DNA of 64,000 bases from Alphaproteobacteria bacterium (GTDB lineage: Bacteria; Pseudomonadota; Alphaproteobacteria; Micropepsales; Micropepsaceae), in NCBI GenBank assembly GCA_947473475.1, contig CANJBZ010000008.1:1-64000 (forward strand), read 5' to 3'. Numbering within the stretch: position 1 is the first letter of the stretch; the number at the start of each line of letters is the position of its first letter. Below are positions 1 to 64,000 of this stretch, one piece after another. The position numbers and the translations under genes were made by a program. Under the pieces are notes generated by a model. The model was not told the origin of the DNA. It did no database searches and saw only the letters and a list, made by a program, of their open reading frames with translations.

Positions 1-126
<126 letters not shown>

Positions 127-141
127 CCAACAAGACAGTCG

Positions 142-163
142 CTCCCCCGTAACGACGGGGGAG
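142..163. terminator. GC-rich hairpin between the IS110 tail and the hydrolase gene
   Basis: CTCCCCCGT (142-150) pairs with ACGGGGGAG (155-163) across a 4-nt loop. It lies between two convergent stop codons (126 and 174) and could end transcription from either side. There is no clear T run, so this is a structural call only. Confidence 0.4.
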
Positions 164-173
164 GATCAAACGG

Positions 174-1490
174 TCAGAAGTGGGCGTTGGCCCATTTGGC
201 GATGTAGTCGAACATGTTCTTCGCCGAATTGCCGTATTGGCCGGGCGTCGTCTCACAGGCCTTGCAGGCGGTGTAGTTCAATTCGGCGCCTTCGATGACG
301 ATGTAGTCCTTATCGGTCGCCGCCGATTTATCGAACATCAGCTCTTCATCGCGCAGCAGATGATAACCACCCATCGCCGTGATCAGCGTCGGCACCTTGA
401 TGGATTGCACGGCACAGATCGTCGAATTGTTGTTCGAGCAATGGTCGATGTCTTCGTTGGAATCCTTTGACTTTACCGAGTTGGTGCTCAGATAGGCTTT
501 GACAGTCACCATCTTTGTGCCGTCGTCAAAGGTGCGATTGCCCTTGGCCTGTGCGGGATGCGGATTTTCGACGCTTTTGACGATCTGCGTGACGATCGTG
601 CCGTCGTTCTTCAAAAACTTCTGGGGCCGGCGCGTGCTCATAATTTCCGGGATCGACGGGTCCATCTGATCCAAGCGCGCCGCGCCGGCTTGATCTGAGA
701 ACGGCACCAGCACGACGTCGTTGTCGGGATAGACGGACTGGCCGGCCTTGATGCGGGCGGCAAGCGCCTGAACCTTGGCGATCTGTTCGTTCATCACCTT
801 GGATTGCGCGGCGTAATAGCGCTTGCGGAAATCTTCGGAATATTTGGAGGCGCCATTGGGGTTGTAGCCGTTCTTCGGATCGAACGGATCGAGCGAAGGA
901 TCGACGACCACTTTGCCGTCGACGATGGTGAGCGACGGGTTTATGCCGCGCAACGCCTGCACGCCGTCGCCGGGATGAGCTTCGGCGAACAGCAGGCCGT
1001 CGGCGGGCTTCATACCCGCGAGTTCGGGACCGCATTGCGATAGTTTGTTTGCGCCCTGGCAGTAGGAGACGCCGCTTTCCGCAACCGCTTGGTAATAGCT
1101 CATCAGCGGCGAACCGCCGGAGTGCCCGAGCAAAACCACCTTGGTGATACCGGGGAGGGTGCGCGCGTGGTTCATCGCGGTCTTCACGTCGAGCGCGATC
1201 TCTTCCCAGTTCACGATGGAATCGTTGTTCACGAAACGGGTGTTGAAGCAGAAGGCGAGAAAGCCGCGCTTCGACAGTTCGCGGCAGGCGATGTTGTTGA
1301 GATTGTTCGCCGAGCGGTGCGCAATCAGGAAGGCAATGTGCGGCGCCGGGCCGGCATCGGGCTTGTAAATGGTCGCGCTGACGCGGCCCAATTGCACGAA
1401 AGCCGGATTGGTTTGGGCTGCGACCGAAGACGCGGCCAACGCCAGGGCGCCAGCCAACGCGGACCCAAGCAACCAGTTTTTCATACGCAT
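174..1490 (-). CDS. exported alpha/beta-hydrolase-like protein
   Basis: A 438-residue protein with a clear signal peptide (residues 1-25, cut near VAAQ). The core shows an alpha/beta-hydrolase beta-strand followed by a nucleophile elbow, LLGHSGGS, with Ser124 as the probable nucleophile. It also has an early AHRSANN segment and a late ALITAMGGYHLL segment of the sort that carries the acid and oxyanion loops. Cys residues near the C-terminus (CKAC) could form a disulphide in the periplasm. Start ATG 1490 is followed closely by a second Met (residue 3). No partner gene is adjacent. The fold and export are well supported, but the substrate is unknown. Confidence 0.75.
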   Translation of the reverse strand: MRMKNWLLGSALAGALALAASSVAAQTNPAFVQLGRVSATIYKPDAGPAPHIAFLIAHRSANNLNNIACRELSKRGFLAFCFNTRFVNNDSIVNWEEIALDVKTAMNHARTLPGITKVVLLGHSGGSPLMSYYQAVAESGVSYCQGANKLSQCGPELAGMKPADGLLFAEAHPGDGVQALRGINPSLTIVDGKVVVDPSLDPFDPKNGYNPNGASKYSEDFRKRYYAAQSKVMNEQIAKVQALAARIKAGQSVYPDNDVVLVPFSDQAGAARLDQMDPSIPEIMSTRRPQKFLKNDGTIVTQIVKSVENPHPAQAKGNRTFDDGTKMVTVKAYLSTNSVKSKDSNEDIDHCSNNNSTICAVQSIKVPTLITAMGGYHLLRDEELMFDKSAATDKDYIVIEGAELNYTACKACETTPGQYGNSAKNMFDYIAKWANAHF

Positions 1491-1609
1491 AAATTCGCTC
1501 TCCCCTAAACGGAGCGCGTTCTACCGCAGGCGCGAGACAACGTCGAGCCGAACGCTGGCGAATATCCGGCGTTCGGCTCGCCCTCGGCAGGCGCGGAATG
1601 GATTGAGAA

Positions 1610-1801
1610 TTAGGCGGCGCGGTCGGCGTTGGACGTTTGAAGCGGCGACGGCGCGTGCGGGCGCTCGGACTTCTTCTCGTCCTTGTACAAAATTGGCGCG
1701 GCGAACACCAACAAACCGGAAATCAGAAAAACCGGCGGCAACGTCGCCCACAAGAGCTGAACCTGCTCTGCCCAAAGAATATGGTTTGCATCCCACGCCA
1801 T
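1610..1801 (-). CDS. 63-residue single-span membrane microprotein downstream of a FixK-type box
   Basis: The ATG at 1801 is chosen over an upstream in-frame ATG (1846) because AAGGGA sits 6 nt before it. The product starts MAWDANHILWAEQ, has one hydrophobic span (about residues 17-39, rich in L, P, V, F) and ends in a charged tail (KDEKKSERPH). I do not recognise the family. A perfect TTGAT-N4-ATCAA box lies 57-70 nt upstream of the start. With the activator centred near -41.5, transcription would begin about 22 nt before the ATG. This suggests low-oxygen induction and a possible role as an accessory peptide of a respiratory complex; the role is inference. Confidence 0.6.
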   Translation of the reverse strand: MAWDANHILWAEQVQLLWATLPPVFLISGLLVFAAPILYKDEKKSERPHAPSPLQTSNADRAA

Positions 1802-1857
1802 GGCGTTTCCCTTGTATGGAATTTCTCTAACTGTCTGATGCCGCAAGGCGAACGGCT

Positions 1858-1871
1858 TTGATCTAAATCAA
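1858..1871 (-). promoter_or_regulatory. FNR/FixK-type binding site facing the 63-residue microprotein gene
   Basis: TTGATCTAAATCAA is a perfect match to the FNR consensus TTGAT-N4-ATCAA and to the FixK form TTGA-N6-TCAA. Its centre (1864.5) is about 63 nt from the ATG at 1801, which fits a class II site at about -41.5 with a short leader. Confidence 0.75.
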
Positions 1872-1944
1872 ACGGGTCTTAGCCGGACGTGGTTAGCGGG
1901 CGGGCCATTTCGCCGCACGTATCTTGCGCTCAATCGCGCAATGT

Positions 1945-1958
1945 TTGACCCAGGTCAA
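1945..1958 (+). promoter_or_regulatory. FixK-type binding site facing the 49-residue microprotein gene
   Basis: TTGACCCAGGTCAA matches the alphaproteobacterial FixK consensus TTGA-N6-TCAA and is a perfect palindrome. Its centre (1951.5) is about 65 nt before the ATG at 2017, almost the same geometry as the box on the opposite side. The two boxes are 80 nt apart and sit between divergent microprotein genes. Confidence 0.65.
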
Positions 1959-2016
1959 AACCTCTCATCGCCGCCGCAATATCCTTCATCTGCCAAATAT
2001 GCAGGGAGATTGTGCA

Positions 2017-2166
2017 ATGAGTGACATCGTCCACACCAGTCATCCGTCAACGGATGAAAAGAAAAGCGGCATGAATTTTTACGTGCTCGGCGCAGTCGTT
2101 CTCGCGATGGCCGCGTTGCTGGCTTATCAGATGTTCGGCTGCGCGGGTTGCTACGCGCCGATCTAA
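2017..2166 (+). CDS. 49-residue single-span membrane microprotein downstream of a FixK-type box
   Basis: Start ATG 2017 is set by AGGGAGA 7-8 nt upstream; longer in-frame starts have no ribosome site and would run through the FixK box. The protein has a polar N-terminus (MSDIVHTSHPSTDEKK), one membrane span (about residues 19-38) and a short exposed tail, FGCAGCYAPI, with two cysteines three residues apart. The C-x2-C tail could bind a metal or form a disulphide. The family is not recognised. The divergent neighbour is another FixK-box microprotein, which suggests joint use under oxygen limitation. Confidence 0.6.
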   Translation: MSDIVHTSHPSTDEKKSGMNFYVLGAVVLAMAALLAYQMFGCAGCYAPI

Positions 2167-2312
2167 GCCGCCCGTCTCAAAGAGAGACGTTGAATGTCAT
2201 GCCCTCTCCACTTCCGGTTCCCCTGGCGCCGGAGAGGGTGGATACGGGATGGAATAGTTTCGCGTAGATTTAAAGCAGCGTCATAACGACAGGCTTTGGG
2301 GCTTTCCCCCGC

Positions 2313-2341
2313 AAAACCCTCTCCCCCCGGAAGAGGGTTTT
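2313..2341. terminator. bidirectional hairpin terminator
   Basis: AAAACCCTCT and AGAGGGTTTT form a perfect 10-bp stem around a C/G-rich loop. A T-rich tail follows on the plus strand (TTTTATTTT) and TTTT on the minus strand. It lies between the 49-residue gene and the convergent DUF6152 gene. Confidence 0.7.
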
Positions 2342-2351
2342 ATTTTGTCTG

Positions 2352-2768
2352 TCAGGGCGCCTTGGGAACCGGCAGCCGCGCGGCCTGGGCCTGGAGCTTG
2401 CGACCGTCGGCGAGCGTCGCGGTGAGAAGTTCGCCGCCGCGCGAGCCATCGCGCAAGGGGTGGAATTCGATCGAAATCTTATCGCCGGGATGGACAATGT
2501 CCGACCGCCAGCCGCCGCTCATCGCCTGCTGCACCGCCTGCATCTCAAGCGACCATTCCACGATCTTACCAGTATCGTCGGGCGCCATGACGTGAATCCA
2601 GACATGGGGATTGGTCCATTCCAGTTCCTTCACCGTGCCGGCCTTGGTGATCGTCTTATCGGGATCGAACATCGCAAAGGAATGATGGGCGAAAGCCTGA
2701 CCTGCCAGCAGCACGCCGCCAAAACCGGCGGCAAGGCTTACCAATCGAGAAAACGCAAGCGTCATCAT
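2352..2768 (-). CDS. DUF6152-family exported protein
   Basis: A 138-residue protein with a signal peptide ending near QAFA, after which the mature protein begins HHSFAMFD. This N-terminal HHSFA motif followed by a KAGTVKELEWTNPHVWIHV strand is typical of the DUF6152 family of small secreted beta proteins. The paired histidines at the mature N-terminus suggest a metal-binding site, but the function is unknown. A second DUF6152 member is at 36,711-37,094. GGGAGCC precedes the tandem ATG ATG start. Confidence 0.75.
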   Translation of the reverse strand: MMTLAFSRLVSLAAGFGGVLLAGQAFAHHSFAMFDPDKTITKAGTVKELEWTNPHVWIHVMAPDDTGKIVEWSLEMQAVQQAMSGGWRSDIVHPGDKISIEFHPLRDGSRGGELLTATLADGRKLQAQAARLPVPKAP

Positions 2769-2861
2769 AGGCTCCCGGGAAATGCGAGTGGCTAGGACAT
2801 TGGTCGTATTGCCTATATAATATCACCTTCCGGAACATCGCGCGATATGTTGGAGGGAACG

Positions 2862-3497
2862 ATGCGTGGACTGGCCCTGGCGGTTGCGGCGCTTATGGTT
2901 TCTGCGGTCCCGGCGCATGCCGCCTGGCAATATTATTCCTGCGCGTCGGACAATTTCGCCTCGCAATTCCCCGATGCCCCCAAAATGGAAACCGGCCACC
3001 TCTCCATGCCCCGGCATGGACTGGCGCTCTCGGCCCATAATTACACGGCGACCGTGGACAACATCGTTTACCGCGTCACGGTCGCCGATTATTCGGATCG
3101 CGCGGCGGATGGCGCCAGCATCATGGAAGAAGCGATCTTTCAGTACACCGAAGCCGACGATCATGGCGCGCGGAACGGCAAGATCGTTGGCAACGAGACC
3201 ACGCGTATCGAGCCCGTCGGACGCGGCGCGACCTATGGCCGGCGCATCGCCATGGACCTGCCGAACAATGGCGGGCGCAATGTTACGGCCTTCTACTTCC
3301 GCGACGGCAAGCTCTATGAGCATTCCGTTGTGATTCTTCCGGCCAACGGCGATTACAATTCGCCCTACGCCTCGCGGTTCGTGGATTCGCTGGTGTTCAA
3401 TCTCAGCCGCTTGCCCGAAGAAGCCGGCGGCCCGGTGCCGAACATCCAGGGCTGCGGCACTCAGGTGACGCCGTTCACCTTCAAGCCCGCTCGCTGA
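2862..3497 (+). CDS. secreted protein of unknown function
   Basis: Start ATG 2862 is chosen because GGAGGG lies 5 nt upstream; an ATG at 2847 would place the ribosome site inside the gene. The 211-residue product has a signal peptide cut near AHAA. The mature part begins WQYYSCASDNFASQFPDAPK and contains YRVTVADYSDRAADG. This arrangement (Cys, F-P-D-x-P, YxVTxADY) resembles the N-terminal 150 residues of the large exported protein at 23,020-25,128 (NCQWHVAAIFPDQPS, YSVTIADFTN). The two probably share a domain of unknown role. Confidence 0.65.
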   Translation: MRGLALAVAALMVSAVPAHAAWQYYSCASDNFASQFPDAPKMETGHLSMPRHGLALSAHNYTATVDNIVYRVTVADYSDRAADGASIMEEAIFQYTEADDHGARNGKIVGNETTRIEPVGRGATYGRRIAMDLPNNGGRNVTAFYFRDGKLYEHSVVILPANGDYNSPYASRFVDSLVFNLSRLPEEAGGPVPNIQGCGTQVTPFTFKPAR

Positions 3498-3498
3498 G

Positions 3499-4029
3499 CT
3501 AGCCTAGGCGGACTGCCTGGGCCGTGACCGGGTGATCGATGCGCGGGCGCATGACCTCTCCGGCCAGCGACACCAAAGCGTTGGATCGCAGTCCTAATCC
3601 CAGCACGCGCTTGGTATCCACCGGACCGGGAAAGCGCACGCGGCCGGGCGGCAGGCGGGTAAATCCGGCCTTCGCGTAATAGGGCTCGTCGCCGACCAGC
3701 ACGATGGCCTCGTAATCGAGCTTTTTCGCTTCTTCGATGCCGCGCTGCATGAGGCCGATACCGATTCCGCGCCCGCGCAATTTCGGCTCGACGGCCAGCG
3801 GGCCGAGCAGCAGGCACAAAGAGGCGCCTATGCGGACGGGCCAGAAGCGCACAGAGCCGGTCAGGGCGTGTACGTCGTCTTCCGAGACAAAGGACAGCCG
3901 CGCGTCGGGCGCAACCCCTTCACGCAGGCGGTATGCCGTCTTGGCAAAGCGCCCCGGTCCGAACCCCATATCGACCAGACGGTCGATCGCCGCACGGTCG
4001 GCGTCCTGTTCCTGACGGATGATCCACAT
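3499..4029 (-). CDS. GNAT-family N-acetyltransferase (YhbS-like)
   Basis: A 176-residue protein starting MWIIRQEQDADRAAI, with AGGGG upstream of ATG 4029. It has the GNAT layout: a central strand LLLGPLAVEPKLRGRGIG, where RGRGIG is the acetyl-CoA pyrophosphate loop (R/Q-x-x-G-x-G/A), followed by a helix (GLMQRGIEEAKKL) and a VLVGDEPYYAKAGF strand-loop. The GDEPYY-x-x-x-GF signature is typical of the YhbS group. The gene converges tightly with the secreted protein gene ending at 3497. The substrate is unknown. Confidence 0.8.
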   Translation of the reverse strand: MWIIRQEQDADRAAIDRLVDMGFGPGRFAKTAYRLREGVAPDARLSFVSEDDVHALTGSVRFWPVRIGASLCLLLGPLAVEPKLRGRGIGIGLMQRGIEEAKKLDYEAIVLVGDEPYYAKAGFTRLPPGRVRFPGPVDTKRVLGLGLRSNALVSLAGEVMRPRIDHPVTAQAVRLG

Positions 4030-4179
4030 GGCGCCCCTATAACCCGAATGCGTGATCGCTTTCCACCCGCCCAACCGAACCTATGGTTGTACGCTTTCAC
4101 CGTTTGCTAACCATAGAGCTTCTAAAAACTCCACGGGGGACAGCGCCAAGTTTGGCGCTACTGGCACGTATTTCGATCG

Positions 4180-4713
4180 ATGAAGGCGAAAATCAATCAG
4201 GCAGGCCTTGCGCAATTGAGCGTCCTCCTCATCGAGGACAACAACCATATGCGCATTCTGTTGCGTACGCTTCTGAAAGCCTTCGGCATTCGCGACATTC
4301 AAGAATGCGCGGAGGGCGGCGCAGCCCTCGAATCCTTGCAGTTGAGAATGCCCGATTTCGTCGTAGTGGATCTGGCGATGGCGCCAATGGACGGGCTTCA
4401 ATTCACACGCGCCGTCCGCAGTTCCGAAGACCAGATGTTGTCCGTACTGCCGATCATCATGTGCACCGGCTATACGGAGCGGCGCCGGGTCGAGGCGGCG
4501 CGCGATGCCGGCGTAACGGAAATTGTCGCCAAACCGGTTACACCTGCCAAACTCTTTCAACGCATTGAAGAGATCGTGTTGCGTCCCCGGTCGATTGTTC
4601 GGACCCCGACCTACAACGGGCCCAGCCGGCGGCGGCACAACTCGCCCGATTATCTCGGCCCATGGCGGCGGCAGGACGATACGGACCGGGGGCGCGAAAC
4701 TGTCGCTTTGTAG
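4180..4713 (+). CDS. single-domain response regulator (CheY-like receiver with a basic tail)
   Basis: Residues 13-135 form a receiver domain. They carry the acidic pocket (LLIEDNN, D20), the phosphoacceptor Asp64 (VVVDLAM), Thr96 (MCTGYT) and Lys118 (VAKPVT). No output domain follows, only a 40-residue arginine-rich tail (SRRRHNSPDYLGPWRRQ). The position just upstream of motA in the same direction suggests a link to motility, although a hairpin (4745-4771) separates them. The family also includes receivers that act as phosphate sinks or bind partner proteins. No kinase gene is nearby. Confidence 0.85.
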   Translation: MKAKINQAGLAQLSVLLIEDNNHMRILLRTLLKAFGIRDIQECAEGGAALESLQLRMPDFVVVDLAMAPMDGLQFTRAVRSSEDQMLSVLPIIMCTGYTERRRVEAARDAGVTEIVAKPVTPAKLFQRIEEIVLRPRSIVRTPTYNGPSRRRHNSPDYLGPWRRQDDTDRGRETVAL

Positions 4714-4744
4714 CGTTCGTCTTCGCCCTTTCTTAAACATGCCG

Positions 4745-4771
4745 CCGGGCCGTTAAACGCAAACGGCCCGG
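4745..4771 (+). terminator. hairpin after the response regulator gene
   Basis: CCGGGCCGTT (4745-4754) pairs with AACGGCCCGG (4762-4771) around a 7-nt loop, 32 nt after the stop codon. No T tract follows, so it may be a weak or factor-assisted terminator. Confidence 0.5.
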
Positions 4772-4892
4772 ATAAGCCTCTCATTTCATGCCTCTTTAAG
4801 CTGTCCCTTTAATAGTGACGGCATTGGACAAGAACGCGCCAGGCCTTGGGCTTGCGCGCGTCGGGGTGTGAAGAGCAAAGGCCGGAAGACGC

Positions 4893-5762
4893 ATGTTTCA
4901 GATTATCGCGATTGTGCTTTTGTTCGGTATGGTCTTCGGTGGCTACGTCATTTCGGGCGGCCATTTCGAAGTCATTCTGGAATCTCTGCCGCATGAAATG
5001 ATCGAAATCGGCGGCGCCGCCGTTGCGGCTATGCTGCTTGGAAACTCCATTGGCGACGTTAAGAAAACCGTCGGCGAAATCGGCAAGGCCTTCGCCGGTC
5101 CCAAGTGGAAAAAGAGCGACTATAACGATCTGCTCTGCCTTCTCTTCCTGCTGACCAAGACGATGAAGATGAAGGGCATGATCGCGCTCGAAGCGCATAT
5201 CGAAAACCCCCACGATTCTTCGATCTTCAAACGTTTTCCGAGAATCGCCAAAGATCATTTCGCGCTCGATTTCATTTGCGACACGCTGCGCATGATGACC
5301 ATGAGCCTGGAAGACCCGCATCAGGTCGAATCCGCAATGGAAAAGCAGCTCGAAAAGCACCATCACGAAGCGCTGGTGTCGTCCACCGCGCTTCAGAGCA
5401 TGGCGGATGGGTTGCCGGCTCTGGGCATCGTGGCCGCGGTGTTGGGCGTTATCAAAACCATGGGCTCGATCACCGAACCGCCGGAAGTCCTGGGCGGTAT
5501 GATCGGCGGCGCTCTCGTGGGCACCTTTATGGGTGTGTTTTTGGCGTACGGTTTGATTGGCCCGATCTCGACCCGGATCAAAGGCATCGTCGATGAAGAC
5601 GGCCAGTTCTACAAAGTAATCCAGGACATCCTGGTCGCCCATCTGCACGGCAATTCGGCGCAAGTTTCGGTGGAAATCGGCCGTGGCAGCGTGCCGTCGT
5701 CCTCGCAGCCCAGCTTCCAGCAATTGGAACAGTCGCTGAACGCTATCCCGTCCGACGGCTAG
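4893..5762 (+). CDS. motA: flagellar motor stator protein MotA
   Basis: A 289-residue inner-membrane protein with four hydrophobic segments (about 1-20, 36-52, 168-190, 200-222) and a large cytoplasmic loop between the second and third. That loop contains MIALEAHIENP and the FICDTLRMM region typical of MotA. The ALGIVAAVLGVIKTMG segment holds the conserved proline region of the proton channel. MotA works with MotB, which is not in the window. Upstream, AGGCCTTGGGCTTGC (4841-4855) has GG and GC at sigma-54 spacing but is a weak match. The 3' end overlaps a small minus-strand frame by 20 nt. Confidence 0.93.
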   Translation: MFQIIAIVLLFGMVFGGYVISGGHFEVILESLPHEMIEIGGAAVAAMLLGNSIGDVKKTVGEIGKAFAGPKWKKSDYNDLLCLLFLLTKTMKMKGMIALEAHIENPHDSSIFKRFPRIAKDHFALDFICDTLRMMTMSLEDPHQVESAMEKQLEKHHHEALVSSTALQSMADGLPALGIVAAVLGVIKTMGSITEPPEVLGGMIGGALVGTFMGVFLAYGLIGPISTRIKGIVDEDGQFYKVIQDILVAHLHGNSAQVSVEIGRGSVPSSSQPSFQQLEQSLNAIPSDG

Positions 5763-5925
5763 TCGTCGTCCTGTCGACGGCGGCGTGACCGATCGCCGAG
5801 AGGAAGGTTGCGAAGGCCCCCGCGAGGATACCTACGGGGATGGCATAGAGCACGTCCATGTCCGATCCGGTCACGACGATCGTCGTGACGCAGAGCCCGG
5901 TCCATTGCGCGAGATTGAGCCGCAT
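5743..5925 (-). CDS. small two-span membrane protein, hypothetical
   Basis: A 60-residue frame preceded by AAGGGAA 6 nt before the ATG. It begins MRLNLAQWTGLCVTTIVVTG and has two short hydrophobic stretches (about 8-20 and 24-47), ending in an RTTTSRRTG tail. No family is recognised. Its end overlaps the end of motA on the other strand by 20 nt, which is unusual but possible. The good ribosome site and hydrophobic pattern are the only support. Confidence 0.4.
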   Translation of the reverse strand: MRLNLAQWTGLCVTTIVVTGSDMDVLYAIPVGILAGAFATFLSAIGHAAVDRTTTSRRTG

Positions 5926-6115
5926 GTTTTTCCCTTACCCGTAGGAAAGCACTCTAGCTGCTGAACGGGTTTGGCTGAAGACGATGCTTAAGGAAAGGTT
6001 AATGCGGCTCCTGACGCGCGGGGATACGGATCGGCCTCCGCCCCCTCCGTCGCGCTGCGCGCGCAACCACCCCCGCTGCGCTGCGCTCCGCAGGGGAGGA
6101 GCAAATTGAAACAAG

Positions 6116-6143
6116 AAGGGCCCGCGCGTTGGCGCGAGCCCTT
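6116..6143 (-). terminator. terminator of the miniature rreB-like transcript
   Basis: On the minus strand, AAGGGCTCGCGC pairs with GCGCGGGCCCTT (one mismatch in the upper stem) across a 4-nt loop, followed by CTTGTTTC. It lies 45 nt after the TAG of the 22-codon gene and would end a transcript of about 175 nt. Confidence 0.6.
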
Positions 6144-6187
6144 CCATTGTCTACCGCTACACTCAGACCAGCGGGAAAACCGTCGTG

Positions 6188-6256
6188 CTATGCGCCGATT
6201 ACTCCGGCGCAGGCGACGACCCAGCTAGCTGACCTCGGATGAAGACAATGAGACAC
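6188..6256 (-). CDS. 22-codon microprotein gene with extended Shine-Dalgarno (rreB/rreR-like)
   Basis: GTG start at 6256, stop TAG at 6188-6190; the peptide reads MSHCLHPRSA then SWVVACAGVIGA. The core AGGAGG is 7 nt from the GTG, and the whole 17 nt from 6272 to 6256 is complementary to the 3' end of alphaproteobacterial 16S rRNA. This combination of extended site, GTG start, very short frame, and own promoter and terminator matches the published rreB gene of Bradyrhizobiaceae (14 codons) and rreR of the Rhodobacter lineage (18 codons). In that system the over-strong site and GTG limit translation. That the same control applies here is inference. Confidence 0.7.
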   Translation of the reverse strand: MSHCLHPRSASWVVACAGVIGA

Positions 6257-6272
6257 TGGATCACCTCCTTTC
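6256..6272 (-). promoter_or_regulatory. 17-nt extended Shine-Dalgarno sequence
   Basis: Minus-strand GAAAGGAGGTGATCCAG is the full complement of CTGGATCACCTCCTTTC, the 3' tail of 16S rRNA. Normal ribosome sites pair over 4-8 nt. The last base of the pairing region is the G of the GTG start codon. Confidence 0.8.
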
Positions 6273-6290
6273 GTAAGTTGCGGAAACCAA

Positions 6291-6319
6291 AAGGTAGGAA
6301 GCAACGCGCCAAATGGCAA
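6291..6319 (-). promoter_or_regulatory. candidate housekeeping promoter of the miniature transcript
   Basis: TTGCCA (6319-6314) and TACCTT (6296-6291) are separated by exactly 17 nt on the minus strand. Initiation near 6284 would give a leader of about 28 nt before the GTG and place the whole ribosome site in the transcript. Confidence 0.45.
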
Positions 6320-6414
6320 CGGCGTACGCAGCAGGTTCTGTAAATTTATCGCCACCCCGCGCCCCCTTCGTCGCGCTTTGCGCGCCACTCCCCCCGCGAG
6401 CGGGGGAAGAAAGG

Positions 6415-6579
6415 TTAGTGGATATTCCCGACAAGCTTGTTCCAGGCCTGCTGGGCTTGGCGTTCGCTTAATTCGGCGAGTTCGCCACACTCCTGACGGG
6501 CGCCCAGGCGGACGAATTCACGGAACCAGACGGCTTGGCGCCGCAGCATCTGGACGTCGCGCATCTGCGTGGCGTGCAT
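6415..6579 (-). CDS. 54-residue hypothetical protein
   Basis: ATG 6579 follows CAGGGAAT at good spacing. The 54 residues begin MHATQMRDVQMLRRQAVWFR and contain two amphipathic helical stretches (RREAV-like and ELAELSERQAQQAWNKLV). There is one cysteine and no signal peptide or membrane span. It lies 80 nt downstream of ilvA in the same direction and may be read through from it; AACTCTC/GAGAGTT (6610-6633) could form a weak hairpin between them. The family is not recognised. Confidence 0.45.
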   Translation of the reverse strand: MHATQMRDVQMLRRQAVWFREFVRLGARQECGELAELSERQAQQAWNKLVGNIH

Positions 6580-6659
6580 GGTGGGATTCCCTGTGGACTC
6601 GCCGTGATAACTCTCCAGTCCCCCAGAGAGTTCCGTCCACGCGCCAGCATTGCAAAATG

Positions 6660-7892
6660 CTAACCCGTTTGCGGCCCAGCGCGCCGTACAGCAAAGCCGG
6701 CGGCCACAAGGCGTGCTTCGATCTCAGCGGCATGGGTGGCGTCCCGCGCTTCGATGACCAGCCCCAGATCCGCCGACTTGGCGGACGCGCCGGTCATCAG
6801 GCGGTTGTGCGAGACCTCCAGGATATTACCCCCGGCATCGCCGATGATACTGGCGACGCGCGCCAGAAGGCCCGGACGGTCTTCAATCGCGATCACGAGC
6901 GAGACGATTCGCCCTTCGCGCGCCAGCTCCCGCAAGATCACATTGGATAGAAGGCGCATGTCGATGTTGCCGCCGGAGACGACGATGCCGGTGTTGCGAC
7001 CTCGAAACAGTTCGCGGTTGGCGAGAACGGCAGCCAGTGCGGCGGCCCCCGCTCCCTCCGCTACCGTTTTCTCGATCTCCAGCAGCTTGACGACGGCAGC
7101 CTCGATGTCTGCTTCGCTCACGAGCAGGATGCCGGACGCCAGCGCCGGTATGATCCTCTGTGCGATCGTTCCGGGATCTTTGACGGCGATGCCTTCCGCA
7201 ATGGTCTGACCGGCGCAAGGAAGCATGTCGCCGGTCAGCATATTATGCATGGACGGGTAAAGCTTAGCTTCGACCCCGTAGATACGAATGTCCGGGCGCA
7301 GGGTGCGGGCCGCAATCGCCATCCCCGAAATCAGGCCGCCGCCACCCACTGGCACGACCAGCGTGTCGAGCTCTGGGACTTGGGTCAGAAATTCGAGGGC
7401 TGCCGTTCCTTGCCCGGCGATCACCAGCGGATCGTCGTAAGGATGGATCAGCGTGTAGCCGTGTTCCGCCGCCAGCGCCTTTGCCCGCACGTAGCATTCG
7501 GAGAGATTGGCGCCACCGATGACGATGTGGGCTCCGAATTCCCGCGTGTGCTTCACTTTGGTGAAGGGTGTCCCTTCCGGCATCACAATGGTGGCGGGAA
7601 CGCCAAGCCGCCCGGCATGATAGGCGACGCCTTGCGCGTGATTGCCCGCCGACATCGCAATCACACCACGCTTACGCTCATCCTCCGGCAAAGCCAGCAG
7701 CCGGTTGAGCGCCCCGCGTTCCTTGAACGAGGCGGTGAACTGCATGTTCTCGAACTTCAGAAATATCTCTGTGCCGGCGATAGCCGATAAGGTGCGGGAA
7801 TGGCGCGCAGGCGTGACTTCAACCGCCCCCGCTATCGCGCGTGCTGCAGCTTGGATGTCGGCAAGGCTCACCGGGAATGTGGCACGGGTCAT
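6660..7892 (-). CDS. ilvA: threonine ammonia-lyase (threonine dehydratase)
   Basis: A 410-residue PLP enzyme of fold type II that converts L-threonine to 2-oxobutanoate and ammonia, the first step toward isoleucine. Lys57 in ASFKERGA binds PLP. SAGNHAQGVA and the VVPVGGGGLISG loop (about 184-195) bind the substrate carboxylate and cofactor phosphate. A C-terminal ACT-type domain (about 330-405, starting SLVIAIEDRPGLLARV) suggests allosteric control. The length and single ACT domain fit the shorter ilvA/tdcB-like class rather than the 500-residue E. coli biosynthetic enzyme. No other isoleucine genes are adjacent. Confidence 0.93.
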   Translation of the reverse strand: MTRATFPVSLADIQAAARAIAGAVEVTPARHSRTLSAIAGTEIFLKFENMQFTASFKERGALNRLLALPEDERKRGVIAMSAGNHAQGVAYHAGRLGVPATIVMPEGTPFTKVKHTREFGAHIVIGGANLSECYVRAKALAAEHGYTLIHPYDDPLVIAGQGTAALEFLTQVPELDTLVVPVGGGGLISGMAIAARTLRPDIRIYGVEAKLYPSMHNMLTGDMLPCAGQTIAEGIAVKDPGTIAQRIIPALASGILLVSEADIEAAVVKLLEIEKTVAEGAGAAALAAVLANRELFRGRNTGIVVSGGNIDMRLLSNVILRELAREGRIVSLVIAIEDRPGLLARVASIIGDAGGNILEVSHNRLMTGASAKSADLGLVIEARDATHAAEIEARLVAAGFAVRRAGPQTG

Positions 7893-8213
7893 CGCGCAAC
7901 CATCCGTTTTTGCCTTGCGGCAGGCAAGTGGCGTGGGGCGGCTTGCGCCGCACGAACCGCCCGTTAAACCTAAGGTTCCCTCTGGCGAGGCAGGACTAAA
8001 GCGGAGCCAAAGCCCTCAAGGGTACGACAACCCTCTACGGCGACGCCCTACGCCGCAAAAACGTGACAGCACGCCAACTTTACAAGGCTCGCGGGATGTC
8101 CATAAACAAAGCTCGCCGTCATTGCGGGTACGCGGTAATTTGGGGTGACCATTTCGGCCTGCGCCGCGAATTCATATTTTACCGATTAGGTTTTGAACTG
8201 TGAGGCATTGCGT
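7893..8213. other. intergenic stretch between ilvA and the 2OG-Fe oxygenase gene
   Basis: About 320 bases without a supportable gene. It contains short imperfect inverted repeats (TTGCC around 7911-7930; GGCGGCTTGCGCCGC near 7937) and an AT-richer part before the oxygenase start. I see no tRNA or recognised RNA family. It probably holds divergent promoters. Confidence 0.4.
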
Positions 8214-8900
8214 ATGGCTGACATAGAGCGTGAAGAGATTACGTGTCAGCTGATTACCAAACCTGCCCTGCACATCATGGAAGCCTGGCTTCCGACCGAT
8301 CTCATCAACAAGGTCAACGCGCATATCGACGAGGTTCGCACCGGCGCGCGGGATTATTCACCCGCACTGGTAGGGCAAATCCGCCAGTTCGAAAAATCGG
8401 CGCAGCTCGAAATGACTCTCACGGACAAAATTCCGGCGGCCCTTGCCGGGGTCATCACACAGATTGGCGTCGAGTATTTGAAGTGCCAGGGCTTCGATGC
8501 CGACGTCACCGCCAACGATATGTGGACGGTGCATTCCTATGCCGGCGACTACAACCCGCTTCACGACCATGGCAGCAACACGCTGCTGGGCCTGTCTTCC
8601 ATTCTCTATTTGAAAGTACCGCCGAGTATTTCCGAGAGGCCGGCGGTGCCGTATGGCGGTGCGCCGCAGCTGAATATGGCCAACGGCAATTGCGATGGGT
8701 TTACGCAATTCGTCTGGGGTGCGACCGGGATGAAGGATTATGTCCTGCTCCGGCCGCCCACGCAGCAATACATCAAACCCGAAGTGGGCAAGCTGCTGAT
8801 ATTCCCCAACTGGCTATTGCACCGGGTCGAACCGTTCTACGGCGAAGAGGAACGGCGGTCCCTGTCGTGCAACATGGACGTGGTCTTCCGCAGCGCGTGA
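8214..8900 (+). CDS. putative 2OG-Fe(II) oxygenase
   Basis: Start ATG 8214 (MADIEREEITC) has GAGG 8 nt upstream; a TTG at 8193 is less likely. In the 228-residue product the segment WTVHSYAGDYNPLHDHGSN, then LLGLSSILYL, later KLLIFPNWLLHRVEPF and RRSLSCNMDV, follows the 2OG-Fe(II) oxygenase pattern: His-rich first metal motif, distal His in LLHRV, and Arg for 2-oxoglutarate. It resembles the small family (PF13759 type) related to prolyl 4-hydroxylases. The substrate is unknown; nearby genes give no hint. Confidence 0.7.
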   Translation: MADIEREEITCQLITKPALHIMEAWLPTDLINKVNAHIDEVRTGARDYSPALVGQIRQFEKSAQLEMTLTDKIPAALAGVITQIGVEYLKCQGFDADVTANDMWTVHSYAGDYNPLHDHGSNTLLGLSSILYLKVPPSISERPAVPYGGAPQLNMANGNCDGFTQFVWGATGMKDYVLLRPPTQQYIKPEVGKLLIFPNWLLHRVEPFYGEEERRSLSCNMDVVFRSA

Positions 8901-9026
8901 AGACGCGTCTGCTTTGGTACGGCGACGTTTCCGCGACAGTGCGGGCGGATGGCTTCCTGCGAGAAAGCATTTTGTCATTGACGTGGCGCCAGTGTAATCT
9001 ACTGCCGTAACACGATAGGTGCATTG

Positions 9027-9743
9027 ATGGGCCTGGGGCAGCGGTTAAGCGCGGAATTCATCGGAACGCTTTGGCTGGTTCTGGGCGGCTGCGGAAGCGC
9101 CGTTCTCGCCGCCGGGTTTCCAGGTGTCGGCATCGGCTTGCTTGGAGTCTCGTTGGCGTTCGGTCTGACCGTGCTCACCATGGCGTACGCTATCGGCCAT
9201 GTGTCGGGCTGCCATCTCAACCCGGCGGTATCGGTTGGATTGTACGCGGGCGGACGTTTTCCGGCCCGCGACCTGCTTCCCTATATCGTGGCGCAAGTGG
9301 CCGGCGCGATCGCCGGAGCGGCGATTCTTTACTCCATTGCGAGCGGCGCGCCGGGTTTCGACATTGGCGGCGGCCTTGCCTCAAACGGATATGCGGAGCA
9401 CTCGCCAGGACACTATTCGCTGATGGCCGGGTTCCTTACGGAAGTCGTGATGACGTTCATTTTTCTGTTCGTCATCATGGGCGCGACGCATGGACGGGCG
9501 CCGCAGGGTTTCGCGCCGCTGGCTATCGGAATGTGCCTGACGCTGATTCATCTGATCAGCATTCCGGTGACGAATACTTCGGTCAATCCCGCCCGCAGCA
9601 CGGGCCCCGCATTGCTCGTGGGCGGCTGGGCACTGCAGCAGCTTTGGCTGTTCTGGCTAGCTCCGTTGATCGGGGGCGCGCTTGGCGGCCTCGCCTACCG
9701 TGCTGTCGGAGGCGAACAACCGGCGCCGTCCACGAAAGCCTGA
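9027..9743 (+). CDS. aqpZ: aquaporin Z-type water channel
   Basis: A 238-residue six-span membrane protein of the MIP family. The two pore motifs are present: HLNPAVS in the first half and SVNPARS in the second. The Arg after the second NPA is the selectivity-filter arginine. The sequence around [11 protein letters not shown] and [18 protein letters not shown] matches AqpZ rather than glycerol facilitators, which have a longer insertion and an Asp after the second NPA. TTG 9024 and ATG 9027 are adjacent possible starts. Confidence 0.93.
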
Positions 9744-9805
9744 CCCCTCAAGCGATTGTTCCCCCGCGCTGCGGTACTGCCGCTCCGTTCTTTCGGCCGT
9801 ATGCC

Positions 9806-11134
9806 TCAGGCCACGGCGGCTTTCTCGCGCAGGGCAGGCTCAAACCGGCAGAAATCCGTGATGTCGCTAAAGAGTGCGAGGGCTGAACCGTCCGGCAGCC
9901 GCGTCAGCGAAAGCGACAGTATCCGTCCGTCCAACCGCTCAAGCCGGAACCAGTCTTTATGGCGTTCGCTGGAGGCGGAGGTCACTTCGGATATGAGAAT
10001 GTCCCAAATGCCATCGTGACCGGTGCGTCTTACGCAGGCTTCGCCGATGCGCTTGATGTGCGGACAGTCACTGAGATCGCCTTCAGATAGCCGCCACAAC
10101 CGGGCGAATGCCGTGTTGTGCCCCCTGAGACGTCCATCGGGTCCGAAGACCGCGCAACCTTCCTGCAGCGTGTCGAGGGTCGCCTGCTGCACCTTAAGAA
10201 GCGCGCTGTTCGCCGCTTCGAGCCGCAGCGATTCCGTTACATCGTCGATGAAGACGGCCATGCCACCGGACCCGATAGGACGGCGGGTGAGGCGTAAACC
10301 TCTGCCGTCCGGCAGATGCCAATGCTCGCTGCGCGGGCTCCCGGACGCGCCGAAGAGTTCCTCACGCTCGCGCTTCCACGCGGCAAAATCGATTTGTTCC
10401 GGCAATTGCCGGTTTTCCCGCAAACAGTCGAGGATTTCGCTTTGCTTGGGGTGACGGCGCAGCAATTCCGGGTCGAGCCGCAAGATCGCCGCCAGACTCG
10501 CATTGGAAAACAGCAGGCGCCGCTCGCCATCGAAGATCGCAACGCCCGTTCCCATCTGATCGAGCGTCTGGGCATAGGCATCTGTAGGAATCGCGCCACC
10601 AGCCGCACCGGAAACGCCAGGGGCCGCGCGGCGCTCCAGGATAGAGGGAGGCAATTCGCGCTGCGAAGGATTTCCTGCGCTGAAATCTCTCATAACGACG
10701 CGGTGAAGAAACACCGCGGTGTGCCCGCCGACTACGATGCCGCGTAGGGCGATGCGGCGGAGAGCCGGGGTGACGGCCAAAATGGTGAAAGGCGTTCCGT
10801 TCTCGCGCAAGGCGGCAAGAGCCGTTGCAGCAGCCGCTCCATCGGGACCGCCAAGGCATTCGCCGATCAAGCCTTGAGCGTTTCCAAAAGAAACAGGCTT
10901 GCTCTCTCCGGCGCTCCAGACCGCGACAGCTTCCTGCCCCGCCTCCAGCAAATTCTCACGCAGAACGAGCGCGTCGCGCGCGTGTGCACGGGCGGTCCAC
11001 AGTTGCGCGGTCAGCGTCCGAATGCGGCGTCCGGCTTGCACATACAAGCCGCCGAAGATCAGGACAGCCACAAGGCTGACCGACAGCGCCGCAAACATGG
11101 CTGTCACAGGCGTAATTTGAGCAAAAGTCAGCAT
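9806..11134 (-). CDS. membrane-anchored PAS-domain sensor lacking a kinase domain
   Basis: A 442-residue protein with one N-terminal membrane span (about 11-31), a short coiled region, then three PAS-like segments: about 60-150, 185-290 (TGVAIFDGERRLLFSNASLAAI) and 310-430 (GCAVFGPDGRLRGHNTAFARLW). Each of the last two ends in the usual F-x-D-(V/I)-T-(E/D) strand (FIDDVTES, FSDITDF). In DivL/PleC-type kinases the histidine-kinase domain starts just after such an ALRE-K segment. Here the frame stops at residue 442 and aqpZ ends only 62 bp beyond, so no kinase can follow. It is either truncated or a stand-alone PAS signalling protein. Confidence 0.75.
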   Translation of the reverse strand: MLTFAQITPVTAMFAALSVSLVAVLIFGGLYVQAGRRIRTLTAQLWTARAHARDALVLRENLLEAGQEAVAVWSAGESKPVSFGNAQGLIGECLGGPDGAAAATALAALRENGTPFTILAVTPALRRIALRGIVVGGHTAVFLHRVVMRDFSAGNPSQRELPPSILERRAAPGVSGAAGGAIPTDAYAQTLDQMGTGVAIFDGERRLLFSNASLAAILRLDPELLRRHPKQSEILDCLRENRQLPEQIDFAAWKREREELFGASGSPRSEHWHLPDGRGLRLTRRPIGSGGMAVFIDDVTESLRLEAANSALLKVQQATLDTLQEGCAVFGPDGRLRGHNTAFARLWRLSEGDLSDCPHIKRIGEACVRRTGHDGIWDILISEVTSASSERHKDWFRLERLDGRILSLSLTRLPDGSALALFSDITDFCRFEPALREKAAVA

Positions 11135-11347
11135 CTGAAAGCCGCAACCTGTAAAGCTTTTGGGAAATCTTATTACCCGTTCGTGAAGAAAGGATTTTCA
11201 TAAAAGGCTACGCACCGGCAATCGCGCGTGCTTGAGAGGGTTTATGAGATGTTAAGCGGTTCGAAGCCGCGTCCCGGCAGCGTTTGATTTCAACGGCTCC
11301 GGTGTTAACGTTTCGTCAGCCAAACGACCGCGGCGGGAGCAAGGCAC

Positions 11348-12229
11348 ATGGCCTTGAGCGATAGCAGCGCAGCACGCGCACCGGCCTCCGGCGTAGAGCA
11401 CGCACGCGCGGCGCGGCGTGAAATTTTTTACCGGCATAGTATCGCCGTGCGGCTGACCCATTGGAGCAACGTGGTGTGCCTGACGCTGCTGCTGATGAGC
11501 GGGTTGCAGCTTTTCAACTTTCATCCCGCCCTCTATTGGGGCAATTATGGGTATCGCGGCGCGCCGTCGGTGTTTTCCATTTCCGCGATGCGGGACCCCG
11601 AAACCCGCGAGCCGGCGGGCATAACGCGTATCGGCGATTACAGCTTCGATACGACCGGTTTTCTTGGCGTGCATTTCGATGCGGAAGGGCTCGCGCACGG
11701 CGGCGCCTTTCCCCGGTGGGCGATCCTGGGCGCCGATTTGGCGGTGACGCGCGACTGGCACTTTTTGATGGCGTGGCTGCTCGTCATCAATGGTGCGGTG
11801 TATCTGCTTTACGGCGCGGTGAGCGGCCATTTCCGGCGCGATCTTGCGCCCGCAACCCGCGAGCTTCGCGCCCGTCACATCCTGCACGACATTTGGAATC
11901 ACATCCGCTTGCGGCGGCCTCGGGGCGAGGCGGCCAAGCGGTACAATGTGCTGCAGAAGCTTTCCTATCTCATCGTGATTTTTCTTCTGCTGCCCGCGAT
12001 CGTGCTCAGTGGACTGACGATGTCGCCCGCGGTTACCGCGGCGGCGCCGTTCCTGTTCGACCTGTTCGGCGGACGTCAATCCGCACGAACGGTGCATTTC
12101 ATCGTGGCGAATTTTCTGGTGCTCTTCGTCATGGTTCACGTCGTCCAAGTGCTGCTGTTCGGCGCGTTCAATCTGATGCGCTCCATGATTACGGGCCGCT
12201 ACGCGATAGCGCCGGAGAAGGTGTCATGA
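11348..12229 (+). CDS. b-type cytochrome subunit (thiosulfate-reductase cytochrome b / Ni-Fe hydrogenase b-type family)
   Basis: A 293-residue membrane protein. The first span begins RHSIAVRLTHWSNVVCLTLLLMSGLQLF, whose R-L-T-H-W is the haem-binding His signature of the family. Further haem-ligand candidates are RDWHFLMAW (middle) and VHFIVANFL / HVVQVLL near the end, giving at least four spans. The stop codon overlaps the next start as ATGA, so the two genes form an operon with translational coupling. The cytochrome would pass electrons between the quinone pool and the exported molybdoenzyme. Confidence 0.85.
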   Translation: MALSDSSAARAPASGVEHARAARREIFYRHSIAVRLTHWSNVVCLTLLLMSGLQLFNFHPALYWGNYGYRGAPSVFSISAMRDPETREPAGITRIGDYSFDTTGFLGVHFDAEGLAHGGAFPRWAILGADLAVTRDWHFLMAWLLVINGAVYLLYGAVSGHFRRDLAPATRELRARHILHDIWNHIRLRRPRGEAAKRYNVLQKLSYLIVIFLLLPAIVLSGLTMSPAVTAAAPFLFDLFGGRQSARTVHFIVANFLVLFVMVHVVQVLLFGAFNLMRSMITGRYAIAPEKVS

Positions 12230-12990
12230 GTTTCACCGTTTCCCGCCGCGGATTGCTCAGGTGCGGCACGGCGGCGCTCGGCAGCACAATGCTGACGGGA
12301 TGCGATCAGCTCTTTTCGGGAGCGGCCGTACGGCCATTGCTCGACTTCGGGCAACTCATGTCACTGCGCGCGCAGCGACTGCTGCTGGCGAACCAGCCGC
12401 TGGTGCGGGAATACGCGCTTGCCGACATCTCGCCGGGATTCCCGCCCAATGGGACGGAAAGGCCGAACGGCGTCGCATATTTTGAGTTCATGCTGTCCCA
12501 ATTCGAACGGTGGAAGCTGACCGTGGACGGAATGGTGCGCAACAAGCTGTCGCTGTCGCTCGATGACATCAAGAAGCTGCCGGCGCGCACCCAGATCACT
12601 CAGCATTCCTGCGATGAAGGCTGGACTGCTATCGGCCAGTGGACCGGCGTTCCGCTGGCGAACATTCTGGCGATGGCGCAATTGCAGCCGCAGGCGCGCT
12701 ATATCGTCTTTCACTGTCTGGACGACATGGGTGACGATGATTTCTATTACGAAAGCATCGATCTGTTCGACGCCTTTCACCCGCAGACCATTCTTGCTTA
12801 CGGCATGAACGGCAAAGCGCTGCCTGTCGAACATGGCGCACCGCTGCGTCTGCGCGTGGAACGGCAGATCGGCTACAAGAACGCGAAATATGTGACGCGG
12901 ATCGAAGCCGTGGACCGCCTGAACATGATCGGCCGCGGCAAAGGCGGCTTCTGGGAAGACCGCGGCTATCAATGGTACGCAGGATTGTGA
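12226..12990 (+). CDS. Tat-exported molybdopterin oxidoreductase (sulfite-oxidase/MsrP-like fold)
   Basis: A 254-residue protein starting at the ATGA overlap with the cytochrome gene. The N-terminus has a twin-arginine signal (VSRRGLLRCG) and a possible lipobox-like LTGC. The Oxidored_molyb domain follows. QHSCDEGW contains the expected Mo-ligand Cys129, followed by IGQWTGVPL. The end segment VERQIGYKNAKYVTRIEAV matches the family. Paired with a b-type cytochrome, this resembles the MsrP-MsrQ methionine sulfoxide repair pair, but the partner belongs to a different cytochrome family, so the substrate is open. Confidence 0.85.
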   Translation: MSFTVSRRGLLRCGTAALGSTMLTGCDQLFSGAAVRPLLDFGQLMSLRAQRLLLANQPLVREYALADISPGFPPNGTERPNGVAYFEFMLSQFERWKLTVDGMVRNKLSLSLDDIKKLPARTQITQHSCDEGWTAIGQWTGVPLANILAMAQLQPQARYIVFHCLDDMGDDDFYYESIDLFDAFHPQTILAYGMNGKALPVEHGAPLRLRVERQIGYKNAKYVTRIEAVDRLNMIGRGKGGFWEDRGYQWYAGL

Positions 12991-13034
12991 GGAAGATGGA
13001 GAGCACGGACGTGCTCTCCATCTGGCAAACCTGC

Positions 13035-13856
13035 TTACTGAACCTGCGGGCCTAATGCGCCGCGCTGAATGATTTCGATGCGGGTGCCCCACGGATCGGT
13101 GATGTAGGTGATCGTGTTGCCGCTTGGATTGCCGCGCACCGGCTCGTCGAGCTTGATGCCTTCGGCCTGAATCTTCTTCACGAACGCCGCATGGTCCTTC
13201 ACGTCGAAGCCGATGTGATCGAGGATATGGTGGCGCGTGGCGGCTTGCGCCTTATCCGCTTTGTTGAAGCGAATTTGCACGCCCGGAATTCCATCGACCA
13301 CGGGCTGCCCGTTGCGCATGCCGGCTTTGCCGCCGAACGTCTTGGCGTACCAAGCTTGCGCCTTCGGGATGTCGGCTTCCGTCAGTGAAAAATGGATGTG
13401 CTCGTTGCGGATCGGCACGGTCTGCGTCTTGTCTTCCAGAATTTCCATACGCACGCCGTCCGGCGTTTCCACATAGGCTTGGTCTTTGCGCCCGTCATTA
13501 CCGGGAAGGACTTTCACGCCCTTGGCTTTCCATTCGGCGGTGCGCTTCTGGACGTCGTCAACGATGAAGCCCACGTGATTGACGACGGTGCCTTGCGTGC
13601 CGCCTTCGCCCGTTTCCATGCCGAGATTGAGGTTGATGTACGTGCCGGGGAACATCATCAGCGGGTTGCCGCCGGGCATGTAGAGTTTGCCGCCCATGGC
13701 GACGAATAGCTTCTTGTTGGCCTCGATGTCCTTCGAGATCAGATGCCAGTGGCCCATCGTGACGCCGGTTTCATTGTACGCGGCCGGTTGCGCGGCCGCG
13801 GCCGTCACCGTTAGCGCCGACGCCAACAGAAAAGCGGCGAATAGACTTTTCTTCAT
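13035..13856 (-). CDS. exported VOC-superfamily protein with two glyoxalase-like modules
   Basis: Start ATG 13856 has GGGAGGAAATT upstream; earlier in-frame starts are not supported. The 273-residue protein has a signal peptide (cut near AAAQ) and two betaalphabetabetabeta modules. The first runs about 28-150 (GHWHLISKDIEANKKLF to PDGVRMEILED) and the second about 155-270 (HIHFSLTEADIPKAQAWY to DPWGTRIEIIQR). His and Glu at module ends are placed to bind a metal. Extracellular VOC proteins are uncommon and the substrate is unknown. Confidence 0.75.
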   Translation of the reverse strand: MKKSLFAAFLLASALTVTAAAAQPAAYNETGVTMGHWHLISKDIEANKKLFVAMGGKLYMPGGNPLMMFPGTYINLNLGMETGEGGTQGTVVNHVGFIVDDVQKRTAEWKAKGVKVLPGNDGRKDQAYVETPDGVRMEILEDKTQTVPIRNEHIHFSLTEADIPKAQAWYAKTFGGKAGMRNGQPVVDGIPGVQIRFNKADKAQAATRHHILDHIGFDVKDHAAFVKKIQAEGIKLDEPVRGNPSGNTITYITDPWGTRIEIIQRGALGPQVQ

Positions 13857-13960
13857 AATTTCCTCCCTGACGAGCCGGCGTGACGTGCGTTTGCGACGCT
13901 GGAGCGGCCCTTGACGACAGGATACCAGCGCCCCGGCTGCTGACAAAGGGCCTCAATTTA

Positions 13961-14094
13961 CCTCCCCTTGAAAGGGGGAGGTCGAGCCGCATTGGCGGCT
14001 CGGGAGGGGGTAAGGCTTGCGCGCACAGTGGAATGATCCCTCCCCAAACCGCTTCGCGCGCGAAGCGGTTTGGCCCTCCCTTTTCAAGGGAGGG
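13961..14094. repeat. chain of four palindromes between two convergent-side genes
   Basis: Four stem-loops follow one another: 13961-13981 (CCTCCCC/GGGGAGG), 13984-14001 (GAGCCGC/GCGGCTC), 14044-14073 (CCAAACCGCTTCG and its complement, a 13-bp stem) and 14074-14094 (CCCTCCCTT/AAGGGAGGG). The pattern resembles REP/BIME-type clusters and probably also stops transcription. Confidence 0.6.
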
Positions 14095-14096
14095 AG

Positions 14097-15014
14097 TTAC
14101 CGCAAAGTGCCCTTCAGGTCCTGGTACATGCGGCGCACGAGAACGGACCGCTGCGGGTCGTATCCCACCATGTCCTTGTATTGAGGCAAAATCACCGCCG
14201 CGGCGGCTTGGTCTTCGGTGGCGCCGCGCGCGATTTGGTCCTGGACTGCATCGCGGAATGTCACCAGCACCTGCCGCGCCCGGACCAGCGCCTCACGCGA
14301 CCCGCGCGGGTTTGAGGCGATAGCCGACGGCCCCTGTCCCGGCACGAAAATATCGGCGTCGAGCTTCAGGACTGCATCGATGGTTTTGATCCAATCGACA
14401 TAGCCATCGTTCATGAACGGAAAGCGGCCGTCGAAGAAGACCTCGCTCAAATAGACGATGCGGTCCTGCGGCACGAAGACGACAGCGTCCCCCCGCGTAT
14501 GGGCGCGGCCGAGATAGAGAAGCTGGATCTCCTTGCCGCCGAGAAAGATGCTCATGCGCTCGCGGAATGTCTCGTGCGGCATCAGGGCGGGCTGCTGCGC
14601 CTCGGGCACCTTTTCCGTTTTCATCATGGAGATTAGATCGGCGCGGTAGTTCTCGGTGCCGATCCGGATAGCGTCCGGGTAGGCCACATTGCCGAGGGAA
14701 TAATTGGCGTGGAAGGTCGAGGAAATCAGATACCGCACCGGCTTCTGGATGATGCTGGCGATGAGCTGGCGCTCGTGTTTCGCCATGGCCTCGTTGCTGA
14801 GCGCATCCAGCACCACCACGCCTTCATTGGTGACGATGATGCCGCTGATGCGCGCGCCCGAGCTATAGACGTAATGGCCGGGGATAACCTGTTCGAGCTT
14901 GCCGGTTTCCGGCCCTTGGGTGGCGGGCGCTGGCGCCGCTGCGGCCCGCTCTACAATGCCCAAAGCGCTGAGCAATAGGACGCATGCAAAGGCGGCCAAA
15001 ATCCTGGACTGCAC
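14097..15014 (-). CDS. exported metallo-beta-lactamase-fold protein with degenerate metal site
   Basis: GTG 15014 follows GGGGAGGG. The 305-residue protein has a signal peptide (to about residue 27) and an MBL-like beta core: GHYVYSSGARISGIIVTNEGVVVLDAL, then VRYLISSTFHANYSLGN and LLYLGRAHTRGDAVVF. In active MBL hydrolases the loop after the third strand is T-H-x-H-x-D-H. Here it is F-H-A-N-Y-S-L-G-N, keeping only His102, while His172 of GRAHTRGD remains. A normal two-zinc centre therefore looks impossible. It may bind one metal or serve another role. Confidence 0.75.
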   Translation of the reverse strand: MQSRILAAFACVLLLSALGIVERAAAAPAPATQGPETGKLEQVIPGHYVYSSGARISGIIVTNEGVVVLDALSNEAMAKHERQLIASIIQKPVRYLISSTFHANYSLGNVAYPDAIRIGTENYRADLISMMKTEKVPEAQQPALMPHETFRERMSIFLGGKEIQLLYLGRAHTRGDAVVFVPQDRIVYLSEVFFDGRFPFMNDGYVDWIKTIDAVLKLDADIFVPGQGPSAIASNPRGSREALVRARQVLVTFRDAVQDQIARGATEDQAAAAVILPQYKDMVGYDPQRSVLVRRMYQDLKGTLR

Positions 15015-15144
15015 GAAAACCCTCCCCTTGGGCGATAGCTTTGCGGTGGATATTAGCGTTGCGCCCCGCCGCGGGAAAACAGCGCCCCATCACTTCCTGG
15101 CGAGGGCTGCACACCATGCACAGGGGGAGCTCTCTGGTAGTGTG

Positions 15145-15525
15145 CTAATTTGAAGTTTTGGCGAGTGCTTGGCCAAACATTATGCGGTGCCCATCTGGCG
15201 TTGTAACCAACATCTCGCGCATTCCCCAGGGCTTATCGGTCGGAGGCGACAAGACCAATGCCTTGCGTTTCGCGATCTCAGAAAAATAGCCGTCGAGGTC
15301 GCTTACTTCGATGTAGCCGAAGTAACTGTGATCGCCCAACTTGCTCGGCGACAGAGACCCAGGGCACTCTCCCAGCATCACCCGGCAAAGGTCACGAGTC
15401 ACGAAGCGCCAGCCGTCAACGACCATCTGAACCTCGAATCCCAAGGCATCGCACCAATACGTGGCAGCACTCTCCGCGTCTGGAACTGCCAGCACAAAGC
15501 TAGTCCGGGTAATCTGCGGGCTCAT
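15145..15525 (-). CDS. cytoplasmic VOC-family protein (glyoxalase/bleomycin-resistance-like)
   Basis: A 126-residue single-module VOC protein without a signal peptide. It opens RTSFVLAVPDAESAATYWCDALGF, has DHSYFGYIEVSDLDGYFSEI in the middle and ends PWGMREMLVTTPDGHRIMFGQ, the usual final strand. Members include dioxygenases, glyoxalases and drug-binding proteins that work as dimers; nothing in the sequence fixes the substrate. Confidence 0.8.
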   Translation of the reverse strand: MSPQITRTSFVLAVPDAESAATYWCDALGFEVQMVVDGWRFVTRDLCRVMLGECPGSLSPSKLGDHSYFGYIEVSDLDGYFSEIAKRKALVLSPPTDKPWGMREMLVTTPDGHRIMFGQALAKTSN

Positions 15526-15666
15526 CTCTTGCTTCGATGCTCCTGGATGCTAGCGGCCCGTACAGCCGGCAGAGGCGAGCCGACCAAATTAGAACACTAC
15601 CGCTCTCTGGCCGGACTTGCAGCTGTGCTAGTTTGCACCCAGCGCTTTCTTGGGAGGATGGCTCAC

Positions 15667-16779
15667 ATGCCGAAATTGGCTTTTATAACGTATGGACTTG
15701 CTGCAGCCGCGGTCTCGGCTTTTGTCGCGACCACGAGCTTGGCCCAGATCGGCGGCCCGTCCGGGACACCGCAGAATCGCGGTTCGGCGGCGGTGAACAG
15801 CGGCGGCAACCCGTACCGCGTTGTTCGCGACTGGGCGCAGATCAGCAGCGAAAAACGCCCCTGGGGCGGCTCGAATGGCGTCGCCATCGACAAGGACGGC
15901 AAAACCGTTTGGGCGACAGACCGCTGCTCGCCCGGAACCGTGCCGGGCTGTCTGGATACCAACGTCAATCCGGTCCACCATTTCGACGAGAACGGCAAGG
16001 AGATCAAAAGCTTCGGTGGCGGCCTATTCGTGTGGCCCCACGGCGTACACGTCGATAAGGACGGCAATGTCTGGGTGACGGACGCGCGCATACCCACTGC
16101 CGCTGAGGTGATGAAGGACCCGAGCGCGGCGAAGAAAGGCAGCGCGGTTTTCAAGTTCAGCCCCGACGGCAAATTGCTGATGACCCTGGGTAAGCCCGGC
16201 ATGAAGGGCAACCCGCCCGAAGCGTTGACCGAGCCGACCGACGTGGTGACCGATCCGGCGAACGGCGATGTCTATGTGGCTGAAAGCCATACCGACGTCG
16301 AAGACCCCGCTTTGGTGGGCCGCATTTCCGTGTTCGACAAAACCGGCAAATTTTTGCGCGTGATCGGCAAGGTGGGGACTGGGCCGGGCGAATTCCGCAC
16401 CCCGCACGGCATGGAGTTCGACTCACAAGGGCGGCTGATCGTTGCCGACCGGCACAATCACCGCGTTCAGGTGCTGACCAAGGATGGCAAGTTCATCGCG
16501 GAATATCCCGCGTTCAGCCGCGGCAGCGGACTCGCCATCGACAAAAACGACACGATTTACGTGGCCGATTCCGAATCCAACGCCATGCGGCATCCGGGCT
16601 GGCAGCGCGGCATCCGCATCGGCAGCGTCAAGGACGGAAAGGTGACCACGTTCATCCCGCCTCACAAGACGGACGATATGGATGGCGCGATGGGCGAAGG
16701 CATAGCCGTCGATGCGGCAGGCAACATCTATACCGCCGAAGCGCAACTGCGCGGCGTGACGAAGTATGTGAAGAACTAG
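15667..16779 (+). CDS. exported NHL-repeat beta-propeller protein
   Basis: Start ATG 15667 is preferred because GGGAGG lies 9 nt upstream; ATG 15658 touches that site. The 370-residue product has a signal peptide (cut near SLAQ) and NHL-type repeats of the form G-V-A-I-D-x-D-G-x-V-W-x-x-D. Clear copies are SNGVAIDKDGKTVWATD, PHGVHVDKDGNVWVTDA, PHGMEFDSQGRLIVADRHNHRVQ and GEGIAVDAAGNIYTAEA. The set should close a six-blade propeller, as in peptidyl-hydroxyglycine alpha-amidating lyase relatives. It is 7 nt upstream of the TRAP binding-protein gene and probably co-transcribed with it. Confidence 0.8.
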   Translation: MPKLAFITYGLAAAAVSAFVATTSLAQIGGPSGTPQNRGSAAVNSGGNPYRVVRDWAQISSEKRPWGGSNGVAIDKDGKTVWATDRCSPGTVPGCLDTNVNPVHHFDENGKEIKSFGGGLFVWPHGVHVDKDGNVWVTDARIPTAAEVMKDPSAAKKGSAVFKFSPDGKLLMTLGKPGMKGNPPEALTEPTDVVTDPANGDVYVAESHTDVEDPALVGRISVFDKTGKFLRVIGKVGTGPGEFRTPHGMEFDSQGRLIVADRHNHRVQVLTKDGKFIAEYPAFSRGSGLAIDKNDTIYVADSESNAMRHPGWQRGIRIGSVKDGKVTTFIPPHKTDDMDGAMGEGIAVDAAGNIYTAEAQLRGVTKYVKN

Positions 16780-16786
16780 CGGCACG

Positions 16787-17803
16787 ATGCGAATATCGCG
16801 CCGGCAGTTTGCGATAGGTGCGGCAGCGTTGGGAACGACGCTGCACGCCCGCCGGCGCGCAAATGCGGCGGCAGCCATCGAATTGCGTCAGTTCCACAAT
16901 CAAACCGTCGACACCCCGCTCCACAAACGGCTGGTCGAAATGTGGGCGGCGGTTGAAAAGGAAACCGGCGGCAAAATCCGGGTGCAGGTCTTTCCGGAGA
17001 ACAATAAAGTTGCAGGTGGCGATCCGCAGGCGCTGAAGATGCTGGTGGCGGGCGAACTCGATTTCTACACGCTCATGGGCGGCATTTTGGGTGAAGTCGT
17101 GCCCATTGCCGACATCCAGGGCATGCCATTCGCGTTTAAGGACAGCCCGCAAGTCTATGCGGCGCTCGACGGCGATTTGGGCGATCTGTTGCGCGCCGAA
17201 GCCATGACGAAAGGCATTTACGCGCTGCCGGGCGGCTGTTTTGAAAACGGCTTCCGGCACATCACGTCATCCACGCATCCGATACGGACCGTCGCCGACT
17301 TGAACGGTTTCAAAATCCGCGTACCGGCGAGTGTGATGTTTCAGGATTGCTTCAAATCGCTGGGCGCTGCGCCATCGGCGATCAACACCAACCAGCTTTA
17401 CGAGGCGTTGAAGACTGGACAGGTTGAAGGGCAGGAAAATCCGCTCGCTATCGCTGACGGTTTCAAGCTGTACGAAGTGCAGCGTTACGTCAGCCTCACC
17501 TCGCATATGTGGTCGGGATACAATTTGCTCGCCAACCTCCCGACGTGGCGCAACCTGCCGCCGGATGTGCAGGCATCCATCGAACGCAACACCATCAAAT
17601 ATGTGAAGCTGCAGCGCGCGGACAATGTGGCGCTGAACGCATCGCTTCAGTCGACGCTGGAAAAGCGCGGGCTAGTGTTCAATCAAGCCGACACCGCCAG
17701 CTTCCGCCCGCCGCTCACCGATTTTTACCGGCGATGGAAAGAGCATCTCGGAGTCAGTGCCTGGACCAGGCTTGAAGGGCATGTGGGCAAATTGGGAGCT
17801 TGA
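16787..17803 (+). CDS. TRAP-type substrate-binding protein (DctP family), orphan
   Basis: A 338-residue periplasmic binding protein with a Tat-type signal (ISRRQFAIGAAALG). The DctP fold is visible in FPENNKVAGGDPQALKMLVAGELDFYTLMGG, then ADLNGFKIRVPASVMFQDCFKSLGAAPSAI and LYEALKTGQVEGQENPLAI. In the last, the conserved Q-E-N/G segment marks the ligand hinge; Arg in KIRVP is the usual carboxylate ligand. No DctQ or DctM membrane genes are adjacent, so the permease must be elsewhere or the protein works alone. It is likely in an operon with the NHL protein. Confidence 0.88.
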   Translation: MRISRRQFAIGAAALGTTLHARRRANAAAAIELRQFHNQTVDTPLHKRLVEMWAAVEKETGGKIRVQVFPENNKVAGGDPQALKMLVAGELDFYTLMGGILGEVVPIADIQGMPFAFKDSPQVYAALDGDLGDLLRAEAMTKGIYALPGGCFENGFRHITSSTHPIRTVADLNGFKIRVPASVMFQDCFKSLGAAPSAINTNQLYEALKTGQVEGQENPLAIADGFKLYEVQRYVSLTSHMWSGYNLLANLPTWRNLPPDVQASIERNTIKYVKLQRADNVALNASLQSTLEKRGLVFNQADTASFRPPLTDFYRRWKEHLGVSAWTRLEGHVGKLGA

Positions 17804-17810
17804 AATTGGT

Positions 17811-18030
17811 TCTCGCGGAGCCGCGGAGATCACGGAGGAAAAAGGGAAACCACAAAGGGCACAAAGGAGACACCAAGGACACAAAGACTGACCGGCGCGC
17901 TATGCGCGCCAGAATTTCGCACAGGATCAAAATCCTTCACGCGCAAAAGAGACTTTATGCACTTTGTGTCTCCTTGGTGTCCTTTGTGTCCCCTCTTTTT
18001 CTTTTCCGCGCCCCCCGCGTCTCCGCGAGA
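17811..18030. repeat. long imperfect inverted repeat (about 70-nt arms)
   Basis: The left arm (17811-17886) contains TCTCGCGGAG, ACGGAGGAAAAAGGG and ACAAAGGAGACACCAAGG. The right arm (17961-18030) is close to its reverse complement: CCTTGGTGTCCTTTGTGTC and CTCCGCGAGA. The interval holds a small hairpin, GGCGCGC-TAT-GCGCGCC (17894-17910). Purine-rich CACAAAG/CCAAGG repeats like these occur between genes in many unrelated bacteria. The element sits between two convergent genes and could fold as one long stem. Confidence 0.75.
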
Positions 18031-18040
18031 AATCCCTTCC

Positions 18041-19225
18041 CTACGTCCGCGCGATGCGGGCGGCGGTGATGTCCTTTACCGTTGGCGTTCCCATTTGCTG
18101 CATAGTCAGCCGCAGTTCGGCGCGCAGGATTTCGAGCACGCGGTCCACGCCTTCCTCGCCGAATGCCGACAAGCCCCAAATATATGGACGGCCGATGCCG
18201 ACGCCGGTCGCGCCGGAGGCGAGCGCCTTGTAGATGTCGCCGCCGTGGCGCACGCCGCCATCGACGAACACCGGCACGCGCCCCTTAACCGCTTGCACCA
18301 CTTCGGGCAGGCAATCGATGGTCGGACGTAGGGTTTCCGCCGCGCGGCCGCCATGATTGGAAACGACGATGCCATCGACGCCGTGCTGAACCGCAAGCTC
18401 CGCGTCGTCCGGGCTATCGATGCCTTTCAGCATCACCTTCATGCGGGTGATCTTCTTCAGCTTGTCGAAGGTTTCCCAATTGGCGAAGGGCGGGTTGTAG
18501 CGGCCTTCCAGGCCGTCATACATCGGCCGGTAAATCGGCACACCCGGTCCGCCTGTGTGGCAGGACGTGCAGTTGCGCGTGTCCATACGCGCGAACCGCG
18601 CCATGGTCGGCGTGTTGCGTCCGGCGAGCAGATCGACCGTCCACACGAGCACAGGACAGCCCGCATCTTCGATGCGTTTGACCATGCGCTCGGTGTCTTC
18701 CCATTTCACGGGCATATAAAGCTGCTGCCACGGTGTGGTGCCGAGGGTCTTACCGACGTCTTCGATCGAATACGTCGACACATTGGACAGGATCATCTGG
18801 TGGCGCCGCGCCTTGGCCGCGCGGGCCGTCGCCATTTCACCTTCGGCATGGAAGGCGCGCTGTCCGCCCACCGGACAGACGAACAACGGCGTTTCCCATT
18901 TCTGGCCAAAAACCGTTGTCGACATATCGGGCTTTGACACATCGACCAGCCGGCGCGGGCGCAAACCGATTTTGCCGTAAGCGGCGACATTAGCGCGCAG
19001 CGTCGCGTCGTCTTCCGAGCCGCTGGCCATATAGCCCCAATGTGCGGGCGGAAGAGCGCGCTTTGCGGCTTCCTCGAAATCCATGATTTGCAAGGCGTCC
19101 TTCGCGCTCTTGAGAAAAAAGGGCTCTTTCGAGGTGGTTGCAGCCTGCTGCGCCCAGGCGCGGACGGATGGCGTGACGGTGGCGCTTGCAGCCAAGAAGG
19201 CGAGAAATTCGCGGCGATTGTTCAT
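18041..19225 (-). CDS. Tat-exported FMN-dependent alpha-hydroxy-acid oxidase/dehydrogenase with a CXXCH motif
   Basis: A 394-residue protein with a twin-arginine-like leader (NNRREFLAFLAAS). The TIM-barrel FMN domain contains the active-site signature SNHGGRA (His291 base, Arg294), catalytic Lys267 (MLKGID) and the FMN-phosphate strand FVDGGVRHGGDIYKAL. It resembles L-lactate dehydrogenase, mandelate dehydrogenase and glycolate oxidase, which oxidise an alpha-hydroxy acid to the keto acid. In the variable loop, residues 219-223 read CTSCH, a haem-c attachment motif that is not part of this family. Export and the motif suggest direct electron transfer to cytochrome c; this is inference. Confidence 0.85.
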   Translation of the reverse strand: MNNRREFLAFLAASATVTPSVRAWAQQAATTSKEPFFLKSAKDALQIMDFEEAAKRALPPAHWGYMASGSEDDATLRANVAAYGKIGLRPRRLVDVSKPDMSTTVFGQKWETPLFVCPVGGQRAFHAEGEMATARAAKARRHQMILSNVSTYSIEDVGKTLGTTPWQQLYMPVKWEDTERMVKRIEDAGCPVLVWTVDLLAGRNTPTMARFARMDTRNCTSCHTGGPGVPIYRPMYDGLEGRYNPPFANWETFDKLKKITRMKVMLKGIDSPDDAELAVQHGVDGIVVSNHGGRAAETLRPTIDCLPEVVQAVKGRVPVFVDGGVRHGGDIYKALASGATGVGIGRPYIWGLSAFGEEGVDRVLEILRAELRLTMQQMGTPTVKDITAARIART

Positions 19226-19292
19226 GGTGGATTTCCAAATAGGAGGGAAATTTTCAAAATACGGATGCGGAGAGAGCGCCCCCTCACCCCTG

Positions 19293-19317
19293 CCCTCTCC
19301 CCCGGTGGGGGAGAGGG
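19293..19317. terminator. 11-bp perfect hairpin downstream of the Cys-type hydrolase gene
   Basis: CCCTCTCCCCC (19293-19303) and GGGGGAGAGGG (19307-19317) pair across a 3-nt loop. It lies between two genes read on the minus strand and could separate their transcripts. The motif is a very common intergenic element. Confidence 0.55.
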
Positions 19318-19327
19318 AGATTCGTTT

Positions 19328-20188
19328 TTAGGCGGTGACGGGTTTGTGGGCTTTTAGGAAGGAGCGCACCTGGCGGACGGCCAGGGGGATGCGGTCCTTG
19401 GGTTCTTTCCAGGGATACATGCTGACTTCCGCTTTCGGTGCCAGCATCGCGCACTCCATGGCGACGTAATACGGATGCGCGGGTATGTCGTCGGGCATGA
19501 TGAGCACGGGCGTCTGCGTATTGCGGACGAAATCGCGATTCACCGTGAAGACGAAATCGGGATTGTCGCGGAACATCTTGGTCAGAAATTTCTGCACCGT
19601 GTCCATGGTCAGGCCCGGTGTCTTCTTGATCAGATCGGGACCCCATCCCGTCATGCCGCCATCATAAAGCAGCGTCGGCATCTCCTGGCGGAAGCCGACG
19701 GGCTGCGCGGGTACGGCGGCGACCACGCGATTGGGCGCGCGCTTGATCAAGTTCCAGATGAACGGCCCGCCGATGCAGAAGCCCAGCACCATGAACTTGT
19801 CGATGCCCAGATGATCCATCAGCCCCAGGTGATCGTCCGTGTACGAATCCCAGGGGCGGTCCACTTCCAAGGGGCCAGTGGATTCGCCGCCGATGGCGTT
19901 GCGCAAATCGGCGAAGATGCAGCGGTACTCACCTTTGAATTCCGCGATGGGGTCGAACGGACTGGTCGGCAATCCGGCCATGCGCGAATTCAAACCGCCG
20001 CCGGCAATTAGCAGCAGCGGAAAGCCGGTGCCCACTTCCGAATAACGGATGCGGACATTGCCCCGTTCATAGAATTTCATCGGACCGCCACCGGGTCCGG
20101 TTTGCGCGAACACGGGCGCCGGCGCGGACGCCAAGGCGCTTGCCACAAGACCCGTGGTTAGAATTTTACGCCTGACCTGATCGACCAT
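19328..20188 (-). CDS. exported alpha/beta hydrolase with a cysteine nucleophile
   Basis: Start ATG 20188 has GGGAGGG upstream. The 286-residue protein has an RR-containing leader (QVRRKILTTGLVASALA). The alpha/beta-hydrolase fold is shown by GTGFPLLLIAGGGLNS (oxyanion region) and FMVLGFCIGGPFIW. The nucleophile elbow is G-F-C-I-G, with Cys in place of Ser, as in dienelactone hydrolase (G-Y-C-x-G). PVLIMPDDIPAHP supplies the likely Asp and a nearby His. It lies directly upstream of the FMN oxidase gene on the same strand and may serve the same catabolic route. Confidence 0.8.
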   Translation of the reverse strand: MVDQVRRKILTTGLVASALASAPAPVFAQTGPGGGPMKFYERGNVRIRYSEVGTGFPLLLIAGGGLNSRMAGLPTSPFDPIAEFKGEYRCIFADLRNAIGGESTGPLEVDRPWDSYTDDHLGLMDHLGIDKFMVLGFCIGGPFIWNLIKRAPNRVVAAVPAQPVGFRQEMPTLLYDGGMTGWGPDLIKKTPGLTMDTVQKFLTKMFRDNPDFVFTVNRDFVRNTQTPVLIMPDDIPAHPYYVAMECAMLAPKAEVSMYPWKEPKDRIPLAVRQVRSFLKAHKPVTA

Positions 20189-20345
20189 GGCTCCCTCCCG
20201 AAGAGCGCTCCCGCTGCTAACAGATTGCGCGCGCGCGGCAGCCCAGTAAAGAGCGAGCCCGGCCCTTATGACGCGTCCCCCCGATATCGACAGGCGTAGC
20301 GACCATGATATCGATACGGATGAGTTTGTCGGCGGGCAGAGAATC

Positions 20346-21257
20346 GTGAGTCGCATCCAATTCGTCAGCAGCATCGCACTGCTTTCGCTCTTGGCGTGGC
20401 CGGGAACGGCGGCGGAAACAGGGAAAATCCCTGATTTTGAAGGCACTTGGGGTCGCAATGCCTTCAACTTCGAACCGCCCGATTCGGGGCCGGGACCAAT
20501 CCGGAATTTGCGGCGCGTCGGTGAGGACGCCAGCAAATATATCCTGGGCGGCGATCCCGTGCCCCTGGTCGGCGATTACACGAACCCGATCCTGAAACCC
20601 CACGCGGCCGAGGCGGTGAAGCACTGGGGCGAACATTCCGCTGCCGGGCACGACATACCGGACCCGTCCAACCAATGCGCGCCCTACTCGCCGCCCTATG
20701 GGCTGCAGATGCAGCAGATCGTCATGGTCCATCAGACCAAGAACGAAGTGACGTTGGTCTACAGCCAGGACGACCAAGTCCGGCATGTGCATCTGAACCA
20801 GGCGCACCCGAAAAATCTAAAGCCGTCGGCGATGGGCCATTCCATTGGGCACTATGAAGGCGACACGTTGGTCGTCGATACGGTGGGGATTGAAGTTGGG
20901 CCGGTTACCGTGGTGGACCGCTACGGCACGCCGCAAAGCGAAGCCATGCACATCGTCGAACGCTACCGCCTGATCGATGGGAAGCAGGCCGCTGAAGCAC
21001 AGCAAAAGCAGGAAATGATCGCTGGGCGGCTAGGCGGCAAGCCGGGCAACAACCCAATGGACGAAAGCTTTCCCAGTGGCCTGCAAGTGGAGGTGACGGT
21101 GGACGACCCGAACACCTACACCATGCCGTGGAGAGGAAAGATCACCTACCGCCGCACAACGCTGCCATGGGAAGAGCGCGTCTGCGCCGAAAACAACCAC
21201 GACGCTTTCGAGCAGGGCTTCACGCACGTTCCGGCCGCCACGCGGCCGGATTTCTGA
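20346..21257 (+). CDS. secreted protein, GHYEGDTLVVDT family (paralogue 1)
   Basis: GTG 20346 gives a proper signal peptide (VSRIQFVSSIALLSLLAWPGTAAE); an ATG at 20268 would add 26 polar residues in front of it. The mature protein opens IPDFEGTWGR, has a NPILKP helix, then PSNQCAPYSPPYG, and the family core IGHYEGDTLVVDTVGI followed by RYGTPQSEAMHIVERYRLIDG and a VTVDDPNTYTMPW strand. Cys in SNQC and VCAEN are conserved among the paralogues. Function is unknown; the core suggests a beta-rich lipocalin-like or hydrolase-like binding protein. It diverges from the Cys-type hydrolase gene. Confidence 0.75.
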   Translation: MSRIQFVSSIALLSLLAWPGTAAETGKIPDFEGTWGRNAFNFEPPDSGPGPIRNLRRVGEDASKYILGGDPVPLVGDYTNPILKPHAAEAVKHWGEHSAAGHDIPDPSNQCAPYSPPYGLQMQQIVMVHQTKNEVTLVYSQDDQVRHVHLNQAHPKNLKPSAMGHSIGHYEGDTLVVDTVGIEVGPVTVVDRYGTPQSEAMHIVERYRLIDGKQAAEAQQKQEMIAGRLGGKPGNNPMDESFPSGLQVEVTVDDPNTYTMPWRGKITYRRTTLPWEERVCAENNHDAFEQGFTHVPAATRPDF

Positions 21258-21260
21258 ACC

Positions 21261-22028
21261 TCAGCGCGCGGCGGGCGGCATCACGCCATCGGCGGCGAGC
21301 TTTTCGCGCCCGGCGGTGCTGGTCAGGCGGGCGATGAAGTCCTTCGTTGCGGGCGGCAGATCGTTCTTGTGCCAGAGCGAAAAGTCCGTGTTCAACGCAT
21401 ATTCTTTCGGAAACGGTCCGGCCAAGGCGGCCGGGCTCGCCTGCACGATTTCGCTGGATTGCGAGACGCCGAGATCGGCCCGCTTGTCCATAACCATGCG
21501 CATGGTTTCCACACCATCGGCGGCAAAAGTGATCTTGGGCATCACCTGATCCTTAACGCCCAGGCCTTCGATCACTTTCATAAAGTGCGTGCCGACGGTG
21601 GCGCCGCGATTGGGATCCGATACCGCAATGCGCTTTGCCGCAAGCAATGCCGCCTTCAATTTCTCCGGGCTGGACACGTCGGGCTTGGCGCTTCCCGGCG
21701 TCACGGCAACGCCGGCAACCGTGCTGCCCAACAGCGTGGTTGTTCCGCCTTTCAGCGCACCGCTGGTTTCGGCATTGCGGATCAAGGGTGCGGCCGTGAT
21801 CAGCAACGTCGCTTCCGGGTCGGCGCGGAAACGCTGTTCGGTTGCCCCCGCCGTATCGAAGATCACGGTCGTCTTGTTCCCGGTCGCCTTTTCGAAGTCC
21901 GCCGCCATGGCGGTCAGGGGCTCTTTCATCACTGCCGCTGCATAGATTTTCACGGGCTCAGCCTTTGCCGGTAAGCCGCCCGCTAAGAATGCCATCAGCA
22001 CGGCAGCGGCGAAGAGTTTCGTTTTCAT
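21261..22028 (-). CDS. ModA-like periplasmic binding protein, orphan
   Basis: Start ATG 22028 gives a signal peptide (MKTKLFAAAVLMAFLAGG, cut near AKAE). The 255-residue mature protein starts VKIYAAAVMKEPLTAMAADFEKATG and TVIFDTAGATEQRF, matching the molybdate-binding ModA pattern (A-A-S/V-x-x-x-A-L, then G-A-S/T). However, the ligand serines are replaced by Val and Thr in these places. It carries ISVSDPNRGATVG-type and GVSQSSEIV segments of extracytoplasmic binding proteins. No ModB or ModC lies nearby, so the ligand may not be molybdate. Confidence 0.7.
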   Translation of the reverse strand: MKTKLFAAAVLMAFLAGGLPAKAEPVKIYAAAVMKEPLTAMAADFEKATGNKTTVIFDTAGATEQRFRADPEATLLITAAPLIRNAETSGALKGGTTTLLGSTVAGVAVTPGSAKPDVSSPEKLKAALLAAKRIAVSDPNRGATVGTHFMKVIEGLGVKDQVMPKITFAADGVETMRMVMDKRADLGVSQSSEIVQASPAALAGPFPKEYALNTDFSLWHKNDLPPATKDFIARLTSTAGREKLAADGVMPPAAR

Positions 22029-22171
22029 GGCGGATCCCCGGATGTCTTTGCGCAATATTATGCGGTTTGGCGAATTGCGCAAAACCGCTGGCGCCCGCCA
22101 CAGTTTGAAATGGCAGAGCGGAGAGCTTCGCCCTAAGTTCTTGCTGCGTTCATCCAGCCAGAGCCCACCCC

Positions 22172-23023
22172 ATGAAAAGCACCCCGACGATGCGGCCCGC
22201 CGTCTACGGAATGACCTGCGCCACCGTAACGCTCGCCACTCTATCCTCCTATGCCGCGCCTGCGCCGGGAATTCCGGATTTGGAGGCGGGGGGAGCGGGT
22301 TGGCTCAACGTCCACAACGATTTCATCCTGCCCAAAACCGGTCCCGGCCCCGTGACCTGGGACCCGGCGCATCCTTATTTCGGCAACGGCGATGGACCGC
22401 GGCCGACATCGCGCGTTGCCGACCTGACCAATCCCATTCTGATGCCGTGGGTGAAGGACGTGCTGAAGACATTCAACGACGACGCACTGGCGGGCAAGCC
22501 GCAATACACGCCGATTGCCCGCTGCTGGCCCGGCAGCGTGCCCGCATCGACCCTGTTGCGCGTGAACCCGATGTTCATCGCGCAAACGCCAAAGGAAGTG
22601 GTGTTTCTGTACCAGAGCGATCATCAGGTCCGGCACATTTATATGAATGTGCCGCATTCCAAGACCGTGACGCCGTCGTGGTACGGCGAATCCGTTGGGC
22701 ACTACGAAGGCGATACGCTGGTGGTCGATACCATCGGCATCACCACAAAAGCGCCGGTGGATTATTACACCACTCCGCATACGGATAAGTTGCACGTGGT
22801 CGAACGCTACCGCCGCGTCGACGAGGGTAAGGTTTTGGAAGTGACCCTGACGGTCGAGGACCCGGGCGCGTTCACCACGGCCTGGACCGCCAGCCAGCGC
22901 TACACATTGGACGACGTTCCGATGCGCGAAGTGGTTTGCGCGGAAGGCGAGGCCTTCGCGCCGAAACAAGACCCGCAGCAGGTCCTTGTTCCGATCCCGA
23001 AGGCCGCGTCACTCGACTTTTAA
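22172..23023 (+). CDS. secreted protein, GHYEGDTLVVDT family (paralogue 2)
   Basis: A 283-residue protein with a leader (to about residue 27), IPDLEAGGAGWLNVHN at the mature start, NPILMPWVKDVLK, RCWPGSVPASTLLRV, and the family core VGHYEGDTLVVDTIGI with TPHTDKLHVVERYRRVDEG and LTVEDPGAFTTAW. The stop overlaps the end of the convergent MBL gene by 4 nt. It shares the Cys in RCWPG and in VVCAEG with paralogues 1 and 3. The start is uncertain because the ribosome site before ATG 22172 is weak. Confidence 0.75.
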   Translation: MKSTPTMRPAVYGMTCATVTLATLSSYAAPAPGIPDLEAGGAGWLNVHNDFILPKTGPGPVTWDPAHPYFGNGDGPRPTSRVADLTNPILMPWVKDVLKTFNDDALAGKPQYTPIARCWPGSVPASTLLRVNPMFIAQTPKEVVFLYQSDHQVRHIYMNVPHSKTVTPSWYGESVGHYEGDTLVVDTIGITTKAPVDYYTTPHTDKLHVVERYRRVDEGKVLEVTLTVEDPGAFTTAWTASQRYTLDDVPMREVVCAEGEAFAPKQDPQQVLVPIPKAASLDF

Positions 23024-25128
23024 TTCCCCGCCAGAGCAGCTGCGATTTCGGACTGTTTGATCGTGCCGCCGTGCCCGCCGACGAATGTCAAATCGGGTTC
23101 GCGGATATCGAATTCGCGCAAGCTCTTGCCGATGGCGATCGTCTCAGCCGAGCGCGGAATGGGACCGCCACGCGGTGAAATCAGATCGGTGACATAGAGC
23201 AGCTTACGATCGACAATATGTCCGACAAGCATTCCGTCCGAGTGCGGGTTGGTATTGCGCGGCGCCTCGGCATTTGAGGCGGCGGACAAATTGTAAAGCC
23301 GGATATCCGCCGTCTCGTCCCTGATGGTCATGTTTTCGAAAACGCCGAGCACCGTTGTCGCTCTCGGATTTTTCTCCAGCGCATCGGGTACCAGGGTGTG
23401 CGGCGCTTTCAGCGCCTTTTCGATATATTCGACGCTCTCGCTGGGAACGACGAACGTGGCCCCTTCCGCCGCAAAGGTCCGCATACCGCCCGTGTGATCC
23501 ATGTGATGGTGAGACAGCACCAGGTATTTGATCGGCTTGCCCGGATATTTCGCTTTCGCCGCGTCGATGACCCAGCGCGATTGCAGCTCGCCATAGGGCG
23601 CATCGAAAACGATGAGATAATCGCGCATCGCGACGATCAGGTTGTTGGCGGTGCCGCCCTGAACATGCTGCACATTGGGAGCCAACTCGACGAGCTTCAG
23701 CCCGCCGCCTTCCGGATAAATGACGGCATCGCTGTCGGTGAGGCGCGTCAGGAAAATGCGGCGCAACACCCATTGGTATGGAATGTCCCGGGTGGCCGGA
23801 GCTTTCACTTTGGATTGGATCGCGCCGGGAACAGCGAATGTGTTCGCCGCAACCGGACTGGCGCTTAGCGTATCGTAGGTCAGCTTTGCGACTTCGACGC
23901 CGTTGAGCCGGTAAGACAGCGATTTCGCGAGTTTTGCGCCGCCAACCTGCGCCCAATCGGACAGAACCAGATCGTACGTGGAGTCGCCCGCAATATTGTC
24001 GTCATCGCGGGTGCGAATGGCCGCCGGCAAATGCGTCGCGGGATCGAACATGACGATGAAATTTGTGCCGCCGTCGGCAAAAGACACAGCCGGATAAGCG
24101 CGGTCGCCTAGCTGCTGCAAATCCATCGCATGCACACTGGCCAGATTGTCCATGGCCTTGAGCAACAGCCGCGGCGAAGCCCGCTCCAACTCGCGCAATT
24201 GCGCGGCAATCCGAACGCCGGACATCGGTTGATTGCCGGCGGCATCGGTCACGAAGCCGGTCGTGGGCATCAGCGTCTCGGTGTATTTCAGCTTCGCCGC
24301 CGGCGGCGGGTATTGCTGATCGCGGTCCCATTCGGTGCGCGCCCGTCCCCCGGCCACGTCCCACGTGGTGGTGAAAGTTGCCGTGCCAAGAAAGCGCGGT
24401 TCGCCACCTGCGGCGAGCGACTGTCCGGGTTCCCAAAAGCGTGCATTGCCGCGGACGGACAAGCCCGTGAGCGCGCGCAAACCTTGTGCGCCGCCTTCCG
24501 CCGCGACCGCGTCTCTGACCAGATCGCCCGCCATCCGCGCCGGCACCGGCTGCTTTTCGCAGGCGTAGCGGGTGCGGTTGGCGACCGCGTTCTGGTCGCC
24601 GCCATTGCCGTCGAGAACAAGCACGGATTGTTCGAACTGCAGCGCGGCGAAATCGCCGGGGGCCGCATATGTTTCGGTCATGTAGAGCCGATAGTCGGAC
24701 ATATACACCGAGCCGAGATATTGCCGGCCCTTCGAGTCGAAGACGTTCAGCTGCCGTCCTGGAATGCCCGGCGAATAATCTTCCGGGAACTGAATTTTGA
24801 CCTCGCCCTTCTTGCGGAGGATATCGGCCGCCCGTTCGACGATCTGATCGTCGATGGCCGGACCGATATTGGTGAAGTCCGCGATCGTCACACTGTAACG
24901 GTCGGGCCCACGTTCGACATAGAACTGCCGGGCCGGCACCGCGCGCCCGGCATCGACATAAGTAACCTCACGGACTGACGGCTGATCGGGAAAAATCGCC
25001 GCGACATGCCATTGGCAGTTCACGTAGACATTCGGCGCTGTAATGAGTTCCTGGGCGGCCAAACCGAAGGGCACGAGTGCCACAACCGACGCCACAAGAC
25101 CTGCGCGGATCGCGCGATGCTTGCTCAT
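23020..25128 (-). CDS. large exported MBL-fold protein with an extra N-terminal domain
   Basis: Start ATG 25128 has GGGAGGG upstream; the 702-residue product has a signal peptide (cut near LAAQ). Residues about 25-170 resemble the secreted protein at 2862-3497 (NCQWHVAAIFPDQPS; YSVTIADFTN). A middle outer-membrane-lipoprotein-like beta region follows (about 190-450). The C-terminal metallo-beta-lactamase domain has SHHHMDHTGG (about 540-548), the intact H-x-H-x-D-H zinc motif, with NPHSDGMLV and VGGHGGT completing the site. A zinc hydrolase acting in the periplasm is likely. The domain combination is unusual and the substrate unknown. Confidence 0.8.
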   Translation of the reverse strand: MSKHRAIRAGLVASVVALVPFGLAAQELITAPNVYVNCQWHVAAIFPDQPSVREVTYVDAGRAVPARQFYVERGPDRYSVTIADFTNIGPAIDDQIVERAADILRKKGEVKIQFPEDYSPGIPGRQLNVFDSKGRQYLGSVYMSDYRLYMTETYAAPGDFAALQFEQSVLVLDGNGGDQNAVANRTRYACEKQPVPARMAGDLVRDAVAAEGGAQGLRALTGLSVRGNARFWEPGQSLAAGGEPRFLGTATFTTTWDVAGGRARTEWDRDQQYPPPAAKLKYTETLMPTTGFVTDAAGNQPMSGVRIAAQLRELERASPRLLLKAMDNLASVHAMDLQQLGDRAYPAVSFADGGTNFIVMFDPATHLPAAIRTRDDDNIAGDSTYDLVLSDWAQVGGAKLAKSLSYRLNGVEVAKLTYDTLSASPVAANTFAVPGAIQSKVKAPATRDIPYQWVLRRIFLTRLTDSDAVIYPEGGGLKLVELAPNVQHVQGGTANNLIVAMRDYLIVFDAPYGELQSRWVIDAAKAKYPGKPIKYLVLSHHHMDHTGGMRTFAAEGATFVVPSESVEYIEKALKAPHTLVPDALEKNPRATTVLGVFENMTIRDETADIRLYNLSAASNAEAPRNTNPHSDGMLVGHIVDRKLLYVTDLISPRGGPIPRSAETIAIGKSLREFDIREPDLTFVGGHGGTIKQSEIAAALAGN

Positions 25129-25222
25129 GATTTTCCCTCCCAGGCCGTCACTCTGAACAACGTCACGCACGATAGCATCCCGTGAAGCGATAGGAACTCA
25201 CAGACAGGTTAGCCTGCGCCGC

Positions 25223-26185
25223 TTACGCCGGCGGCAGCGAGCCCAGATAAGACGAGATCGCGATGATGTCGTCTTCGGTCATTTTGGCGACGATCGGCTT
25301 CATCGGCGCGACGCCTTCTCCCGCACTTGATCCGTGCCGAATGTCGAAAAGCTGGCGGGCGACCTGAAGCGGTTGCAATCCGGCAAGACGCGGAACCTCA
25401 CCTTTGCCCTTCAGCGACTCCCCATGACAGGCAGCGCAGCTCCCGGCTTTCACCAACGCCTCGCCCTTCGCCAAGCTTCCGGGCGGTACATAGGCGATGA
25501 AGCCCGAATGCGGATCGCGGATTTCCGTGCGGAAGGGATCCTCTGGTATCTGGATAATGCGATGGCCGATCGGTTCGGTGCCGCCATCGGGATGCAACTG
25601 GCGATGGCGTCCCGCAGTGGCGATAAAAGTTTTCGGCGGCGTCGCGGTCTCGATCACCTTCACAAAGGCGCGGGGCTTTAGCGAGGCGAAGTATTCCGCC
25701 GCCTGTTTGGCGTCCTCATCGGACGTGACTTTGGCGATAGGCCCCATGCGCGCATCATCTTTGCGCGCACCGGATTTGTAATAGGCCATCTGGCGGATGA
25801 GATAGGCGGCCGGCTGCCCCGCAATATCCATTGCTTCCGAATGGCTCTGGCCGGACATCAGATGGCAGGAGCCGCAGGCGAAGCGGATGCCTTCACCGCC
25901 CGTGACCGCCTTGGGTGCTGCCGGATGTTCGTCCGGGTACCAATCCGGCGGGTTGGCGTTGCCGGCGATCTTCGTGGCTTCGTATTTCTTGGAACTGCCA
26001 GGGGCCTGGACCACCCCTTCCACCTTCACACCCCAGGGCTGAGCCTTGTCGGGGATGTTGAACGCCCAATCCGGCAGCCCCGCCGGCACGGTGAGTTCGG
26101 CCTGGGCGTTCACGTCCCGCACCATCAGGGCCGGAGATAGAGCGCAAACAAGGGCGGCAACACGGAGAGAAGCGCGTCGGATCAC
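25223..26185 (-). CDS. exported dihaem cytochrome c
   Basis: GTG 26185 is preferred (AAAGG upstream, start VIRRASLRVAALVCALSPAL as signal peptide) over GTG 26209. Two haem-c attachment motifs are present: CGSCH (about 104-108) and CAACH (about 250-254). Each is followed by a later Met that could be the sixth ligand (ARMGPIAKV; VAPMKPIVAKM). The C-terminal MTEDDIIAISSYLGSLP helix is typical of cytochrome c class I domains. It is similar in layout to the c4-type dihaem cytochromes and could accept electrons from the periplasmic oxidoreductases of this region. Confidence 0.88.
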   Translation of the reverse strand: MIRRASLRVAALVCALSPALMVRDVNAQAELTVPAGLPDWAFNIPDKAQPWGVKVEGVVQAPGSSKKYEATKIAGNANPPDWYPDEHPAAPKAVTGGEGIRFACGSCHLMSGQSHSEAMDIAGQPAAYLIRQMAYYKSGARKDDARMGPIAKVTSDEDAKQAAEYFASLKPRAFVKVIETATPPKTFIATAGRHRQLHPDGGTEPIGHRIIQIPEDPFRTEIRDPHSGFIAYVPPGSLAKGEALVKAGSCAACHGESLKGKGEVPRLAGLQPLQVARQLFDIRHGSSAGEGVAPMKPIVAKMTEDDIIAISSYLGSLPPA

Positions 26186-26328
26186 GGCGGGGCCTTTCCA
26201 GAAGGGCACGAACTGGCGGTAAACTATCGCGGGCGGCGGGGTCTACCAAGAGCGTTGTGGCGGTCGCGCTGCAAGCGGGTTTCGCGTAAAACAGCCCCCG
26301 AGCGGATCACGCAAATGTGGGGATAGCA

Positions 26329-27258
26329 ATGCGCCGGCGGCAGACACTCCTTCTTTGTGCGGCGTTGGCGCTGGCCGCGATTGTTCCCGCGGCCGGGCAA
26401 ACGCCCGCGGTGCCGGATTTCTCAGGCCCATGGACGCACCCAGCGTTCCCGTGGTGGGAACCGCCGGCCTCCGGCGCGGAGTTCGTGACCAACACCTCCC
26501 GCTGGGCGCAGCAGCTTCCCGGTGGCTTGGCGGGATCGGCGGCCCAGCCTGTCGGCAAGGTGGGCATCAGCGCCTACGACCAGCTTGTCGGCGACTACAA
26601 GAACCCCATTCTGCAGCCCTGGGCGGCCGAAATGGTGAAGAGTGCCGGCGAGAAGTCGCTGGCCGGCATCACCTTTGGCAATCCGTCGAACCAATGCTGG
26701 CCGTTTCCGCCGCCGTTTATTTTCAAGCAGTTCTCGGTACAGATTATTCAGCAGCCGGATCGCCTCATCATGCTCTACAGCGGCGACCATGAAGTGCGGC
26801 GGGTGCGCATGAATGCCAAGCATCCTTCCCCGCTGAAACCGTCCTGGTACGGAGATTCCGTTGGCCATTACGATGGCGACACGCTGGTCATCGACACGGT
26901 GGGGGTTAGGGTCGACCGTCCCTATGCGATGCAGGACATCTTCGGTACGCCTTACAGCGACAAGCTGCACATGATCGAACGCTATCGCATCCGCGACTAT
27001 GAAGATGTGAAGGACGCGATCGAGCGGAACAAGAAGGAAAACTGGTGGTTCAACGGCGATGTCTGGCCGAAGAGCGGCAAGTTCCTGCAGGCGGAAGTGA
27101 CCATCGAAGACCCTGGCGTTTTCACCAAGCCGTTCTCGGCCACCATGACCTACGCTCCGACCGAGCCAATTCCCGAAGGCGTCTGCGCCGAGAACCCCAA
27201 TGAATACTACAACAACAAAATCTCGGACGTGCCGATGGCCAAGACGCCGGATTTCTGA
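26329..27258 (+). CDS. secreted protein, GHYDGDTLVIDT family (paralogue 3)
   Basis: Start ATG 26329 has GGGG 7 nt before it. The 309-residue product has a signal peptide (MRRRQTLLLCAALALAAIVP), then VPDFSGPWTHPAFPWWEPP, NPILQPWAAEMVKS, PSNQCWPFPPPF and the core VGHYDGDTLVIDTVGV. DIFGTPYSDKLHMIERYRI and VTIEDPGVFTKPF follow. The C-terminus ends MAKTPDF, like the RPDF and SLDF ends of paralogues 1 and 2. The gene is 5 nt upstream of the sugar-type MFS transporter and probably shares its transcript, a clue that the family may handle or bind an imported or released small molecule. Confidence 0.78.
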   Translation: MRRRQTLLLCAALALAAIVPAAGQTPAVPDFSGPWTHPAFPWWEPPASGAEFVTNTSRWAQQLPGGLAGSAAQPVGKVGISAYDQLVGDYKNPILQPWAAEMVKSAGEKSLAGITFGNPSNQCWPFPPPFIFKQFSVQIIQQPDRLIMLYSGDHEVRRVRMNAKHPSPLKPSWYGDSVGHYDGDTLVIDTVGVRVDRPYAMQDIFGTPYSDKLHMIERYRIRDYEDVKDAIERNKKENWWFNGDVWPKSGKFLQAEVTIEDPGVFTKPFSATMTYAPTEPIPEGVCAENPNEYYNNKISDVPMAKTPDF

Positions 27259-27263
27259 GAGCG

Positions 27264-28550
27264 ATGCAGTCTTCCGCGAAAGAAGGGCAGAGCCGCCTGA
27301 TCGGCTTGGTCATGACGCTGTTCTTCGCGTTTGGCTTTTGCACGGTTTTGGTGGATTCCATCATTCCAAAACTGAAAGCAACCTTCGCGCTGTCGTACGC
27401 CGAAGTGATGCTGACGCAGTTCTGCTTCTTCGGCGCGTATTTCCTCGTGTCCATACCGGCGGCGTGGCTGCATAAGCGCATCGGCTATTTGCGGGGCGTT
27501 GCCGCCGGCTTGGTATTGATGGCGTTTGGCTGCCTGTTGTTCACGCCTGCCGCCAATGCCGGTGTCTATCCCGGATTCTTGCTGGCGCTGTTCATTTTGG
27601 CGTCCGGCGTGACCATTGTGCAGGTGGCCGCCAATCCCCTCGCCACCGGCGCGGGCGCACCCGAGCGCGCGCCAAGCCGTCTGACCCTTGCGCAAGCGTT
27701 CAACTCACTTGCGACAACGGTAGGCCCCATCTTCGGCGCCACGTTCTTTCTAGCGAATGGTCTGGCCGTCCCCGACGCCAGCACGCTCTCCGCTGAAGCG
27801 CTCGCCGCCGAGCGGCAGCAACAGGCGCATGTTTTTCAATTGCCGTTCCTGTTCATTGCGCTGGCGCTGATTGCCCTGGCAATCGTCTGCTGGAGCGTGC
27901 GGCATTGGGTGAAGACGGCAGCGCCATCGGCGGTAAGCAACGGGCAAGCGACACTGCTCACAAACCGCCGCCTGATGTTCGGAGCGGTATCGATCTTTCT
28001 GTATGTCGGCGCGGAAGTTTCCATCGGCAGCAGCATGGCCAATTATCTGATGCTGGACAGAACGCTGGCCGCACCAGCGCAGATGGCCGGAACGTTGGTC
28101 TCCGTCTATTGGGGATTGGCCATGACGGGACGGTTCATCGGCGCCGGCGTCATGCGCAAGACCAATCCCGCTGTTGTGTTGCTTCTGTGCGCCTGCGGCG
28201 CGTTCGCGATGGCCACGACATCGAGCCTGTCAGAAGGAACGGTCGCGGCTGTTACCATTTTATCCGTCGGCCTATTCAATTCGATCATGTTCCCCACGAT
28301 TTTCGCACTGGCCGTCGAGGGCATGGGTGAGCGTACTGCGCAGGCCTCGGGCATCATCTGCCTGGCCATCGTGGGGGGCGCCATCGTTCCGCTCATCACT
28401 GGCGTCGTAGCCGATCATGCCGGTCTGCATCTGGCGCTGCTGGTACCGGCCGTCTGTTACATCTGGATCGGCTTTTACGGGCTCCACGCCGCGCGCAATA
28501 AACATCCCCACGCGGTGGAACTCTCGCAGGCGCCGGTTTTGCCCACGTGA
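27264..28550 (+). CDS. MFS transporter of the FucP/GluP sugar-proton symporter family
   Basis: A 428-residue protein with 12 predicted membrane spans. The FucP/GluP signature is clear in ASGVTIVQVAANPLATG followed by SRLTLAQAFNSLATTVGP, and in the first half RIGYLRGVAAGL. These symporters bring in L-fucose, glucose, galactose or related sugars with protons. It starts 5 nt after paralogue 3 of the secreted family with GAGAG as a ribosome site, so the two form an operon. The exact sugar cannot be read from the sequence. Confidence 0.85.
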   Translation: MQSSAKEGQSRLIGLVMTLFFAFGFCTVLVDSIIPKLKATFALSYAEVMLTQFCFFGAYFLVSIPAAWLHKRIGYLRGVAAGLVLMAFGCLLFTPAANAGVYPGFLLALFILASGVTIVQVAANPLATGAGAPERAPSRLTLAQAFNSLATTVGPIFGATFFLANGLAVPDASTLSAEALAAERQQQAHVFQLPFLFIALALIALAIVCWSVRHWVKTAAPSAVSNGQATLLTNRRLMFGAVSIFLYVGAEVSIGSSMANYLMLDRTLAAPAQMAGTLVSVYWGLAMTGRFIGAGVMRKTNPAVVLLLCACGAFAMATTSSLSEGTVAAVTILSVGLFNSIMFPTIFALAVEGMGERTAQASGIICLAIVGGAIVPLITGVVADHAGLHLALLVPAVCYIWIGFYGLHAARNKHPHAVELSQAPVLPT

Positions 28551-28678
28551 GTACGGCGCTTCCCCTCCCGAAAACCGTTCGATCTCCTTCAGCGCCTGCA
28601 GAAGACTCGCTATAGTCCCCGCCAGCCGGGGGCCTTGCACGCCGGGTTTACACAATTCCACACAACGGGGAGCGGACT

Positions 28679-29668
28679 ATGACGAACGACACCAGCAGGC
28701 GCGAGTTTTTCCAAGCTGCGGGATTGGCAGCAGGATTGATGGCCGCCGCCGCTCCCGTTACCGCGGCTGCACAGCCCGCGCGCGCAGCCGGCGCGGCCAG
28801 CATGGGGGCCCGCTTCCGGGCACTGATGAACGGGCCGGAGCCACTGATCTGCGCCAATGCCTACGACACGATGTCGGCGCGCCTGATCGAAGTTCACGGT
28901 TTCAAAGGCGTGTTCCTGGGCAGCAGCGCAGCGAACCAGTCGTTCCTTGGGCTGCCGGACCAAGCCGTCGTCACGGTGTCCGAACTCCTGGATTACGCAA
29001 CTGTCGTGGCTTCGAACGTCAGCATTCCGGTGGTCGCCGACCTCGACGATTTGGGCGCGACGCCGCTCAACGTTTACCGCTTTTCCAAACAGGCGGAACG
29101 CAACGGTATTGCCTGCGTCGCATTCGACGACCGCATGCCGTTGAACCGCGCCACCGCATACGCCGCGCCCGGCGTTCGCCCGAAGGCGCAGATGATCGAC
29201 AACATTCGCGCCGCCTCGGACGCGCGCACCGACATGGTTCTGATCGCGCGTTGCCTCGCGCCTACGCCCAACAATTCGTACACGGAAATGCTGGACCGCG
29301 CCGCCGCTTACGCCGAAGCGGGCGCCGATTTGGTGTGGCTGGGCATGCGGACGTCGCAGGACTACGTGAACGCGGCCGGCATCGTGAAGAAGCCGCTGTT
29401 TGCCGTTATCGGCGGACCCAATTTCCCGGCAACGGTGGAAGCCATGAAGGCCGCGCATGTGGCCGTGGGGCAAACGCCGCCAATGGTGAACATCGCGCTG
29501 GGCGCGGTAGATCGGGCGCTGACCGAATTGCAGACCACGGGAAAAATCACCGAATCGTCCAAGGGCAATCTGGCCCGCGCGACGTCGGACAAGGTGGAGC
29601 AAGTGGAGGAGCTGAACGCCCGCTCCGCGAAATACAATCTTCCCAAAGGGTCCGCGAGCGAACGCTGA
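28679..29668 (+). CDS. Tat-exported isocitrate lyase/PEP mutase-family protein
   Basis: A 329-residue protein beginning with a twin-arginine signal (DTSRREFFQAAGLAAGLMAAAA). The ICL/PEP-mutase barrel is seen in LICANAYDTMSARLIEVHGFKGVFLGSSA, SIPVVADLDDLG (metal-binding D-x-D/D), VAFDDRMPLN and AYAEAGADLVWLGM. The catalytic loop K-K-C-G-H of isocitrate lyase is absent, so it is closer to methylisocitrate lyase, oxaloacetate decarboxylase or PEP mutase relatives. In place of A-R-T-D-A it has ARCLAP. Members are normally cytoplasmic, so an exported one is unusual. It precedes the Abhydrolase_10 gene by 29 nt. Confidence 0.82.
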   Translation: MTNDTSRREFFQAAGLAAGLMAAAAPVTAAAQPARAAGAASMGARFRALMNGPEPLICANAYDTMSARLIEVHGFKGVFLGSSAANQSFLGLPDQAVVTVSELLDYATVVASNVSIPVVADLDDLGATPLNVYRFSKQAERNGIACVAFDDRMPLNRATAYAAPGVRPKAQMIDNIRAASDARTDMVLIARCLAPTPNNSYTEMLDRAAAYAEAGADLVWLGMRTSQDYVNAAGIVKKPLFAVIGGPNFPATVEAMKAAHVAVGQTPPMVNIALGAVDRALTELQTTGKITESSKGNLARATSDKVEQVEELNARSAKYNLPKGSASER

Positions 29669-29697
29669 TCCGTACAAGTCCGCAAAGGGAGACCGCT

Positions 29698-31785
29698 ATG
29701 TGCAATCGCCGCCTGCTCATGAGTACTGTTTCGCTTTTCGCGCTGAGCGCGGTGGGCGTTCTCATCGCGGCTCCCGAAGCGGACGCGCGCGTTACGAAGA
29801 TTCAGATCACAACGAAGGAGACGCCAACCTTTGGAGGCTACACGTTCAAAGGCGTTGGCACTTACGAAAAGATCGCGGGTAAAGCGTTCGGCGAGCTCGA
29901 TCCGAAAGACCCCAAGAATGCGGGGATCGTCGATATCCAGCTCGCGCCTAGGAACGCCGATGGCAAGGTCGAATACGCCTTTGACTTCTACATCCTGAAG
30001 CCGGTTGACCAGTCCAAAAGCAATCACAAGGTCATGTACGAGCCGCCCAATCGCGGCCGCAAAACGCACGGGGCGCTAAATCGCGGCGCAGGCAACGACG
30101 ATCCGGGCGCAGTGACCGACCCCAAAGTCTTGGCCAACATGTTCCTACCGCCGCGCGGTTATACGATGGTGTGGAGCGGGTGGGATTACTCGGCCGGAAC
30201 GAACAACAAGAATTTCAACACCACGATCACGCTGCCTGTGGCGAAGAACCCGGACGGATCGCCCATCACGGGGCCGGCTTACGAATACATCGTCACGCGG
30301 GGCAAGTCGTACACGCTGAGCTATCCCGCCGCGACGATGGACAAGGGCAAAGCGACGCTGACGCATCGCGCGAAGCTGGACGATCTGCCGGAAGTCGTTC
30401 CCGGCAGCGGTTGGACCTATGACGCGGACGGCACGGCGATTTCGCTTTTGCCCGCGGGGACGCCGTTCAAAGCGAACGACATTTACGAATTTTCCTACAC
30501 CGCCAAAGACCCCACGGTGAACGGCATCGGCTTTGCCGCCGTGCGCGATTTCAACGCGTTCCTGCGCTACGAGAAAGCCGACACGGCTGGCACGCCGAAC
30601 CCACTCGCCGGGGATGTCACGCGCATCTACACCGAAGTGTCCTCGCAGCCGGGGCGCATGCTGAACGATTTCCGCAATCTCGGCTTCAATCAGGCCGAGA
30701 ACGGCAAGATCGTGTTCGACGGCATGATGCAATGGATCGCGGCGGGCGACGGCATCAACATGAACTACCGCTTCTCGCAGCCGGGACGCACGGAGCGTAA
30801 CCGCCAGGATCAGCTTTATGCCGAGGGCGTCTTCCCCTTCGCCAACGTCACCACCACCGATCCGATCACCGGCAAGACCGCCGGCCGCTATGATGCGTGC
30901 AGCAAAACCAACACCTGCCCGCTGGCGATGGAGATTTATTCCGCCAACGAATATTGGGTTAAGGGCGCGTCTTTGATGCACACCGACCCGGCGGGCAAAA
31001 CGGACCTTCCCGATCAGCCGAAGGCGCGGATTTATTTCATCTCCAGCCATCAGCACGGTTTCAACGAGGGTACGTCGAAGGGCGCCTGTCAGCAGCTGGG
31101 TAATCCGCTGAATTCCTCGCCGATCCAGCGCGCGCTGTGGGAAGCGATGGACCAGTGGTCCACCAAAGGTGTCGCGCCGCCGCCGAGCAGCGTGCCGCGT
31201 CTGTCCGACGGTACGCTGGTATCCGCGCTGCCGCAGAGCGCGGTCGGCTTTCCGCAAATTCCCGGCGTGAATTTCACCGGCCTGAAATCGACGCGCTATT
31301 TGCTGAATTACGGGCCGGATTTTTATCGCACGGGCATCATGACGGTGAACCCGCCGGTGATCACCCCACCGATGTTTGAAAATCCCAAGAACGGCCCGAT
31401 CTACCCCACCTATGTTCCCAAGACCGACGCCGATGGCAACGACATCGCGGGCATCCGACTGCCCGACGTAACGGTGCCGCTCGCGACGTACACCGGATGG
31501 GCGTTGCGCGCCGGCGCGCAAGCCGGCGACGGCTGCGAAGGAACGGGCCAAATGATCCCGCTCGCCAAAACCAAGGCCGAGCGCATGGCCTCCGGCGATC
31601 CGCGCCCTTCGATTGAAGAACGCTATCCCTCCTTCCCGGTCTACGCGGAGAAGGTGAAGGCCGCCGTGCAGGACATGGTGACACGCCGCCTGATGCTGCA
31701 AGAGGACGCCCAACCCGCCATCGACCACTTGCTCAGAGCAGGAGAGGCCACAGGCGCGATTCCAATGGATCCTTCTTCGAAGTAG
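29698..31785 (+). CDS. large exported alpha/beta-hydrolase domain protein (Abhydrolase_10 type)
   Basis: Start ATG 29698 has AAAGGGAGA upstream. The 695-residue product has a signal peptide (cut near PEADAR). The mature part begins VTKIQITTKETPTFGGYTFKGVGTYEKIAGKAFGELDP, a hallmark of the Abhydrolase_10 family. Later come MVWSGWDYSAG, the GFAAVRDFNAFLR segment, an RMLNDFRNLGFN helix, YFISSHQHG and GWALRAGAQAGDGCEGTGQMIPLAKT. The family is linked to hydrolysis of esters or lactones in several secreted pathways, but few members have known substrates. It lies in an apparent two-gene operon with the exported PEP-mutase-like protein. Confidence 0.82.
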   Translation: MCNRRLLMSTVSLFALSAVGVLIAAPEADARVTKIQITTKETPTFGGYTFKGVGTYEKIAGKAFGELDPKDPKNAGIVDIQLAPRNADGKVEYAFDFYILKPVDQSKSNHKVMYEPPNRGRKTHGALNRGAGNDDPGAVTDPKVLANMFLPPRGYTMVWSGWDYSAGTNNKNFNTTITLPVAKNPDGSPITGPAYEYIVTRGKSYTLSYPAATMDKGKATLTHRAKLDDLPEVVPGSGWTYDADGTAISLLPAGTPFKANDIYEFSYTAKDPTVNGIGFAAVRDFNAFLRYEKADTAGTPNPLAGDVTRIYTEVSSQPGRMLNDFRNLGFNQAENGKIVFDGMMQWIAAGDGINMNYRFSQPGRTERNRQDQLYAEGVFPFANVTTTDPITGKTAGRYDACSKTNTCPLAMEIYSANEYWVKGASLMHTDPAGKTDLPDQPKARIYFISSHQHGFNEGTSKGACQQLGNPLNSSPIQRALWEAMDQWSTKGVAPPPSSVPRLSDGTLVSALPQSAVGFPQIPGVNFTGLKSTRYLLNYGPDFYRTGIMTVNPPVITPPMFENPKNGPIYPTYVPKTDADGNDIAGIRLPDVTVPLATYTGWALRAGAQAGDGCEGTGQMIPLAKTKAERMASGDPRPSIEERYPSFPVYAEKVKAAVQDMVTRRLMLQEDAQPAIDHLLRAGEATGAIPMDPSSK

Positions 31786-31867
31786 GGGCGGCAAATCCAC
31801 ACTGTCCCCAGTTCTTCCCGCGGACGTTATCCGCAAGGACGCGACGTGGAATTAGAGAAAACTACGA

Positions 31868-31883
31868 GGTGATTTGGATCACC
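31868..31883. other. CRP/FNR-like palindrome in a convergent intergenic region
   Basis: GGTGAT-TTGG-ATCACC is a perfect 6-bp-arm palindrome with TGA-N6-TCA half-sites. It lies between the ends of two convergent genes (31785 and 31974), so a promoter role is doubtful. Apart from this, the 188-nt gap shows no feature. Confidence 0.3.
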
Positions 31884-31973
31884 ACTGCGTGCCGCCAAAG
31901 CCTGTGCGAGCGGGAAGGTGCCAGTATTGGTTTTGTGATCGACAACTGAGGCAGCAGTCATCTGGGGGCGCGC

Positions 31974-32897
31974 TTAAACCGACCCATTTATAACGAACTC
32001 CGCCTGCCTGCTATCGGAGATCATCGTATCGTATCGTTCGATGAAGTTGATAAACTTGTCGCGGTCATGATTATAAGTCGCGGCCCATTTCCCGATGCCA
32101 GCCGCGATCGCCAAGATCAAAGCATAGAGATTGAACGGTTTCATATTCAACGAGTGGGCGCGCTTCGCCAACGAATCCGAGCCGATATATGGCATGATCG
32201 TCGATACCTTCCCCGACAAAACTGCGCGGGAAGACAAGTTTGTCATGTGGATAATCGAGTTGCGAAATTCCCAAAGCTCGGCGGAAGTGATTCCAAGAGA
32301 CGAGAGATCGACATATGCATCGAGCCAGTTAGCGAAATTCCTCGGCGTGTCGCCGTACTCCACGTATGCCATCGTATCAATGCACGACATGAGAAGTTTT
32401 GCCGCCGACGCCATGTGCTTGGCGTTAAACAACAGCTTGATCGCGGAGAAATAGTCGTCGTTAATAAGCTTGTCGAAACGGAACTTATCGCCTTCCGTAT
32501 ATTTGATGAGCCAGTCTTCCATATCTCCAGGTAACTCCTGACCGACCTTTTCGCCCCTAAAGGATGCCAAATCAGTTTTGATGTCGATTCTCGGCTTCCC
32601 ATCCACAATCGCGGTGACACATATGATGGGCGCTTCTGAAGCGCGGAAGTGGGTAAGGCCCTCATTAAAGAGGCCGATATCCAAGCCCTGACGTTGGGTG
32701 GCTTTCCATTGTCCTGTCGTGAAGGTGCGCCGGAGTTTGAAGCGTCGCGCGATCTTAAAATCTGAGTCGACAGCGGCTTGCAGAAATTCAAGTTTCTCAA
32801 CATCAGAACCACTATGGTGATGATACCTCATCCCGTATTCTGATATGCTTCCGACTTCTATGAAGACAAACACATTGAATATACGTTCGCTGTTCAA
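31974..32897 (-). CDS. hypothetical protein with a HEPN-like R-x4-H motif
   Basis: A 307-residue soluble-looking protein starting at TTG 32897; an internal ATG at 32831 (MRYHHHSGSD) is an alternative. The central-to-C-terminal part is helical, with YFSAIKLLFNAKHMASAAKLLMSCIDTMAY and then LGITSAELWEFRNSIIHMTNLSS. R212 and H217 give the R-x4-H pattern of HEPN RNase domains. Base composition is clearly poorer in GC than the neighbours and codon use differs, so recent acquisition is likely. No partner gene is adjacent. A nuclease or host-conflict role is inference from the motif alone. Confidence 0.5.
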   Translation of the reverse strand: MNSERIFNVFVFIEVGSISEYGMRYHHHSGSDVEKLEFLQAAVDSDFKIARRFKLRRTFTTGQWKATQRQGLDIGLFNEGLTHFRASEAPIICVTAIVDGKPRIDIKTDLASFRGEKVGQELPGDMEDWLIKYTEGDKFRFDKLINDDYFSAIKLLFNAKHMASAAKLLMSCIDTMAYVEYGDTPRNFANWLDAYVDLSSLGITSAELWEFRNSIIHMTNLSSRAVLSGKVSTIMPYIGSDSLAKRAHSLNMKPFNLYALILAIAAGIGKWAATYNHDRDKFINFIERYDTMISDSRQAEFVINGSV

Positions 32898-32993
32898 GCC
32901 ATAGCTTTCTTAGCCGCCGCTTCCACAACAACATATTTCGATCTGGAAAGCTGGTCCAATAGCGGCCGATAGAAGAAACTCCTTCCCTGAAGC

Positions 32994-33092
32994 GTCATGG
33001 CCCGCAAAAGCGGGCCATCCAGGCGGTCGTAAGGCGTTACTGGCGGCGCAGACGCGCCCCCACTGGGTGGCCCGGTCAAGCCGGACCATGAC
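32994..33092. repeat. REP-like repeat A, copy 1
   Basis: A palindromic element of about 99 bp: GTCATGGCCCGCAAAAGCGG at the left and GTCAAGCCGGACCATGAC at the right, with GCGCAGACGCGC in the middle. The ends are complementary. Similar copies lie at 36602-36700, 41155-41272 and 42530-42626. Confidence 0.8.
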
Positions 33093-33207
33093 ACACGGGT
33101 GGAGCAAGTACGAAAGTTCCGCCGGTTTGGCGGATGCGTCCGGCGTGAATATTGGATAGTATCCGCGAACTCGCCGCGTCGCGTGCACCACCGCCACGGA
33201 GGACACC

Positions 33208-34896
33208 ATGATCACCACCATGCGCATTTCAAAGTTGATGGTAGCCTCGAGCGTGCTTGCTCTGGCAGTGGCGGCTAGTCCGGCAATGGCGCAGGGACCG
33301 GCGGCGCTGACCGGTGTCGTCTCATCCACGCAAGAAGGGAAGATGGAGGGCGTGGTCGTCAGCGCCAAGCGGCCCGGCTCGACCATGATGCTTTCGGTCA
33401 GTACCAATGCGAAGGGCGAATACAGTTTTCCGGCGGATCGGCTTGCGCCCGGCACGTATGACATCACCATGCGGGCGGCGGGTTACACGCTGAAGCCGAC
33501 GACGGCGACGATCAAAGCAAGCGGCGCGACCAAAGCCGATCTGCAACTGGCGAAGGCCCCCACGGATGTTCTCGCGCTGCAACTTACCAACAGCGAATGG
33601 ATGCTGAGCGCACCAGGTACGGAGCAGCAAAAAATTGCCTTTTTGCGGTGTCTCGATTGTCACGGCCTGCAGCGTCCGATGTTTTCCCACGACGGTGCAG
33701 CGGAGATGGCCCAAACGGTGCACCGCATGAGCGCGCATAGCGCCAATGCGTCTCCCAATTTTCCGTTCTTCCATCAGAACGCCTCCGAAATCCTAAGTAA
33801 GCCGCCGACCAAAGCGGAAGCCGAATTGGCTGCCTATATTGCCTCCATCAATCTCAGCTCGGGCGAAACCTGGCCCTTCAAACTGCAAACGCAGGCGCGG
33901 CCGAAGGGCACCTCCACGCAGGCCATTGTCACGACCTACGATCTGCCCGACGGGGCCGCGCCGCACGACACGCTGATGGATAAAGCGGGCAACGTCTGGT
34001 TCTCGGATTTCCAGCATCACCGTATTTCGAAGCTCGACCCCAAGACCGGCAAAGTGACGCTCTATCCCATTCCGATTTCCAAGCCCGGCTTTCCGACCGG
34101 CGGGCTGATGATCACCATGGATAAGGATGGCAACATCTGGGAAGCCATGATGGGGCAGGCGCAGATCGCCATGCTCGATCCGAAGACCGAAAAGGTGTCG
34201 GTCTATCTGGCGCCCGATTGGGACAAGGGCGACACGCGCACCACCATGATCGATGCGCTGCATTCCGCCGTTGACGGCAAATTGTGGACCAAGACCAATG
34301 GCGGCCCCGACGCTGGCCACGGCAACAAACTTTATCAGTTCGATCTCGCCAGCAAGAAATTCAACGAAGTTCTGCCGCCCGCCGGAAAGCGCGACATCGC
34401 CGCGTATGGGCTGGTGACCGATAGCAACAACAATGTCTACGGCCTGGATAACAATCCGGCGCAGCGGCAAATCTGGCGTTCCGACGCGAAGACCGGCGAG
34501 ACGACCTATGTCGATCTACTGATCGGCGTGGGCGGCGCGCGGCGCGGACACATCGATGCGCAGAACCGGCTGTGGTTCTCGCAATTCCACGCCAATCGCT
34601 ATGCGCGCTACGACGCCGACAAGCGCAACATCACGGTGTGGGATGTTCCGGTCCCGTTCGCGGGCGCGTATGACGTTCAGTTCGACGACGCGAAATATGC
34701 CTGGGGCGCCGACATGAGCACCGATCTGGTGCAGCGGCTGAATGTCGAAACCGGCGAGTGGAATTCGTATCTGCTGCCGACGTCCATCAACACCCGCCAT
34801 GTCGATGTTCAGAAGAATCCGAATGGCCTTTCGAGCATGTGGACCGAAGGCCAGCAGACCGGCAAAATCGTCCACATCGAACCACTGACGCCGTAG
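33208..34896 (+). CDS. exported virginiamycin-B-lyase-like propeller with a carboxypeptidase-regulatory domain and a haem-c motif
   Basis: GGAGG lies 6 nt before ATG 33208. The 562-residue protein has a signal peptide (cut near AMAQ). A CarboxypepD_reg-like beta domain (about 33-112: LTGVVSSTQEGKMEGVVVSA; GEYSFPADRLAPGTYDITMR) is followed by CLDCH (148-152) with a cytochrome-like segment (about 130-215). The rest (about 235-560) is a beta propeller of the Vgb/SMP-30 type with repeats such as DKAGNVWFSDFQHHRISKLD. The three-part architecture suggests a secreted redox or lyase enzyme. Known Vgb enzymes open cyclic depsipeptides without haem, so the function here is open. Confidence 0.82.
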   Translation: MITTMRISKLMVASSVLALAVAASPAMAQGPAALTGVVSSTQEGKMEGVVVSAKRPGSTMMLSVSTNAKGEYSFPADRLAPGTYDITMRAAGYTLKPTTATIKASGATKADLQLAKAPTDVLALQLTNSEWMLSAPGTEQQKIAFLRCLDCHGLQRPMFSHDGAAEMAQTVHRMSAHSANASPNFPFFHQNASEILSKPPTKAEAELAAYIASINLSSGETWPFKLQTQARPKGTSTQAIVTTYDLPDGAAPHDTLMDKAGNVWFSDFQHHRISKLDPKTGKVTLYPIPISKPGFPTGGLMITMDKDGNIWEAMMGQAQIAMLDPKTEKVSVYLAPDWDKGDTRTTMIDALHSAVDGKLWTKTNGGPDAGHGNKLYQFDLASKKFNEVLPPAGKRDIAAYGLVTDSNNNVYGLDNNPAQRQIWRSDAKTGETTYVDLLIGVGGARRGHIDAQNRLWFSQFHANRYARYDADKRNITVWDVPVPFAGAYDVQFDDAKYAWGADMSTDLVQRLNVETGEWNSYLLPTSINTRHVDVQKNPNGLSSMWTEGQQTGKIVHIEPLTP

Positions 34897-34904
34897 CAAA
34901 CACA

Positions 34905-35014
34905 GTTGTCATCCCGGAAGCCGCGTCAGCGGCTATCCGGGACCTACGGTGCAATCGGCTGGGTGGGTCCCGGCTCTGCGCGATGCTGCCGCATCGCTTG
35001 GCCGGGATGACAAC
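34905..35014. repeat. REP-like repeat B between convergent genes
   Basis: GTTGTCATCCCGG at 34905 pairs with CCGGGATGACAAC ending at 35014. Inside, GGCTATCCGGGACC and GGGTCCCGGC give further pairing. It fills the space between the ends of two convergent genes and may act as a two-way terminator. Confidence 0.75.
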
Positions 35015-35022
35015 TATTTTGC

Positions 35023-35316
35023 CTACGTGTGCGCGCCGCGGTCGAGCGGGGAGAATGTTGTGAAGAGCGGACACCAGCCGGACGGGCTGATTTCTCCTTC
35101 GACCATCGCGCAGCTTTTGGGAAAAACGAAATACGGACAGGTGCCGCACGCTTCATTGCCTTTCGGCTGAGGCTGATAGCGAGCGGCCTTCTGCGTCAGC
35201 TTCTTTTGCTCTTGCGGTTTATATTCCTGAGCGGCGGCACGTCCGCATGTCGCAGCAGCCGCGACCGCGCCCATCGTTTTGATGAACGCTCTGCGTGACG
35301 ATCCTGAATCCGGCAC
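35023..35316 (-). CDS. high-potential iron-sulfur protein (HiPIP), Tat-exported
   Basis: GTG 35316 is chosen (GGAG at good spacing); an ATG at 35334 is possible. The 97-residue precursor has a twin-arginine signal (SSRRAFIKTMGAVAAAA). Four cysteines at 57, 60, 69 and 82 give C-x2-C-x8-C-x12-C, within CGTCPYF, PKSCAMVEG and SGWCPLF. This is the [4Fe-4S] HiPIP pattern. HiPIPs carry single electrons in the periplasm at high potential, often from the bc1 complex to an oxidase or reaction centre. Its neighbours are a cytochrome c'-like protein and a cytochrome b561, consistent with an electron-transfer role. Confidence 0.9.
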   Translation of the reverse strand: MPDSGSSRRAFIKTMGAVAAAATCGRAAAQEYKPQEQKKLTQKAARYQPQPKGNEACGTCPYFVFPKSCAMVEGEISPSGWCPLFTTFSPLDRGAHT

Positions 35317-35386
35317 GGTCGGTCTCCAACGCATGTTTGAGACATGATAGCCAAAGCACCACGCCCCGTACACGCCTGGACGAATG

Positions 35387-35902
35387 TCACCGGGTTGGGC
35401 TGGCCGGTGCGGACGCAGGTGCGGGAGAGGGCGAGAATTGCGTGTGGCAGGCTTCGCAGGCCGCATCCAGTTCGTCGCCGATGGTCCTCATGGCGGTGGT
35501 GTCTTTGTGTTCTACGGCTGCTTTTGCGCGCTCCGCGACTTCGGCAACTTTGGCGGCGTAGCGATCCCAATCCGCCATGGGCTCACGCGCGTAGCCCGGA
35601 AGCATCAGCGAGTTGGCGCCAAGCACAACCATCGCCGCACCGTCTTCGACCCGTTTCCATTCGGCTTCGGTCTTAGGTGAAAGGTCCGTGTCGGCATCGG
35701 CGGTGTACGACGTGCCCGTCCCGGCCCAGAAGGCGTAGGCCGCCGGGTCCATGACGTGCGCCATCACTTCTTCCAGCGGAATGTGGGTATTGAAGGGCGC
35801 TGCAGCCGCCGTCTTCGCTTCCGGCGCAGCGGCCGTTTTCGGCTGCGGTCCGCAACTGGCCAGAACACAAGCCACGGCGATGGTGATGAAGGCGAAGCGC
35901 AT
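35387..35902 (-). CDS. cytochrome c'-like lipoprotein
   Basis: A 171-residue precursor with a lipobox (VLASC, Cys17) and an Ala/Pro/Lys-rich linker. The four-helix-bundle region has EEVMAHVMDPAAYAFW, WKRVEDGAAMVVLGANSLML and a final CEACHTQF (149-153) haem-c motif close to the C-terminus, as expected for cytochromes c'. Cytochromes c' bind NO or CO or carry electrons. Membrane anchoring as a lipoprotein is unusual but seen in some relatives. It is read in the same direction as the HiPIP gene. Confidence 0.82.
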   Translation of the reverse strand: MRFAFITIAVACVLASCGPQPKTAAAPEAKTAAAAPFNTHIPLEEVMAHVMDPAAYAFWAGTGTSYTADADTDLSPKTEAEWKRVEDGAAMVVLGANSLMLPGYAREPMADWDRYAAKVAEVAERAKAAVEHKDTTAMRTIGDELDAACEACHTQFSPSPAPASAPASPTR

Positions 35903-36013
35903 TGGGCTTCCCGGACGGCAATCGCCGTGTATAGATCACAGCCTCCGCGCCAAAACAAATTAAGAGTACGAATGTGCGTTCTTACCGATGGGCGGTATTC
36001 GGATCGTAGGGCC

Positions 36014-36577
36014 ATGCAATTGCGCGATACGCCGGGCGGGTACGGTTGGATCTCCATCGGACTGCACTGGATTACAGCGCTTGGGATTTTCGCGCTGCTG
36101 TTCGCCGGCAGTTCAATCGGTGATGAGACTGCGTCACCCGCGCTACGGCTCCACACGACCATCGCGCTTTGCTTGTACGCCGTTTTTTGGTGGCGTATCG
36201 CGTGGCGCATCCGGCAAGGACATCCCACTTTCGCGGGGCCCACGCGGATCAGCCACCGGTTGGCGGTGCTCGTTCACTATGCACTGATCGGCGCTGTGGC
36301 GGTGATGCTGGTGTCTGGGCCGCTGATGGCCTGGTCGGGCGACCGGCCCTTGATGCTTTTCAGCTGGGAAATCCCCTCGCCCATTCCTGTCAACGCCAAG
36401 GCGTTCGGCATGCTGCGCTCAATCCACGCCTGGACAGCGGCGTTCATCGGACTGTGCGTCACGGTTCACATCTGCGGCGTTCTCAAACACATGATCGTCG
36501 ACCGCGACGATGTGTTCGACCGCATCATGGTGCCGGCGGCGCAAGCCGGCGCGCCACGCCGGCAAAGCGACCGCTAG
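36014..36577 (+). CDS. cytochrome b561-family membrane protein
   Basis: A 187-residue four-span protein. The start MQLRDTPGGYGWISIGLHWITALGIF matches the prokaryotic cytochrome b561 N-terminus with its haem His in LHW. Other ligand candidates are ALRLHTTIAL, LVHYALIGAV and SIHAWTAAFIGLCVTVHICGVL. An upstream ATG at 35972 with AGAG before it would add 14 residues. These proteins move electrons from quinol to periplasmic acceptors or superoxide. It diverges from the cytochrome c'-like gene. Confidence 0.87.
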   Translation: MQLRDTPGGYGWISIGLHWITALGIFALLFAGSSIGDETASPALRLHTTIALCLYAVFWWRIAWRIRQGHPTFAGPTRISHRLAVLVHYALIGAVAVMLVSGPLMAWSGDRPLMLFSWEIPSPIPVNAKAFGMLRSIHAWTAAFIGLCVTVHICGVLKHMIVDRDDVFDRIMVPAAQAGAPRRQSDR

Positions 36578-36601
36578 AATTATTCGAATTGAAATTATGG
36601 T

Positions 36602-36700
36602 GTCATGGCCCGCGAAAGCGGGCCATCCAGGCGATCATAAGGCGCTATTGGCTGCGCAGACGCGCAGCCGCTGGATGGCCGGGTCAAGCCCGGCCACGGT
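36602..36700. repeat. REP-like repeat A, copy 2
   Basis: GTCATGGCCCGCGAAAGCGG at the left end, GCTGCGCAGACGCGCAGC in the middle and GGTCAAGCCCGGCCACGG at the right. It differs from copy 1 at a minority of positions and separates two convergent genes. Confidence 0.85.
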
Positions 36701-36710
36701 GAAATGGGCG

Positions 36711-37094
36711 CTAAACCCGCAGGAAATCGACGCGTTTGCCGTCGATGTAAATGCCCACCAGGAAGCCGGCCTTGCTGCCGTCGCGCGATGGCGAATAGAC
36801 CACTTTGTAGTCCTGCCCCGGCTTGATGACCTGCTTGATCATGATCCCTTGGCGGCGCAGCGCATTGGCGCTGATCCCTTCAAAATCCCAGGTGTCCACC
36901 TTGCCACCGGCGTCCTTGACGTCGAAGAGCCAGTGGGCATGCGGGCTGATGTCGCGCACTTCTTTCAGCGTGCCCGTGATTTCCACGCGCTTGTCGGTCT
37001 GCCACTGCGCATTGGCGTTGTGATGCGCCATCGCCGGCGCAACGGTCAAAGCGATGGTTCCGGCGATCAGGGCCGCACCGAATGAGTTTTTCAT
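36711..37094 (-). CDS. DUF6152-family exported protein
   Basis: Start ATG 37094 (MKNSFGAALIAG) follows GGAGAGAG. The 127-residue protein has a signal peptide cut near AMAH, a mature start HHNANAQWQTDKRVEITGTLKEV, then SPHAHWLFDVKDAGGKVDTWDFEGIS and a final GSKAGFLVGIYIDGKR strand. The paired His and the G-T-L-K-E-V plus P-H-x-H/W pattern are the DUF6152 hallmarks. It sits downstream of paralogue 4 of the GDTLVV family on the same strand; DUF6152 and that family also co-occur in the broader window. Confidence 0.8.
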   Translation of the reverse strand: MKNSFGAALIAGTIALTVAPAMAHHNANAQWQTDKRVEITGTLKEVRDISPHAHWLFDVKDAGGKVDTWDFEGISANALRRQGIMIKQVIKPGQDYKVVYSPSRDGSKAGFLVGIYIDGKRVDFLRV

Positions 37095-37151
37095 AATTTC
37101 TCTCTCCATTTTCTCACTACCGCAGTTCGATCTGCACGAAACGAATGTCCA

Positions 37152-38060
37152 TCAGCCCCGAAGATACGGGTCGCCCCCAGCAGGAAGCACCACGCAGGGG
37201 TCGCCCTCCACAACACGTCCGTTCGCCGGCATAAGCCGCATGACGAGCGTGCCCTGCGTCCAGGGCTCCAGCAGCACGTCCGGATCGTCGACCGTGTAAT
37301 TGTAGAACAGCAGATCGCCGGTGCGCGTGAAGCGCTCGGTCACCTTCATCTGGTTGGAATGGAAATAACCCTGCCATTGCAGCCAGGAAATGTCGTTGAA
37401 GCCGACGGTTTCCACGACGAGCGTGTCGCCATCCCAGTGGCCGACGGCCACGCCGTCAAACGTCGACATGTCGAAGTCCTGGTCGGTGAGCTTGCGGCCA
37501 TCGGTCGGCACCACCCGCGTCCGCATCCCGTTGTAGACCAGTACAGTCTGGGCGGGCGTCTGGATGATTTGCGCGGGCACATTCATGCGCGGCACGCCCC
37601 CGGGATTGCAGGCAAAGACCGGATCGCCATCGGACTTGCCGTAATCGAGACCGCGAACCTTGTTCCAGAATTGCGGCTTATACATCGGCTTCAGCCAGCC
37701 CGAGGCACGCTGAAGCGCGGCTTGGTCCGGCTCGAACGTACCGTCGCGGCGCAATCCGCCAGCGCCGGCAGCGGAAGGAATGCCACCCCAGAGACCCGAC
37801 AGCACGGGCTTTCCATCCGGCCCTTTGGGCGTGGGCTTCTTTGCCAGCGGGTTGGTAGCCCGCATCGCCTCGGCGAAACCGGTAAAGGGCGCGACGCGCT
37901 TTTTCGGCGGCTGATAGTCCGCAGGCGGATCAACGGTCTGCGTTATACCGGCAGCGGGCGTCGCGACGGGAGCGGGCTGCGCCACGGCATTCGCGATAAG
38001 GGCGACGGACGGCGCCAAGACGGCGAGGGCAGCGGCAGCGAGCCAAACGTTCTTTTGCAC
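37152..38060 (-). CDS. secreted protein, GHWDGDTLVVET family (paralogue 4)
   Basis: GTG 38060 follows GAGGAG. The 302-residue protein has a signal peptide (about 1-28) and a longer proline-rich N-terminal region than the other paralogues. GKPVLSGLWGG starts the core, CNPGGVPRMNVPAQIIQTP replaces the SNQC region, and VGHWDGDTLVVETVGF is the family hallmark. QMKVTERFTRTGD and YTVDDPDVLLEPW follow. It is the most divergent of the four copies. The gene lies between the DUF6152 gene and another secreted protein gene, all on the minus strand, probably one operon (38960 to 36711). Confidence 0.78.
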   Translation of the reverse strand: MQKNVWLAAAALAVLAPSVALIANAVAQPAPVATPAAGITQTVDPPADYQPPKKRVAPFTGFAEAMRATNPLAKKPTPKGPDGKPVLSGLWGGIPSAAGAGGLRRDGTFEPDQAALQRASGWLKPMYKPQFWNKVRGLDYGKSDGDPVFACNPGGVPRMNVPAQIIQTPAQTVLVYNGMRTRVVPTDGRKLTDQDFDMSTFDGVAVGHWDGDTLVVETVGFNDISWLQWQGYFHSNQMKVTERFTRTGDLLFYNYTVDDPDVLLEPWTQGTLVMRLMPANGRVVEGDPCVVLPAGGDPYLRG

Positions 38061-38072
38061 GGGTTTACTCCT

Positions 38073-38960
38073 CTACCGGTTCGCGGCTTGCTTGATGGCG
38101 GCGGGGACGGGGAACACCACATAGGGATTGGTGCGATAAAACGTGACGTTCAGATCGGCCAACGGTTTTCCGTCTTTTGTCCAGACCAGACGCTTGGGAA
38201 AGCGGAACAGATAGTCCGGTTCAAGATCGGCACGGTAATTGGAGAACGTCGCGCCATAGGTCGTCTGGCCGTCCACGACTTTCACCGATTCGGGGCGGCT
38301 TTGCGCATCCAATGTCACCGTCACATCCAGGCCGTCATAGGGGCTGGTCCCGCGCAGCACGGTCTTTCCGCCAACGGTGCTGACCTGCGTGTGGCCTTCG
38401 GCCTCAATCACCGACCACATCGCACCATAGGGCGTCAGTTTGGTCAGCGCATAAAGATCGTGCGCTTGCGCTTGGGCCGGCGTTGCCGCGCCGCCCTCCG
38501 TCGCCTCGGTCCACCCATAGTCGTCGTTCATGGCCCGGATGGCGGTCTTGCCGCCTGCGGTCACCATCAGCCGCGCGCCGGGCAGACCGTAGTGGATGTG
38601 AAAATCGAGATGATCGACCTTGGTGGGAGCGCCACCGCCGGCCGCATACGTGCCTTGGGCCGTGAACATCGCGGTGACGACACTCTTCAATCCCAGCGGT
38701 GAGTTGCCGTGGGAGCGGGCCATGCCGATTACGTCCGCCGCCTTGCGCACGGCGTCCGGCGTGCAGGGGCTGATGACTTCGGTCGGCGCCAAGCCGTCGC
38801 CGCCATTGCGGCCGACCGTGCCATAGACGGGCGGGAAATAACCGCTCGCCGGACATTTCCAATCCGGCCGCTTGTCTTCGCCGCCGCCAAGGATTTGGGC
38901 GGAGGCGATGGTTGTTGCGCTGCAGGCAATTGCCAGGACGAGAGCAGAAACAAGGCGCAT
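38073..38960 (-). CDS. secreted protein of unknown function
   Basis: Start ATG 38960 follows AGAGGG. The 295-residue product has a signal peptide (cut near ASAQ). It contains ISPCTPDAVRKAADVIGMARSHGN, DHLDFHIHYGLPGARLMVTAGG and a beta-rich C-terminal half (DLYALTKLTPYGAMWSVIEAEGHTQVS to YLFRFPKRLVWTKDGKPLADL). The latter resembles the lipoprotein-carrier/outer-membrane-lipoprotein fold; I do not recognise the family. It is the first gene of the apparent minus-strand operon with paralogue 4 and DUF6152 (12-nt gap to the next gene). Confidence 0.6.
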   Translation of the reverse strand: MRLVSALVLAIACSATTIASAQILGGGEDKRPDWKCPASGYFPPVYGTVGRNGGDGLAPTEVISPCTPDAVRKAADVIGMARSHGNSPLGLKSVVTAMFTAQGTYAAGGGAPTKVDHLDFHIHYGLPGARLMVTAGGKTAIRAMNDDYGWTEATEGGAATPAQAQAHDLYALTKLTPYGAMWSVIEAEGHTQVSTVGGKTVLRGTSPYDGLDVTVTLDAQSRPESVKVVDGQTTYGATFSNYRADLEPDYLFRFPKRLVWTKDGKPLADLNVTFYRTNPYVVFPVPAAIKQAANR

Positions 38961-39213
38961 CGGCGGCCCTCTATGTTCGTGATCGGCGCGGCTCGGTCCG
39001 TTTGCACTTACTGCGGCCGGCAATCCGGCTTGCAGCGCGCTAGGGTTACGTCCGCGCACATTGACGTTCGATTACAAAAGCTGCTCAACCATACAAGGAG
39101 TTCCCGCAGTTGACCAAGACCTTTGGCCCGCTGCCACGTCGTCACCGTACAGCGCGCCACAGGCGCGGAAACATGTCGATTCTGTAATACTTCAGAGCCC
39201 GGAGGGCCTCGCG

Positions 39214-39702
39214 ATGGAGTTCTTGAATTGGCTGGGCGCCTCGCCTTTGGCGCACTGGGTCAGCGACAACATGCTTGTCTACTATACCCTGCTTGCCGGC
39301 CATGCGATCGGCATGGGTATCGTGGTGGGCTTCGTCTACATGCTGTCGGCCCGCGTGATGGGTTTTGGCATCGACATACCCCTGACGATATTCGACCGGC
39401 TCTATCATCTCACCTGGGCCGCGTTCGGACTCAATTTCGCGACCGGGATGCTTCTGTTCAGCGCCAACCCGCGCAACCTGATCGTGAATCCACCCTTTCT
39501 GCTGAAGCTCGGCTTTATCGCGGTGGGCGGCGTATTGCTATGGGCGCTGAGCCGATCGCTGGAGGGCGAGCCGGTCGCCGTATCGGCAGGCGGGACGGCG
39601 GCGTCGGCGCGCAGCCGTACGCTGGCGCTTGTGACGTTCCTGGTGTGGACGGCCGCCATCGTGTCCGGCCGCATCATCGCCTACACCGTCAAATACGTCT
39701 GA
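39214..39702 (+). CDS. four-span membrane protein (DUF6644-like)
   Basis: Start ATG 39214 has GGAGGG at good spacing. The 162-residue product has about four spans: YYTLLAGHAIGMGIVVGFVY, TWAAFGLNFATGMLLF, LKLGFIAVGGVLLWAL and TLALVTFLVWTAAIVSGRII. His30 in LLAGHAIGMG and the NPPFLLKLG segment resemble the paralogous gene 16 nt downstream. Conserved His in a span may bind haem, but this is not shown. The pair forms an operon. Confidence 0.65.
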   Translation: MEFLNWLGASPLAHWVSDNMLVYYTLLAGHAIGMGIVVGFVYMLSARVMGFGIDIPLTIFDRLYHLTWAAFGLNFATGMLLFSANPRNLIVNPPFLLKLGFIAVGGVLLWALSRSLEGEPVAVSAGGTAASARSRTLALVTFLVWTAAIVSGRIIAYTVKYV

Positions 39703-39718
39703 CAACGGGGCGTCCGCT

Positions 39719-40210
39719 ATGTTCGACACCAGCTTTCTGAAGCCGCTACACGACAGCGCGATATCCGAAGCGATCCGGTTCAGCCCGTGGATATTCCCCA
39801 CGCTGGAGACTTTGCACTTCTTCGGTCTGTGCCTGCTGGTCGGAGCGATGATGGTGGTCGATTTCCGCCTGCTGGGCATCTTGCGTGCGGGCTCGGTGAA
39901 GTCGGTGCTGCGCCTGACGCATCTGGCGATTGTGGGCTTTGCCATCAATCTGCTGAGCGGCATCGGCTTCTTCGTCTCGAGCCCAGAAAACTACGCACAA
40001 AATCCGCTGTTCGCGGCAAAGATGATCCTGGTGCTATTGGCGGGCCTGAATGTGCTGTGGTTCGAACTGGCCGAGCGTCAGGCCCTCGTCGCGCTGCCCA
40101 CCTCCGCCGCCCTTCCCGCTCGAACGCGCGTCGTCGCCGGTTTCTCCATAGCGCTATGGATCGGCATCATCATCCTCGGCCGCTTCCTCCCGCTGCTGGG
40201 TATCGGTTAG
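39719..40210 (+). CDS. four-span membrane protein (DUF6644-like), paralogue of the gene before it
   Basis: A 163-residue protein with PTLETLHFFGLCLLVGAMMVVDFRLLG at the start, then LAIVGFAINLLSGIGFFVSSPENY, NPLFAAKMILVLLAGLNVLWFEL and a final GFSIALWIGIIILGRFLPLLG span. TLHFFGLCLLVG with its His, and the N-P-L-F-x-x-K motif, are typical of the DUF6644/DUF2214-type small membrane family. Role unknown. Confidence 0.7.
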   Translation: MFDTSFLKPLHDSAISEAIRFSPWIFPTLETLHFFGLCLLVGAMMVVDFRLLGILRAGSVKSVLRLTHLAIVGFAINLLSGIGFFVSSPENYAQNPLFAAKMILVLLAGLNVLWFELAERQALVALPTSAALPARTRVVAGFSIALWIGIIILGRFLPLLGIG

Positions 40211-40416
40211 GCGATAAAGCTGACATCGGCTGGAGATTATCTGTAATCAGTGTACAGAGTAATATTCCGCGTTTGCATCGGCAGTATCGAATGCCGCACG
40301 TTTGCGCGACTGTTTTTTGAGTCGCGAAAAGCCGTATTTTACAGGGTTTTTTGTATACTCAGCCCACAAAAACCCTTATAATTAGGGCTATTATTAGCTC
40401 TTTGAGGAAATCTAAA

Positions 40417-40560
40417 ATGAAGCGACAGAAACGGCGTCGGAACGAGCAAAGTTTGGCCCATTTTATAAGACCGAGCAGCCTGGTTGCCGGGCGAGCGGCG
40501 TCCCGGAGGGACGCGCTTGCCGAGCGCTCCGCCGCTCGCCCGGCAAGCAGGCTCACTTAG
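40417..40560 (+). CDS. possible 47-residue basic protein
   Basis: ATG 40417 has GAGGAAA 6 nt upstream and TATAAT about 35 nt upstream. The product starts MKRQKRRRNEQSLAHFIRPS and is very Arg-rich; its second half (AGRAASRRDALAERSAARPA) is simply the translation of the palindrome at 40473-40554. The signals are good but the palindrome has probably replaced the original 3' end. Confidence 0.25.
   Translation: MKRQKRRRNEQSLAHFIRPSSLVAGRAASRRDALAERSAARPASRLT
40473..40554. repeat. long palindrome (REP-like)
   Basis: TTGCCGGGCGAGCGGCG on the left arm is matched exactly by its complement CGCCGCTCGCCCGGCAA on the right, with further imperfect pairing outward (GAGCAGCCTG / CAGGCTC). The loop is about 29 nt. 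A stable cruciform or RNA hairpin is expected. Confidence 0.8.
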
Positions 40561-40912
40561 CACATTTCGTACCGATTGTAAAGTGTACAACAATATATAG
40601 AAATTTCAAGTAGTGTGCCGGTCGATGGAAGAGATCGACATCTAGCGTTCAGCTCAGTTCAGCAGCTTGCCTGCGATGGTGGCAAAGCGCGACAAGCCGG
40701 CAAAACCGCGTGGCTCAAAATCTTGGAAGCGATAGAGACGTCGCGCGATATGGTGCCCGGCGCGCGTGGTGAGCTTAACTGAAGAGTTCACAGTTGGCGG
40801 CAGGCTTCGACTACTGAAGAACGGCGGCAGAGTGAATTTCTGACGATCTGCAATAAGTCGATCTCTAACAAAGGACTTTGCAATCCCTCGACAACCCCTT
40901 CGGCCCAAGGTT

Positions 40913-40953
40913 GTCACCTATGTCTTAGGCACGTTCTGTTACCCATGTCTCAG
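40913..40953. mobile_element. possible insertion-sequence end remnant
   Basis: Two copies of a 16-nt motif, GTCACCTATGTCTTAG and GTTACCCATGTCTCAG, are spaced 25 nt apart. Repeated GTTACC(T/C)ATGTCT units are seen at the ends of some alphaproteobacterial insertion sequences with multiple terminal repeats. No transposase is next to them, so this would be a relic. Recognition is from memory and not certain. Confidence 0.3.
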
Positions 40954-40971
40954 GGTCGGACAAGCTAAGAA

Positions 40972-41046
40972 TGGTAGCAGCGGAGGGATTTGAACCCCCG
41001 ACCAAGGGATTATGATTCCCCTGCTCTACCACTGAGCTACGCTGCC
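40972..41046 (-). tRNA. tRNA-Met (anticodon CAT)
   Basis: On the minus strand the 75-nt sequence folds as a tRNA. Acceptor GGCAGCG pairs with CGCTGCT, the D arm is GCTC-AGTGGTA-GAGC, and the anticodon stem GGGGA/TCCCT encloses loop ATCATAA with anticodon CAT. The T arm is GGGGG-TTCAAAT-CCCTC, and CCA is encoded. The first acceptor pair is G-T. The overall sequence resembles elongator tRNA-Met; the lysidine-modified isoleucine tRNA also has CAT and cannot be fully excluded. Confidence 0.92.
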
Positions 41047-41154
41047 ACGCTGCCCGAGGGCGGGGATGTAAGGGGCGGCTTTCCCCCCTGTCAAGGCGCG
41101 GCGCCTGCTTTCGCGGCGCTTTGGAGCCGTTTGGGATTGGGTGGAATCAAACTC

Positions 41155-41272
41155 TCACCGTGGCCGGCCTCCGAGCCGGCCATCCAGCGGGCGAGCGTCT
41201 GCGAGCCTATGATTCTTAAGCGCCCGCAGACGCGGGCGCACTGGGTGGCCGCCTCGAGGGCGGCCATGGTGA
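41155..41272. repeat. REP-like repeat A, divergent copy 3
   Basis: CACCGTGGCCGGCCTCCGAG at the left and GAGGGCGGCCATGGTG at the right, with GGCCATCCAGCGGGCGAGCG and CGCAGACGCGGGCGCACTGG inside. The layout (GGCCATCCAG... CGCAGACGCG... CTGG(A/G)TGGCC) matches the other copies, but the arms differ and are longer. Confidence 0.7.
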
Positions 41273-41302
41273 GTGGGGTTTCAACCCAAAATCACTCTGA
41301 GA

Positions 41303-42442
41303 TTAAGCCGCGGCGCGGGCTGGTTCGGAGCGGACGATCCAGCCGCCGCCGAGCACGCGGGTACTCTCTTCCTCGTAGAAAACGCAGGCCTGGCCCGGTG
41401 CAACCGAGTCCTCGCCGTTAAGCAGTTCGACGTCGGCCCGCCCCCCGTCTAAACGCGTCACCCGGGCCGGAACAGCCGACCGCGTGGACCGCACCTTGAC
41501 ACGGCAGGTCAGGGCGCCCTCGCCCGCATCGGTCAGCCAGTTCACATGGGCAAGGCCGATCTTCCTTACACGGAGGGCTTCCTTTGGCCCCACGATCACG
41601 CGCCGCGCCGCCGCATCGAGCTTGAGCACGAACAGCGGCTCCTCGTTGCCGGAAAGTCCCAGGCCCTTACGCTGGCCGACGGTGAAATGGATGATGCCGG
41701 TATGACGGCCGAGAACGCGTCCGTCCAGATCGACAATGTCGCCAGGTTCCGCCGCGCCGGGATTGAGCTTCATCACCACATCGCTGTAGCGCCCTTGCGG
41801 CACGAAGCAGATGTCCTGGGAATCCGGCTTGGCGGCGACGCCCAGCCCCAGCTCGGCGGCGATATCGCGCACCTTGCTTTTTTCTATGTCCCCTAAGGGA
41901 AAGCGCAACATGTCCAACTGCGCCGGCGTCGTAGCGAAGAGGAAATAGCTCTGGTCGCGGGCCTCATCGGCGGCGCGATGCAACTCCGCGCCGTTCGCCC
42001 CCGCAACCCAGCGCACATAATGGCCGGTGGCCAGCGCGTCGGCGCCAAGCTCGCGCGCCGTGGTTAACAAATCGCCGAACTTCACCCGCTCATTACAGCG
42101 CACGCAGGGAATGGGCGTCTCGCCGCGGGCATAGGAATCGGCGAAATCCTGGATCACAGCGCGGCGGAACCGCTCTTCGTAATCCAGCACATAATGCGGA
42201 ATGCCCAGTCGTTCGGCCACGCGCTTGGCGTCGTGAATATCCGCCCCGGCGCAGCAGGCGCCTTTTTTCTTCACCGCCGCGCCGTGGTCGTAAAGCTGAA
42301 GGGTCACGCCGACGACGTCATAGCCTTCGCGCTTCAGAAGACCCGCCACGACGGACGAATCCACCCCGCCCGACATGGCGGCGACCACGCGGGTGCGGTG
42401 TGCGGGCTTGGCAATGCCAAGACTGTTCAATTCGGGGCTCAT
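41303..42442 (-). CDS. mnmA: tRNA-specific 2-thiouridylase MnmA
   Basis: A 379-residue cytoplasmic enzyme that adds sulfur to U34 of tRNA-Lys, -Glu and -Gln. The PP-loop ATP site is [16 protein letters not shown] (about 22-37). The two catalytic cysteines lie in [14 protein letters not shown] and [27 protein letters not shown] and the C-terminal beta-barrel region ([16 protein letters not shown]-like VFYEEE) match the family. The length is normal. It lies next to a tRNA gene but the two are not functionally coupled in any obvious way. Confidence 0.95.
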
Positions 42443-42529
42443 TTGGCGGCGGACTATAGGCAGACCCGCCCCCCGCGCAAGTGCGCGTTTTTGCGGTAAT
42501 ACCAGTGGCCCAGATTATCGACTACTCGT

Positions 42530-42626
42530 GTCATGGCCCGCAAAAGCGGGCCATCCAGGAGAACGTAGAGCTCACCAGCGCGCAGACGCGCGCTTGCTGG
42601 ATGGCCCTGTCAAGCAGGGCCATGAC
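42530..42626. repeat. REP-like repeat A, copy 4
   Basis: GTCATGGCCCGCAAAAGCGG at the left is identical to copy 1 over 20 nt. GCGCAGACGCGCGC is in the middle and GTCAAGCAGGGCCATGAC at the right. It lies between mnmA and the flagellar block. Confidence 0.85.
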
Positions 42627-42669
42627 AAAAGAGGGCTGGATCAAAGGCCGTTGGTATAAGGTGCAGCCC

Positions 42670-42915
42670 ATGCTGTCGGATTTGGCCGAACTTTTGTACT
42701 GGGCCGCGTGCTGGATCGCGGTGACCGTCGTTTTGCTGGGCTTGGCGGCAATGACGACCGGCAGCGCCGAATCCTGGGTCGGCGTCACAACCTTCATGGC
42801 CGTGGCCGCGGTTATCTGGCTCGTGGGGCGGTTAACGCTGTTGTTCTCGCGCTTTCGGCAAGCGCGCCGCCGCCGCCGGGCTACTTCAAATAGTCGAGCA
42901 GCGAAGTGCGGTTGA
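42670..42915 (+). CDS. small two-span membrane protein, hypothetical
   Basis: AAGGTG lies 6 nt before ATG 42670. The 81-residue product begins MLSDLAELLYWAACWIAVTV, has two spans (about 10-28 and 38-57) and an arginine-rich end (RQARRRRRATSN). The last 35 nt overlap the end of flgL on the other strand. No family recognised. Confidence 0.45.
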   Translation: MLSDLAELLYWAACWIAVTVVLLGLAAMTTGSAESWVGVTTFMAVAAVIWLVGRLTLLFSRFRQARRRRRATSNSRAAKCG

Positions 42916-43813
42916 GGGTGGCTGTCACCTGAAAGGCCGCCTGGAGCGCAATGTTGCTCTGGTTAAGCCGCGACAAAGCTTCGGGCATGTCGACGTCCTG
43001 AATGCTGGAGACGAAGCTGGAGTATACGGACGAGCGCGCTTTCAGCTGGGTCATCGTGTCCTGCACCATCTGGTAGCGAATACCGTTCACCGCCGATGCG
43101 GCGTTTACGCCTTCGGCGGCGTTCGACACGGTTTGGATCGAGGATTCCAGGAACGCTTGCTGCGCCGGCGTGGTCTTCGTGGCGAAGGGGCCGTTGGCGC
43201 CGGAATCGAATTGCGCGACTTGCTGGAACAAAGTGAGAAGCTGCGATCCCACATCCGATGCCAGCATACCCACCTCTACCGTCTGCGACTCGCCGATGCG
43301 CACCGTGGTTTTCACCTGTCCGTTGACGAACGCGTCGGCCACGGAGGGAAGCGCCGCAAGACTATTGAGATCGGTTGCCGTTACCGGTGGCACCTGATTG
43401 TTGTCGCCGCCATAGACATAGCCGTTGGAGTCCTTGGCGTTCAGGATTTCAACCGCCTGGTTGTAAAAGCCTTGCATCTGGCTCATCAGCGCCGTCGCAT
43501 CCTGATCGGCCGCGGACTTGGTGAGCGTCTGGCGCACCTGGCTGACGAGTTCGGAGAGCTGATTAAGCTGGGCGTCCTGCAAGTCCAGGCGCGTGGACAC
43601 TTGCGTGGCCGCGCCGACATTGGCATCGGATCGCGCCGCCGCCGAACGCGCCGCTTCCATAAGAGCGGTCTTGTCGCCGTACCCGGAATAGGTTGTTGAA
43701 ACTTTGCCTGTGACGACCTGGCGGTTGGCGGTATCGACGGCGGATTCCGCTTTGAGAATTTGCGTGAGCATCAAATTGGCATGTGCGGCAGTGCCGATAC
43801 GATCGACGGACAT
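42881..43813 (-). CDS. flgL: flagellar hook-filament junction protein FlgL
   Basis: A 310-residue flagellin-family protein, second of the flgK-flgL operon (2-nt gap). The N-terminal helix region is SVDRIGTAAHANLMLTQILKAES..ANRQVVTGK, and the C-terminal helix is ALSRLNQSNIALQAAFQVTATLNRTSLLDYL, the usual D0/D1 pair of FlgL and flagellins. FlgL joins the hook (through FlgK) to the filament. It is read from the sigma-54 promoter in front of flgK. Confidence 0.92.
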   Translation of the reverse strand: MSVDRIGTAAHANLMLTQILKAESAVDTANRQVVTGKVSTTYSGYGDKTALMEAARSAAARSDANVGAATQVSTRLDLQDAQLNQLSELVSQVRQTLTKSAADQDATALMSQMQGFYNQAVEILNAKDSNGYVYGGDNNQVPPVTATDLNSLAALPSVADAFVNGQVKTTVRIGESQTVEVGMLASDVGSQLLTLFQQVAQFDSGANGPFATKTTPAQQAFLESSIQTVSNAAEGVNAASAVNGIRYQMVQDTMTQLKARSSVYSSFVSSIQDVDMPEALSRLNQSNIALQAAFQVTATLNRTSLLDYLK

Positions 43814-43815
43814 GA

Positions 43816-45936
43816 TCAGGCTCCCACGACTTGCAACAGCGCATCATACAGCTGTTGTGCGACCACAAGCAGGCGCGCGCCGGCATTGTAGGCCTGTTGC
43901 AAACTCATCATTTTTGCCAGTTCTTCATCCAGATTGACGCCTTCCTTCTCGCTCTGGCTTTGTTGCGCGAGCTTGAGGCGCGTATCGCCGGCCGATTGCG
44001 CCGCATTGATGGACGAGCCGCGGCTGGCGGCATCCTGATAGAAGGCCGCCGTGAAATCGCTGAGCCGAACGGAACGTCCCGGCAAGTCGCCCGCGCTGGC
44101 GAAATTGTGCGTCTGCGTCATCGCGTCCTGAAGCGCCAGCAAACCGCGATTGTCGCCGGCAGTGACCACGGCCGTTGCGGTTATAGTCGGCTTGGAGAAC
44201 GCCAGCCGCTGCGGCGCATTCGCCACACCGGACGCGAGCGAAAAATTCTGCGCCATAGCGAGTTTGTTGCCGACGCCGATTCCGAACAGCGAGGTAAAGC
44301 TTTGGCCCGTCGTCCCTCGCATTGTGGTGTCCGCGGTTATTTCAAGATCGTAGCCGCTGTAACCAAGGCCGGTTGTCACCTGCACCTCGCCATTCGCATC
44401 CAGCGCGAAATTGGCCTTACCGGCCATTGCGGTGTTCAGGGCGGAAATCACGTCGCCAACGGTTGCGCCAGTAACTGCAACGGTTGTTTCTCCGGCACGC
44501 TGCCCCTCGGGGCCCTTCAAGACGAGCGAAATCGAGCCGCCCGAGAGCCCGTGCGAGTCGGAGGCAGTAAGTCCAGTCGTCAGAACGGTGTTTCCGCTGG
44601 AAGTGAACAGGTCGTTCAATCCGAAATACTGCGAGAAGGCCACGCCGCCGCGCGAGGTCGGATTGGCGCTATCGTCGGCGATGACGAAACCATTGCCGCC
44701 CGTGGCGGAAAGCTTCAGCGCACCATCGACGAAGCTTGCCGATCCGTTGCTTCCGAGCGCCGTATTTAACGCCAGCACAAAACTGTCGACACTGGCGCCA
44801 AGACCGGCGGGTGGACCGCCGTCCACGCTCAACGTGCCGGCGTCGAAATCGATGGCGATGTCATGCTGTTTGACGCCGCTGCCATCGGCTATTGCGATGG
44901 TCGTGGCGCCGGTAAAATTCAGTGCGTCCGTGCCGAGCAGGCCGGTGTTGCGTCCCTGCAGCAATCCCGGCGACGGAATGGCGGCATTTGCGTTGTGTAC
45001 GGCATTGAACGCGGACGAAAGCGTCTGGGCCAGCGATCCAAGCTCCTGACCAAGCCCGCTGAGCGTCTCGTCACGAATATCCAGAAGGCCGCGCAATTCG
45101 CCATTGCTCACATGCGGCTCTAGAATCTGCTGCGAGCCGACCGGCTGATTGCTGATCCGGTTCATCGTTTGCACCATCACCGGCTTGAAGGACGGTCCGG
45201 AGCTGGGCTGGAACTTGAGCACCGCATAATTGTCGCTGACGAGCTGTACGCCATCGGTCGTCGAGATGAACATCCGCCCGTCGGCTTGCGTCAGCGTCCG
45301 AATGCCGATGAGCGAGGAGAGTTGCGATACCAACGTGTCACGCTGGTCGAGGAGGCCGCTTCCGGTATCGCCGGCGATCGTCGCGTGCTGGATGAGGGGA
45401 TTGAGATCGGTGATCTTCTTTATGACAATATTGGCCTCGGAGACCACGGAGCCGATCTGTTGATCCGCGGCCGTCCGCATATCGGAGATCGAACCGGCGA
45501 GGTTGGAAATTTCCTGGGCGAGGCCGTTAAATCGGTTGAGCGCACCGAGCCGGTTTGCCAGCGAACTTGGATCGAGCGCCGACTGTCCGAGAGCGGCATA
45601 GACGGCATCCAGACGAGAGCCGATGGATGAGCCGTCGCCCGGTTCGCCCAGCGACGCATTAAGCTGATCCATCATGCTGGACTGGACGGTGTATCGCGAT
45701 GCATTCCCGTTGGAGGTCAGGACCTCCTTGTCCAGATAGGCGTTGACGATGCGCTGGACTTCGGAGAGCTGCACGCCGGCAAGCTGGCCACCGGGCGCCA
45801 GCGTCGATTGCTGCGCGACGCGCCGCACGTAACCGGGCGTATTCACATTGGCAATATTGTCCGAGGTCACTCGCATCGCCGCGCTGTTCGTCGCGATTGC
45901 AGTAAGACCGCTGGAGATGACGCCGTTCAGAGCCAT
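43816..45936 (-). CDS. flgK: flagellar hook-associated protein FlgK
   Basis: Start ATG 45936 (MALNGVISSGL) has AAGG upstream; an earlier start would lack a ribosome site. The 706-residue protein has the rod/hook N-terminal motif ATNSAAMRVTSDNIANVNTPGYVRR and the C-terminal EELAKMMSLQQAYNAGARLLVVAQQLYDALLQ helix. At 706 residues it is longer than the 550-residue E. coli form because of a Gly/Ser/Ala-rich centre with repeated domains, as in other alphaproteobacteria. FlgK forms the hook-proximal junction ring. Confidence 0.93.
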   Translation of the reverse strand: MALNGVISSGLTAIATNSAAMRVTSDNIANVNTPGYVRRVAQQSTLAPGGQLAGVQLSEVQRIVNAYLDKEVLTSNGNASRYTVQSSMMDQLNASLGEPGDGSSIGSRLDAVYAALGQSALDPSSLANRLGALNRFNGLAQEISNLAGSISDMRTAADQQIGSVVSEANIVIKKITDLNPLIQHATIAGDTGSGLLDQRDTLVSQLSSLIGIRTLTQADGRMFISTTDGVQLVSDNYAVLKFQPSSGPSFKPVMVQTMNRISNQPVGSQQILEPHVSNGELRGLLDIRDETLSGLGQELGSLAQTLSSAFNAVHNANAAIPSPGLLQGRNTGLLGTDALNFTGATTIAIADGSGVKQHDIAIDFDAGTLSVDGGPPAGLGASVDSFVLALNTALGSNGSASFVDGALKLSATGGNGFVIADDSANPTSRGGVAFSQYFGLNDLFTSSGNTVLTTGLTASDSHGLSGGSISLVLKGPEGQRAGETTVAVTGATVGDVISALNTAMAGKANFALDANGEVQVTTGLGYSGYDLEITADTTMRGTTGQSFTSLFGIGVGNKLAMAQNFSLASGVANAPQRLAFSKPTITATAVVTAGDNRGLLALQDAMTQTHNFASAGDLPGRSVRLSDFTAAFYQDAASRGSSINAAQSAGDTRLKLAQQSQSEKEGVNLDEELAKMMSLQQAYNAGARLLVVAQQLYDALLQVVGA

Positions 45937-45985
45937 GGTAAGCCTTCGCTTCCCGCGCATTAGACAGAGTTTCGTGCGAGCCTTT

Positions 45986-46000
45986 GCAAAGCCGGTGCCA
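45986..46000 (-). promoter_or_regulatory. sigma-54 promoter of flgK-flgL
   Basis: Minus-strand TGGCAC-CGGCT-TTGC fits the sigma-54 consensus TGGCAC-N5-TTGC exactly, with GG and GC 10 nt apart. Initiation near 45974 gives a 38-nt leader before flgK. Confidence 0.85.
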
Positions 46001-46076
46001 GCGCAAAAAGCCGAACATACTTAGGAAATCGCAAATGACGGCCGGGGGGAGGAGGAAGGCTTTGCCCCAGGCGGCA

Positions 46077-46095
46077 GTTCGTGCCGGGCACGAAC
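46077..46095. promoter_or_regulatory. palindrome between divergent flagellar promoters, candidate activator site
   Basis: GTTCGTGCCGGGCACGAAC has 9-bp perfect arms around a single base. Its centre is about 112 bp upstream of the predicted flgK start site and about 127 bp upstream of the predicted fliK start site. That is the usual enhancer distance for sigma-54 activators such as FlbD. The match to the published FlbD ftr element is not exact. Confidence 0.5.
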
Positions 46096-46186
46096 GTGCA
46101 AACGGGGTGGGGCGCAGAACCAGGAAGATCGCCACAAACCGCACTTTTCCAACAATTCGCGTGCTGAAGGGCGCTTGTCCAAAGAG

Positions 46187-46201
46187 TGGTCCGAGACTTG
46201 C
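46187..46201 (+). promoter_or_regulatory. sigma-54 promoter of fliK-flgD-flgE
   Basis: TGGTCC-GAGAC-TTGC keeps the invariant GG and GC with 10 nt between them and the TTGC -12 box. Initiation near 46213 leaves a 21-nt leader to ATG 46234 and excludes the in-frame ATG at 46204. Confidence 0.65.
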
Positions 46202-46233
46202 TAATGGGTTCTCCGGATCACTTCGGAGCTGGC

Positions 46234-49200
46234 ATGACCGTTTCTGCTGCATCGCTTTTTGCGACACTGCCCGACGCAGGCGCGACGGCCTTTGTGCCGG
46301 CCGTCTCGACGGCGGGAAGCGATCCGGCGTTCGATGCGCTTGTCACCGCGTTCTTTGAAGCGGCGGAGCCGGTGGCGGCAGGCACGACAGCAAAGACTGC
46401 CACGCCACAATTGCAACCGGAGTCATCGCAGCCAGATCTTCCGGTAGAGCAGCCGCCAATTGCGTCCGGCGCGCAAACAACACAAGCGCCAACCGTCCCA
46501 TCGGGGAATTCGGGCAAGACTGAATCGTCAAGCCTGCCCTCTTCATTCTTCAGCGCGCCGCAAACCTCTTTCATCGGCGAGGCCCAGACAGCGCCCGCAA
46601 CAACAATGCTTCCGTTGGTGACCGGCGCAAAGGAAGACGCGTTAAGCGGCAACGAACAGCAGCCTATATCCAGCGTTACCGCAGCGCCGGCGCCAGGCGC
46701 AACCGTACCAGCGCAGACGACGCAGATTCTGAATACAAAGCCGCAGCAACCTCAAACTGTATCCGCAGAAGCGCACGCACTAACTGACACCCTGGATGTG
46801 ACGGCCGCTGTTGCGCCCGCAATGCCAAATCATCCGGCGGCGGACGATATTACTTCTCTGGTGACGACGGGCTTTGACCCGCTGACGCAAACGGCCTCAC
46901 GGCCGCTTCCTGCTCCGCAGCCGGTAGCCAGCGCCAAGGAAACCGCCAGCCCGGCCAAAGCGGAGAATGCCGAAGCATCGCCGCAAGAGACGCACGCCCT
47001 TCCTGCGGTTCAGGGACCGCGCGTTGCATCGAAGCAGGAGAAGACAGAGTCCACGAACGATGAGCCGGATTTCGGTGTCGATCTCTTGTCGCTTTCGGAC
47101 ATGACATCGCGCGTCATCGCGCAGTTGCTGGCGGCGCTACCCATGCCCGAGCAACAACCGCGTCCGATCGATGTCCTTTCTCAGGCCACGCAGCCGCAGA
47201 TGGAGGCGCCGTCCGAAGCATCTCCAGCAATTCCGGCAAACGCTCCGGCTGTTGCTCCGCAGACCAACATGCAATCCGGAGCGGAAGAGCCATCGGCGCC
47301 CGCAACGCCGGCAGCAGCAAAGCCAAACGCGGCAACGCCGATGCCGGCCGGTACTTCGCCGGGTTTCGCTGAAGTACCAACGGGCGCCGCGAGCGCAGCC
47401 AGCCCGAATACGAGCCCCGTCACGGCAGGCGCGAACCCCGAACCAGCCGCAAACAACTTACCGGCGAACAGCAGTCTCCCCAGCCAAACCGAACTTTCGG
47501 CCCAAGGAGCCGCACCGGGCGAACCGCAGCGGCCAGCGTCTCCACAGGTCCCGAACGGAAGCACGGAACGGCCGGCGACGATCGTGAACCCAACTCCTAC
47601 AACAGCGGCGCAGGGAACGGCACAAAATGCCGAGGGCCGCACACAGACGCACCCCGTTCCGGCTGGCGCCACAGCCGGCCAAAATCCCGCCACCCAGATT
47701 GACGCCGACGGCAACGCCTTCGTCGCCCAACGCGATGTGCCATTGCCCCATCGCGCCGCCGCGCAATCGCAACACATTTCGACGTCTTCCGATGATACCG
47801 GCAATGTCGTCGCGCCCGCTCCTCGCAATGCCAATCTTATCCAGCTGAACGTGGCCGCGCCGAAGCCGCAGGCAGCTTCCGCGTCTGCTGTCTCCGCGAA
47901 TACGGTTTCTCAGACGGATCAGAACACGCCTGCTTCGACAAACGGCACGCCGGTGAACAACGCGGGCGCGAATGCCCAGCCCGAGACAACTGAAGCCACG
48001 CCACCAGCTTCGCCAAATCCTGCGCCTGCGAACAGCACGCGCGTAGCAGAAGACAAAAGCTCATTTGACGCTCAGACGGACGGCCGCGCATCGAACGCGC
48101 CCGGGGAGCCGAAAGACTCAGGCGCCCATCCCGATGCCGGCGCATCGCACGCCGCAGAGGCCGCGCCGCGTCCCGCGATCCGCCCTGCCGCCAATGCGGC
48201 GCCCGCGCCTGCTGCCGCGCAATCCGCGCCAACCGGCGAAACCGATCAACCGGCGCCGGCTCTTGCAACAAGCGTCCCAAATCCACAGAACGATGCGGTT
48301 GACGCCACTTCGACAAACGCCGGCTCGCGTCCTGCCACGGTGGCCGCTCTCCAAACCACCGATGCGCCAGTCAACCTCTCTGAACCGGTCCTGCGCGAGA
48401 CGTCAGCAAAGCCGACTCCCGCGCCACGGCCCGCGCGTACGCCGTTGCGCACGTCCTCCAACAAAAGTGCGGATGATGCGGACGCATCTTCACAACCGGT
48501 TACCGTGGATCGCCAGGATGTAAATGCCGGCAGAATTGCGCCTGTCCTCCCGGCAGAGCACGCGCACGACCAGACCAAACCTGCGATGAAACCGGCGGTG
48601 ATTCACATTGCCGATGCCGCGCCGGTAGCGGACGCACCAAAGGCACACGATGCTGCGGACACCGGCGGCGCCGCCGATTTGGCCGCGCCTCAGACCGTAC
48701 GAAGCGAACCAGCGCCCGCTCCTTCCGCTCCGCCAATTCATCCCGGCTCCAACGAGCCCATGCTTCCGTCTCCCGCCACAATGCCGCAAGGCATGGAGAT
48801 GGCTGCCCCAACCGGGGTAACGCGGGGACCCGAGCAGGACGTTCCGGTTAAACTTGCTTTCACCGCGCCGAATGTTCCCGGCCACGCGGCTTTCGACGAA
48901 ATGGCGCTGAAGATCGCGGCGCATTCTTCCAACGGCGAAAGCAACTTCTCCATTCGGCTCGATCCTGTCGAACTCGGAAAGATTGAGATCAATCTCAGCG
49001 TCGACGCGCACGGCCATGCCCAGGCGGAGCTAAGCGCCGACAAGCCGCAGACGCTGGAGCTGTTGCAGAAGGACGCCTCGGCACTGGAACGCGCGCTGAA
49101 GGACGCCGGTTTGAATATGTCGGGCGGACTCAGCTTTTCGCTCAAAGGCGATGGCCGGTCGCAAACCTGGCGCGATCCACAAGGCGGCCGCAGCCGCGGG

Positions 49201-49314
49201 CTGCAGATCGGCGCGGCCGATGCTGCGAGCGCCAACGCATCAATTACCGCACGCGCGGCACTGGCTGCCCAGGCATACGGGCTGCCCACGACACAATTGG
49301 ACATCAGAGTTTAG
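46234..49314 (+). CDS. fliK: flagellar hook-length control protein FliK
   Basis: Start ATG 46234 is set by GGAG upstream and by the sigma-54 promoter; earlier starts fall before the transcription start. The 1026-residue product is mostly low-complexity Pro/Ala/Thr/Gln-rich sequence (about 20-860). The folded C-terminal Flg_hook domain (about 880-1000) contains NFSIRLDPVELGKIEINLSV, DKPQTLELLQKDASALERAL and AGLNMSGGLSFSLKG. FliK acts as a ruler and switch for the export gate when the hook is complete. The length is more than twice that of E. coli FliK. Confidence 0.88.
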   Translation: MTVSAASLFATLPDAGATAFVPAVSTAGSDPAFDALVTAFFEAAEPVAAGTTAKTATPQLQPESSQPDLPVEQPPIASGAQTTQAPTVPSGNSGKTESSSLPSSFFSAPQTSFIGEAQTAPATTMLPLVTGAKEDALSGNEQQPISSVTAAPAPGATVPAQTTQILNTKPQQPQTVSAEAHALTDTLDVTAAVAPAMPNHPAADDITSLVTTGFDPLTQTASRPLPAPQPVASAKETASPAKAENAEASPQETHALPAVQGPRVASKQEKTESTNDEPDFGVDLLSLSDMTSRVIAQLLAALPMPEQQPRPIDVLSQATQPQMEAPSEASPAIPANAPAVAPQTNMQSGAEEPSAPATPAAAKPNAATPMPAGTSPGFAEVPTGAASAASPNTSPVTAGANPEPAANNLPANSSLPSQTELSAQGAAPGEPQRPASPQVPNGSTERPATIVNPTPTTAAQGTAQNAEGRTQTHPVPAGATAGQNPATQIDADGNAFVAQRDVPLPHRAAAQSQHISTSSDDTGNVVAPAPRNANLIQLNVAAPKPQAASASAVSANTVSQTDQNTPASTNGTPVNNAGANAQPETTEATPPASPNPAPANSTRVAEDKSSFDAQTDGRASNAPGEPKDSGAHPDAGASHAAEAAPRPAIRPAANAAPAPAAAQSAPTGETDQPAPALATSVPNPQNDAVDATSTNAGSRPATVAALQTTDAPVNLSEPVLRETSAKPTPAPRPARTPLRTSSNKSADDADASSQPVTVDRQDVNAGRIAPVLPAEHAHDQTKPAMKPAVIHIADAAPVADAPKAHDAADTGGAADLAAPQTVRSEPAPAPSAPPIHPGSNEPMLPSPATMPQGMEMAAPTGVTRGPEQDVPVKLAFTAPNVPGHAAFDEMALKIAAHSSNGESNFSIRLDPVELGKIEINLSVDAHGHAQAELSADKPQTLELLQKDASALERALKDAGLNMSGGLSFSLKGDGRSQTWRDPQGGRSRGLQIGAADAASANASITARAALAAQAYGLPTTQLDIRV

Positions 49315-49323
49315 GAGCAGGCC

Positions 49324-49980
49324 ATGGATGTAACATCCGCAACATCGGCGGCAAGCACGAGTCAAGCAACGACGGCGCAGAAAACGCTGGCGTCGAGTTT
49401 CGACACGTTTCTGACGCTTCTGACATCGCAGTTGAAAAACCAAGACCCGATGTCGCCGATGGACTCCAACCAGTTCACGCAGCAGCTCGTTCAGTTCTCG
49501 CAGGTGGAACAGCAGATCAATTCCAACAAGAGCCTTGAGAGTCTGATCGCGCTGACCAAATCACAGACGGCGACCGCCGCTGTGTCCTATCTCGGCAAGA
49601 AGCTCACCCTGATCGACGGCACGGCTTCGCTGATCGACGGAAAAGCGCAATGGACGTACACGCTGCCGAATACGGCCGCGACCGCAAGGATCGTCATCAC
49701 CGACGCCAAAGGGCATTCGGTCTACACGGCGGATGCGGAGAAACTCCGCGGGCCGCACACCTTCAATTGGGACGGCAAGGATGCCTCGGGCGCCCTGATG
49801 CCGGCAGGAACCTACACGCTGAAGGTCGCCGCAATCGGCGCCGACAAGAGCAAAATCGATAGCGCCATATCAAGCAACGGAACGATCGAGGAAGTCGATC
49901 TCTCCGGAACAGAACCCGCGCTGATGATCGGCACCATGCGGGTGCCCCTCAGCAAGGCGGCCCACATCTCGGGTCAATGA
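49324..49980 (+). CDS. flgD: flagellar hook capping protein FlgD
   Basis: A 218-residue protein in operon with fliK (9-nt gap). The N-terminal signature FDTFLTLLTSQLKNQDPMSPMDSNQFTQQLVQFSQVEQQ is the conserved FlgD scaffold region. The second half is the FlgD tudor/Ig-like hybrid domain with GPHTFNWDGKDASGALMPAGTYTL. FlgD caps the growing hook and guides FlgE assembly. Confidence 0.95.
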   Translation: MDVTSATSAASTSQATTAQKTLASSFDTFLTLLTSQLKNQDPMSPMDSNQFTQQLVQFSQVEQQINSNKSLESLIALTKSQTATAAVSYLGKKLTLIDGTASLIDGKAQWTYTLPNTAATARIVITDAKGHSVYTADAEKLRGPHTFNWDGKDASGALMPAGTYTLKVAAIGADKSKIDSAISSNGTIEEVDLSGTEPALMIGTMRVPLSKAAHISGQ

Positions 49981-50070
49981 AGCCACTGCCTGGCCGAGAA
50001 ACGGCCAGGCGGAACCAATTGGCCCAACAGGCAAGAATGCCCAAGGCCGTAAAGATTATGGAGCAGTACA

Positions 50071-51363
50071 ATGAGCCTCTACGGCGCATTGCTTACCGGC
50101 GTGTCCGGCCTTGATGCGAATAGCCGCGCGCTTAGCGTGACCTCTTCGAACATCTCCAACGTCAATACGATCGGCTACAAAACCAGCCGCGCGGATTTCT
50201 CGACATTCCTGGCGACATCCGGGTCGGCGAAGGATATTTCCCCAGCCAGCGTTCAGGTCAGCTCGAGCCAAAGGGTGACCGAGCAGGGGCTTTTGACCTC
50301 CACGGGCAATTCTACGGACATGGCCATTTCCGGAAGCGGTTTCTTCATCGTGACCGACAACCCGGCCAATCCGGCTTCGATGCTTTACACCCGCGCCGGC
50401 TCCTTCTCGCCTGACGCGACGGGCCGCCTGAAAAACTCCGCCGGCCTTTATCTGGAAGGATGGCAGCTTCAATCGGACGGCAGCATGCCGGTGAACCGCA
50501 ACTCACTGGACCTGATCAATCTGGGCAGCCTGAACGGAACGGCACAAGCGTCCGAGAGCATGACGCTGCGTGCCAATTTGCAGGCCTCCGCGACGGCGGT
50601 TTCTCCGTATACGCCCGGCGATATGAATGCGGGAATCGTAACGCCGCAATTTGAGCAGACCGTGAACGTCTATGACAGCCAGGGCACGGCACGTCCGATG
50701 CAGCTCTCGTTCGTCAAATCGAGCGCCGATACCTGGGAATATGAAATCTCATACCAGGGCAGCAACCTTGCCGACATCGGCGGCGCCAGCGGCAACCCGG
50801 TGGCCATGGGCACGCTTCAGTTCAATGCCGACGGCTCTTTGCTGAGCCCGCCGTCCATCACCATGAATATTCCCTGGGCAACAACCACGGGCCTGTTGCC
50901 GCAATCGATCGACATTTCGTTCGGCACGGTGGGCCAGTCAAACGGCGTTTCGCAGTTCGATGCGCCGTCCGCGCTGACGGCCGCGAATGTCGACGGCGCT
51001 CCCTATGGCGCGTTGACGTCGGTGTCGGTCGACAGAGACGGTTACGTGACCGCGTTGTTCGACAACGGCATTGAGAAGCGCGTGTTCAAAGTTGCGCTCG
51101 CAACCTTCACCAATGCCAACGAACTGACGCCGATGGCCGGCAACGCTTATCAGCTTACCGATTCATCGGGCGTAGCCACCATCTTGGAGCCGAGAACCGG
51201 CGGCGCCGGCGCGATTGCTTCGAGCTCGCTGGAAGCGTCAACCGTCGATCTCGCAAAGGAATTTTCCGATCTGATCACAACGCAGCGCGCCTATTCCGCC
51301 GCCACACGTATCGTCACGACGGCAGATCAAATGCTGCAGGAATTGATGCAGATCAAGCAGTAA
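50071..51363 (+). CDS. flgE: flagellar hook protein FlgE
   Basis: A 430-residue rod/hook-family protein. The N-terminus MSLYGALLTGVSGLDANSRALSVTSSNISNVNTIGYK has the ANV/SNVNT-GYK motif. The C-terminus SLEASTVDLAKEFSDLITTQRAYSAATRIVTTADQMLQELMQIK forms the coiled D0 end. The central domains (FlgE D1/D2) are visible from about 80 to 370. It follows flgD with a 90-nt gap that contains a hairpin (CCTGGCCG/CGGCCAGG), so it may be expressed partly on its own. Confidence 0.95.
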   Translation: MSLYGALLTGVSGLDANSRALSVTSSNISNVNTIGYKTSRADFSTFLATSGSAKDISPASVQVSSSQRVTEQGLLTSTGNSTDMAISGSGFFIVTDNPANPASMLYTRAGSFSPDATGRLKNSAGLYLEGWQLQSDGSMPVNRNSLDLINLGSLNGTAQASESMTLRANLQASATAVSPYTPGDMNAGIVTPQFEQTVNVYDSQGTARPMQLSFVKSSADTWEYEISYQGSNLADIGGASGNPVAMGTLQFNADGSLLSPPSITMNIPWATTTGLLPQSIDISFGTVGQSNGVSQFDAPSALTAANVDGAPYGALTSVSVDRDGYVTALFDNGIEKRVFKVALATFTNANELTPMAGNAYQLTDSSGVATILEPRTGGAGAIASSSLEASTVDLAKEFSDLITTQRAYSAATRIVTTADQMLQELMQIKQ

Positions 51364-51368
51364 CCGGT

Positions 51369-51404
51369 GAAACGGCGTCTTTAGAAGTATGAAGGCGCCG
51401 TTTC
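51369..51404 (+). terminator. hairpin after flgE
   Basis: GAAACGGCG (51369-51377) pairs with CGCCGTTTC (51396-51404), 5 nt after the flgE stop, and is followed by CATATTT. A plausible intrinsic terminator with a long loop. Confidence 0.5.
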
Positions 51405-51516
51405 CATATTTGATGGCAGCAAAGCCCTTGTCTTATCGCTTCTTTTACCCTGCCGTTTTTCGGTTTCTTAAACCGCGTGCGCTACCTTCCGCGTGGTGGG
51501 GTAATGAAGGTGGAGC

Positions 51517-51804
51517 ATGAGAGAAATGGCTGAGGAGCAGCGCCGGTCGCGCGTCAGTTATGTGATCGGGCCCGACGGCAGTCCGCTCACCTTGGCTGAT
51601 TTGCCGCCGCCAGGCACGAAGCGCTGGGTTATAAGACGCAAGGCCGAAGTGGTGGTGGCAGTCAGAGGTGGCTTGCTAAGCTTGGAAGATGCGTGCCGTC
51701 GCTATACGCTGACGGTCGAAGAATTCCTTGCATGGCAGCGCGCCATCGAGCGCTTCGGTATGCCAGGGTTGCGTGCGACACGCGTTCAGCAATACCGGCA
51801 CTAA
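51517..51804 (+). CDS. sciP: SciP-family (DUF1153) CtrA regulator
   Basis: AAGGTGGAG lies just before ATG 51517. The 95-residue protein matches the short alphaproteobacterial DUF1153 family: VIGPDGSPLTLADLPPPGTKRWV, IRRKAEVVVAVRGGLLSLEDAC, then YTLTVEEFLAWQRAIERFGMPGLR. This is the trihelical helix-turn-helix of Caulobacter SciP. SciP binds CtrA and blocks its transcription of flagellar and cell-cycle genes. It lies between flgE and the fliF operon, fitting control of early flagellar genes. An extra nine residues precede the usual start. Confidence 0.9.
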   Translation: MREMAEEQRRSRVSYVIGPDGSPLTLADLPPPGTKRWVIRRKAEVVVAVRGGLLSLEDACRRYTLTVEEFLAWQRAIERFGMPGLRATRVQQYRH

Positions 51805-51940
51805 TCCGCCGCAGGGGTTCAAAACTAGCCGGAAAATCGCAACACGGTTTTCCGGCTTTTCTTTTTCCGCGGACCGTTGCCACCGGCTTTTTATTTACGT
51901 GGTGAACCAAGTCTCGCCACAAAATATACATTTTGAATTT

Positions 51941-52312
51941 TCAATTTAACCGCGCGCTAAGGCCGAGCCCGTCGTCGGGACTTCCCTTGCTCAAGCCGGC
52001 AATTCCGGAGCCTGTCATCTTCAAAGTTCCGGATATCGGTCCGCTCAACGCGGCGAACAATTCGTGCGCGTCCTTGCCGATCTGCTTCGCCGTTCCAATC
52101 GAGGGGGTAAATCCATCCCGGAGACGTAAGAAGAACGGTAACACCAAAATGTCCGTCGTTTGCCCGCTTTTGTAATCGCCCGGCGCGAACATCGCGCCAC
52201 TGGAAAAGGTGAGGCCAATCTCTTCATTCGAGACGGCGCCGCCTCTGTCACGTTCCGCCCAGGTTTGCACGAGATGTGCGGTCGCGCGCCCGACCGTTAA
52301 GGAAAGATTTCC
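51941..52312 (-). pseudogene. possible fragment of an outer-membrane-type beta protein
   Basis: The minus-strand frame reads GNLSLTVGRATAHLVQTWAE (upstream of any start), then EEIGLTFSSGAMFAPGDYKSG and TTDILVLPFFLRLRDG, which has the alternating pattern of beta-barrel strands. Sequence after that looks out of register, and no signal peptide or good start is present. This suggests a decayed gene. Identification of the family is not possible. The rest of 51805-52473 holds only regulatory sequence for fliF. Confidence 0.3.
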
Positions 52313-52361
52313 GGAAAACTATTTTTCCCTTTTTTTGCGCGATTTAAAAATGGGGCGTGCG

Positions 52362-52376
52362 TTAAGCCGAACTTTA
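52362..52376 (+). promoter_or_regulatory. candidate CtrA site upstream of fliF
   Basis: TTAA-GCCGAAC-TTTA matches the CtrA consensus TTAA-N7-TTAA with one mismatch. It lies about 98 nt before the TTG start of fliF. In Caulobacter the fliF operon is CtrA-controlled, and a sciP gene is nearby. Confidence 0.4.
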
Positions 52377-52473
52377 CCCAAGTCCCGGCAATGTTTGCCT
52401 AGTTCACTGGCGGACCGGGAAGAACGCATCGCGTTCACACCTTGGTTCGTCCGCGTATCAGGCGGAGGATAGC

Positions 52474-54126
52474 TTGCCGGAATTTCTTAGAGGCAATGGA
52501 CCGGCACGTATCGGTGCAATGGCTGGCGTCGCCGGCGTGTTGACCGCATTCTTTCTATACGTGTTCAACGTGATCGCCGAACCGCCCAAAGCGATCCTGT
52601 TTTCCGAACTCGAACCGCGCGATGCGACCGCGGTCGTAATGAAGCTCGAAGCCCTGAATGTCCCCTATGAGCAAAAAGGCGACGGCGGCACCATTCTGAT
52701 CCCATCCGATCAGGTCTCGAAAATCCGCATGCAGCTGGCCGCCGAAGGAATGCCCTCGGCCGGCGTTGGCTATGAGATCTTCGACAAGGGCTCCGGCTTC
52801 GGCACGACGTCATTCGTCCAGAACATCAACCGTACACGCGCTCTGGAAGGCGAACTCGCCCGCACCGTCAAATCGCTGGATTCCATCGACTCCGTGCGTG
52901 TGCATCTGGTCATTCCGGAACGGCAGGTTTTTGCGCGCGACAATCAGCCGCCATCGGCATCGGTGTTCGTCAAAACCCGCACGAAATTGTCTCGTGGGCA
53001 GGTCAACGCCATTCAGCATCTGGTTGCCGCAGCCGTAGCGGGCCTCGCCATCAGCGGCGTTGCAATTGTTGACGACAAGGGCAATTTTCTGACGCCCGGA
53101 AGCGGTCAGGGCGATGAAAGCGCCGCCATGGCGCAGGAAGAACGTACCGCCGGCTTCGAAGATCGTCTGCGGCAGCGCGTGGAAGGCATCGTGTCTTCCA
53201 TCGTCGGGCCCGGTCACGCCGATGTGCGCGCGTCCGTCGATATGGACTTCAACCGCGTTACGGAAACCGCCGAAACCTTCGATCCGGACGGCAAAGTCCT
53301 TCGTTCTTCGCAGACCGTGCAGCAAGACTCGCAATCGAAAGATGCGGTCAATGGCGCCGCCGTCAGTGTCGGCAGCGCGCTGCCGGGGCAAGCGCCCGCC
53401 GCGCCGGCGAACGACGGGTCGACTTCGGCGAACACACGGACCGAAGAACTCTTGAACTATGAGAATTCGAAGAAGACCACCACGCTGGTTCAAGACGCCG
53501 GCAAAGTGAAACACCTGTCCGTCGCCGTGGTCGTGGATGGAACCTATACGGCCGGCGCCAACGGTCAGAAAACCTATGCGCCGCGCACCGCCGACGACAT
53601 GAACAAGATCACGGCGCTTGTCCGTTCCGCGATCGGGTTTGACGAAAAGCGCGGCGACCAGCTGCAAGTCACCAATATGCGCTTTGCAGAGATCGACACC
53701 GGGCCGGAAGAACCCGTTACCGAACCCTTACTCGGCATCGACGGCACCATCTGGCTCAAGATCGGCGAAGTCTTCATCCTCTCGGTAACGGCGCTGCTCG
53801 TCTTCCTGCTCGTGGTAAAGCCGATGATCCGCCGCCTCACCACGCCGATGGTCGCGGTGACTTCCATGGCAGCGTTGCCGGCTCCTGGCGGTTCTGCGCC
53901 GGGCGCGCATCAGGCCGCTCTGGCAAACGGTAGCGGCAACGGCGGTCATGACGGCGAAGGCGGTTCTCAACCCCTCGCCATCGGCAAGCGCGATAGCATG
54001 CTCGACATCAGTCAGATCGACGGCCAGGTGCGTGAATCTTCCATTCGAAAAGTCGGCGACGTAGTAACGGCCCACCCGGAAGAGGCGATAGCCATTCTCC
54101 GCACGTGGATGCATCAACCGGTATAA
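52474..54126 (+). CDS. fliF: flagellar MS-ring protein FliF
   Basis: TTG 52474 is the start, with GGCGGAGG 5-8 nt upstream. The 550-residue protein has two spans (about 11-31 and 433-455). Between them is the ring-building motif region with DATAVVMKLEALNVPYEQKGDGGTILIPSDQV, RALEGELARTVKSLDSIDSVRVHLVIPERQVF and QVNAIQHLVAAAVAGL. The end EEAIAILRTWMHQPV is the FliG-binding helix. FliF is the base on which the rotor and export gate form. First gene of a seven-gene operon. Confidence 0.95.
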   Translation: MPEFLRGNGPARIGAMAGVAGVLTAFFLYVFNVIAEPPKAILFSELEPRDATAVVMKLEALNVPYEQKGDGGTILIPSDQVSKIRMQLAAEGMPSAGVGYEIFDKGSGFGTTSFVQNINRTRALEGELARTVKSLDSIDSVRVHLVIPERQVFARDNQPPSASVFVKTRTKLSRGQVNAIQHLVAAAVAGLAISGVAIVDDKGNFLTPGSGQGDESAAMAQEERTAGFEDRLRQRVEGIVSSIVGPGHADVRASVDMDFNRVTETAETFDPDGKVLRSSQTVQQDSQSKDAVNGAAVSVGSALPGQAPAAPANDGSTSANTRTEELLNYENSKKTTTLVQDAGKVKHLSVAVVVDGTYTAGANGQKTYAPRTADDMNKITALVRSAIGFDEKRGDQLQVTNMRFAEIDTGPEEPVTEPLLGIDGTIWLKIGEVFILSVTALLVFLLVVKPMIRRLTTPMVAVTSMAALPAPGGSAPGAHQAALANGSGNGGHDGEGGSQPLAIGKRDSMLDISQIDGQVRESSIRKVGDVVTAHPEEAIAILRTWMHQPV

Positions 54127-54129
54127 TCG

Positions 54130-55164
54130 ATGGCGCGCGCAACAAAACCTCCCGTCAAAGAAGACATCCGCCAGATTTCCGGGCCAGAGCGGGCTGCAAT
54201 ATTTTTGCTGTCGCTCGGGGAAGAGCACGGCTCCAAGCTCTGGCAGATGATGGACGAAGACGAGATCAAGGAAATCTCGCAGATGATGTCCAATCTCGGC
54301 ACCGTCAGTGCAAGCGTTGTCGAAAAACTGATGGTCGATTTCGTTTCGCAGATGTCGTCGACGGGCTCGCTGATGGGTTCCTACGAATCCACGGAGCGAT
54401 TGCTGCAGCGGTTCATGGCGGGCGACAAAGTCAGCCAGATCATGGAGGAAATCCGCGGTCCAGCCGGCCGCACCATGTGGGACAAGCTCGGCAATGTGAA
54501 CGAGGCCGTCCTCGCGAATTATTTGAAAAACGAATATCCACAAACCGTCGCGGTCGTTCTCTCCAAGATAAAATCCGAACACGCCGCGCGCGTCCTCGCC
54601 GCTTTGCCGGAAGAATTCGCGCTTGAAGTGGTGCAGCGCATGCTGCGCATGGAATCGGTACAGAAGGACATTCTCGATAAAATCGAGCAGACGTTGCGCG
54701 TGGAATTCATGTCCAATCTGGCGCGCACCGCAAAACGCGACGCGCACGAAATGATGGCGGAAATCTTCAACAATTTCGACCGCCAGACGGAAAACCGCTT
54801 TTTGACCTCATTGGAAGAACGCAGCCGAGACGCGGCCGAACGCATCAAGGCGCTCATGTTCACCTTTGAAGACCTCGGCAAACTCGATCCCGGCTCGATC
54901 CAGACGCTGCTGCGCCATGTGGAGAAGGACAAAATCGCCCTGGCGCTCAAGGGCGCCACGGACTCCTTACGCGATGTCTTCTTCTCGAACATGAGCGAGC
55001 GCGCCGGAAAAATCCTGCGTGAAGATATGGAAGCACTTGGCCCCGTGCGTCTGCGCGACGTGGATGAATCGCAATTGCGCATGGTGAATGTCGCCAAGGA
55101 CCTCGCCAACAAGGGCGAAATCATGATCGCCAGCAAGCAAGGCGAAGACGAGTTGATCTACTGA
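54130..55164 (+). CDS. fliG: flagellar motor switch protein FliG
   Basis: A 344-residue protein with the three FliG domains. [24 protein letters not shown]; middle: [26 protein letters not shown] with [48 protein letters not shown], which bears the charged residues facing MotA. It forms the torque-generating ring of the rotor. The gene is 3 nt after fliF. Confidence 0.96.
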
Positions 55165-55787
55165 TGAAAAACGCGGTCAAATTCACCTTCGGCGCCGACT
55201 TCGACAGCGTGACGAACGAGGCGCAAGCCGATGCACGTGCGCGCAAGAGCTACACGCTGGACGAAATCGAAGCCATCCGGCACGAAGCCCGCGAGGAAGG
55301 CCGGCGTGACGGCGATGTGCGCGCCACCCAGGCCGTGGCGGCCTCGATCGGTCAAGTGGCAGGCGCTGTCTTATCCGCGATCCGGGCGATGGAGGCGGAG
55401 TTCGAAGTCATCCGTTCGGAAGCCGCAGGTCTTGCCCTTGCGGCGGCGAAGACGCTGGCGGGTGCGGCTCTCAATTTCGCGCCCGAAGCGGAAATTGCCG
55501 AAGCCCTTCATGCCGCATTGCATCAGGCCATCGGCGAACCGCGCGTCGTGGTGCGCACCTCGCCCACTTTGGCCGAGCGGATTCAGGAGCGGGCGACGGA
55601 AATCGCGCTGCACGAAGGATATGACGGCCGCATGCAATTCATTGCCGATGCGTCCTTGCGGAACGCCGACTGCCGGATCGAGTGGCGCGGCGGCGGCGTC
55701 GAACGCGCGCACGAAACAATAGAAAAAGCTTTGGATGATCTGGTGACTCGCCGCTTTTCGCGCAGTCCCGTTGAGGAGAACAGCTAA
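55164..55787 (+). CDS. fliH: FliH-type export regulator (FlbE-like)
   Basis: A 207-residue protein whose ATG overlaps the fliG stop by one base. It has TLDEIEAIRHEAREEGRRDGD, a helical charged segment, then EIAEALHAALHQAIGEPRVVVRTSPTLAERIQERATEI, the FliH/HrpE-like C-terminal domain. FliH binds the export ATPase FliI and holds it inactive. The position between fliG and fliN matches flbE in Caulobacter. No fliI is in the window. Confidence 0.82.
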   Translation: MKNAVKFTFGADFDSVTNEAQADARARKSYTLDEIEAIRHEAREEGRRDGDVRATQAVAASIGQVAGAVLSAIRAMEAEFEVIRSEAAGLALAAAKTLAGAALNFAPEAEIAEALHAALHQAIGEPRVVVRTSPTLAERIQERATEIALHEGYDGRMQFIADASLRNADCRIEWRGGGVERAHETIEKALDDLVTRRFSRSPVEENS

Positions 55788-56140
55788 TGGCCGAAAACGA
55801 TGTCGGTCTGCCCGAACTGGCGGGCGATGGCTCTCAGGATGGGCTGCCGCTTCTCGAAAAATCGAACAGCGGCGAAACCGATCTGAAGCGATCGGCCGTC
55901 GATCTGGAGGCCGTCTACGACGTGCCGGTCACCGTGCAGGCGATCCTCGGCAAGTCGGCGATGGAAGTGAGTCAGCTTTTGAAGCTCAGCCGCGGGACGG
56001 TGGTGCAGCTCGACCGCAAGGTCGGAGAAGCGATCGATATTTACGTCAACAACCGCTTGGTGGCGCGCGGCGAAGTCGTGCTGGTCGAAGACCGGCTCGG
56101 CGTCACCATGACGGAAATCATCAAGTCGGGACAGAACTGA
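55787..56140 (+). CDS. fliN: flagellar motor switch protein FliN
   Basis: A 117-residue protein starting at the overlap with the fliH stop. The SpoA domain (about 42-115) has VYDVPVTVQAILGKSAMEVSQLLKLSRGTVVQLDRKVGEAIDIYVNNRLVARGEVVLVEDRLGVTMTEI-type features: the LLKLSRGTVV and VGE-x-x-D-I-Y-V-N segments. It is part of the C-ring. The N-terminal 40 residues are acidic and variable. Confidence 0.95.
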   Translation: MAENDVGLPELAGDGSQDGLPLLEKSNSGETDLKRSAVDLEAVYDVPVTVQAILGKSAMEVSQLLKLSRGTVVQLDRKVGEAIDIYVNNRLVARGEVVLVEDRLGVTMTEIIKSGQN

Positions 56141-56199
56141 ACAGATTTCGCGCGCGGATGAAAACGCGAGCGGTACACCTAACGTGAAGGATGACGAAC

Positions 56200-57570
56200 A
56201 TGCGGCTTCTCATCATAGGCAGTCTCGGCGGGCAGATCGGTGCGGCCACCAAAATCGCGCTGGATAAAGGCGCCAAGGTCGCCCATGCCGGGAGCATCGA
56301 TCAGGCGCTCATGGAATTGCGCGGGGGCCGTGGGGCGGACCTCATCATGTGCGATGTCGGTCTCGACATCGCCACCCTCGTGCGGTCGCTTGCAACCGAG
56401 CACATCTGGACGCCGGTGATCGCCTGCGGTATCGGCACGGATGCGCGCCGCGCGGTGGACGCCATTCGCGCCGGCGCCAAGGAATACCTCCCCTTACCGC
56501 CCGACCCCGAGCTGATCGCCGCCGTTTTGGCCGCCGTCGCCGACGAATCGCATCAGCTCATCTTTGAAGACAATGCGACCGCAGGCGTTATCGCCATGGC
56601 CGATCAAATCGCGCCGTCCGATGCTTCCATCCTTATTACCGGCGAATCCGGAACGGGTAAGGAAGTGCTGGCGCGCTACGTTCACCGCAGAAGCGCACGG
56701 GCCGACAAGCCGTTCATTTCGGTCAATTGCGCCGCGATCCCGGAAAACCTGCTCGAATCGGAATTGTTCGGCCACGAAAAGGGCGCTTTCACCGGCGCCA
56801 TTGCACGCCGCGTCGGTAAATTCGAAGAAGCCAATGGCGGAACGCTGCTGCTGGACGAAATCAGCGAAATGGACGCGCGGCTGCAGGCCAAATTGCTGCG
56901 CGCGATTCAGGAACGCGAAATCGACCGGGTCGGCGGCGGCAAGCCGGTTAAGGTCGACATCCGCATCCTCGCGACATCGAACCGCGATCTCGCCGATGCG
57001 GTCAAACGCGGCACCTTCCGCGAAGACCTTTTGTATCGCCTGAACGTCGTCAACCTCCGGCTGCCGGCCTTGCGCGAACGGCCCAAGGACATTCTCGCAC
57101 TGGGGCGTCATTTCGTCCGTAAATATGCCGACGCCAACGGCGTTCCGTTCCGGCCTTTGTCGGGCGAAACGGAACGGTTGCTGCTCACCCACACCTGGCG
57201 CGGCAACGTGCGTGAATTGGAAAATACCATTCACCGCGCGGTCCTGTTGTCGCACGGCAGCGAAATCGTGCCGGAAGCAATCCGCCTGCCCGACGGCGCC
57301 AAGTTTTCCGAAACGGCGATGCGCACCGCCTCAGATCCAGTGACCATCGCGACCGCCGCGGCCGCGACAACGACCAGGGCGCTCGTGGGACACACCGTCT
57401 CTGAAGTCGAACGCGACTTGATCCTGGATACGCTGGATCATTGCCTTGGCAACCGTACGCATGCCGCGAATATTCTTGGGATTTCCATACGCACACTGCG
57501 AAACAAGCTGCGTGAATATACCCAGTCGGGCATTCGCGTCGCGCAGCCGGGCGAAGGACGCGCCGCCTGA
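56200..57570 (+). CDS. flbD: sigma-54 activator FlbD of flagellar genes
   Basis: ATG 56200 (MRLLIIGSLG) is preferred over ATG 56191 because GAAGG lies 9 nt upstream. In the 456-residue protein the N-terminal receiver-like domain keeps Asp in IMCDVGLD but lacks the acidic pair, as in Caulobacter FlbD. That protein is controlled by FliX rather than phosphorylation. The AAA+ domain has GESGTGKE (Walker A), GAFTGA (sigma-54 contact) and GGTLLLDEISEM (Walker B). A Fis-type helix-turn-helix (NRTHAANILGISIRTLRNKL) ends the protein. It is the likely activator of the flgK and fliK promoters. Confidence 0.93.
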   Translation: MRLLIIGSLGGQIGAATKIALDKGAKVAHAGSIDQALMELRGGRGADLIMCDVGLDIATLVRSLATEHIWTPVIACGIGTDARRAVDAIRAGAKEYLPLPPDPELIAAVLAAVADESHQLIFEDNATAGVIAMADQIAPSDASILITGESGTGKEVLARYVHRRSARADKPFISVNCAAIPENLLESELFGHEKGAFTGAIARRVGKFEEANGGTLLLDEISEMDARLQAKLLRAIQEREIDRVGGGKPVKVDIRILATSNRDLADAVKRGTFREDLLYRLNVVNLRLPALRERPKDILALGRHFVRKYADANGVPFRPLSGETERLLLTHTWRGNVRELENTIHRAVLLSHGSEIVPEAIRLPDGAKFSETAMRTASDPVTIATAAAATTTRALVGHTVSEVERDLILDTLDHCLGNRTHAANILGISIRTLRNKLREYTQSGIRVAQPGEGRAA

Positions 57571-57601
57571 TGGCTGAATTTACGGACCGGGGTGAAACGT
57601 A

Positions 57602-59710
57602 GTGGCAAACCAGGCGCAACCATTTCCGGCAGGCGCACGCGGCGCATTCGATGCCGTCCGCGATTATCTCCAGCATGGCGAAATCGCCCTTGCGGCGGGC
57701 ATTCTTGGGATTCTGGTTATCCTGCTGCTGCCTTTGCCGGCATGGCTGCTCGACGTTACGCTCTCCTTTTCCATTACATTCGCGATCCTGATCCTGATGA
57801 CGTCCATCTTCATCAGGAAGCCGCTCGAGTTCAGTTCGTTTCCGACCATTCTACTGATCAGCACGATGCTGCGCGTGGCGCTTAATCTTGCGTCTACGCG
57901 GCTCATCCTGTCGCACGGCAATGAAGGCACCGATGCCGCCGGCCAGGTCATTCAGGCATTCGGCCGCCTGATTACCCAGGGCAATTTCGTCATCGGCATT
58001 ATCATCTTCGCGATTTTGGTCATCGTGAATTTCATCGTGATCACCAAAGGCGCGGGCCGCATCGCGGAAGTTGCCGCACGCTTTACCTTGGACGCCATGC
58101 CCGGCAAGCAAATGGCGGTCGACGCCGATCTGTCCGCCGGACTCATCAACGAGACCGAGGCACGCGAACGCCGCAAATCGTTGGAGCTTGAATCCAACTT
58201 CTTCGGCGCCATGGATGGCGCGTCGAAATTCGTGCGCGGCGATGCCATCGCCGGGCTGATGACCGTCGGCATCAACATCGTCGGCGGCATCATTATCGGC
58301 GTCGTGCAGGAAGGAATGACCCTCGCCAACGCCTCGCAAACGTTCACGCTGCTGACCATCGGCGATGGCCTCGTCACGCAAATTCCGGCGCTTATCGTTT
58401 CCACCGCTGCCGGCATGATGGTGTCCAAAGGCGGCGTCGAGGGCTCTTCTGAAAAGGCGCTGCTCGGCCAGCTTTCGCATTATCCGCAGGCGCTCGGCAT
58501 GGCCGGGTTCGTGATGGCCGTCATCGCGGTGCTCCCCGGCATGCCACATATCGTGTTTGCGCTCATCGCTGTGGGCGCTGGCGGTCTTTCTTATGTCGCG
58601 TGGCGCGGAAAGGAAAACGCTCGCGCGGAAGTCGTCCAAAACGAAGCGGCAAAAGCCGCGGAAATACCCACGCCCGAGGAGCCGATCTCAACCGCCCTCG
58701 CGCTCGATCTCTTGCGTGTGGAGCTGGGATACGGACTGCTGCCTTTGATCAACGACACCAAGGGCCATCGCGTCACCGATCAGATCAAGGCCCTAAGACG
58801 CCAGCTTGCATCCGAAATGGGCTTCGTCATGCCCGCGGTCCGCATTTTGGACAACATGCAGCTTGGCGCGAACGAATATGTCATCCGCATCAAGGAAGTG
58901 GAATCCGGGCGCGGCGAACTCTATCCGGGTCAGTTGCTGCTGATGGATCCCAAAGGCCAGGCCATCGATCTTCCGGGGCGTCATACGACGGAGCCCGCGT
59001 TCGGTTTGCCCGCGACCTGGGTAGACCAGTCGTTGCGCGAGGAAGCATCCTTCCGCGGCTACACGGCGGTCGATCCCGGCACCGTCCTGACGACGCACCT
59101 GACCGAAGTGCTTAAGAGCCAGATGGCCGAGCTTCTGTCCTATGCGGAAACCAAGAAGCTGCTTGACGATCTGCCGGCCGAGCAGAAGAAATTGGTCGAA
59201 GAGGTTATTCCGGCGCAGATCAGCGTCACGGGCGTGCAGCGCGTGTTGCAGACTTTGCTCACGGAACGCGTTTCCATCCGCGATTTGCCGGCCATTCTGG
59301 AAGGCATTGCCGAAGCCGTCGGCCATACCAAGAACGCGATGCTTATTTCCGAGCATGTGCGCGCGCGTCTGGCGCGCCAGCTCTGCCACCAATACGTCTC
59401 GACGCAAGGGTTTCTTCCCATCGTGGCGATGTCGCCGGCGTGGGAGCAGGCCTTCGCGGAGTCGCTGGCCGGACAAGGCGAGGAACGTCAGCTCGCAATG
59501 GCGCCGACGCAATTGCAGGCTTTCATCCATGCCGTGCGCGATCGTTTTGAAGAAGCATCGCAGCGCGGCGATCTGCCGGTGCTGCTGACCAGCCCGATGA
59601 TCCGCCCTTATGTCCGCTCGATCATCGAGCGATTCCGGCCGCAAACGCCGGTCCTTTCTCAGAACGAGATTCACCCCTCCGTCAGGCTTCGAACCATGGG
59701 ACAGATATAG
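57602..59710 (+). CDS. flhA: flagellar export gate protein FlhA
   Basis: GTG 57602 follows GGGGTGA. The 702-residue protein has the N-terminal eight-span membrane part (about 30-330) with the FHIPEP-family signature RFTLDAMPGKQMAVDADLSAG. The cytoplasmic C-terminal domain (about 365-690) includes PEEPISTALALDLLRVELGYGLLPL and TEVLKSQMAELLSYAETKKLLD. FlhA forms a nonameric ring that takes substrates from FliI-FliH and chaperones. Length is normal. Confidence 0.96.
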   Translation: MANQAQPFPAGARGAFDAVRDYLQHGEIALAAGILGILVILLLPLPAWLLDVTLSFSITFAILILMTSIFIRKPLEFSSFPTILLISTMLRVALNLASTRLILSHGNEGTDAAGQVIQAFGRLITQGNFVIGIIIFAILVIVNFIVITKGAGRIAEVAARFTLDAMPGKQMAVDADLSAGLINETEARERRKSLELESNFFGAMDGASKFVRGDAIAGLMTVGINIVGGIIIGVVQEGMTLANASQTFTLLTIGDGLVTQIPALIVSTAAGMMVSKGGVEGSSEKALLGQLSHYPQALGMAGFVMAVIAVLPGMPHIVFALIAVGAGGLSYVAWRGKENARAEVVQNEAAKAAEIPTPEEPISTALALDLLRVELGYGLLPLINDTKGHRVTDQIKALRRQLASEMGFVMPAVRILDNMQLGANEYVIRIKEVESGRGELYPGQLLLMDPKGQAIDLPGRHTTEPAFGLPATWVDQSLREEASFRGYTAVDPGTVLTTHLTEVLKSQMAELLSYAETKKLLDDLPAEQKKLVEEVIPAQISVTGVQRVLQTLLTERVSIRDLPAILEGIAEAVGHTKNAMLISEHVRARLARQLCHQYVSTQGFLPIVAMSPAWEQAFAESLAGQGEERQLAMAPTQLQAFIHAVRDRFEEASQRGDLPVLLTSPMIRPYVRSIIERFRPQTPVLSQNEIHPSVRLRTMGQI

Positions 59711-59713
59711 CCA

Positions 59714-60805
59714 ATGCAAATCAAAACGTTTCTCGCCAGAGACATGAAAGAAGCCATGACCGCCATGCGTGCGGAGATGGGTGAAGAGGCCATCATCGTC
59801 GCCAGCGAAACGCTGAAGGACGGGACCGTTCTGATCCGCGCCGGTATCGAGGAGGCGCAAGCACTCGCGCGCGCCGCAGAGGAAGCCTTGAAGCGAGATT
59901 CCACGCTGGAGAGCTCCACCGTCATTTCGCGCTTTGCGGCCTTCGAGGCGCGGTATCGCGAAACCTTGCTCGCGCGCTTGCGCGGCTCACGGCCGAACGC
60001 AACCACGCGGGCAACCGCCTTCGACCGGACGATGCTGACGGAAATTCTTGCCACGCATCGTACGCCCGAGGCCATGGCCAGGAAGCTTGTGGACGCCGCA
60101 CAACAGAGCGGTTTTGGCGATATGACCTTGTCGCTCGCATCTGCCTTGGACACGTCTATGCGCATCGATCCCTTCGATGTCGGCAAGCGCGGTGCGTTGT
60201 TATTGATCGGCCCGCCCGGCGCGGGAAAGACCGCGGTGGCGGCGAAACTTGCGGCGCAGAGCAGTCTGATCGGCTGCCCGGTCGTGCTGGCGCAGACCGA
60301 TGTCGATACGGCCGGACATTGGGCGCGATTGGAAAGTTTTAGCGCAGCGATCAAAGCGCGCGCGGTGCGTGCCGGCACGCCCAACGTGCTGGCCGAAGCC
60401 ATTCAGCAAGCGCGCGCCTCGAACGGCCTTCTGATCGCCGACACGGCGGGCTGGGATCCGCGCGAGCCGCTGCCGCGCGAAGTGCTTCCCTTCCTGTCCA
60501 TGGGAACCATGGAGCCGGTGGGTGTTATTTCCGCCGCGACCGATGCCGAAGAGGCCGGTGAAATGGCGGAGGCCCTGGTCAAACTCGGCGCCAGCCGCCT
60601 GATCGTCACGGGGCTGGACCTTACCCGGCGTAGAGGCAGCCTGCTGGCCATCGCGCTTTCCGGCGCAACCATCGCCCAGGTAACGGGATCGCCTTACCTC
60701 GCCGACGGCCTGGAAACACTGACGCCGATGGCCCTTGCCCGCATGGTCACGGGCCGCGCTCCGCCGGAAGAAGACCATGATGGCGGTATTCCCGACGTCG
60801 TGTAG
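59714..60805 (+). CDS. flhF: FlhF-like SRP-type GTPase
   Basis: A 363-residue protein 3 nt after flhA. The N-terminal basic start (MQIKTFLARDMKEAMTAMRAEMGEEAII) is typical for FlhF. The G domain has GPPGAGKT (166-173), DTAGWD (243-248, G3) and TGLDLTRR (G4, TGLD instead of TKLD). FlhF directs the number and place of polar flagella together with FlhG. The G1 loop P-P-G-A-G-K-T differs slightly from the usual P-T-G-V-G-K-T, and no flhG is adjacent. Confidence 0.85.
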   Translation: MQIKTFLARDMKEAMTAMRAEMGEEAIIVASETLKDGTVLIRAGIEEAQALARAAEEALKRDSTLESSTVISRFAAFEARYRETLLARLRGSRPNATTRATAFDRTMLTEILATHRTPEAMARKLVDAAQQSGFGDMTLSLASALDTSMRIDPFDVGKRGALLLIGPPGAGKTAVAAKLAAQSSLIGCPVVLAQTDVDTAGHWARLESFSAAIKARAVRAGTPNVLAEAIQQARASNGLLIADTAGWDPREPLPREVLPFLSMGTMEPVGVISAATDAEEAGEMAEALVKLGASRLIVTGLDLTRRRGSLLAIALSGATIAQVTGSPYLADGLETLTPMALARMVTGRAPPEEDHDGGIPDVV

Positions 60806-60960
60806 GTATCGAACCCGAACAGCTTGTTTCCGGTTAACGCGGGTCCACGCATCGACGCTCTGGCCGTCGTTGAGGCTTGAGCATTGCGGAAATCACGGTG
60901 CGATTCCGCACCTGATTTATGCGCAGGAAAAAGCCAATCCGTTCAACGATCCTGCCTTGG

Positions 60961-60988
60961 TGCGAAGTTCTTGAATTTTGCACAGAGG
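60961..60988 (+). repeat. 28-bp direct repeat, left copy, flanking the HNH gene
   Basis: The unit begins TGCGAAGTTCTTG and ends TTGCACAGAGG. The right copy (62052-62079) differs by one base (G to A in the seventh position). The 60806-60960 stretch before it has no recognisable gene or RNA. Confidence 0.85.
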
Positions 60989-61200
60989 GGTCCGCTTATG
61001 GGCGCAAAGCGGTCGCGGCCTCGCAAGAGTAAAATCAGCCGCGCATTTCGACTCGAACCACGCGCGCGAGGCAGCTCTACGAATTGTCGCCGATGAGCCT
61101 TGATGAGGTCGAGAGAATTGTAATTTGAGCAAGCACTCAAAGAGCCGAGAATGGTGATCGGTGTTACCTATAGCGCCTGATTCATTTAATAATAGTCCCG

Positions 61201-61947
61201 ATGAAACCAAGGCGTGCGGCAGTGACGAAGACCAAGACGACTAAGAAAACCATGTGGGACGCGAATGACGAGCGCATTCCGACCGGAGTACGCGATGTAA
61301 TCCTGAACGACGAACAGGAAATTAAATTGTTGCCATATGTCAGGGCACCATACATGCGGGGCCCTAAGGTCGAACAGTTCAAAATGCTTAAAGATGGCAT
61401 GACGGTTAAGGTGGCTCGCGAGGCGGGTGCGGGGCCCCGGCTCAAATATCTCGTCAAGCGCGGGTACATCGCGCTAGTCGATCCCAAGGCGCCTAACACC
61501 ATGTTGCACCCGAGCAGTGAACGAATTTCGACCTCAGTGCCTGATGAAACACTCCTTGGGCGCGGCACAGAAGACGTTCTTGGTGCAGACGACACCGTTT
61601 TGGATCTGGAGGTTGAAGACGCTGGGATTGAGGAGGGCAAGCAGGTCTTGCGCGAGCATTTTAAGCGGGAGCGCTGCCCTAAATTGATCAGAGAATTCAA
61701 GGCGGGTTTGAAAAGATTCGACTGCGCTGCCTGCGGCTTCGATTTCGAGGCGGTGTACGGTGACTTGGGCGCTGGCTATATCGAGGCGCACCACACGGTT
61801 CCAGTGGGATCACGTAAGAATAGTGCACCCACAAAATTGGCCGATCTGGAGCAGCTGTGCGCCAACTGTCACCGCATGGTTCATCGGAAGGGACTGATCA
61901 CGATTGACGAACTCAAGACCTGGATAGCTGTTCGACTCAAGCCCTAG
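61201..61947 (+). CDS. HNH-type nuclease
   Basis: A 248-residue protein; the start may also be ATG 61252 (MWDANDER). Residues 1-150 are of unknown fold. The C-terminal HNH domain has a zinc knuckle CAACGF (C175, C178) and IEAHHTVPV (H197-H198), then DLEQLCANCHRMVHRKG (C220, C223, H228), the classic HNH/beta-beta-alpha metal arrangement. This resembles McrA-type or phage-type HNH nucleases. Base composition is lower in GC than the flagellar genes. It is bracketed by a 28-bp direct repeat, which points to acquisition. Confidence 0.82.
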   Translation: MKPRRAAVTKTKTTKKTMWDANDERIPTGVRDVILNDEQEIKLLPYVRAPYMRGPKVEQFKMLKDGMTVKVAREAGAGPRLKYLVKRGYIALVDPKAPNTMLHPSSERISTSVPDETLLGRGTEDVLGADDTVLDLEVEDAGIEEGKQVLREHFKRERCPKLIREFKAGLKRFDCAACGFDFEAVYGDLGAGYIEAHHTVPVGSRKNSAPTKLADLEQLCANCHRMVHRKGLITIDELKTWIAVRLKP

Positions 61948-62051
61948 CAGAGCCAATTCCGAGCAAGGAAACTGATCAAGGCCCGCGGGGCACTACAGCG
62001 AAACCGCGGTTCCGAAACTGATAAGGACCCATTCCGTGAAATCGCCACAGT

Positions 62052-62079
62052 TGCGAAATTCTTGAATTTTGCACAGAGG
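62052..62079 (+). repeat. 28-bp direct repeat, right copy
   Basis: Same unit as at 60961-60988 with a single mismatch, in the same orientation, 1,091 bp apart. It lies just beyond the end of the toxin frame. Confidence 0.85.
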
Positions 62080-62161
62080 CGGCGTGGCTTGGCTGTGCCC
62101 GTTACCGATGAGCACCGCCAATTTCCACCAGCGGTTCGCTCATGCGGATTGGCAGGAGAGC

Positions 62162-62446
62162 TTACGCGAGTTGATTTCGCATCATGTCACGGAGATAGGC
62201 CGTGCTCGTGTTGCCGCACGAGAGAAGGATTTTGCCCGGCGGCGGTCCCAACCGGGCGACAAGTTCGGCGAAATCACGATCTTTCGTCACCAGGACGTTC
62301 GCCCCGTTGCGGGCGGCGCCGAAGATTTCACGGTCTGCGGCGCGTGCGAGGCCGATATCGCGCACTTGCACGCAGGACTCGCCGAATTCCGTTGCAATCC
62401 AACGCGCCAGCGCCGGCGACAGATGATGGTCGAGCCAGATGGTCAC
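62162..62446 (-). CDS. DUF5615-family PIN-like toxin with an internal stop codon
   Basis: A 94-residue frame starting MTIWLDHHLSPALARWI, with the family motifs ATEFGESCVQVRDIGLARAADREIFGAARNGA and VLVTKDRDFAELVARLGPPPGKI, then LSCGNTST. Acidic residues D6, D-R-D in TKDRDF and others form the PIN-type metal centre. The frame ends at TAA (62162-62164) but continues in the same register as ALLPIRMSEPLVEIGG up to a second TAA at 62102. Full-length relatives end with a comparable EPLVE segment. The gene overlaps the antitoxin by 4 nt (ATGA). Confidence 0.85.
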   Translation of the reverse strand: MTIWLDHHLSPALARWIATEFGESCVQVRDIGLARAADREIFGAARNGANVLVTKDRDFAELVARLGPPPGKILLSCGNTSTAYLRDMMRNQLA

Positions 62447-62661
62447 TCCAGGGGGTGATCGACACGCCGCGCGGCGTAAGCGAGAGCTGCCTTGATATCG
62501 TCAAGTTCCAGATCGGGAAGCTCATCGACGATTGCGGCGTGGGAGAGCCCGGCTGCCAACAGGTCAAGGACATCGACAACCCGGATGCGCAGCCCACGTA
62601 TACAGGGTCGCCCGCCGAACTTGTGGGGATCGGAAGTGATACGTCCAAGTAAATCGTCCAT
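62443..62661 (-). CDS. DUF433-family antitoxin
   Basis: A 72-residue protein: MDDLLGRITSDPHKFGGRPC, then IRGLRIRVVDVLDLLAAGLSHAAIVDELPDLELDDIKAALAYAARRVDH. It shows the G-x-P-x-I-x-G-x-R-I-x-V-x-D-(V/I)-L signature of DUF433 (a winged-helix antitoxin). It is the first gene of the pair and would bind its own promoter and neutralise the DUF5615 toxin. Confidence 0.9.
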   Translation of the reverse strand: MDDLLGRITSDPHKFGGRPCIRGLRIRVVDVLDLLAAGLSHAAIVDELPDLELDDIKAALAYAARRVDHPLE

Positions 62662-62867
62662 GCGTCCAGACTACCATGGATTTTGACATTGGGTACACGG
62701 GAGGATCGGCAAGGCTGGAAAGTCCAGCGCCTACCCGAGGCGATGGCGATAAACGACGCGAAGCGGCAGAGCGTACGGAGGCGATGCCATTTTCAAACGC
62801 ACACAGCTTGCCTACAAAAGGCTTGGGAAATTAGCTGCTGCTCGCGGCCGAATGGGAGGCACAACAC

Positions 62868-64000
62868 ATGCGGAAAATGCAGGGTCTGAAAACAAAACTG
62901 CTTGGGATGGTGGCGGTCGCGGCAACGGCGCTGGCGATCGGATTGACGGCCCATGCCCAGGGACAACAGCAGGTTCTCGTCATCCAGGGCGGGACGCTGA
63001 TCGATGGCAATGGCGGGGCGCCGGTGCCGAATTCGGTCATTGTTATCCAGGGTAATCGCATCACCGCGGCGGGCCGCGCTGGAGCCGTTCAGGTGCCTGC
63101 GGGTGCAACCGTCATCAACGCCACGGGCAAATGGATCACGCCCGGCCTGATCGATTCCATGGCGATCGGCTATTGGATGTATGGCGAAGCCTATCTCCAT
63201 TTCGGCGTTACTTCGACCGTGATGAATGTCGCCCGGGGGGACCAGGGACTGGCCGAGCGCGACGCCATCAATCATGGGATTTACGAAGGCCCGCGGCTGT
63301 TTCAGACCGTCGTCGATCCCGGTGGACGCATCCTGAAGACACCGGACGAAGCACGCGCCCGCGCGAAGGCGATTCTTGCGATGGGCGCCGACGTTCTCGG
63401 CGCCGCTGACGGCGATGCGCCGCCGGAGGTTTTCGCCGCTTATGCCGATGAGGGCCACAAGGCCGGCAAAGGTGTCATGTTTCGCTGTGTCGGTCCGCAA
63501 ACACGCGGCAAATCCTGCGCCCTGGCCGGCGCCGACGTGATGCTGCACACCGGTCTTGCAGGCGTCGAAATGAACCGCGATCCGGAGAAGTGGAAGGATT
63601 ATGTCGGTCTGCCGCCGGACGTCTATTGCGACATGGATCCGGCCAAAGAGAAGGACATGGTCGCCTTTCTTGCCGCGCATAACACGGCCGTCGTGCCAAA
63701 TCTGATTGCCGCCGACCGCGGCTTTCCCTCGAGCTGGAAGCGGCTTCAGCAGGAAGATCGCGAGCTGCTTTCCAATCGCGACCTGCGCACCTATTACCCC
63801 GAGTCTGTGGTGCAGGAGCTGATGGACAATGTGAGATCGCCAGAGGAGTTTCTGACGCCGGACCAGATTGCGCTTCGCGCCTGCGGTTATGCGAACCACG
63901 TCAAATTTATCGGCGACCTCATCGCGGCGGGCGGACACGCATTGGTGTCGATGGACGACCCGCAGTCCGCGCCGGGTCTGGGCGTGCTGCAGGAAATGTC
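62868..64000 (+). CDS. exported amidohydrolase-family protein lacking the HxH motif (truncated by the window end)
   Basis: GGGAGG precedes ATG 62868; the frame stays open to the last base (377 codons visible). A signal peptide (about 1-31) is followed by VLVIQGGTLIDGNGGAPVPNSVIVIQGNRITAAG, the amidohydrolase beta start, and WITPGLIDSMAIGYWMYGEA. In active members GLID is followed by x-H-x-H; here S-M-A-I-G has none. Later segments HFGVTSTVMN and VKFIGDLIAAGGHALVSMDDP match the group (imidazolonepropionase-like). The metal site may be lost or rebuilt. Confidence 0.85.
   Translation, partial: MRKMQGLKTKLLGMVAVAATALAIGLTAHAQGQQQVLVIQGGTLIDGNGGAPVPNSVIVIQGNRITAAGRAGAVQVPAGATVINATGKWITPGLIDSMAIGYWMYGEAYLHFGVTSTVMNVARGDQGLAERDAINHGIYEGPRLFQTVVDPGGRILKTPDEARARAKAILAMGADVLGAADGDAPPEVFAAYADEGHKAGKGVMFRCVGPQTRGKSCALAGADVMLHTGLAGVEMNRDPEKWKDYVGLPPDVYCDMDPAKEKDMVAFLAAHNTAVVPNLIAADRGFPSSWKRLQQEDRELLSNRDLRTYYPESVVQELMDNVRSPEEFLTPDQIALRACGYANHVKFIGDLIAAGGHALVSMDDPQSAPGLGVLQEM

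Follow-up and report, generated by a model that had tools for sequence, protein, structure and literature searches.

Comparison of about 250 relatives suggests that a switching RNA fold, and not the peptide, was preserved by evolution in an alphaproteobacterial mini-gene of the CC2171 family

The small gene rreB of the Bradyrhizobiaceae, said to have been described by Hahn et al. in 2017, reportedly comprises 14 codons on an mRNA of about 165 nt, with a 17-nt site and a GTG start, and rreR of the Rhodobacter/Roseobacter lineage (Rhodobacterales) is said to comprise 18 codons. A further described element is CC2171, a Caulobacter sRNA family held in Rfam as RF01867. The locus treated here lies on the minus strand of a 64,000-nt stretch of DNA from a member of the Micropepsaceae (assembly GCA_947473475.1, contig CANJBZ010000008.1, positions 1 to 64,000), which as a whole is referred to as the window. 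Its mini-gene was scanned against RF01867 using cmscan and matched model positions 1–159 of 159 with 77.1 bits (gathering score 75, E 2.2e-16); scored inside a longer stretch, the same locus gave 74.6 bits, slightly under the gathering score. By sequence match, the element is thus a full-length, above-threshold member of the CC2171 family and already catalogued. The remark of an earlier note on this DNA, that annotation pipelines miss such genes, therefore does not apply to this element, which is not missed by all annotation, and the kind of element is already known (Rfam CC2171; rreB-like). With the CC2171 model, the element was found in 62 of 96 genomes of the host's taxonomic family. Second, weak matches to the model were seen at G002:C286 (30.7 bits) and G011:C110 (29.3 bits), possibly diverged paralogues. 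Among 20 representative loci of other types, CC2171 apart, none reached the Rfam threshold for this element. Since the host family is not close to Brevundimonas (Caulobacteraceae; MoxR 76–81% identical) and its 16S is 87% identical to that of Bosea, the CC2171 element spans deep branches of the class.

The features of the mini-gene are collected in Table 1. Read on the minus strand, the promoter-like pair with 17-nt spacing that the earlier note had described was recovered as TTGCCA and TACCTT, and the GTG seven bases after AGGAGG, the 22 codons and the hairpin terminator were likewise all present. A consensus promoter scan gave no call for the promoter of the mini-gene; in two relatives of the same genus (L003 and L004), TTG-N-TA was retained at the promoter position while the remaining upstream region diverged. 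The terminator scan returned a stem of 14 bp, 10 of them GC, with a T-rich stretch next to it. From a transcription start at about 6284–6280, an RNA of about 170 nt is predicted; about 175 nt had been expected before.

Table 1. Feature coordinates of the minus-strand mini-gene (6319–6110) in the window
Feature	Position	Strand	Basis
-35-like hexamer TTGCCA	6314..6319	(-)	sequence; TTG kept at the equivalent place in same-genus relatives L003/L004
-10-like hexamer TACCTT	6291..6296	(-)	sequence; 17-nt spacer after TTGCCA; relatives TTACTT / TAACTT
whole RNA = Rfam RF01867 CC2171, model positions 1-159 of 159	6117..6280	(-)	cmscan
extended Shine-Dalgarno (SD), 17 nt, GAAAGGAGGTGATCCAG	6256..6272	(-)	complementary to relatives' 16S 3' ends CTGGATCACCTCCTTTC
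mini-ORF, GTG start (6256-6254), 22 codons, peptide VSHCLHPRSASWVVACAGVIGA, TAG (6190-6188)	6188..6256	(-)	translation; in-frame stop distance conserved in relatives
P1 stem 5' strand CAUUGUC (codons 3-5)	6244..6250	(-)	alignment pairing
internal anti-SD CUGGGUC around Trp codon	6218..6224	(-)	partner = GAUCCAG of SD
P1 stem 3' strand GACAAUG, adjoining terminator	6145..6151	(-)	alignment pairing
intrinsic terminator GGAAGGGCUCGCGC-CAAC-GCGCGGGCCCUUCU	6114..6145	(-)	terminator scan; compensatory changes in alignment

As the source assembly holds no 16S gene, the SD was compared with the 16S of relatives. The 16S of same-family relatives ends in CTGGATCACCTCCTTTC, with two of these 3'-end loci confirmed as 16S, and all 17 of 17 positions were complementary to the SD of the mini-gene. 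The full complementarity claimed in the earlier note thus stood, with the correction that the 17th base is the G of the GTG. One mark of rreB/rreR-like small mRNAs is a complementarity to the 16S 3' end that extends over 16 nt or more and lies immediately ahead of a short ORF, and the mini-gene shows this mark with its 17 of 17; the predicted duplex of SD and 16S tail amounts to -35 kcal/mol. The 14-mer AAAGGAGGTGATCC occurred once in the 3.87-Mb assembly with one mismatch allowed and the reversed control had no match, so that the extended SD is not due to chance.

Searching related genomes for the extended SD followed by a short frame, as had been proposed, recovered the same design across Alphaproteobacteria. 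The pattern AAGGAGGTGATC with a start codon 1–3 bases on was found in 113 of the 387 genomes searched within the class (reversed control: 4 genomes). When 397 genomes of the phylum were searched with a stricter pattern, 78 were positive, every one of them belonging to that class (control 0), and the genomes from other classes, numbering more than 200, gave no match; the pattern's AAAGG corresponds to the alphaproteobacterial 16S tail, and a gammaproteobacterial analogue with TAAGG would escape it. Named genomes yielded at least 119 stretches, and among the matches listed, the records with specific titles were alphaproteobacterial. Several subfamilies were distinguished: Bradyrhizobium (14 codons, VSYLKRCHLAGIAR), Rhodobacterales (18 codons, VSRVILERGVGT...), sphingomonads (18 codons, MSHGSA...), rhizobial and rhodospirillal forms (21–32 codons, MSS...) and forms like that of the window (20–26 codons, VSHC...W..., here window type). 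By length and taxon, the 14-codon Bradyrhizobium form matches rreB and the 18-codon Rhodobacterales form matches rreR. Recovery of 14-, 18- and 20–26-codon types through a common SD design bears out the earlier view of the mini-gene as a stand-alone rreB/rreR-like unit and a longer relative of these genes.

Some members of the collection deviated. In Azospirillum and others (L066, L109, L237, L168, L114), the same extended SD and start preceded frames of 56–59 codons whose products look small and secreted, with signal peptides; the SD design may here serve another kind of product. The genomes G453, G047, G145, G307, G477 and G402 each had two or three sites at which a start codon followed an extended SD, with two different mini-ORFs of 24 and 18 codons in G047. 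The element was also kept, in an MSS...EQPL form (L127, L128), in AT-rich genomes of the class of 1.4–2 Mb (G370, G221), suggesting retention in reduced genomes.

The mini-gene had no neighbouring gene in common with the loci of relatives, even within the genus, which disfavours a leader function and favours autonomy. A short ORF followed by a terminator would suit a leader or attenuator of a downstream gene, and the resemblance of the plus strand to the 16S 3' end would suit a stray 16S gene fragment; against these, the neighbours are unconserved, the 16S similarity ends at the tail and the SD lies inside the full CC2171 model. An attenuator of a neighbouring gene was ruled out for lack of synteny, and a 16S pseudogene fragment because the similarity is confined to the tail and the full CC2171 model is matched, leaving this pair of readings with next to no probability. 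The mini-gene is bracketed by a 38-nt GC-rich direct repeat in two copies of 84% identity (6039–6076 and 6360–6397). At G000:C2:77310, 24 nt matched the downstream edge of the 261-base query. A candidate 60-codon membrane-like ORF lies at 5743–5925, on the minus strand like the mini-gene and about 190 nt beyond its terminator.

The frame was then compared as frame and as peptide. The start codon followed GGAGG by seven bases in 248 of 253 elements, a count obtained with search patterns that admitted only a narrow spacing range. In-frame stops fell within an interquartile range of 23–25 codons for the window type, with 24–26, 18, 18 and 14 codons for the other subfamilies, and those of the two other frames scattered. 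Substitutions in the ORF body, taken from 29 independent pairs, were distributed over the codon positions as 131/146/122, the same as in shifted frames; in the positive control, the flanking genes gave 293/227/591 versus 18/25/27 for the mini-ORF. From the SD through codon 4, the RNA was near-invariant, wobble bases included, within a set gathered by whole-RNA similarity. The tight spacing and stop position, together with the absence of a third-position excess in the ORF body, indicate that frame length and RNA sequence were kept and not the peptide body. Lack of conservation of the peptide or the spacing had been named beforehand as grounds for refutation: spacing and ORF length proved conserved, and the peptide body, as a protein, did not. 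Taken together, the comparison of about 250 relatives suggests that a switching RNA fold and not the peptide was preserved by evolution.

It is accordingly very improbable that the encoded peptide of 21–26 residues (VSHC...W...) is the functional product. The VSHC start and the Trp do recur in most relatives, but the early codons are fixed even at wobble bases, pointing to the RNA, the peptides of the subfamilies are unrelated, and the body showed no third-position excess where the positive control worked; on this last ground, a functional peptide as the main product was rejected. For the conserved Trp, a role in the peptide is conceivable that the small substitution test would miss. An unconstrained peptide body would equally suit a trans-acting non-coding sRNA, which would block 16S tails or pair with C/U-rich mRNA targets while its frame stays untranslated. 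This reading agrees with the Rfam type 'Gene; sRNA', and most Caulobacter ncRNA regions are reported as untranslated in Schrader 2014 (PMC4117421), in which, however, two formerly predicted ncRNAs were found translated. As the start spacing is fixed and the in-frame stop distance tight, we consider such an sRNA decidedly unlikely.

For the architecture of the RNA, 36 same-family RNAs were aligned. The P1 stem (CAUUGUC:GACAAUG) was paired in 98.8% of cells of this alignment (A1), and in other subfamilies its sequence differs yet pairs (CATGGTT:GACCATG, GTGAGAT:ATCTCAC). True P1 partners gave 16.0 versus 9.6 for partners swapped between subfamilies (window type); in the 14-codon (rreB) and 18-codon GTG (rreR) types, P1 found no support. 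Within the ORF, CUGGRUC could form a helix with the SD segment GAUCCAG in 92.9% of cells, versus 5–51% when slid. The base preceding the Trp codon was C in 68 of 72 relatives and, where the codon before Trp was four-fold degenerate, in 42 of 47 versus about 40% elsewhere, which points to an RNA-level constraint at the anti-SD. Covariation cannot appear at this pairing because the SD is invariant. An ungapped measure of anti-SD over the whole transcript, with the SD taken without the start region, showed weak enrichment for the window type (median p 0.36) and little for the sphingomonad type, so that the case for the anti-SD leans on the other pairing and fold tests.

In predicted folds, 5' fragments of the mini-gene RNA of 70–100 nt had the SD buried by the SD:anti-SD helix. 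For the full RNA, -77.4 kcal/mol was obtained with the SD free and -74.3 kcal/mol with the SD:anti-SD helix forced, an advantage of 3 kcal/mol for the free SD, whose bases were predicted to be about 31–94% unpaired. Over 83 RNAs of the window type, the SD was predicted to be unpaired with a mean probability of 0.52 when the RNA was complete and of 0.29 when it ended at the stop codon; shuffled sequences gave 0.39 and 0.39. Counted by cluster representatives, the predicted switch exceeded shuffles in 27 of 31 cases for the window type (p 3e-5) and in 36 of 42 for the MSS type (p 3e-6). The predicted switch was absent in the same-genus relative L004 (0.19 vs 0.21), and the rreR-like type showed the reverse tendency, the SD being hidden in the full RNA (0.14) and the anti-SD located in the 3' UTR.

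The main rival to a switch is a plain small mRNA of the rreB type, in which the long SD would hold the 30S subunit at the start, with weak translation and ribosome-dependent stability. SD, spacing and GTG are of identical design in the 14-codon Bradyrhizobium and 18-codon Rhodobacterales copies, the strength of the SD:16S duplex far exceeds every intramolecular alternative, and the anti-SD, weakly enriched by one measure, would be incidental. Bistability above shuffled controls in two subfamilies and the C kept at the RNA level before the Trp codon speak against it, and we rate this simpler account as rather unlikely.

We favour, with a probability of roughly one half, the reading of the window's element as an rreB-like small mRNA that acts as a bistable, ribosome-responsive RNA. 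It would be an autonomous small mRNA with a promoter and a terminator of its own, and its SD would pair with the entire single-stranded 16S 3' tail for very tight capture of 30S. The CUGGRUC within the ORF would mimic the 16S tail and compete for the SD as well: while the RNA is still growing and consists of its 5' part, the SD would be hidden by this internal anti-SD, and once the 3' part is made, P1 (codons 3–5 with the terminator side) and a body hairpin would sequester the anti-SD and free the SD. An initiating ribosome that reads the short frame would melt this full-RNA arrangement, whereupon the anti-SD would close the SD again, so that, in this proposal, every single RNA would limit itself and respond to free 30S. 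That the stop position is fixed would be part of the cycle, and the peptide sequence would be largely a by-product. Sequence, homology, the conservation of frame length and of the stem, the lack of constraint on the peptide and the predicted bistability come from the computational comparison, whereas we infer 30S capture in vivo, a refolding cycle and the sensing of ribosome availability as function.

A catalogued sRNA is hereby tied to rreB-like genes in which the length of the frame, and not the sequence of the peptide, is kept, and with SD:anti-SD and P1, two competing pairings are named at which point mutations could separate the peptide, sRNA and switch models. More tentatively, CC2171, rreB, rreR and the sphingomonad and rhizobial forms may constitute one class-wide RNA family, in which a 16S-tail mimic and the real 16S tail would compete for a 17-nt SD as a bistable sensor of free 30S, with the frame translated and the peptide unselected; we regard this as a possibility somewhat short of probable. 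If the switch were true, a large bacterial class would possess an RNA by which the state of the cell's own 30S subunits is read. To our knowledge, Rfam contains neither the class-wide link nor the bistable reading of the anti-SD, though both may partly stand in existing papers.

Compared with the described systems, the mini-gene shares with CC2171 the 5' end, the SD, P1 and the terminator. CC2171 stands in Rfam as an sRNA without an ORF, whereas the mini-gene has an ORF and a predicted alternative SD:anti-SD pairing, both absent from the Rfam structure; its host, judged by the MoxR of the host family, is not close to Brevundimonas of the Caulobacteraceae. With rreB (Hahn et al. 2017, RNA Biol 14:1353), it has in common the 17-nt SD, the GTG, a short ORF, a small predicted transcript and a terminator; it is not rreB proper, having 22 codons (VSHCLHPRSASWVVACAGVIGA) instead of 14 (such as VSYLKRCHLAGIAR), an unrelated peptide and a P1 that is unsupported in the 14-codon type. 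The SD, the GTG, Ser as second codon and the short ORF are shared with rreR, which differs in its 18-codon ORF, in an anti-SD located in the 3' UTR and in a predicted full RNA that conceals the SD, so that the 22-codon frame is not rreR proper either. As in RNA thermometers and translational attenuators with a cis anti-SD, an internal anti-SD would sequester the SD; unlike these, the element controls no downstream gene, carries an SD of 17 nt and has its anti-SD within the same ORF.
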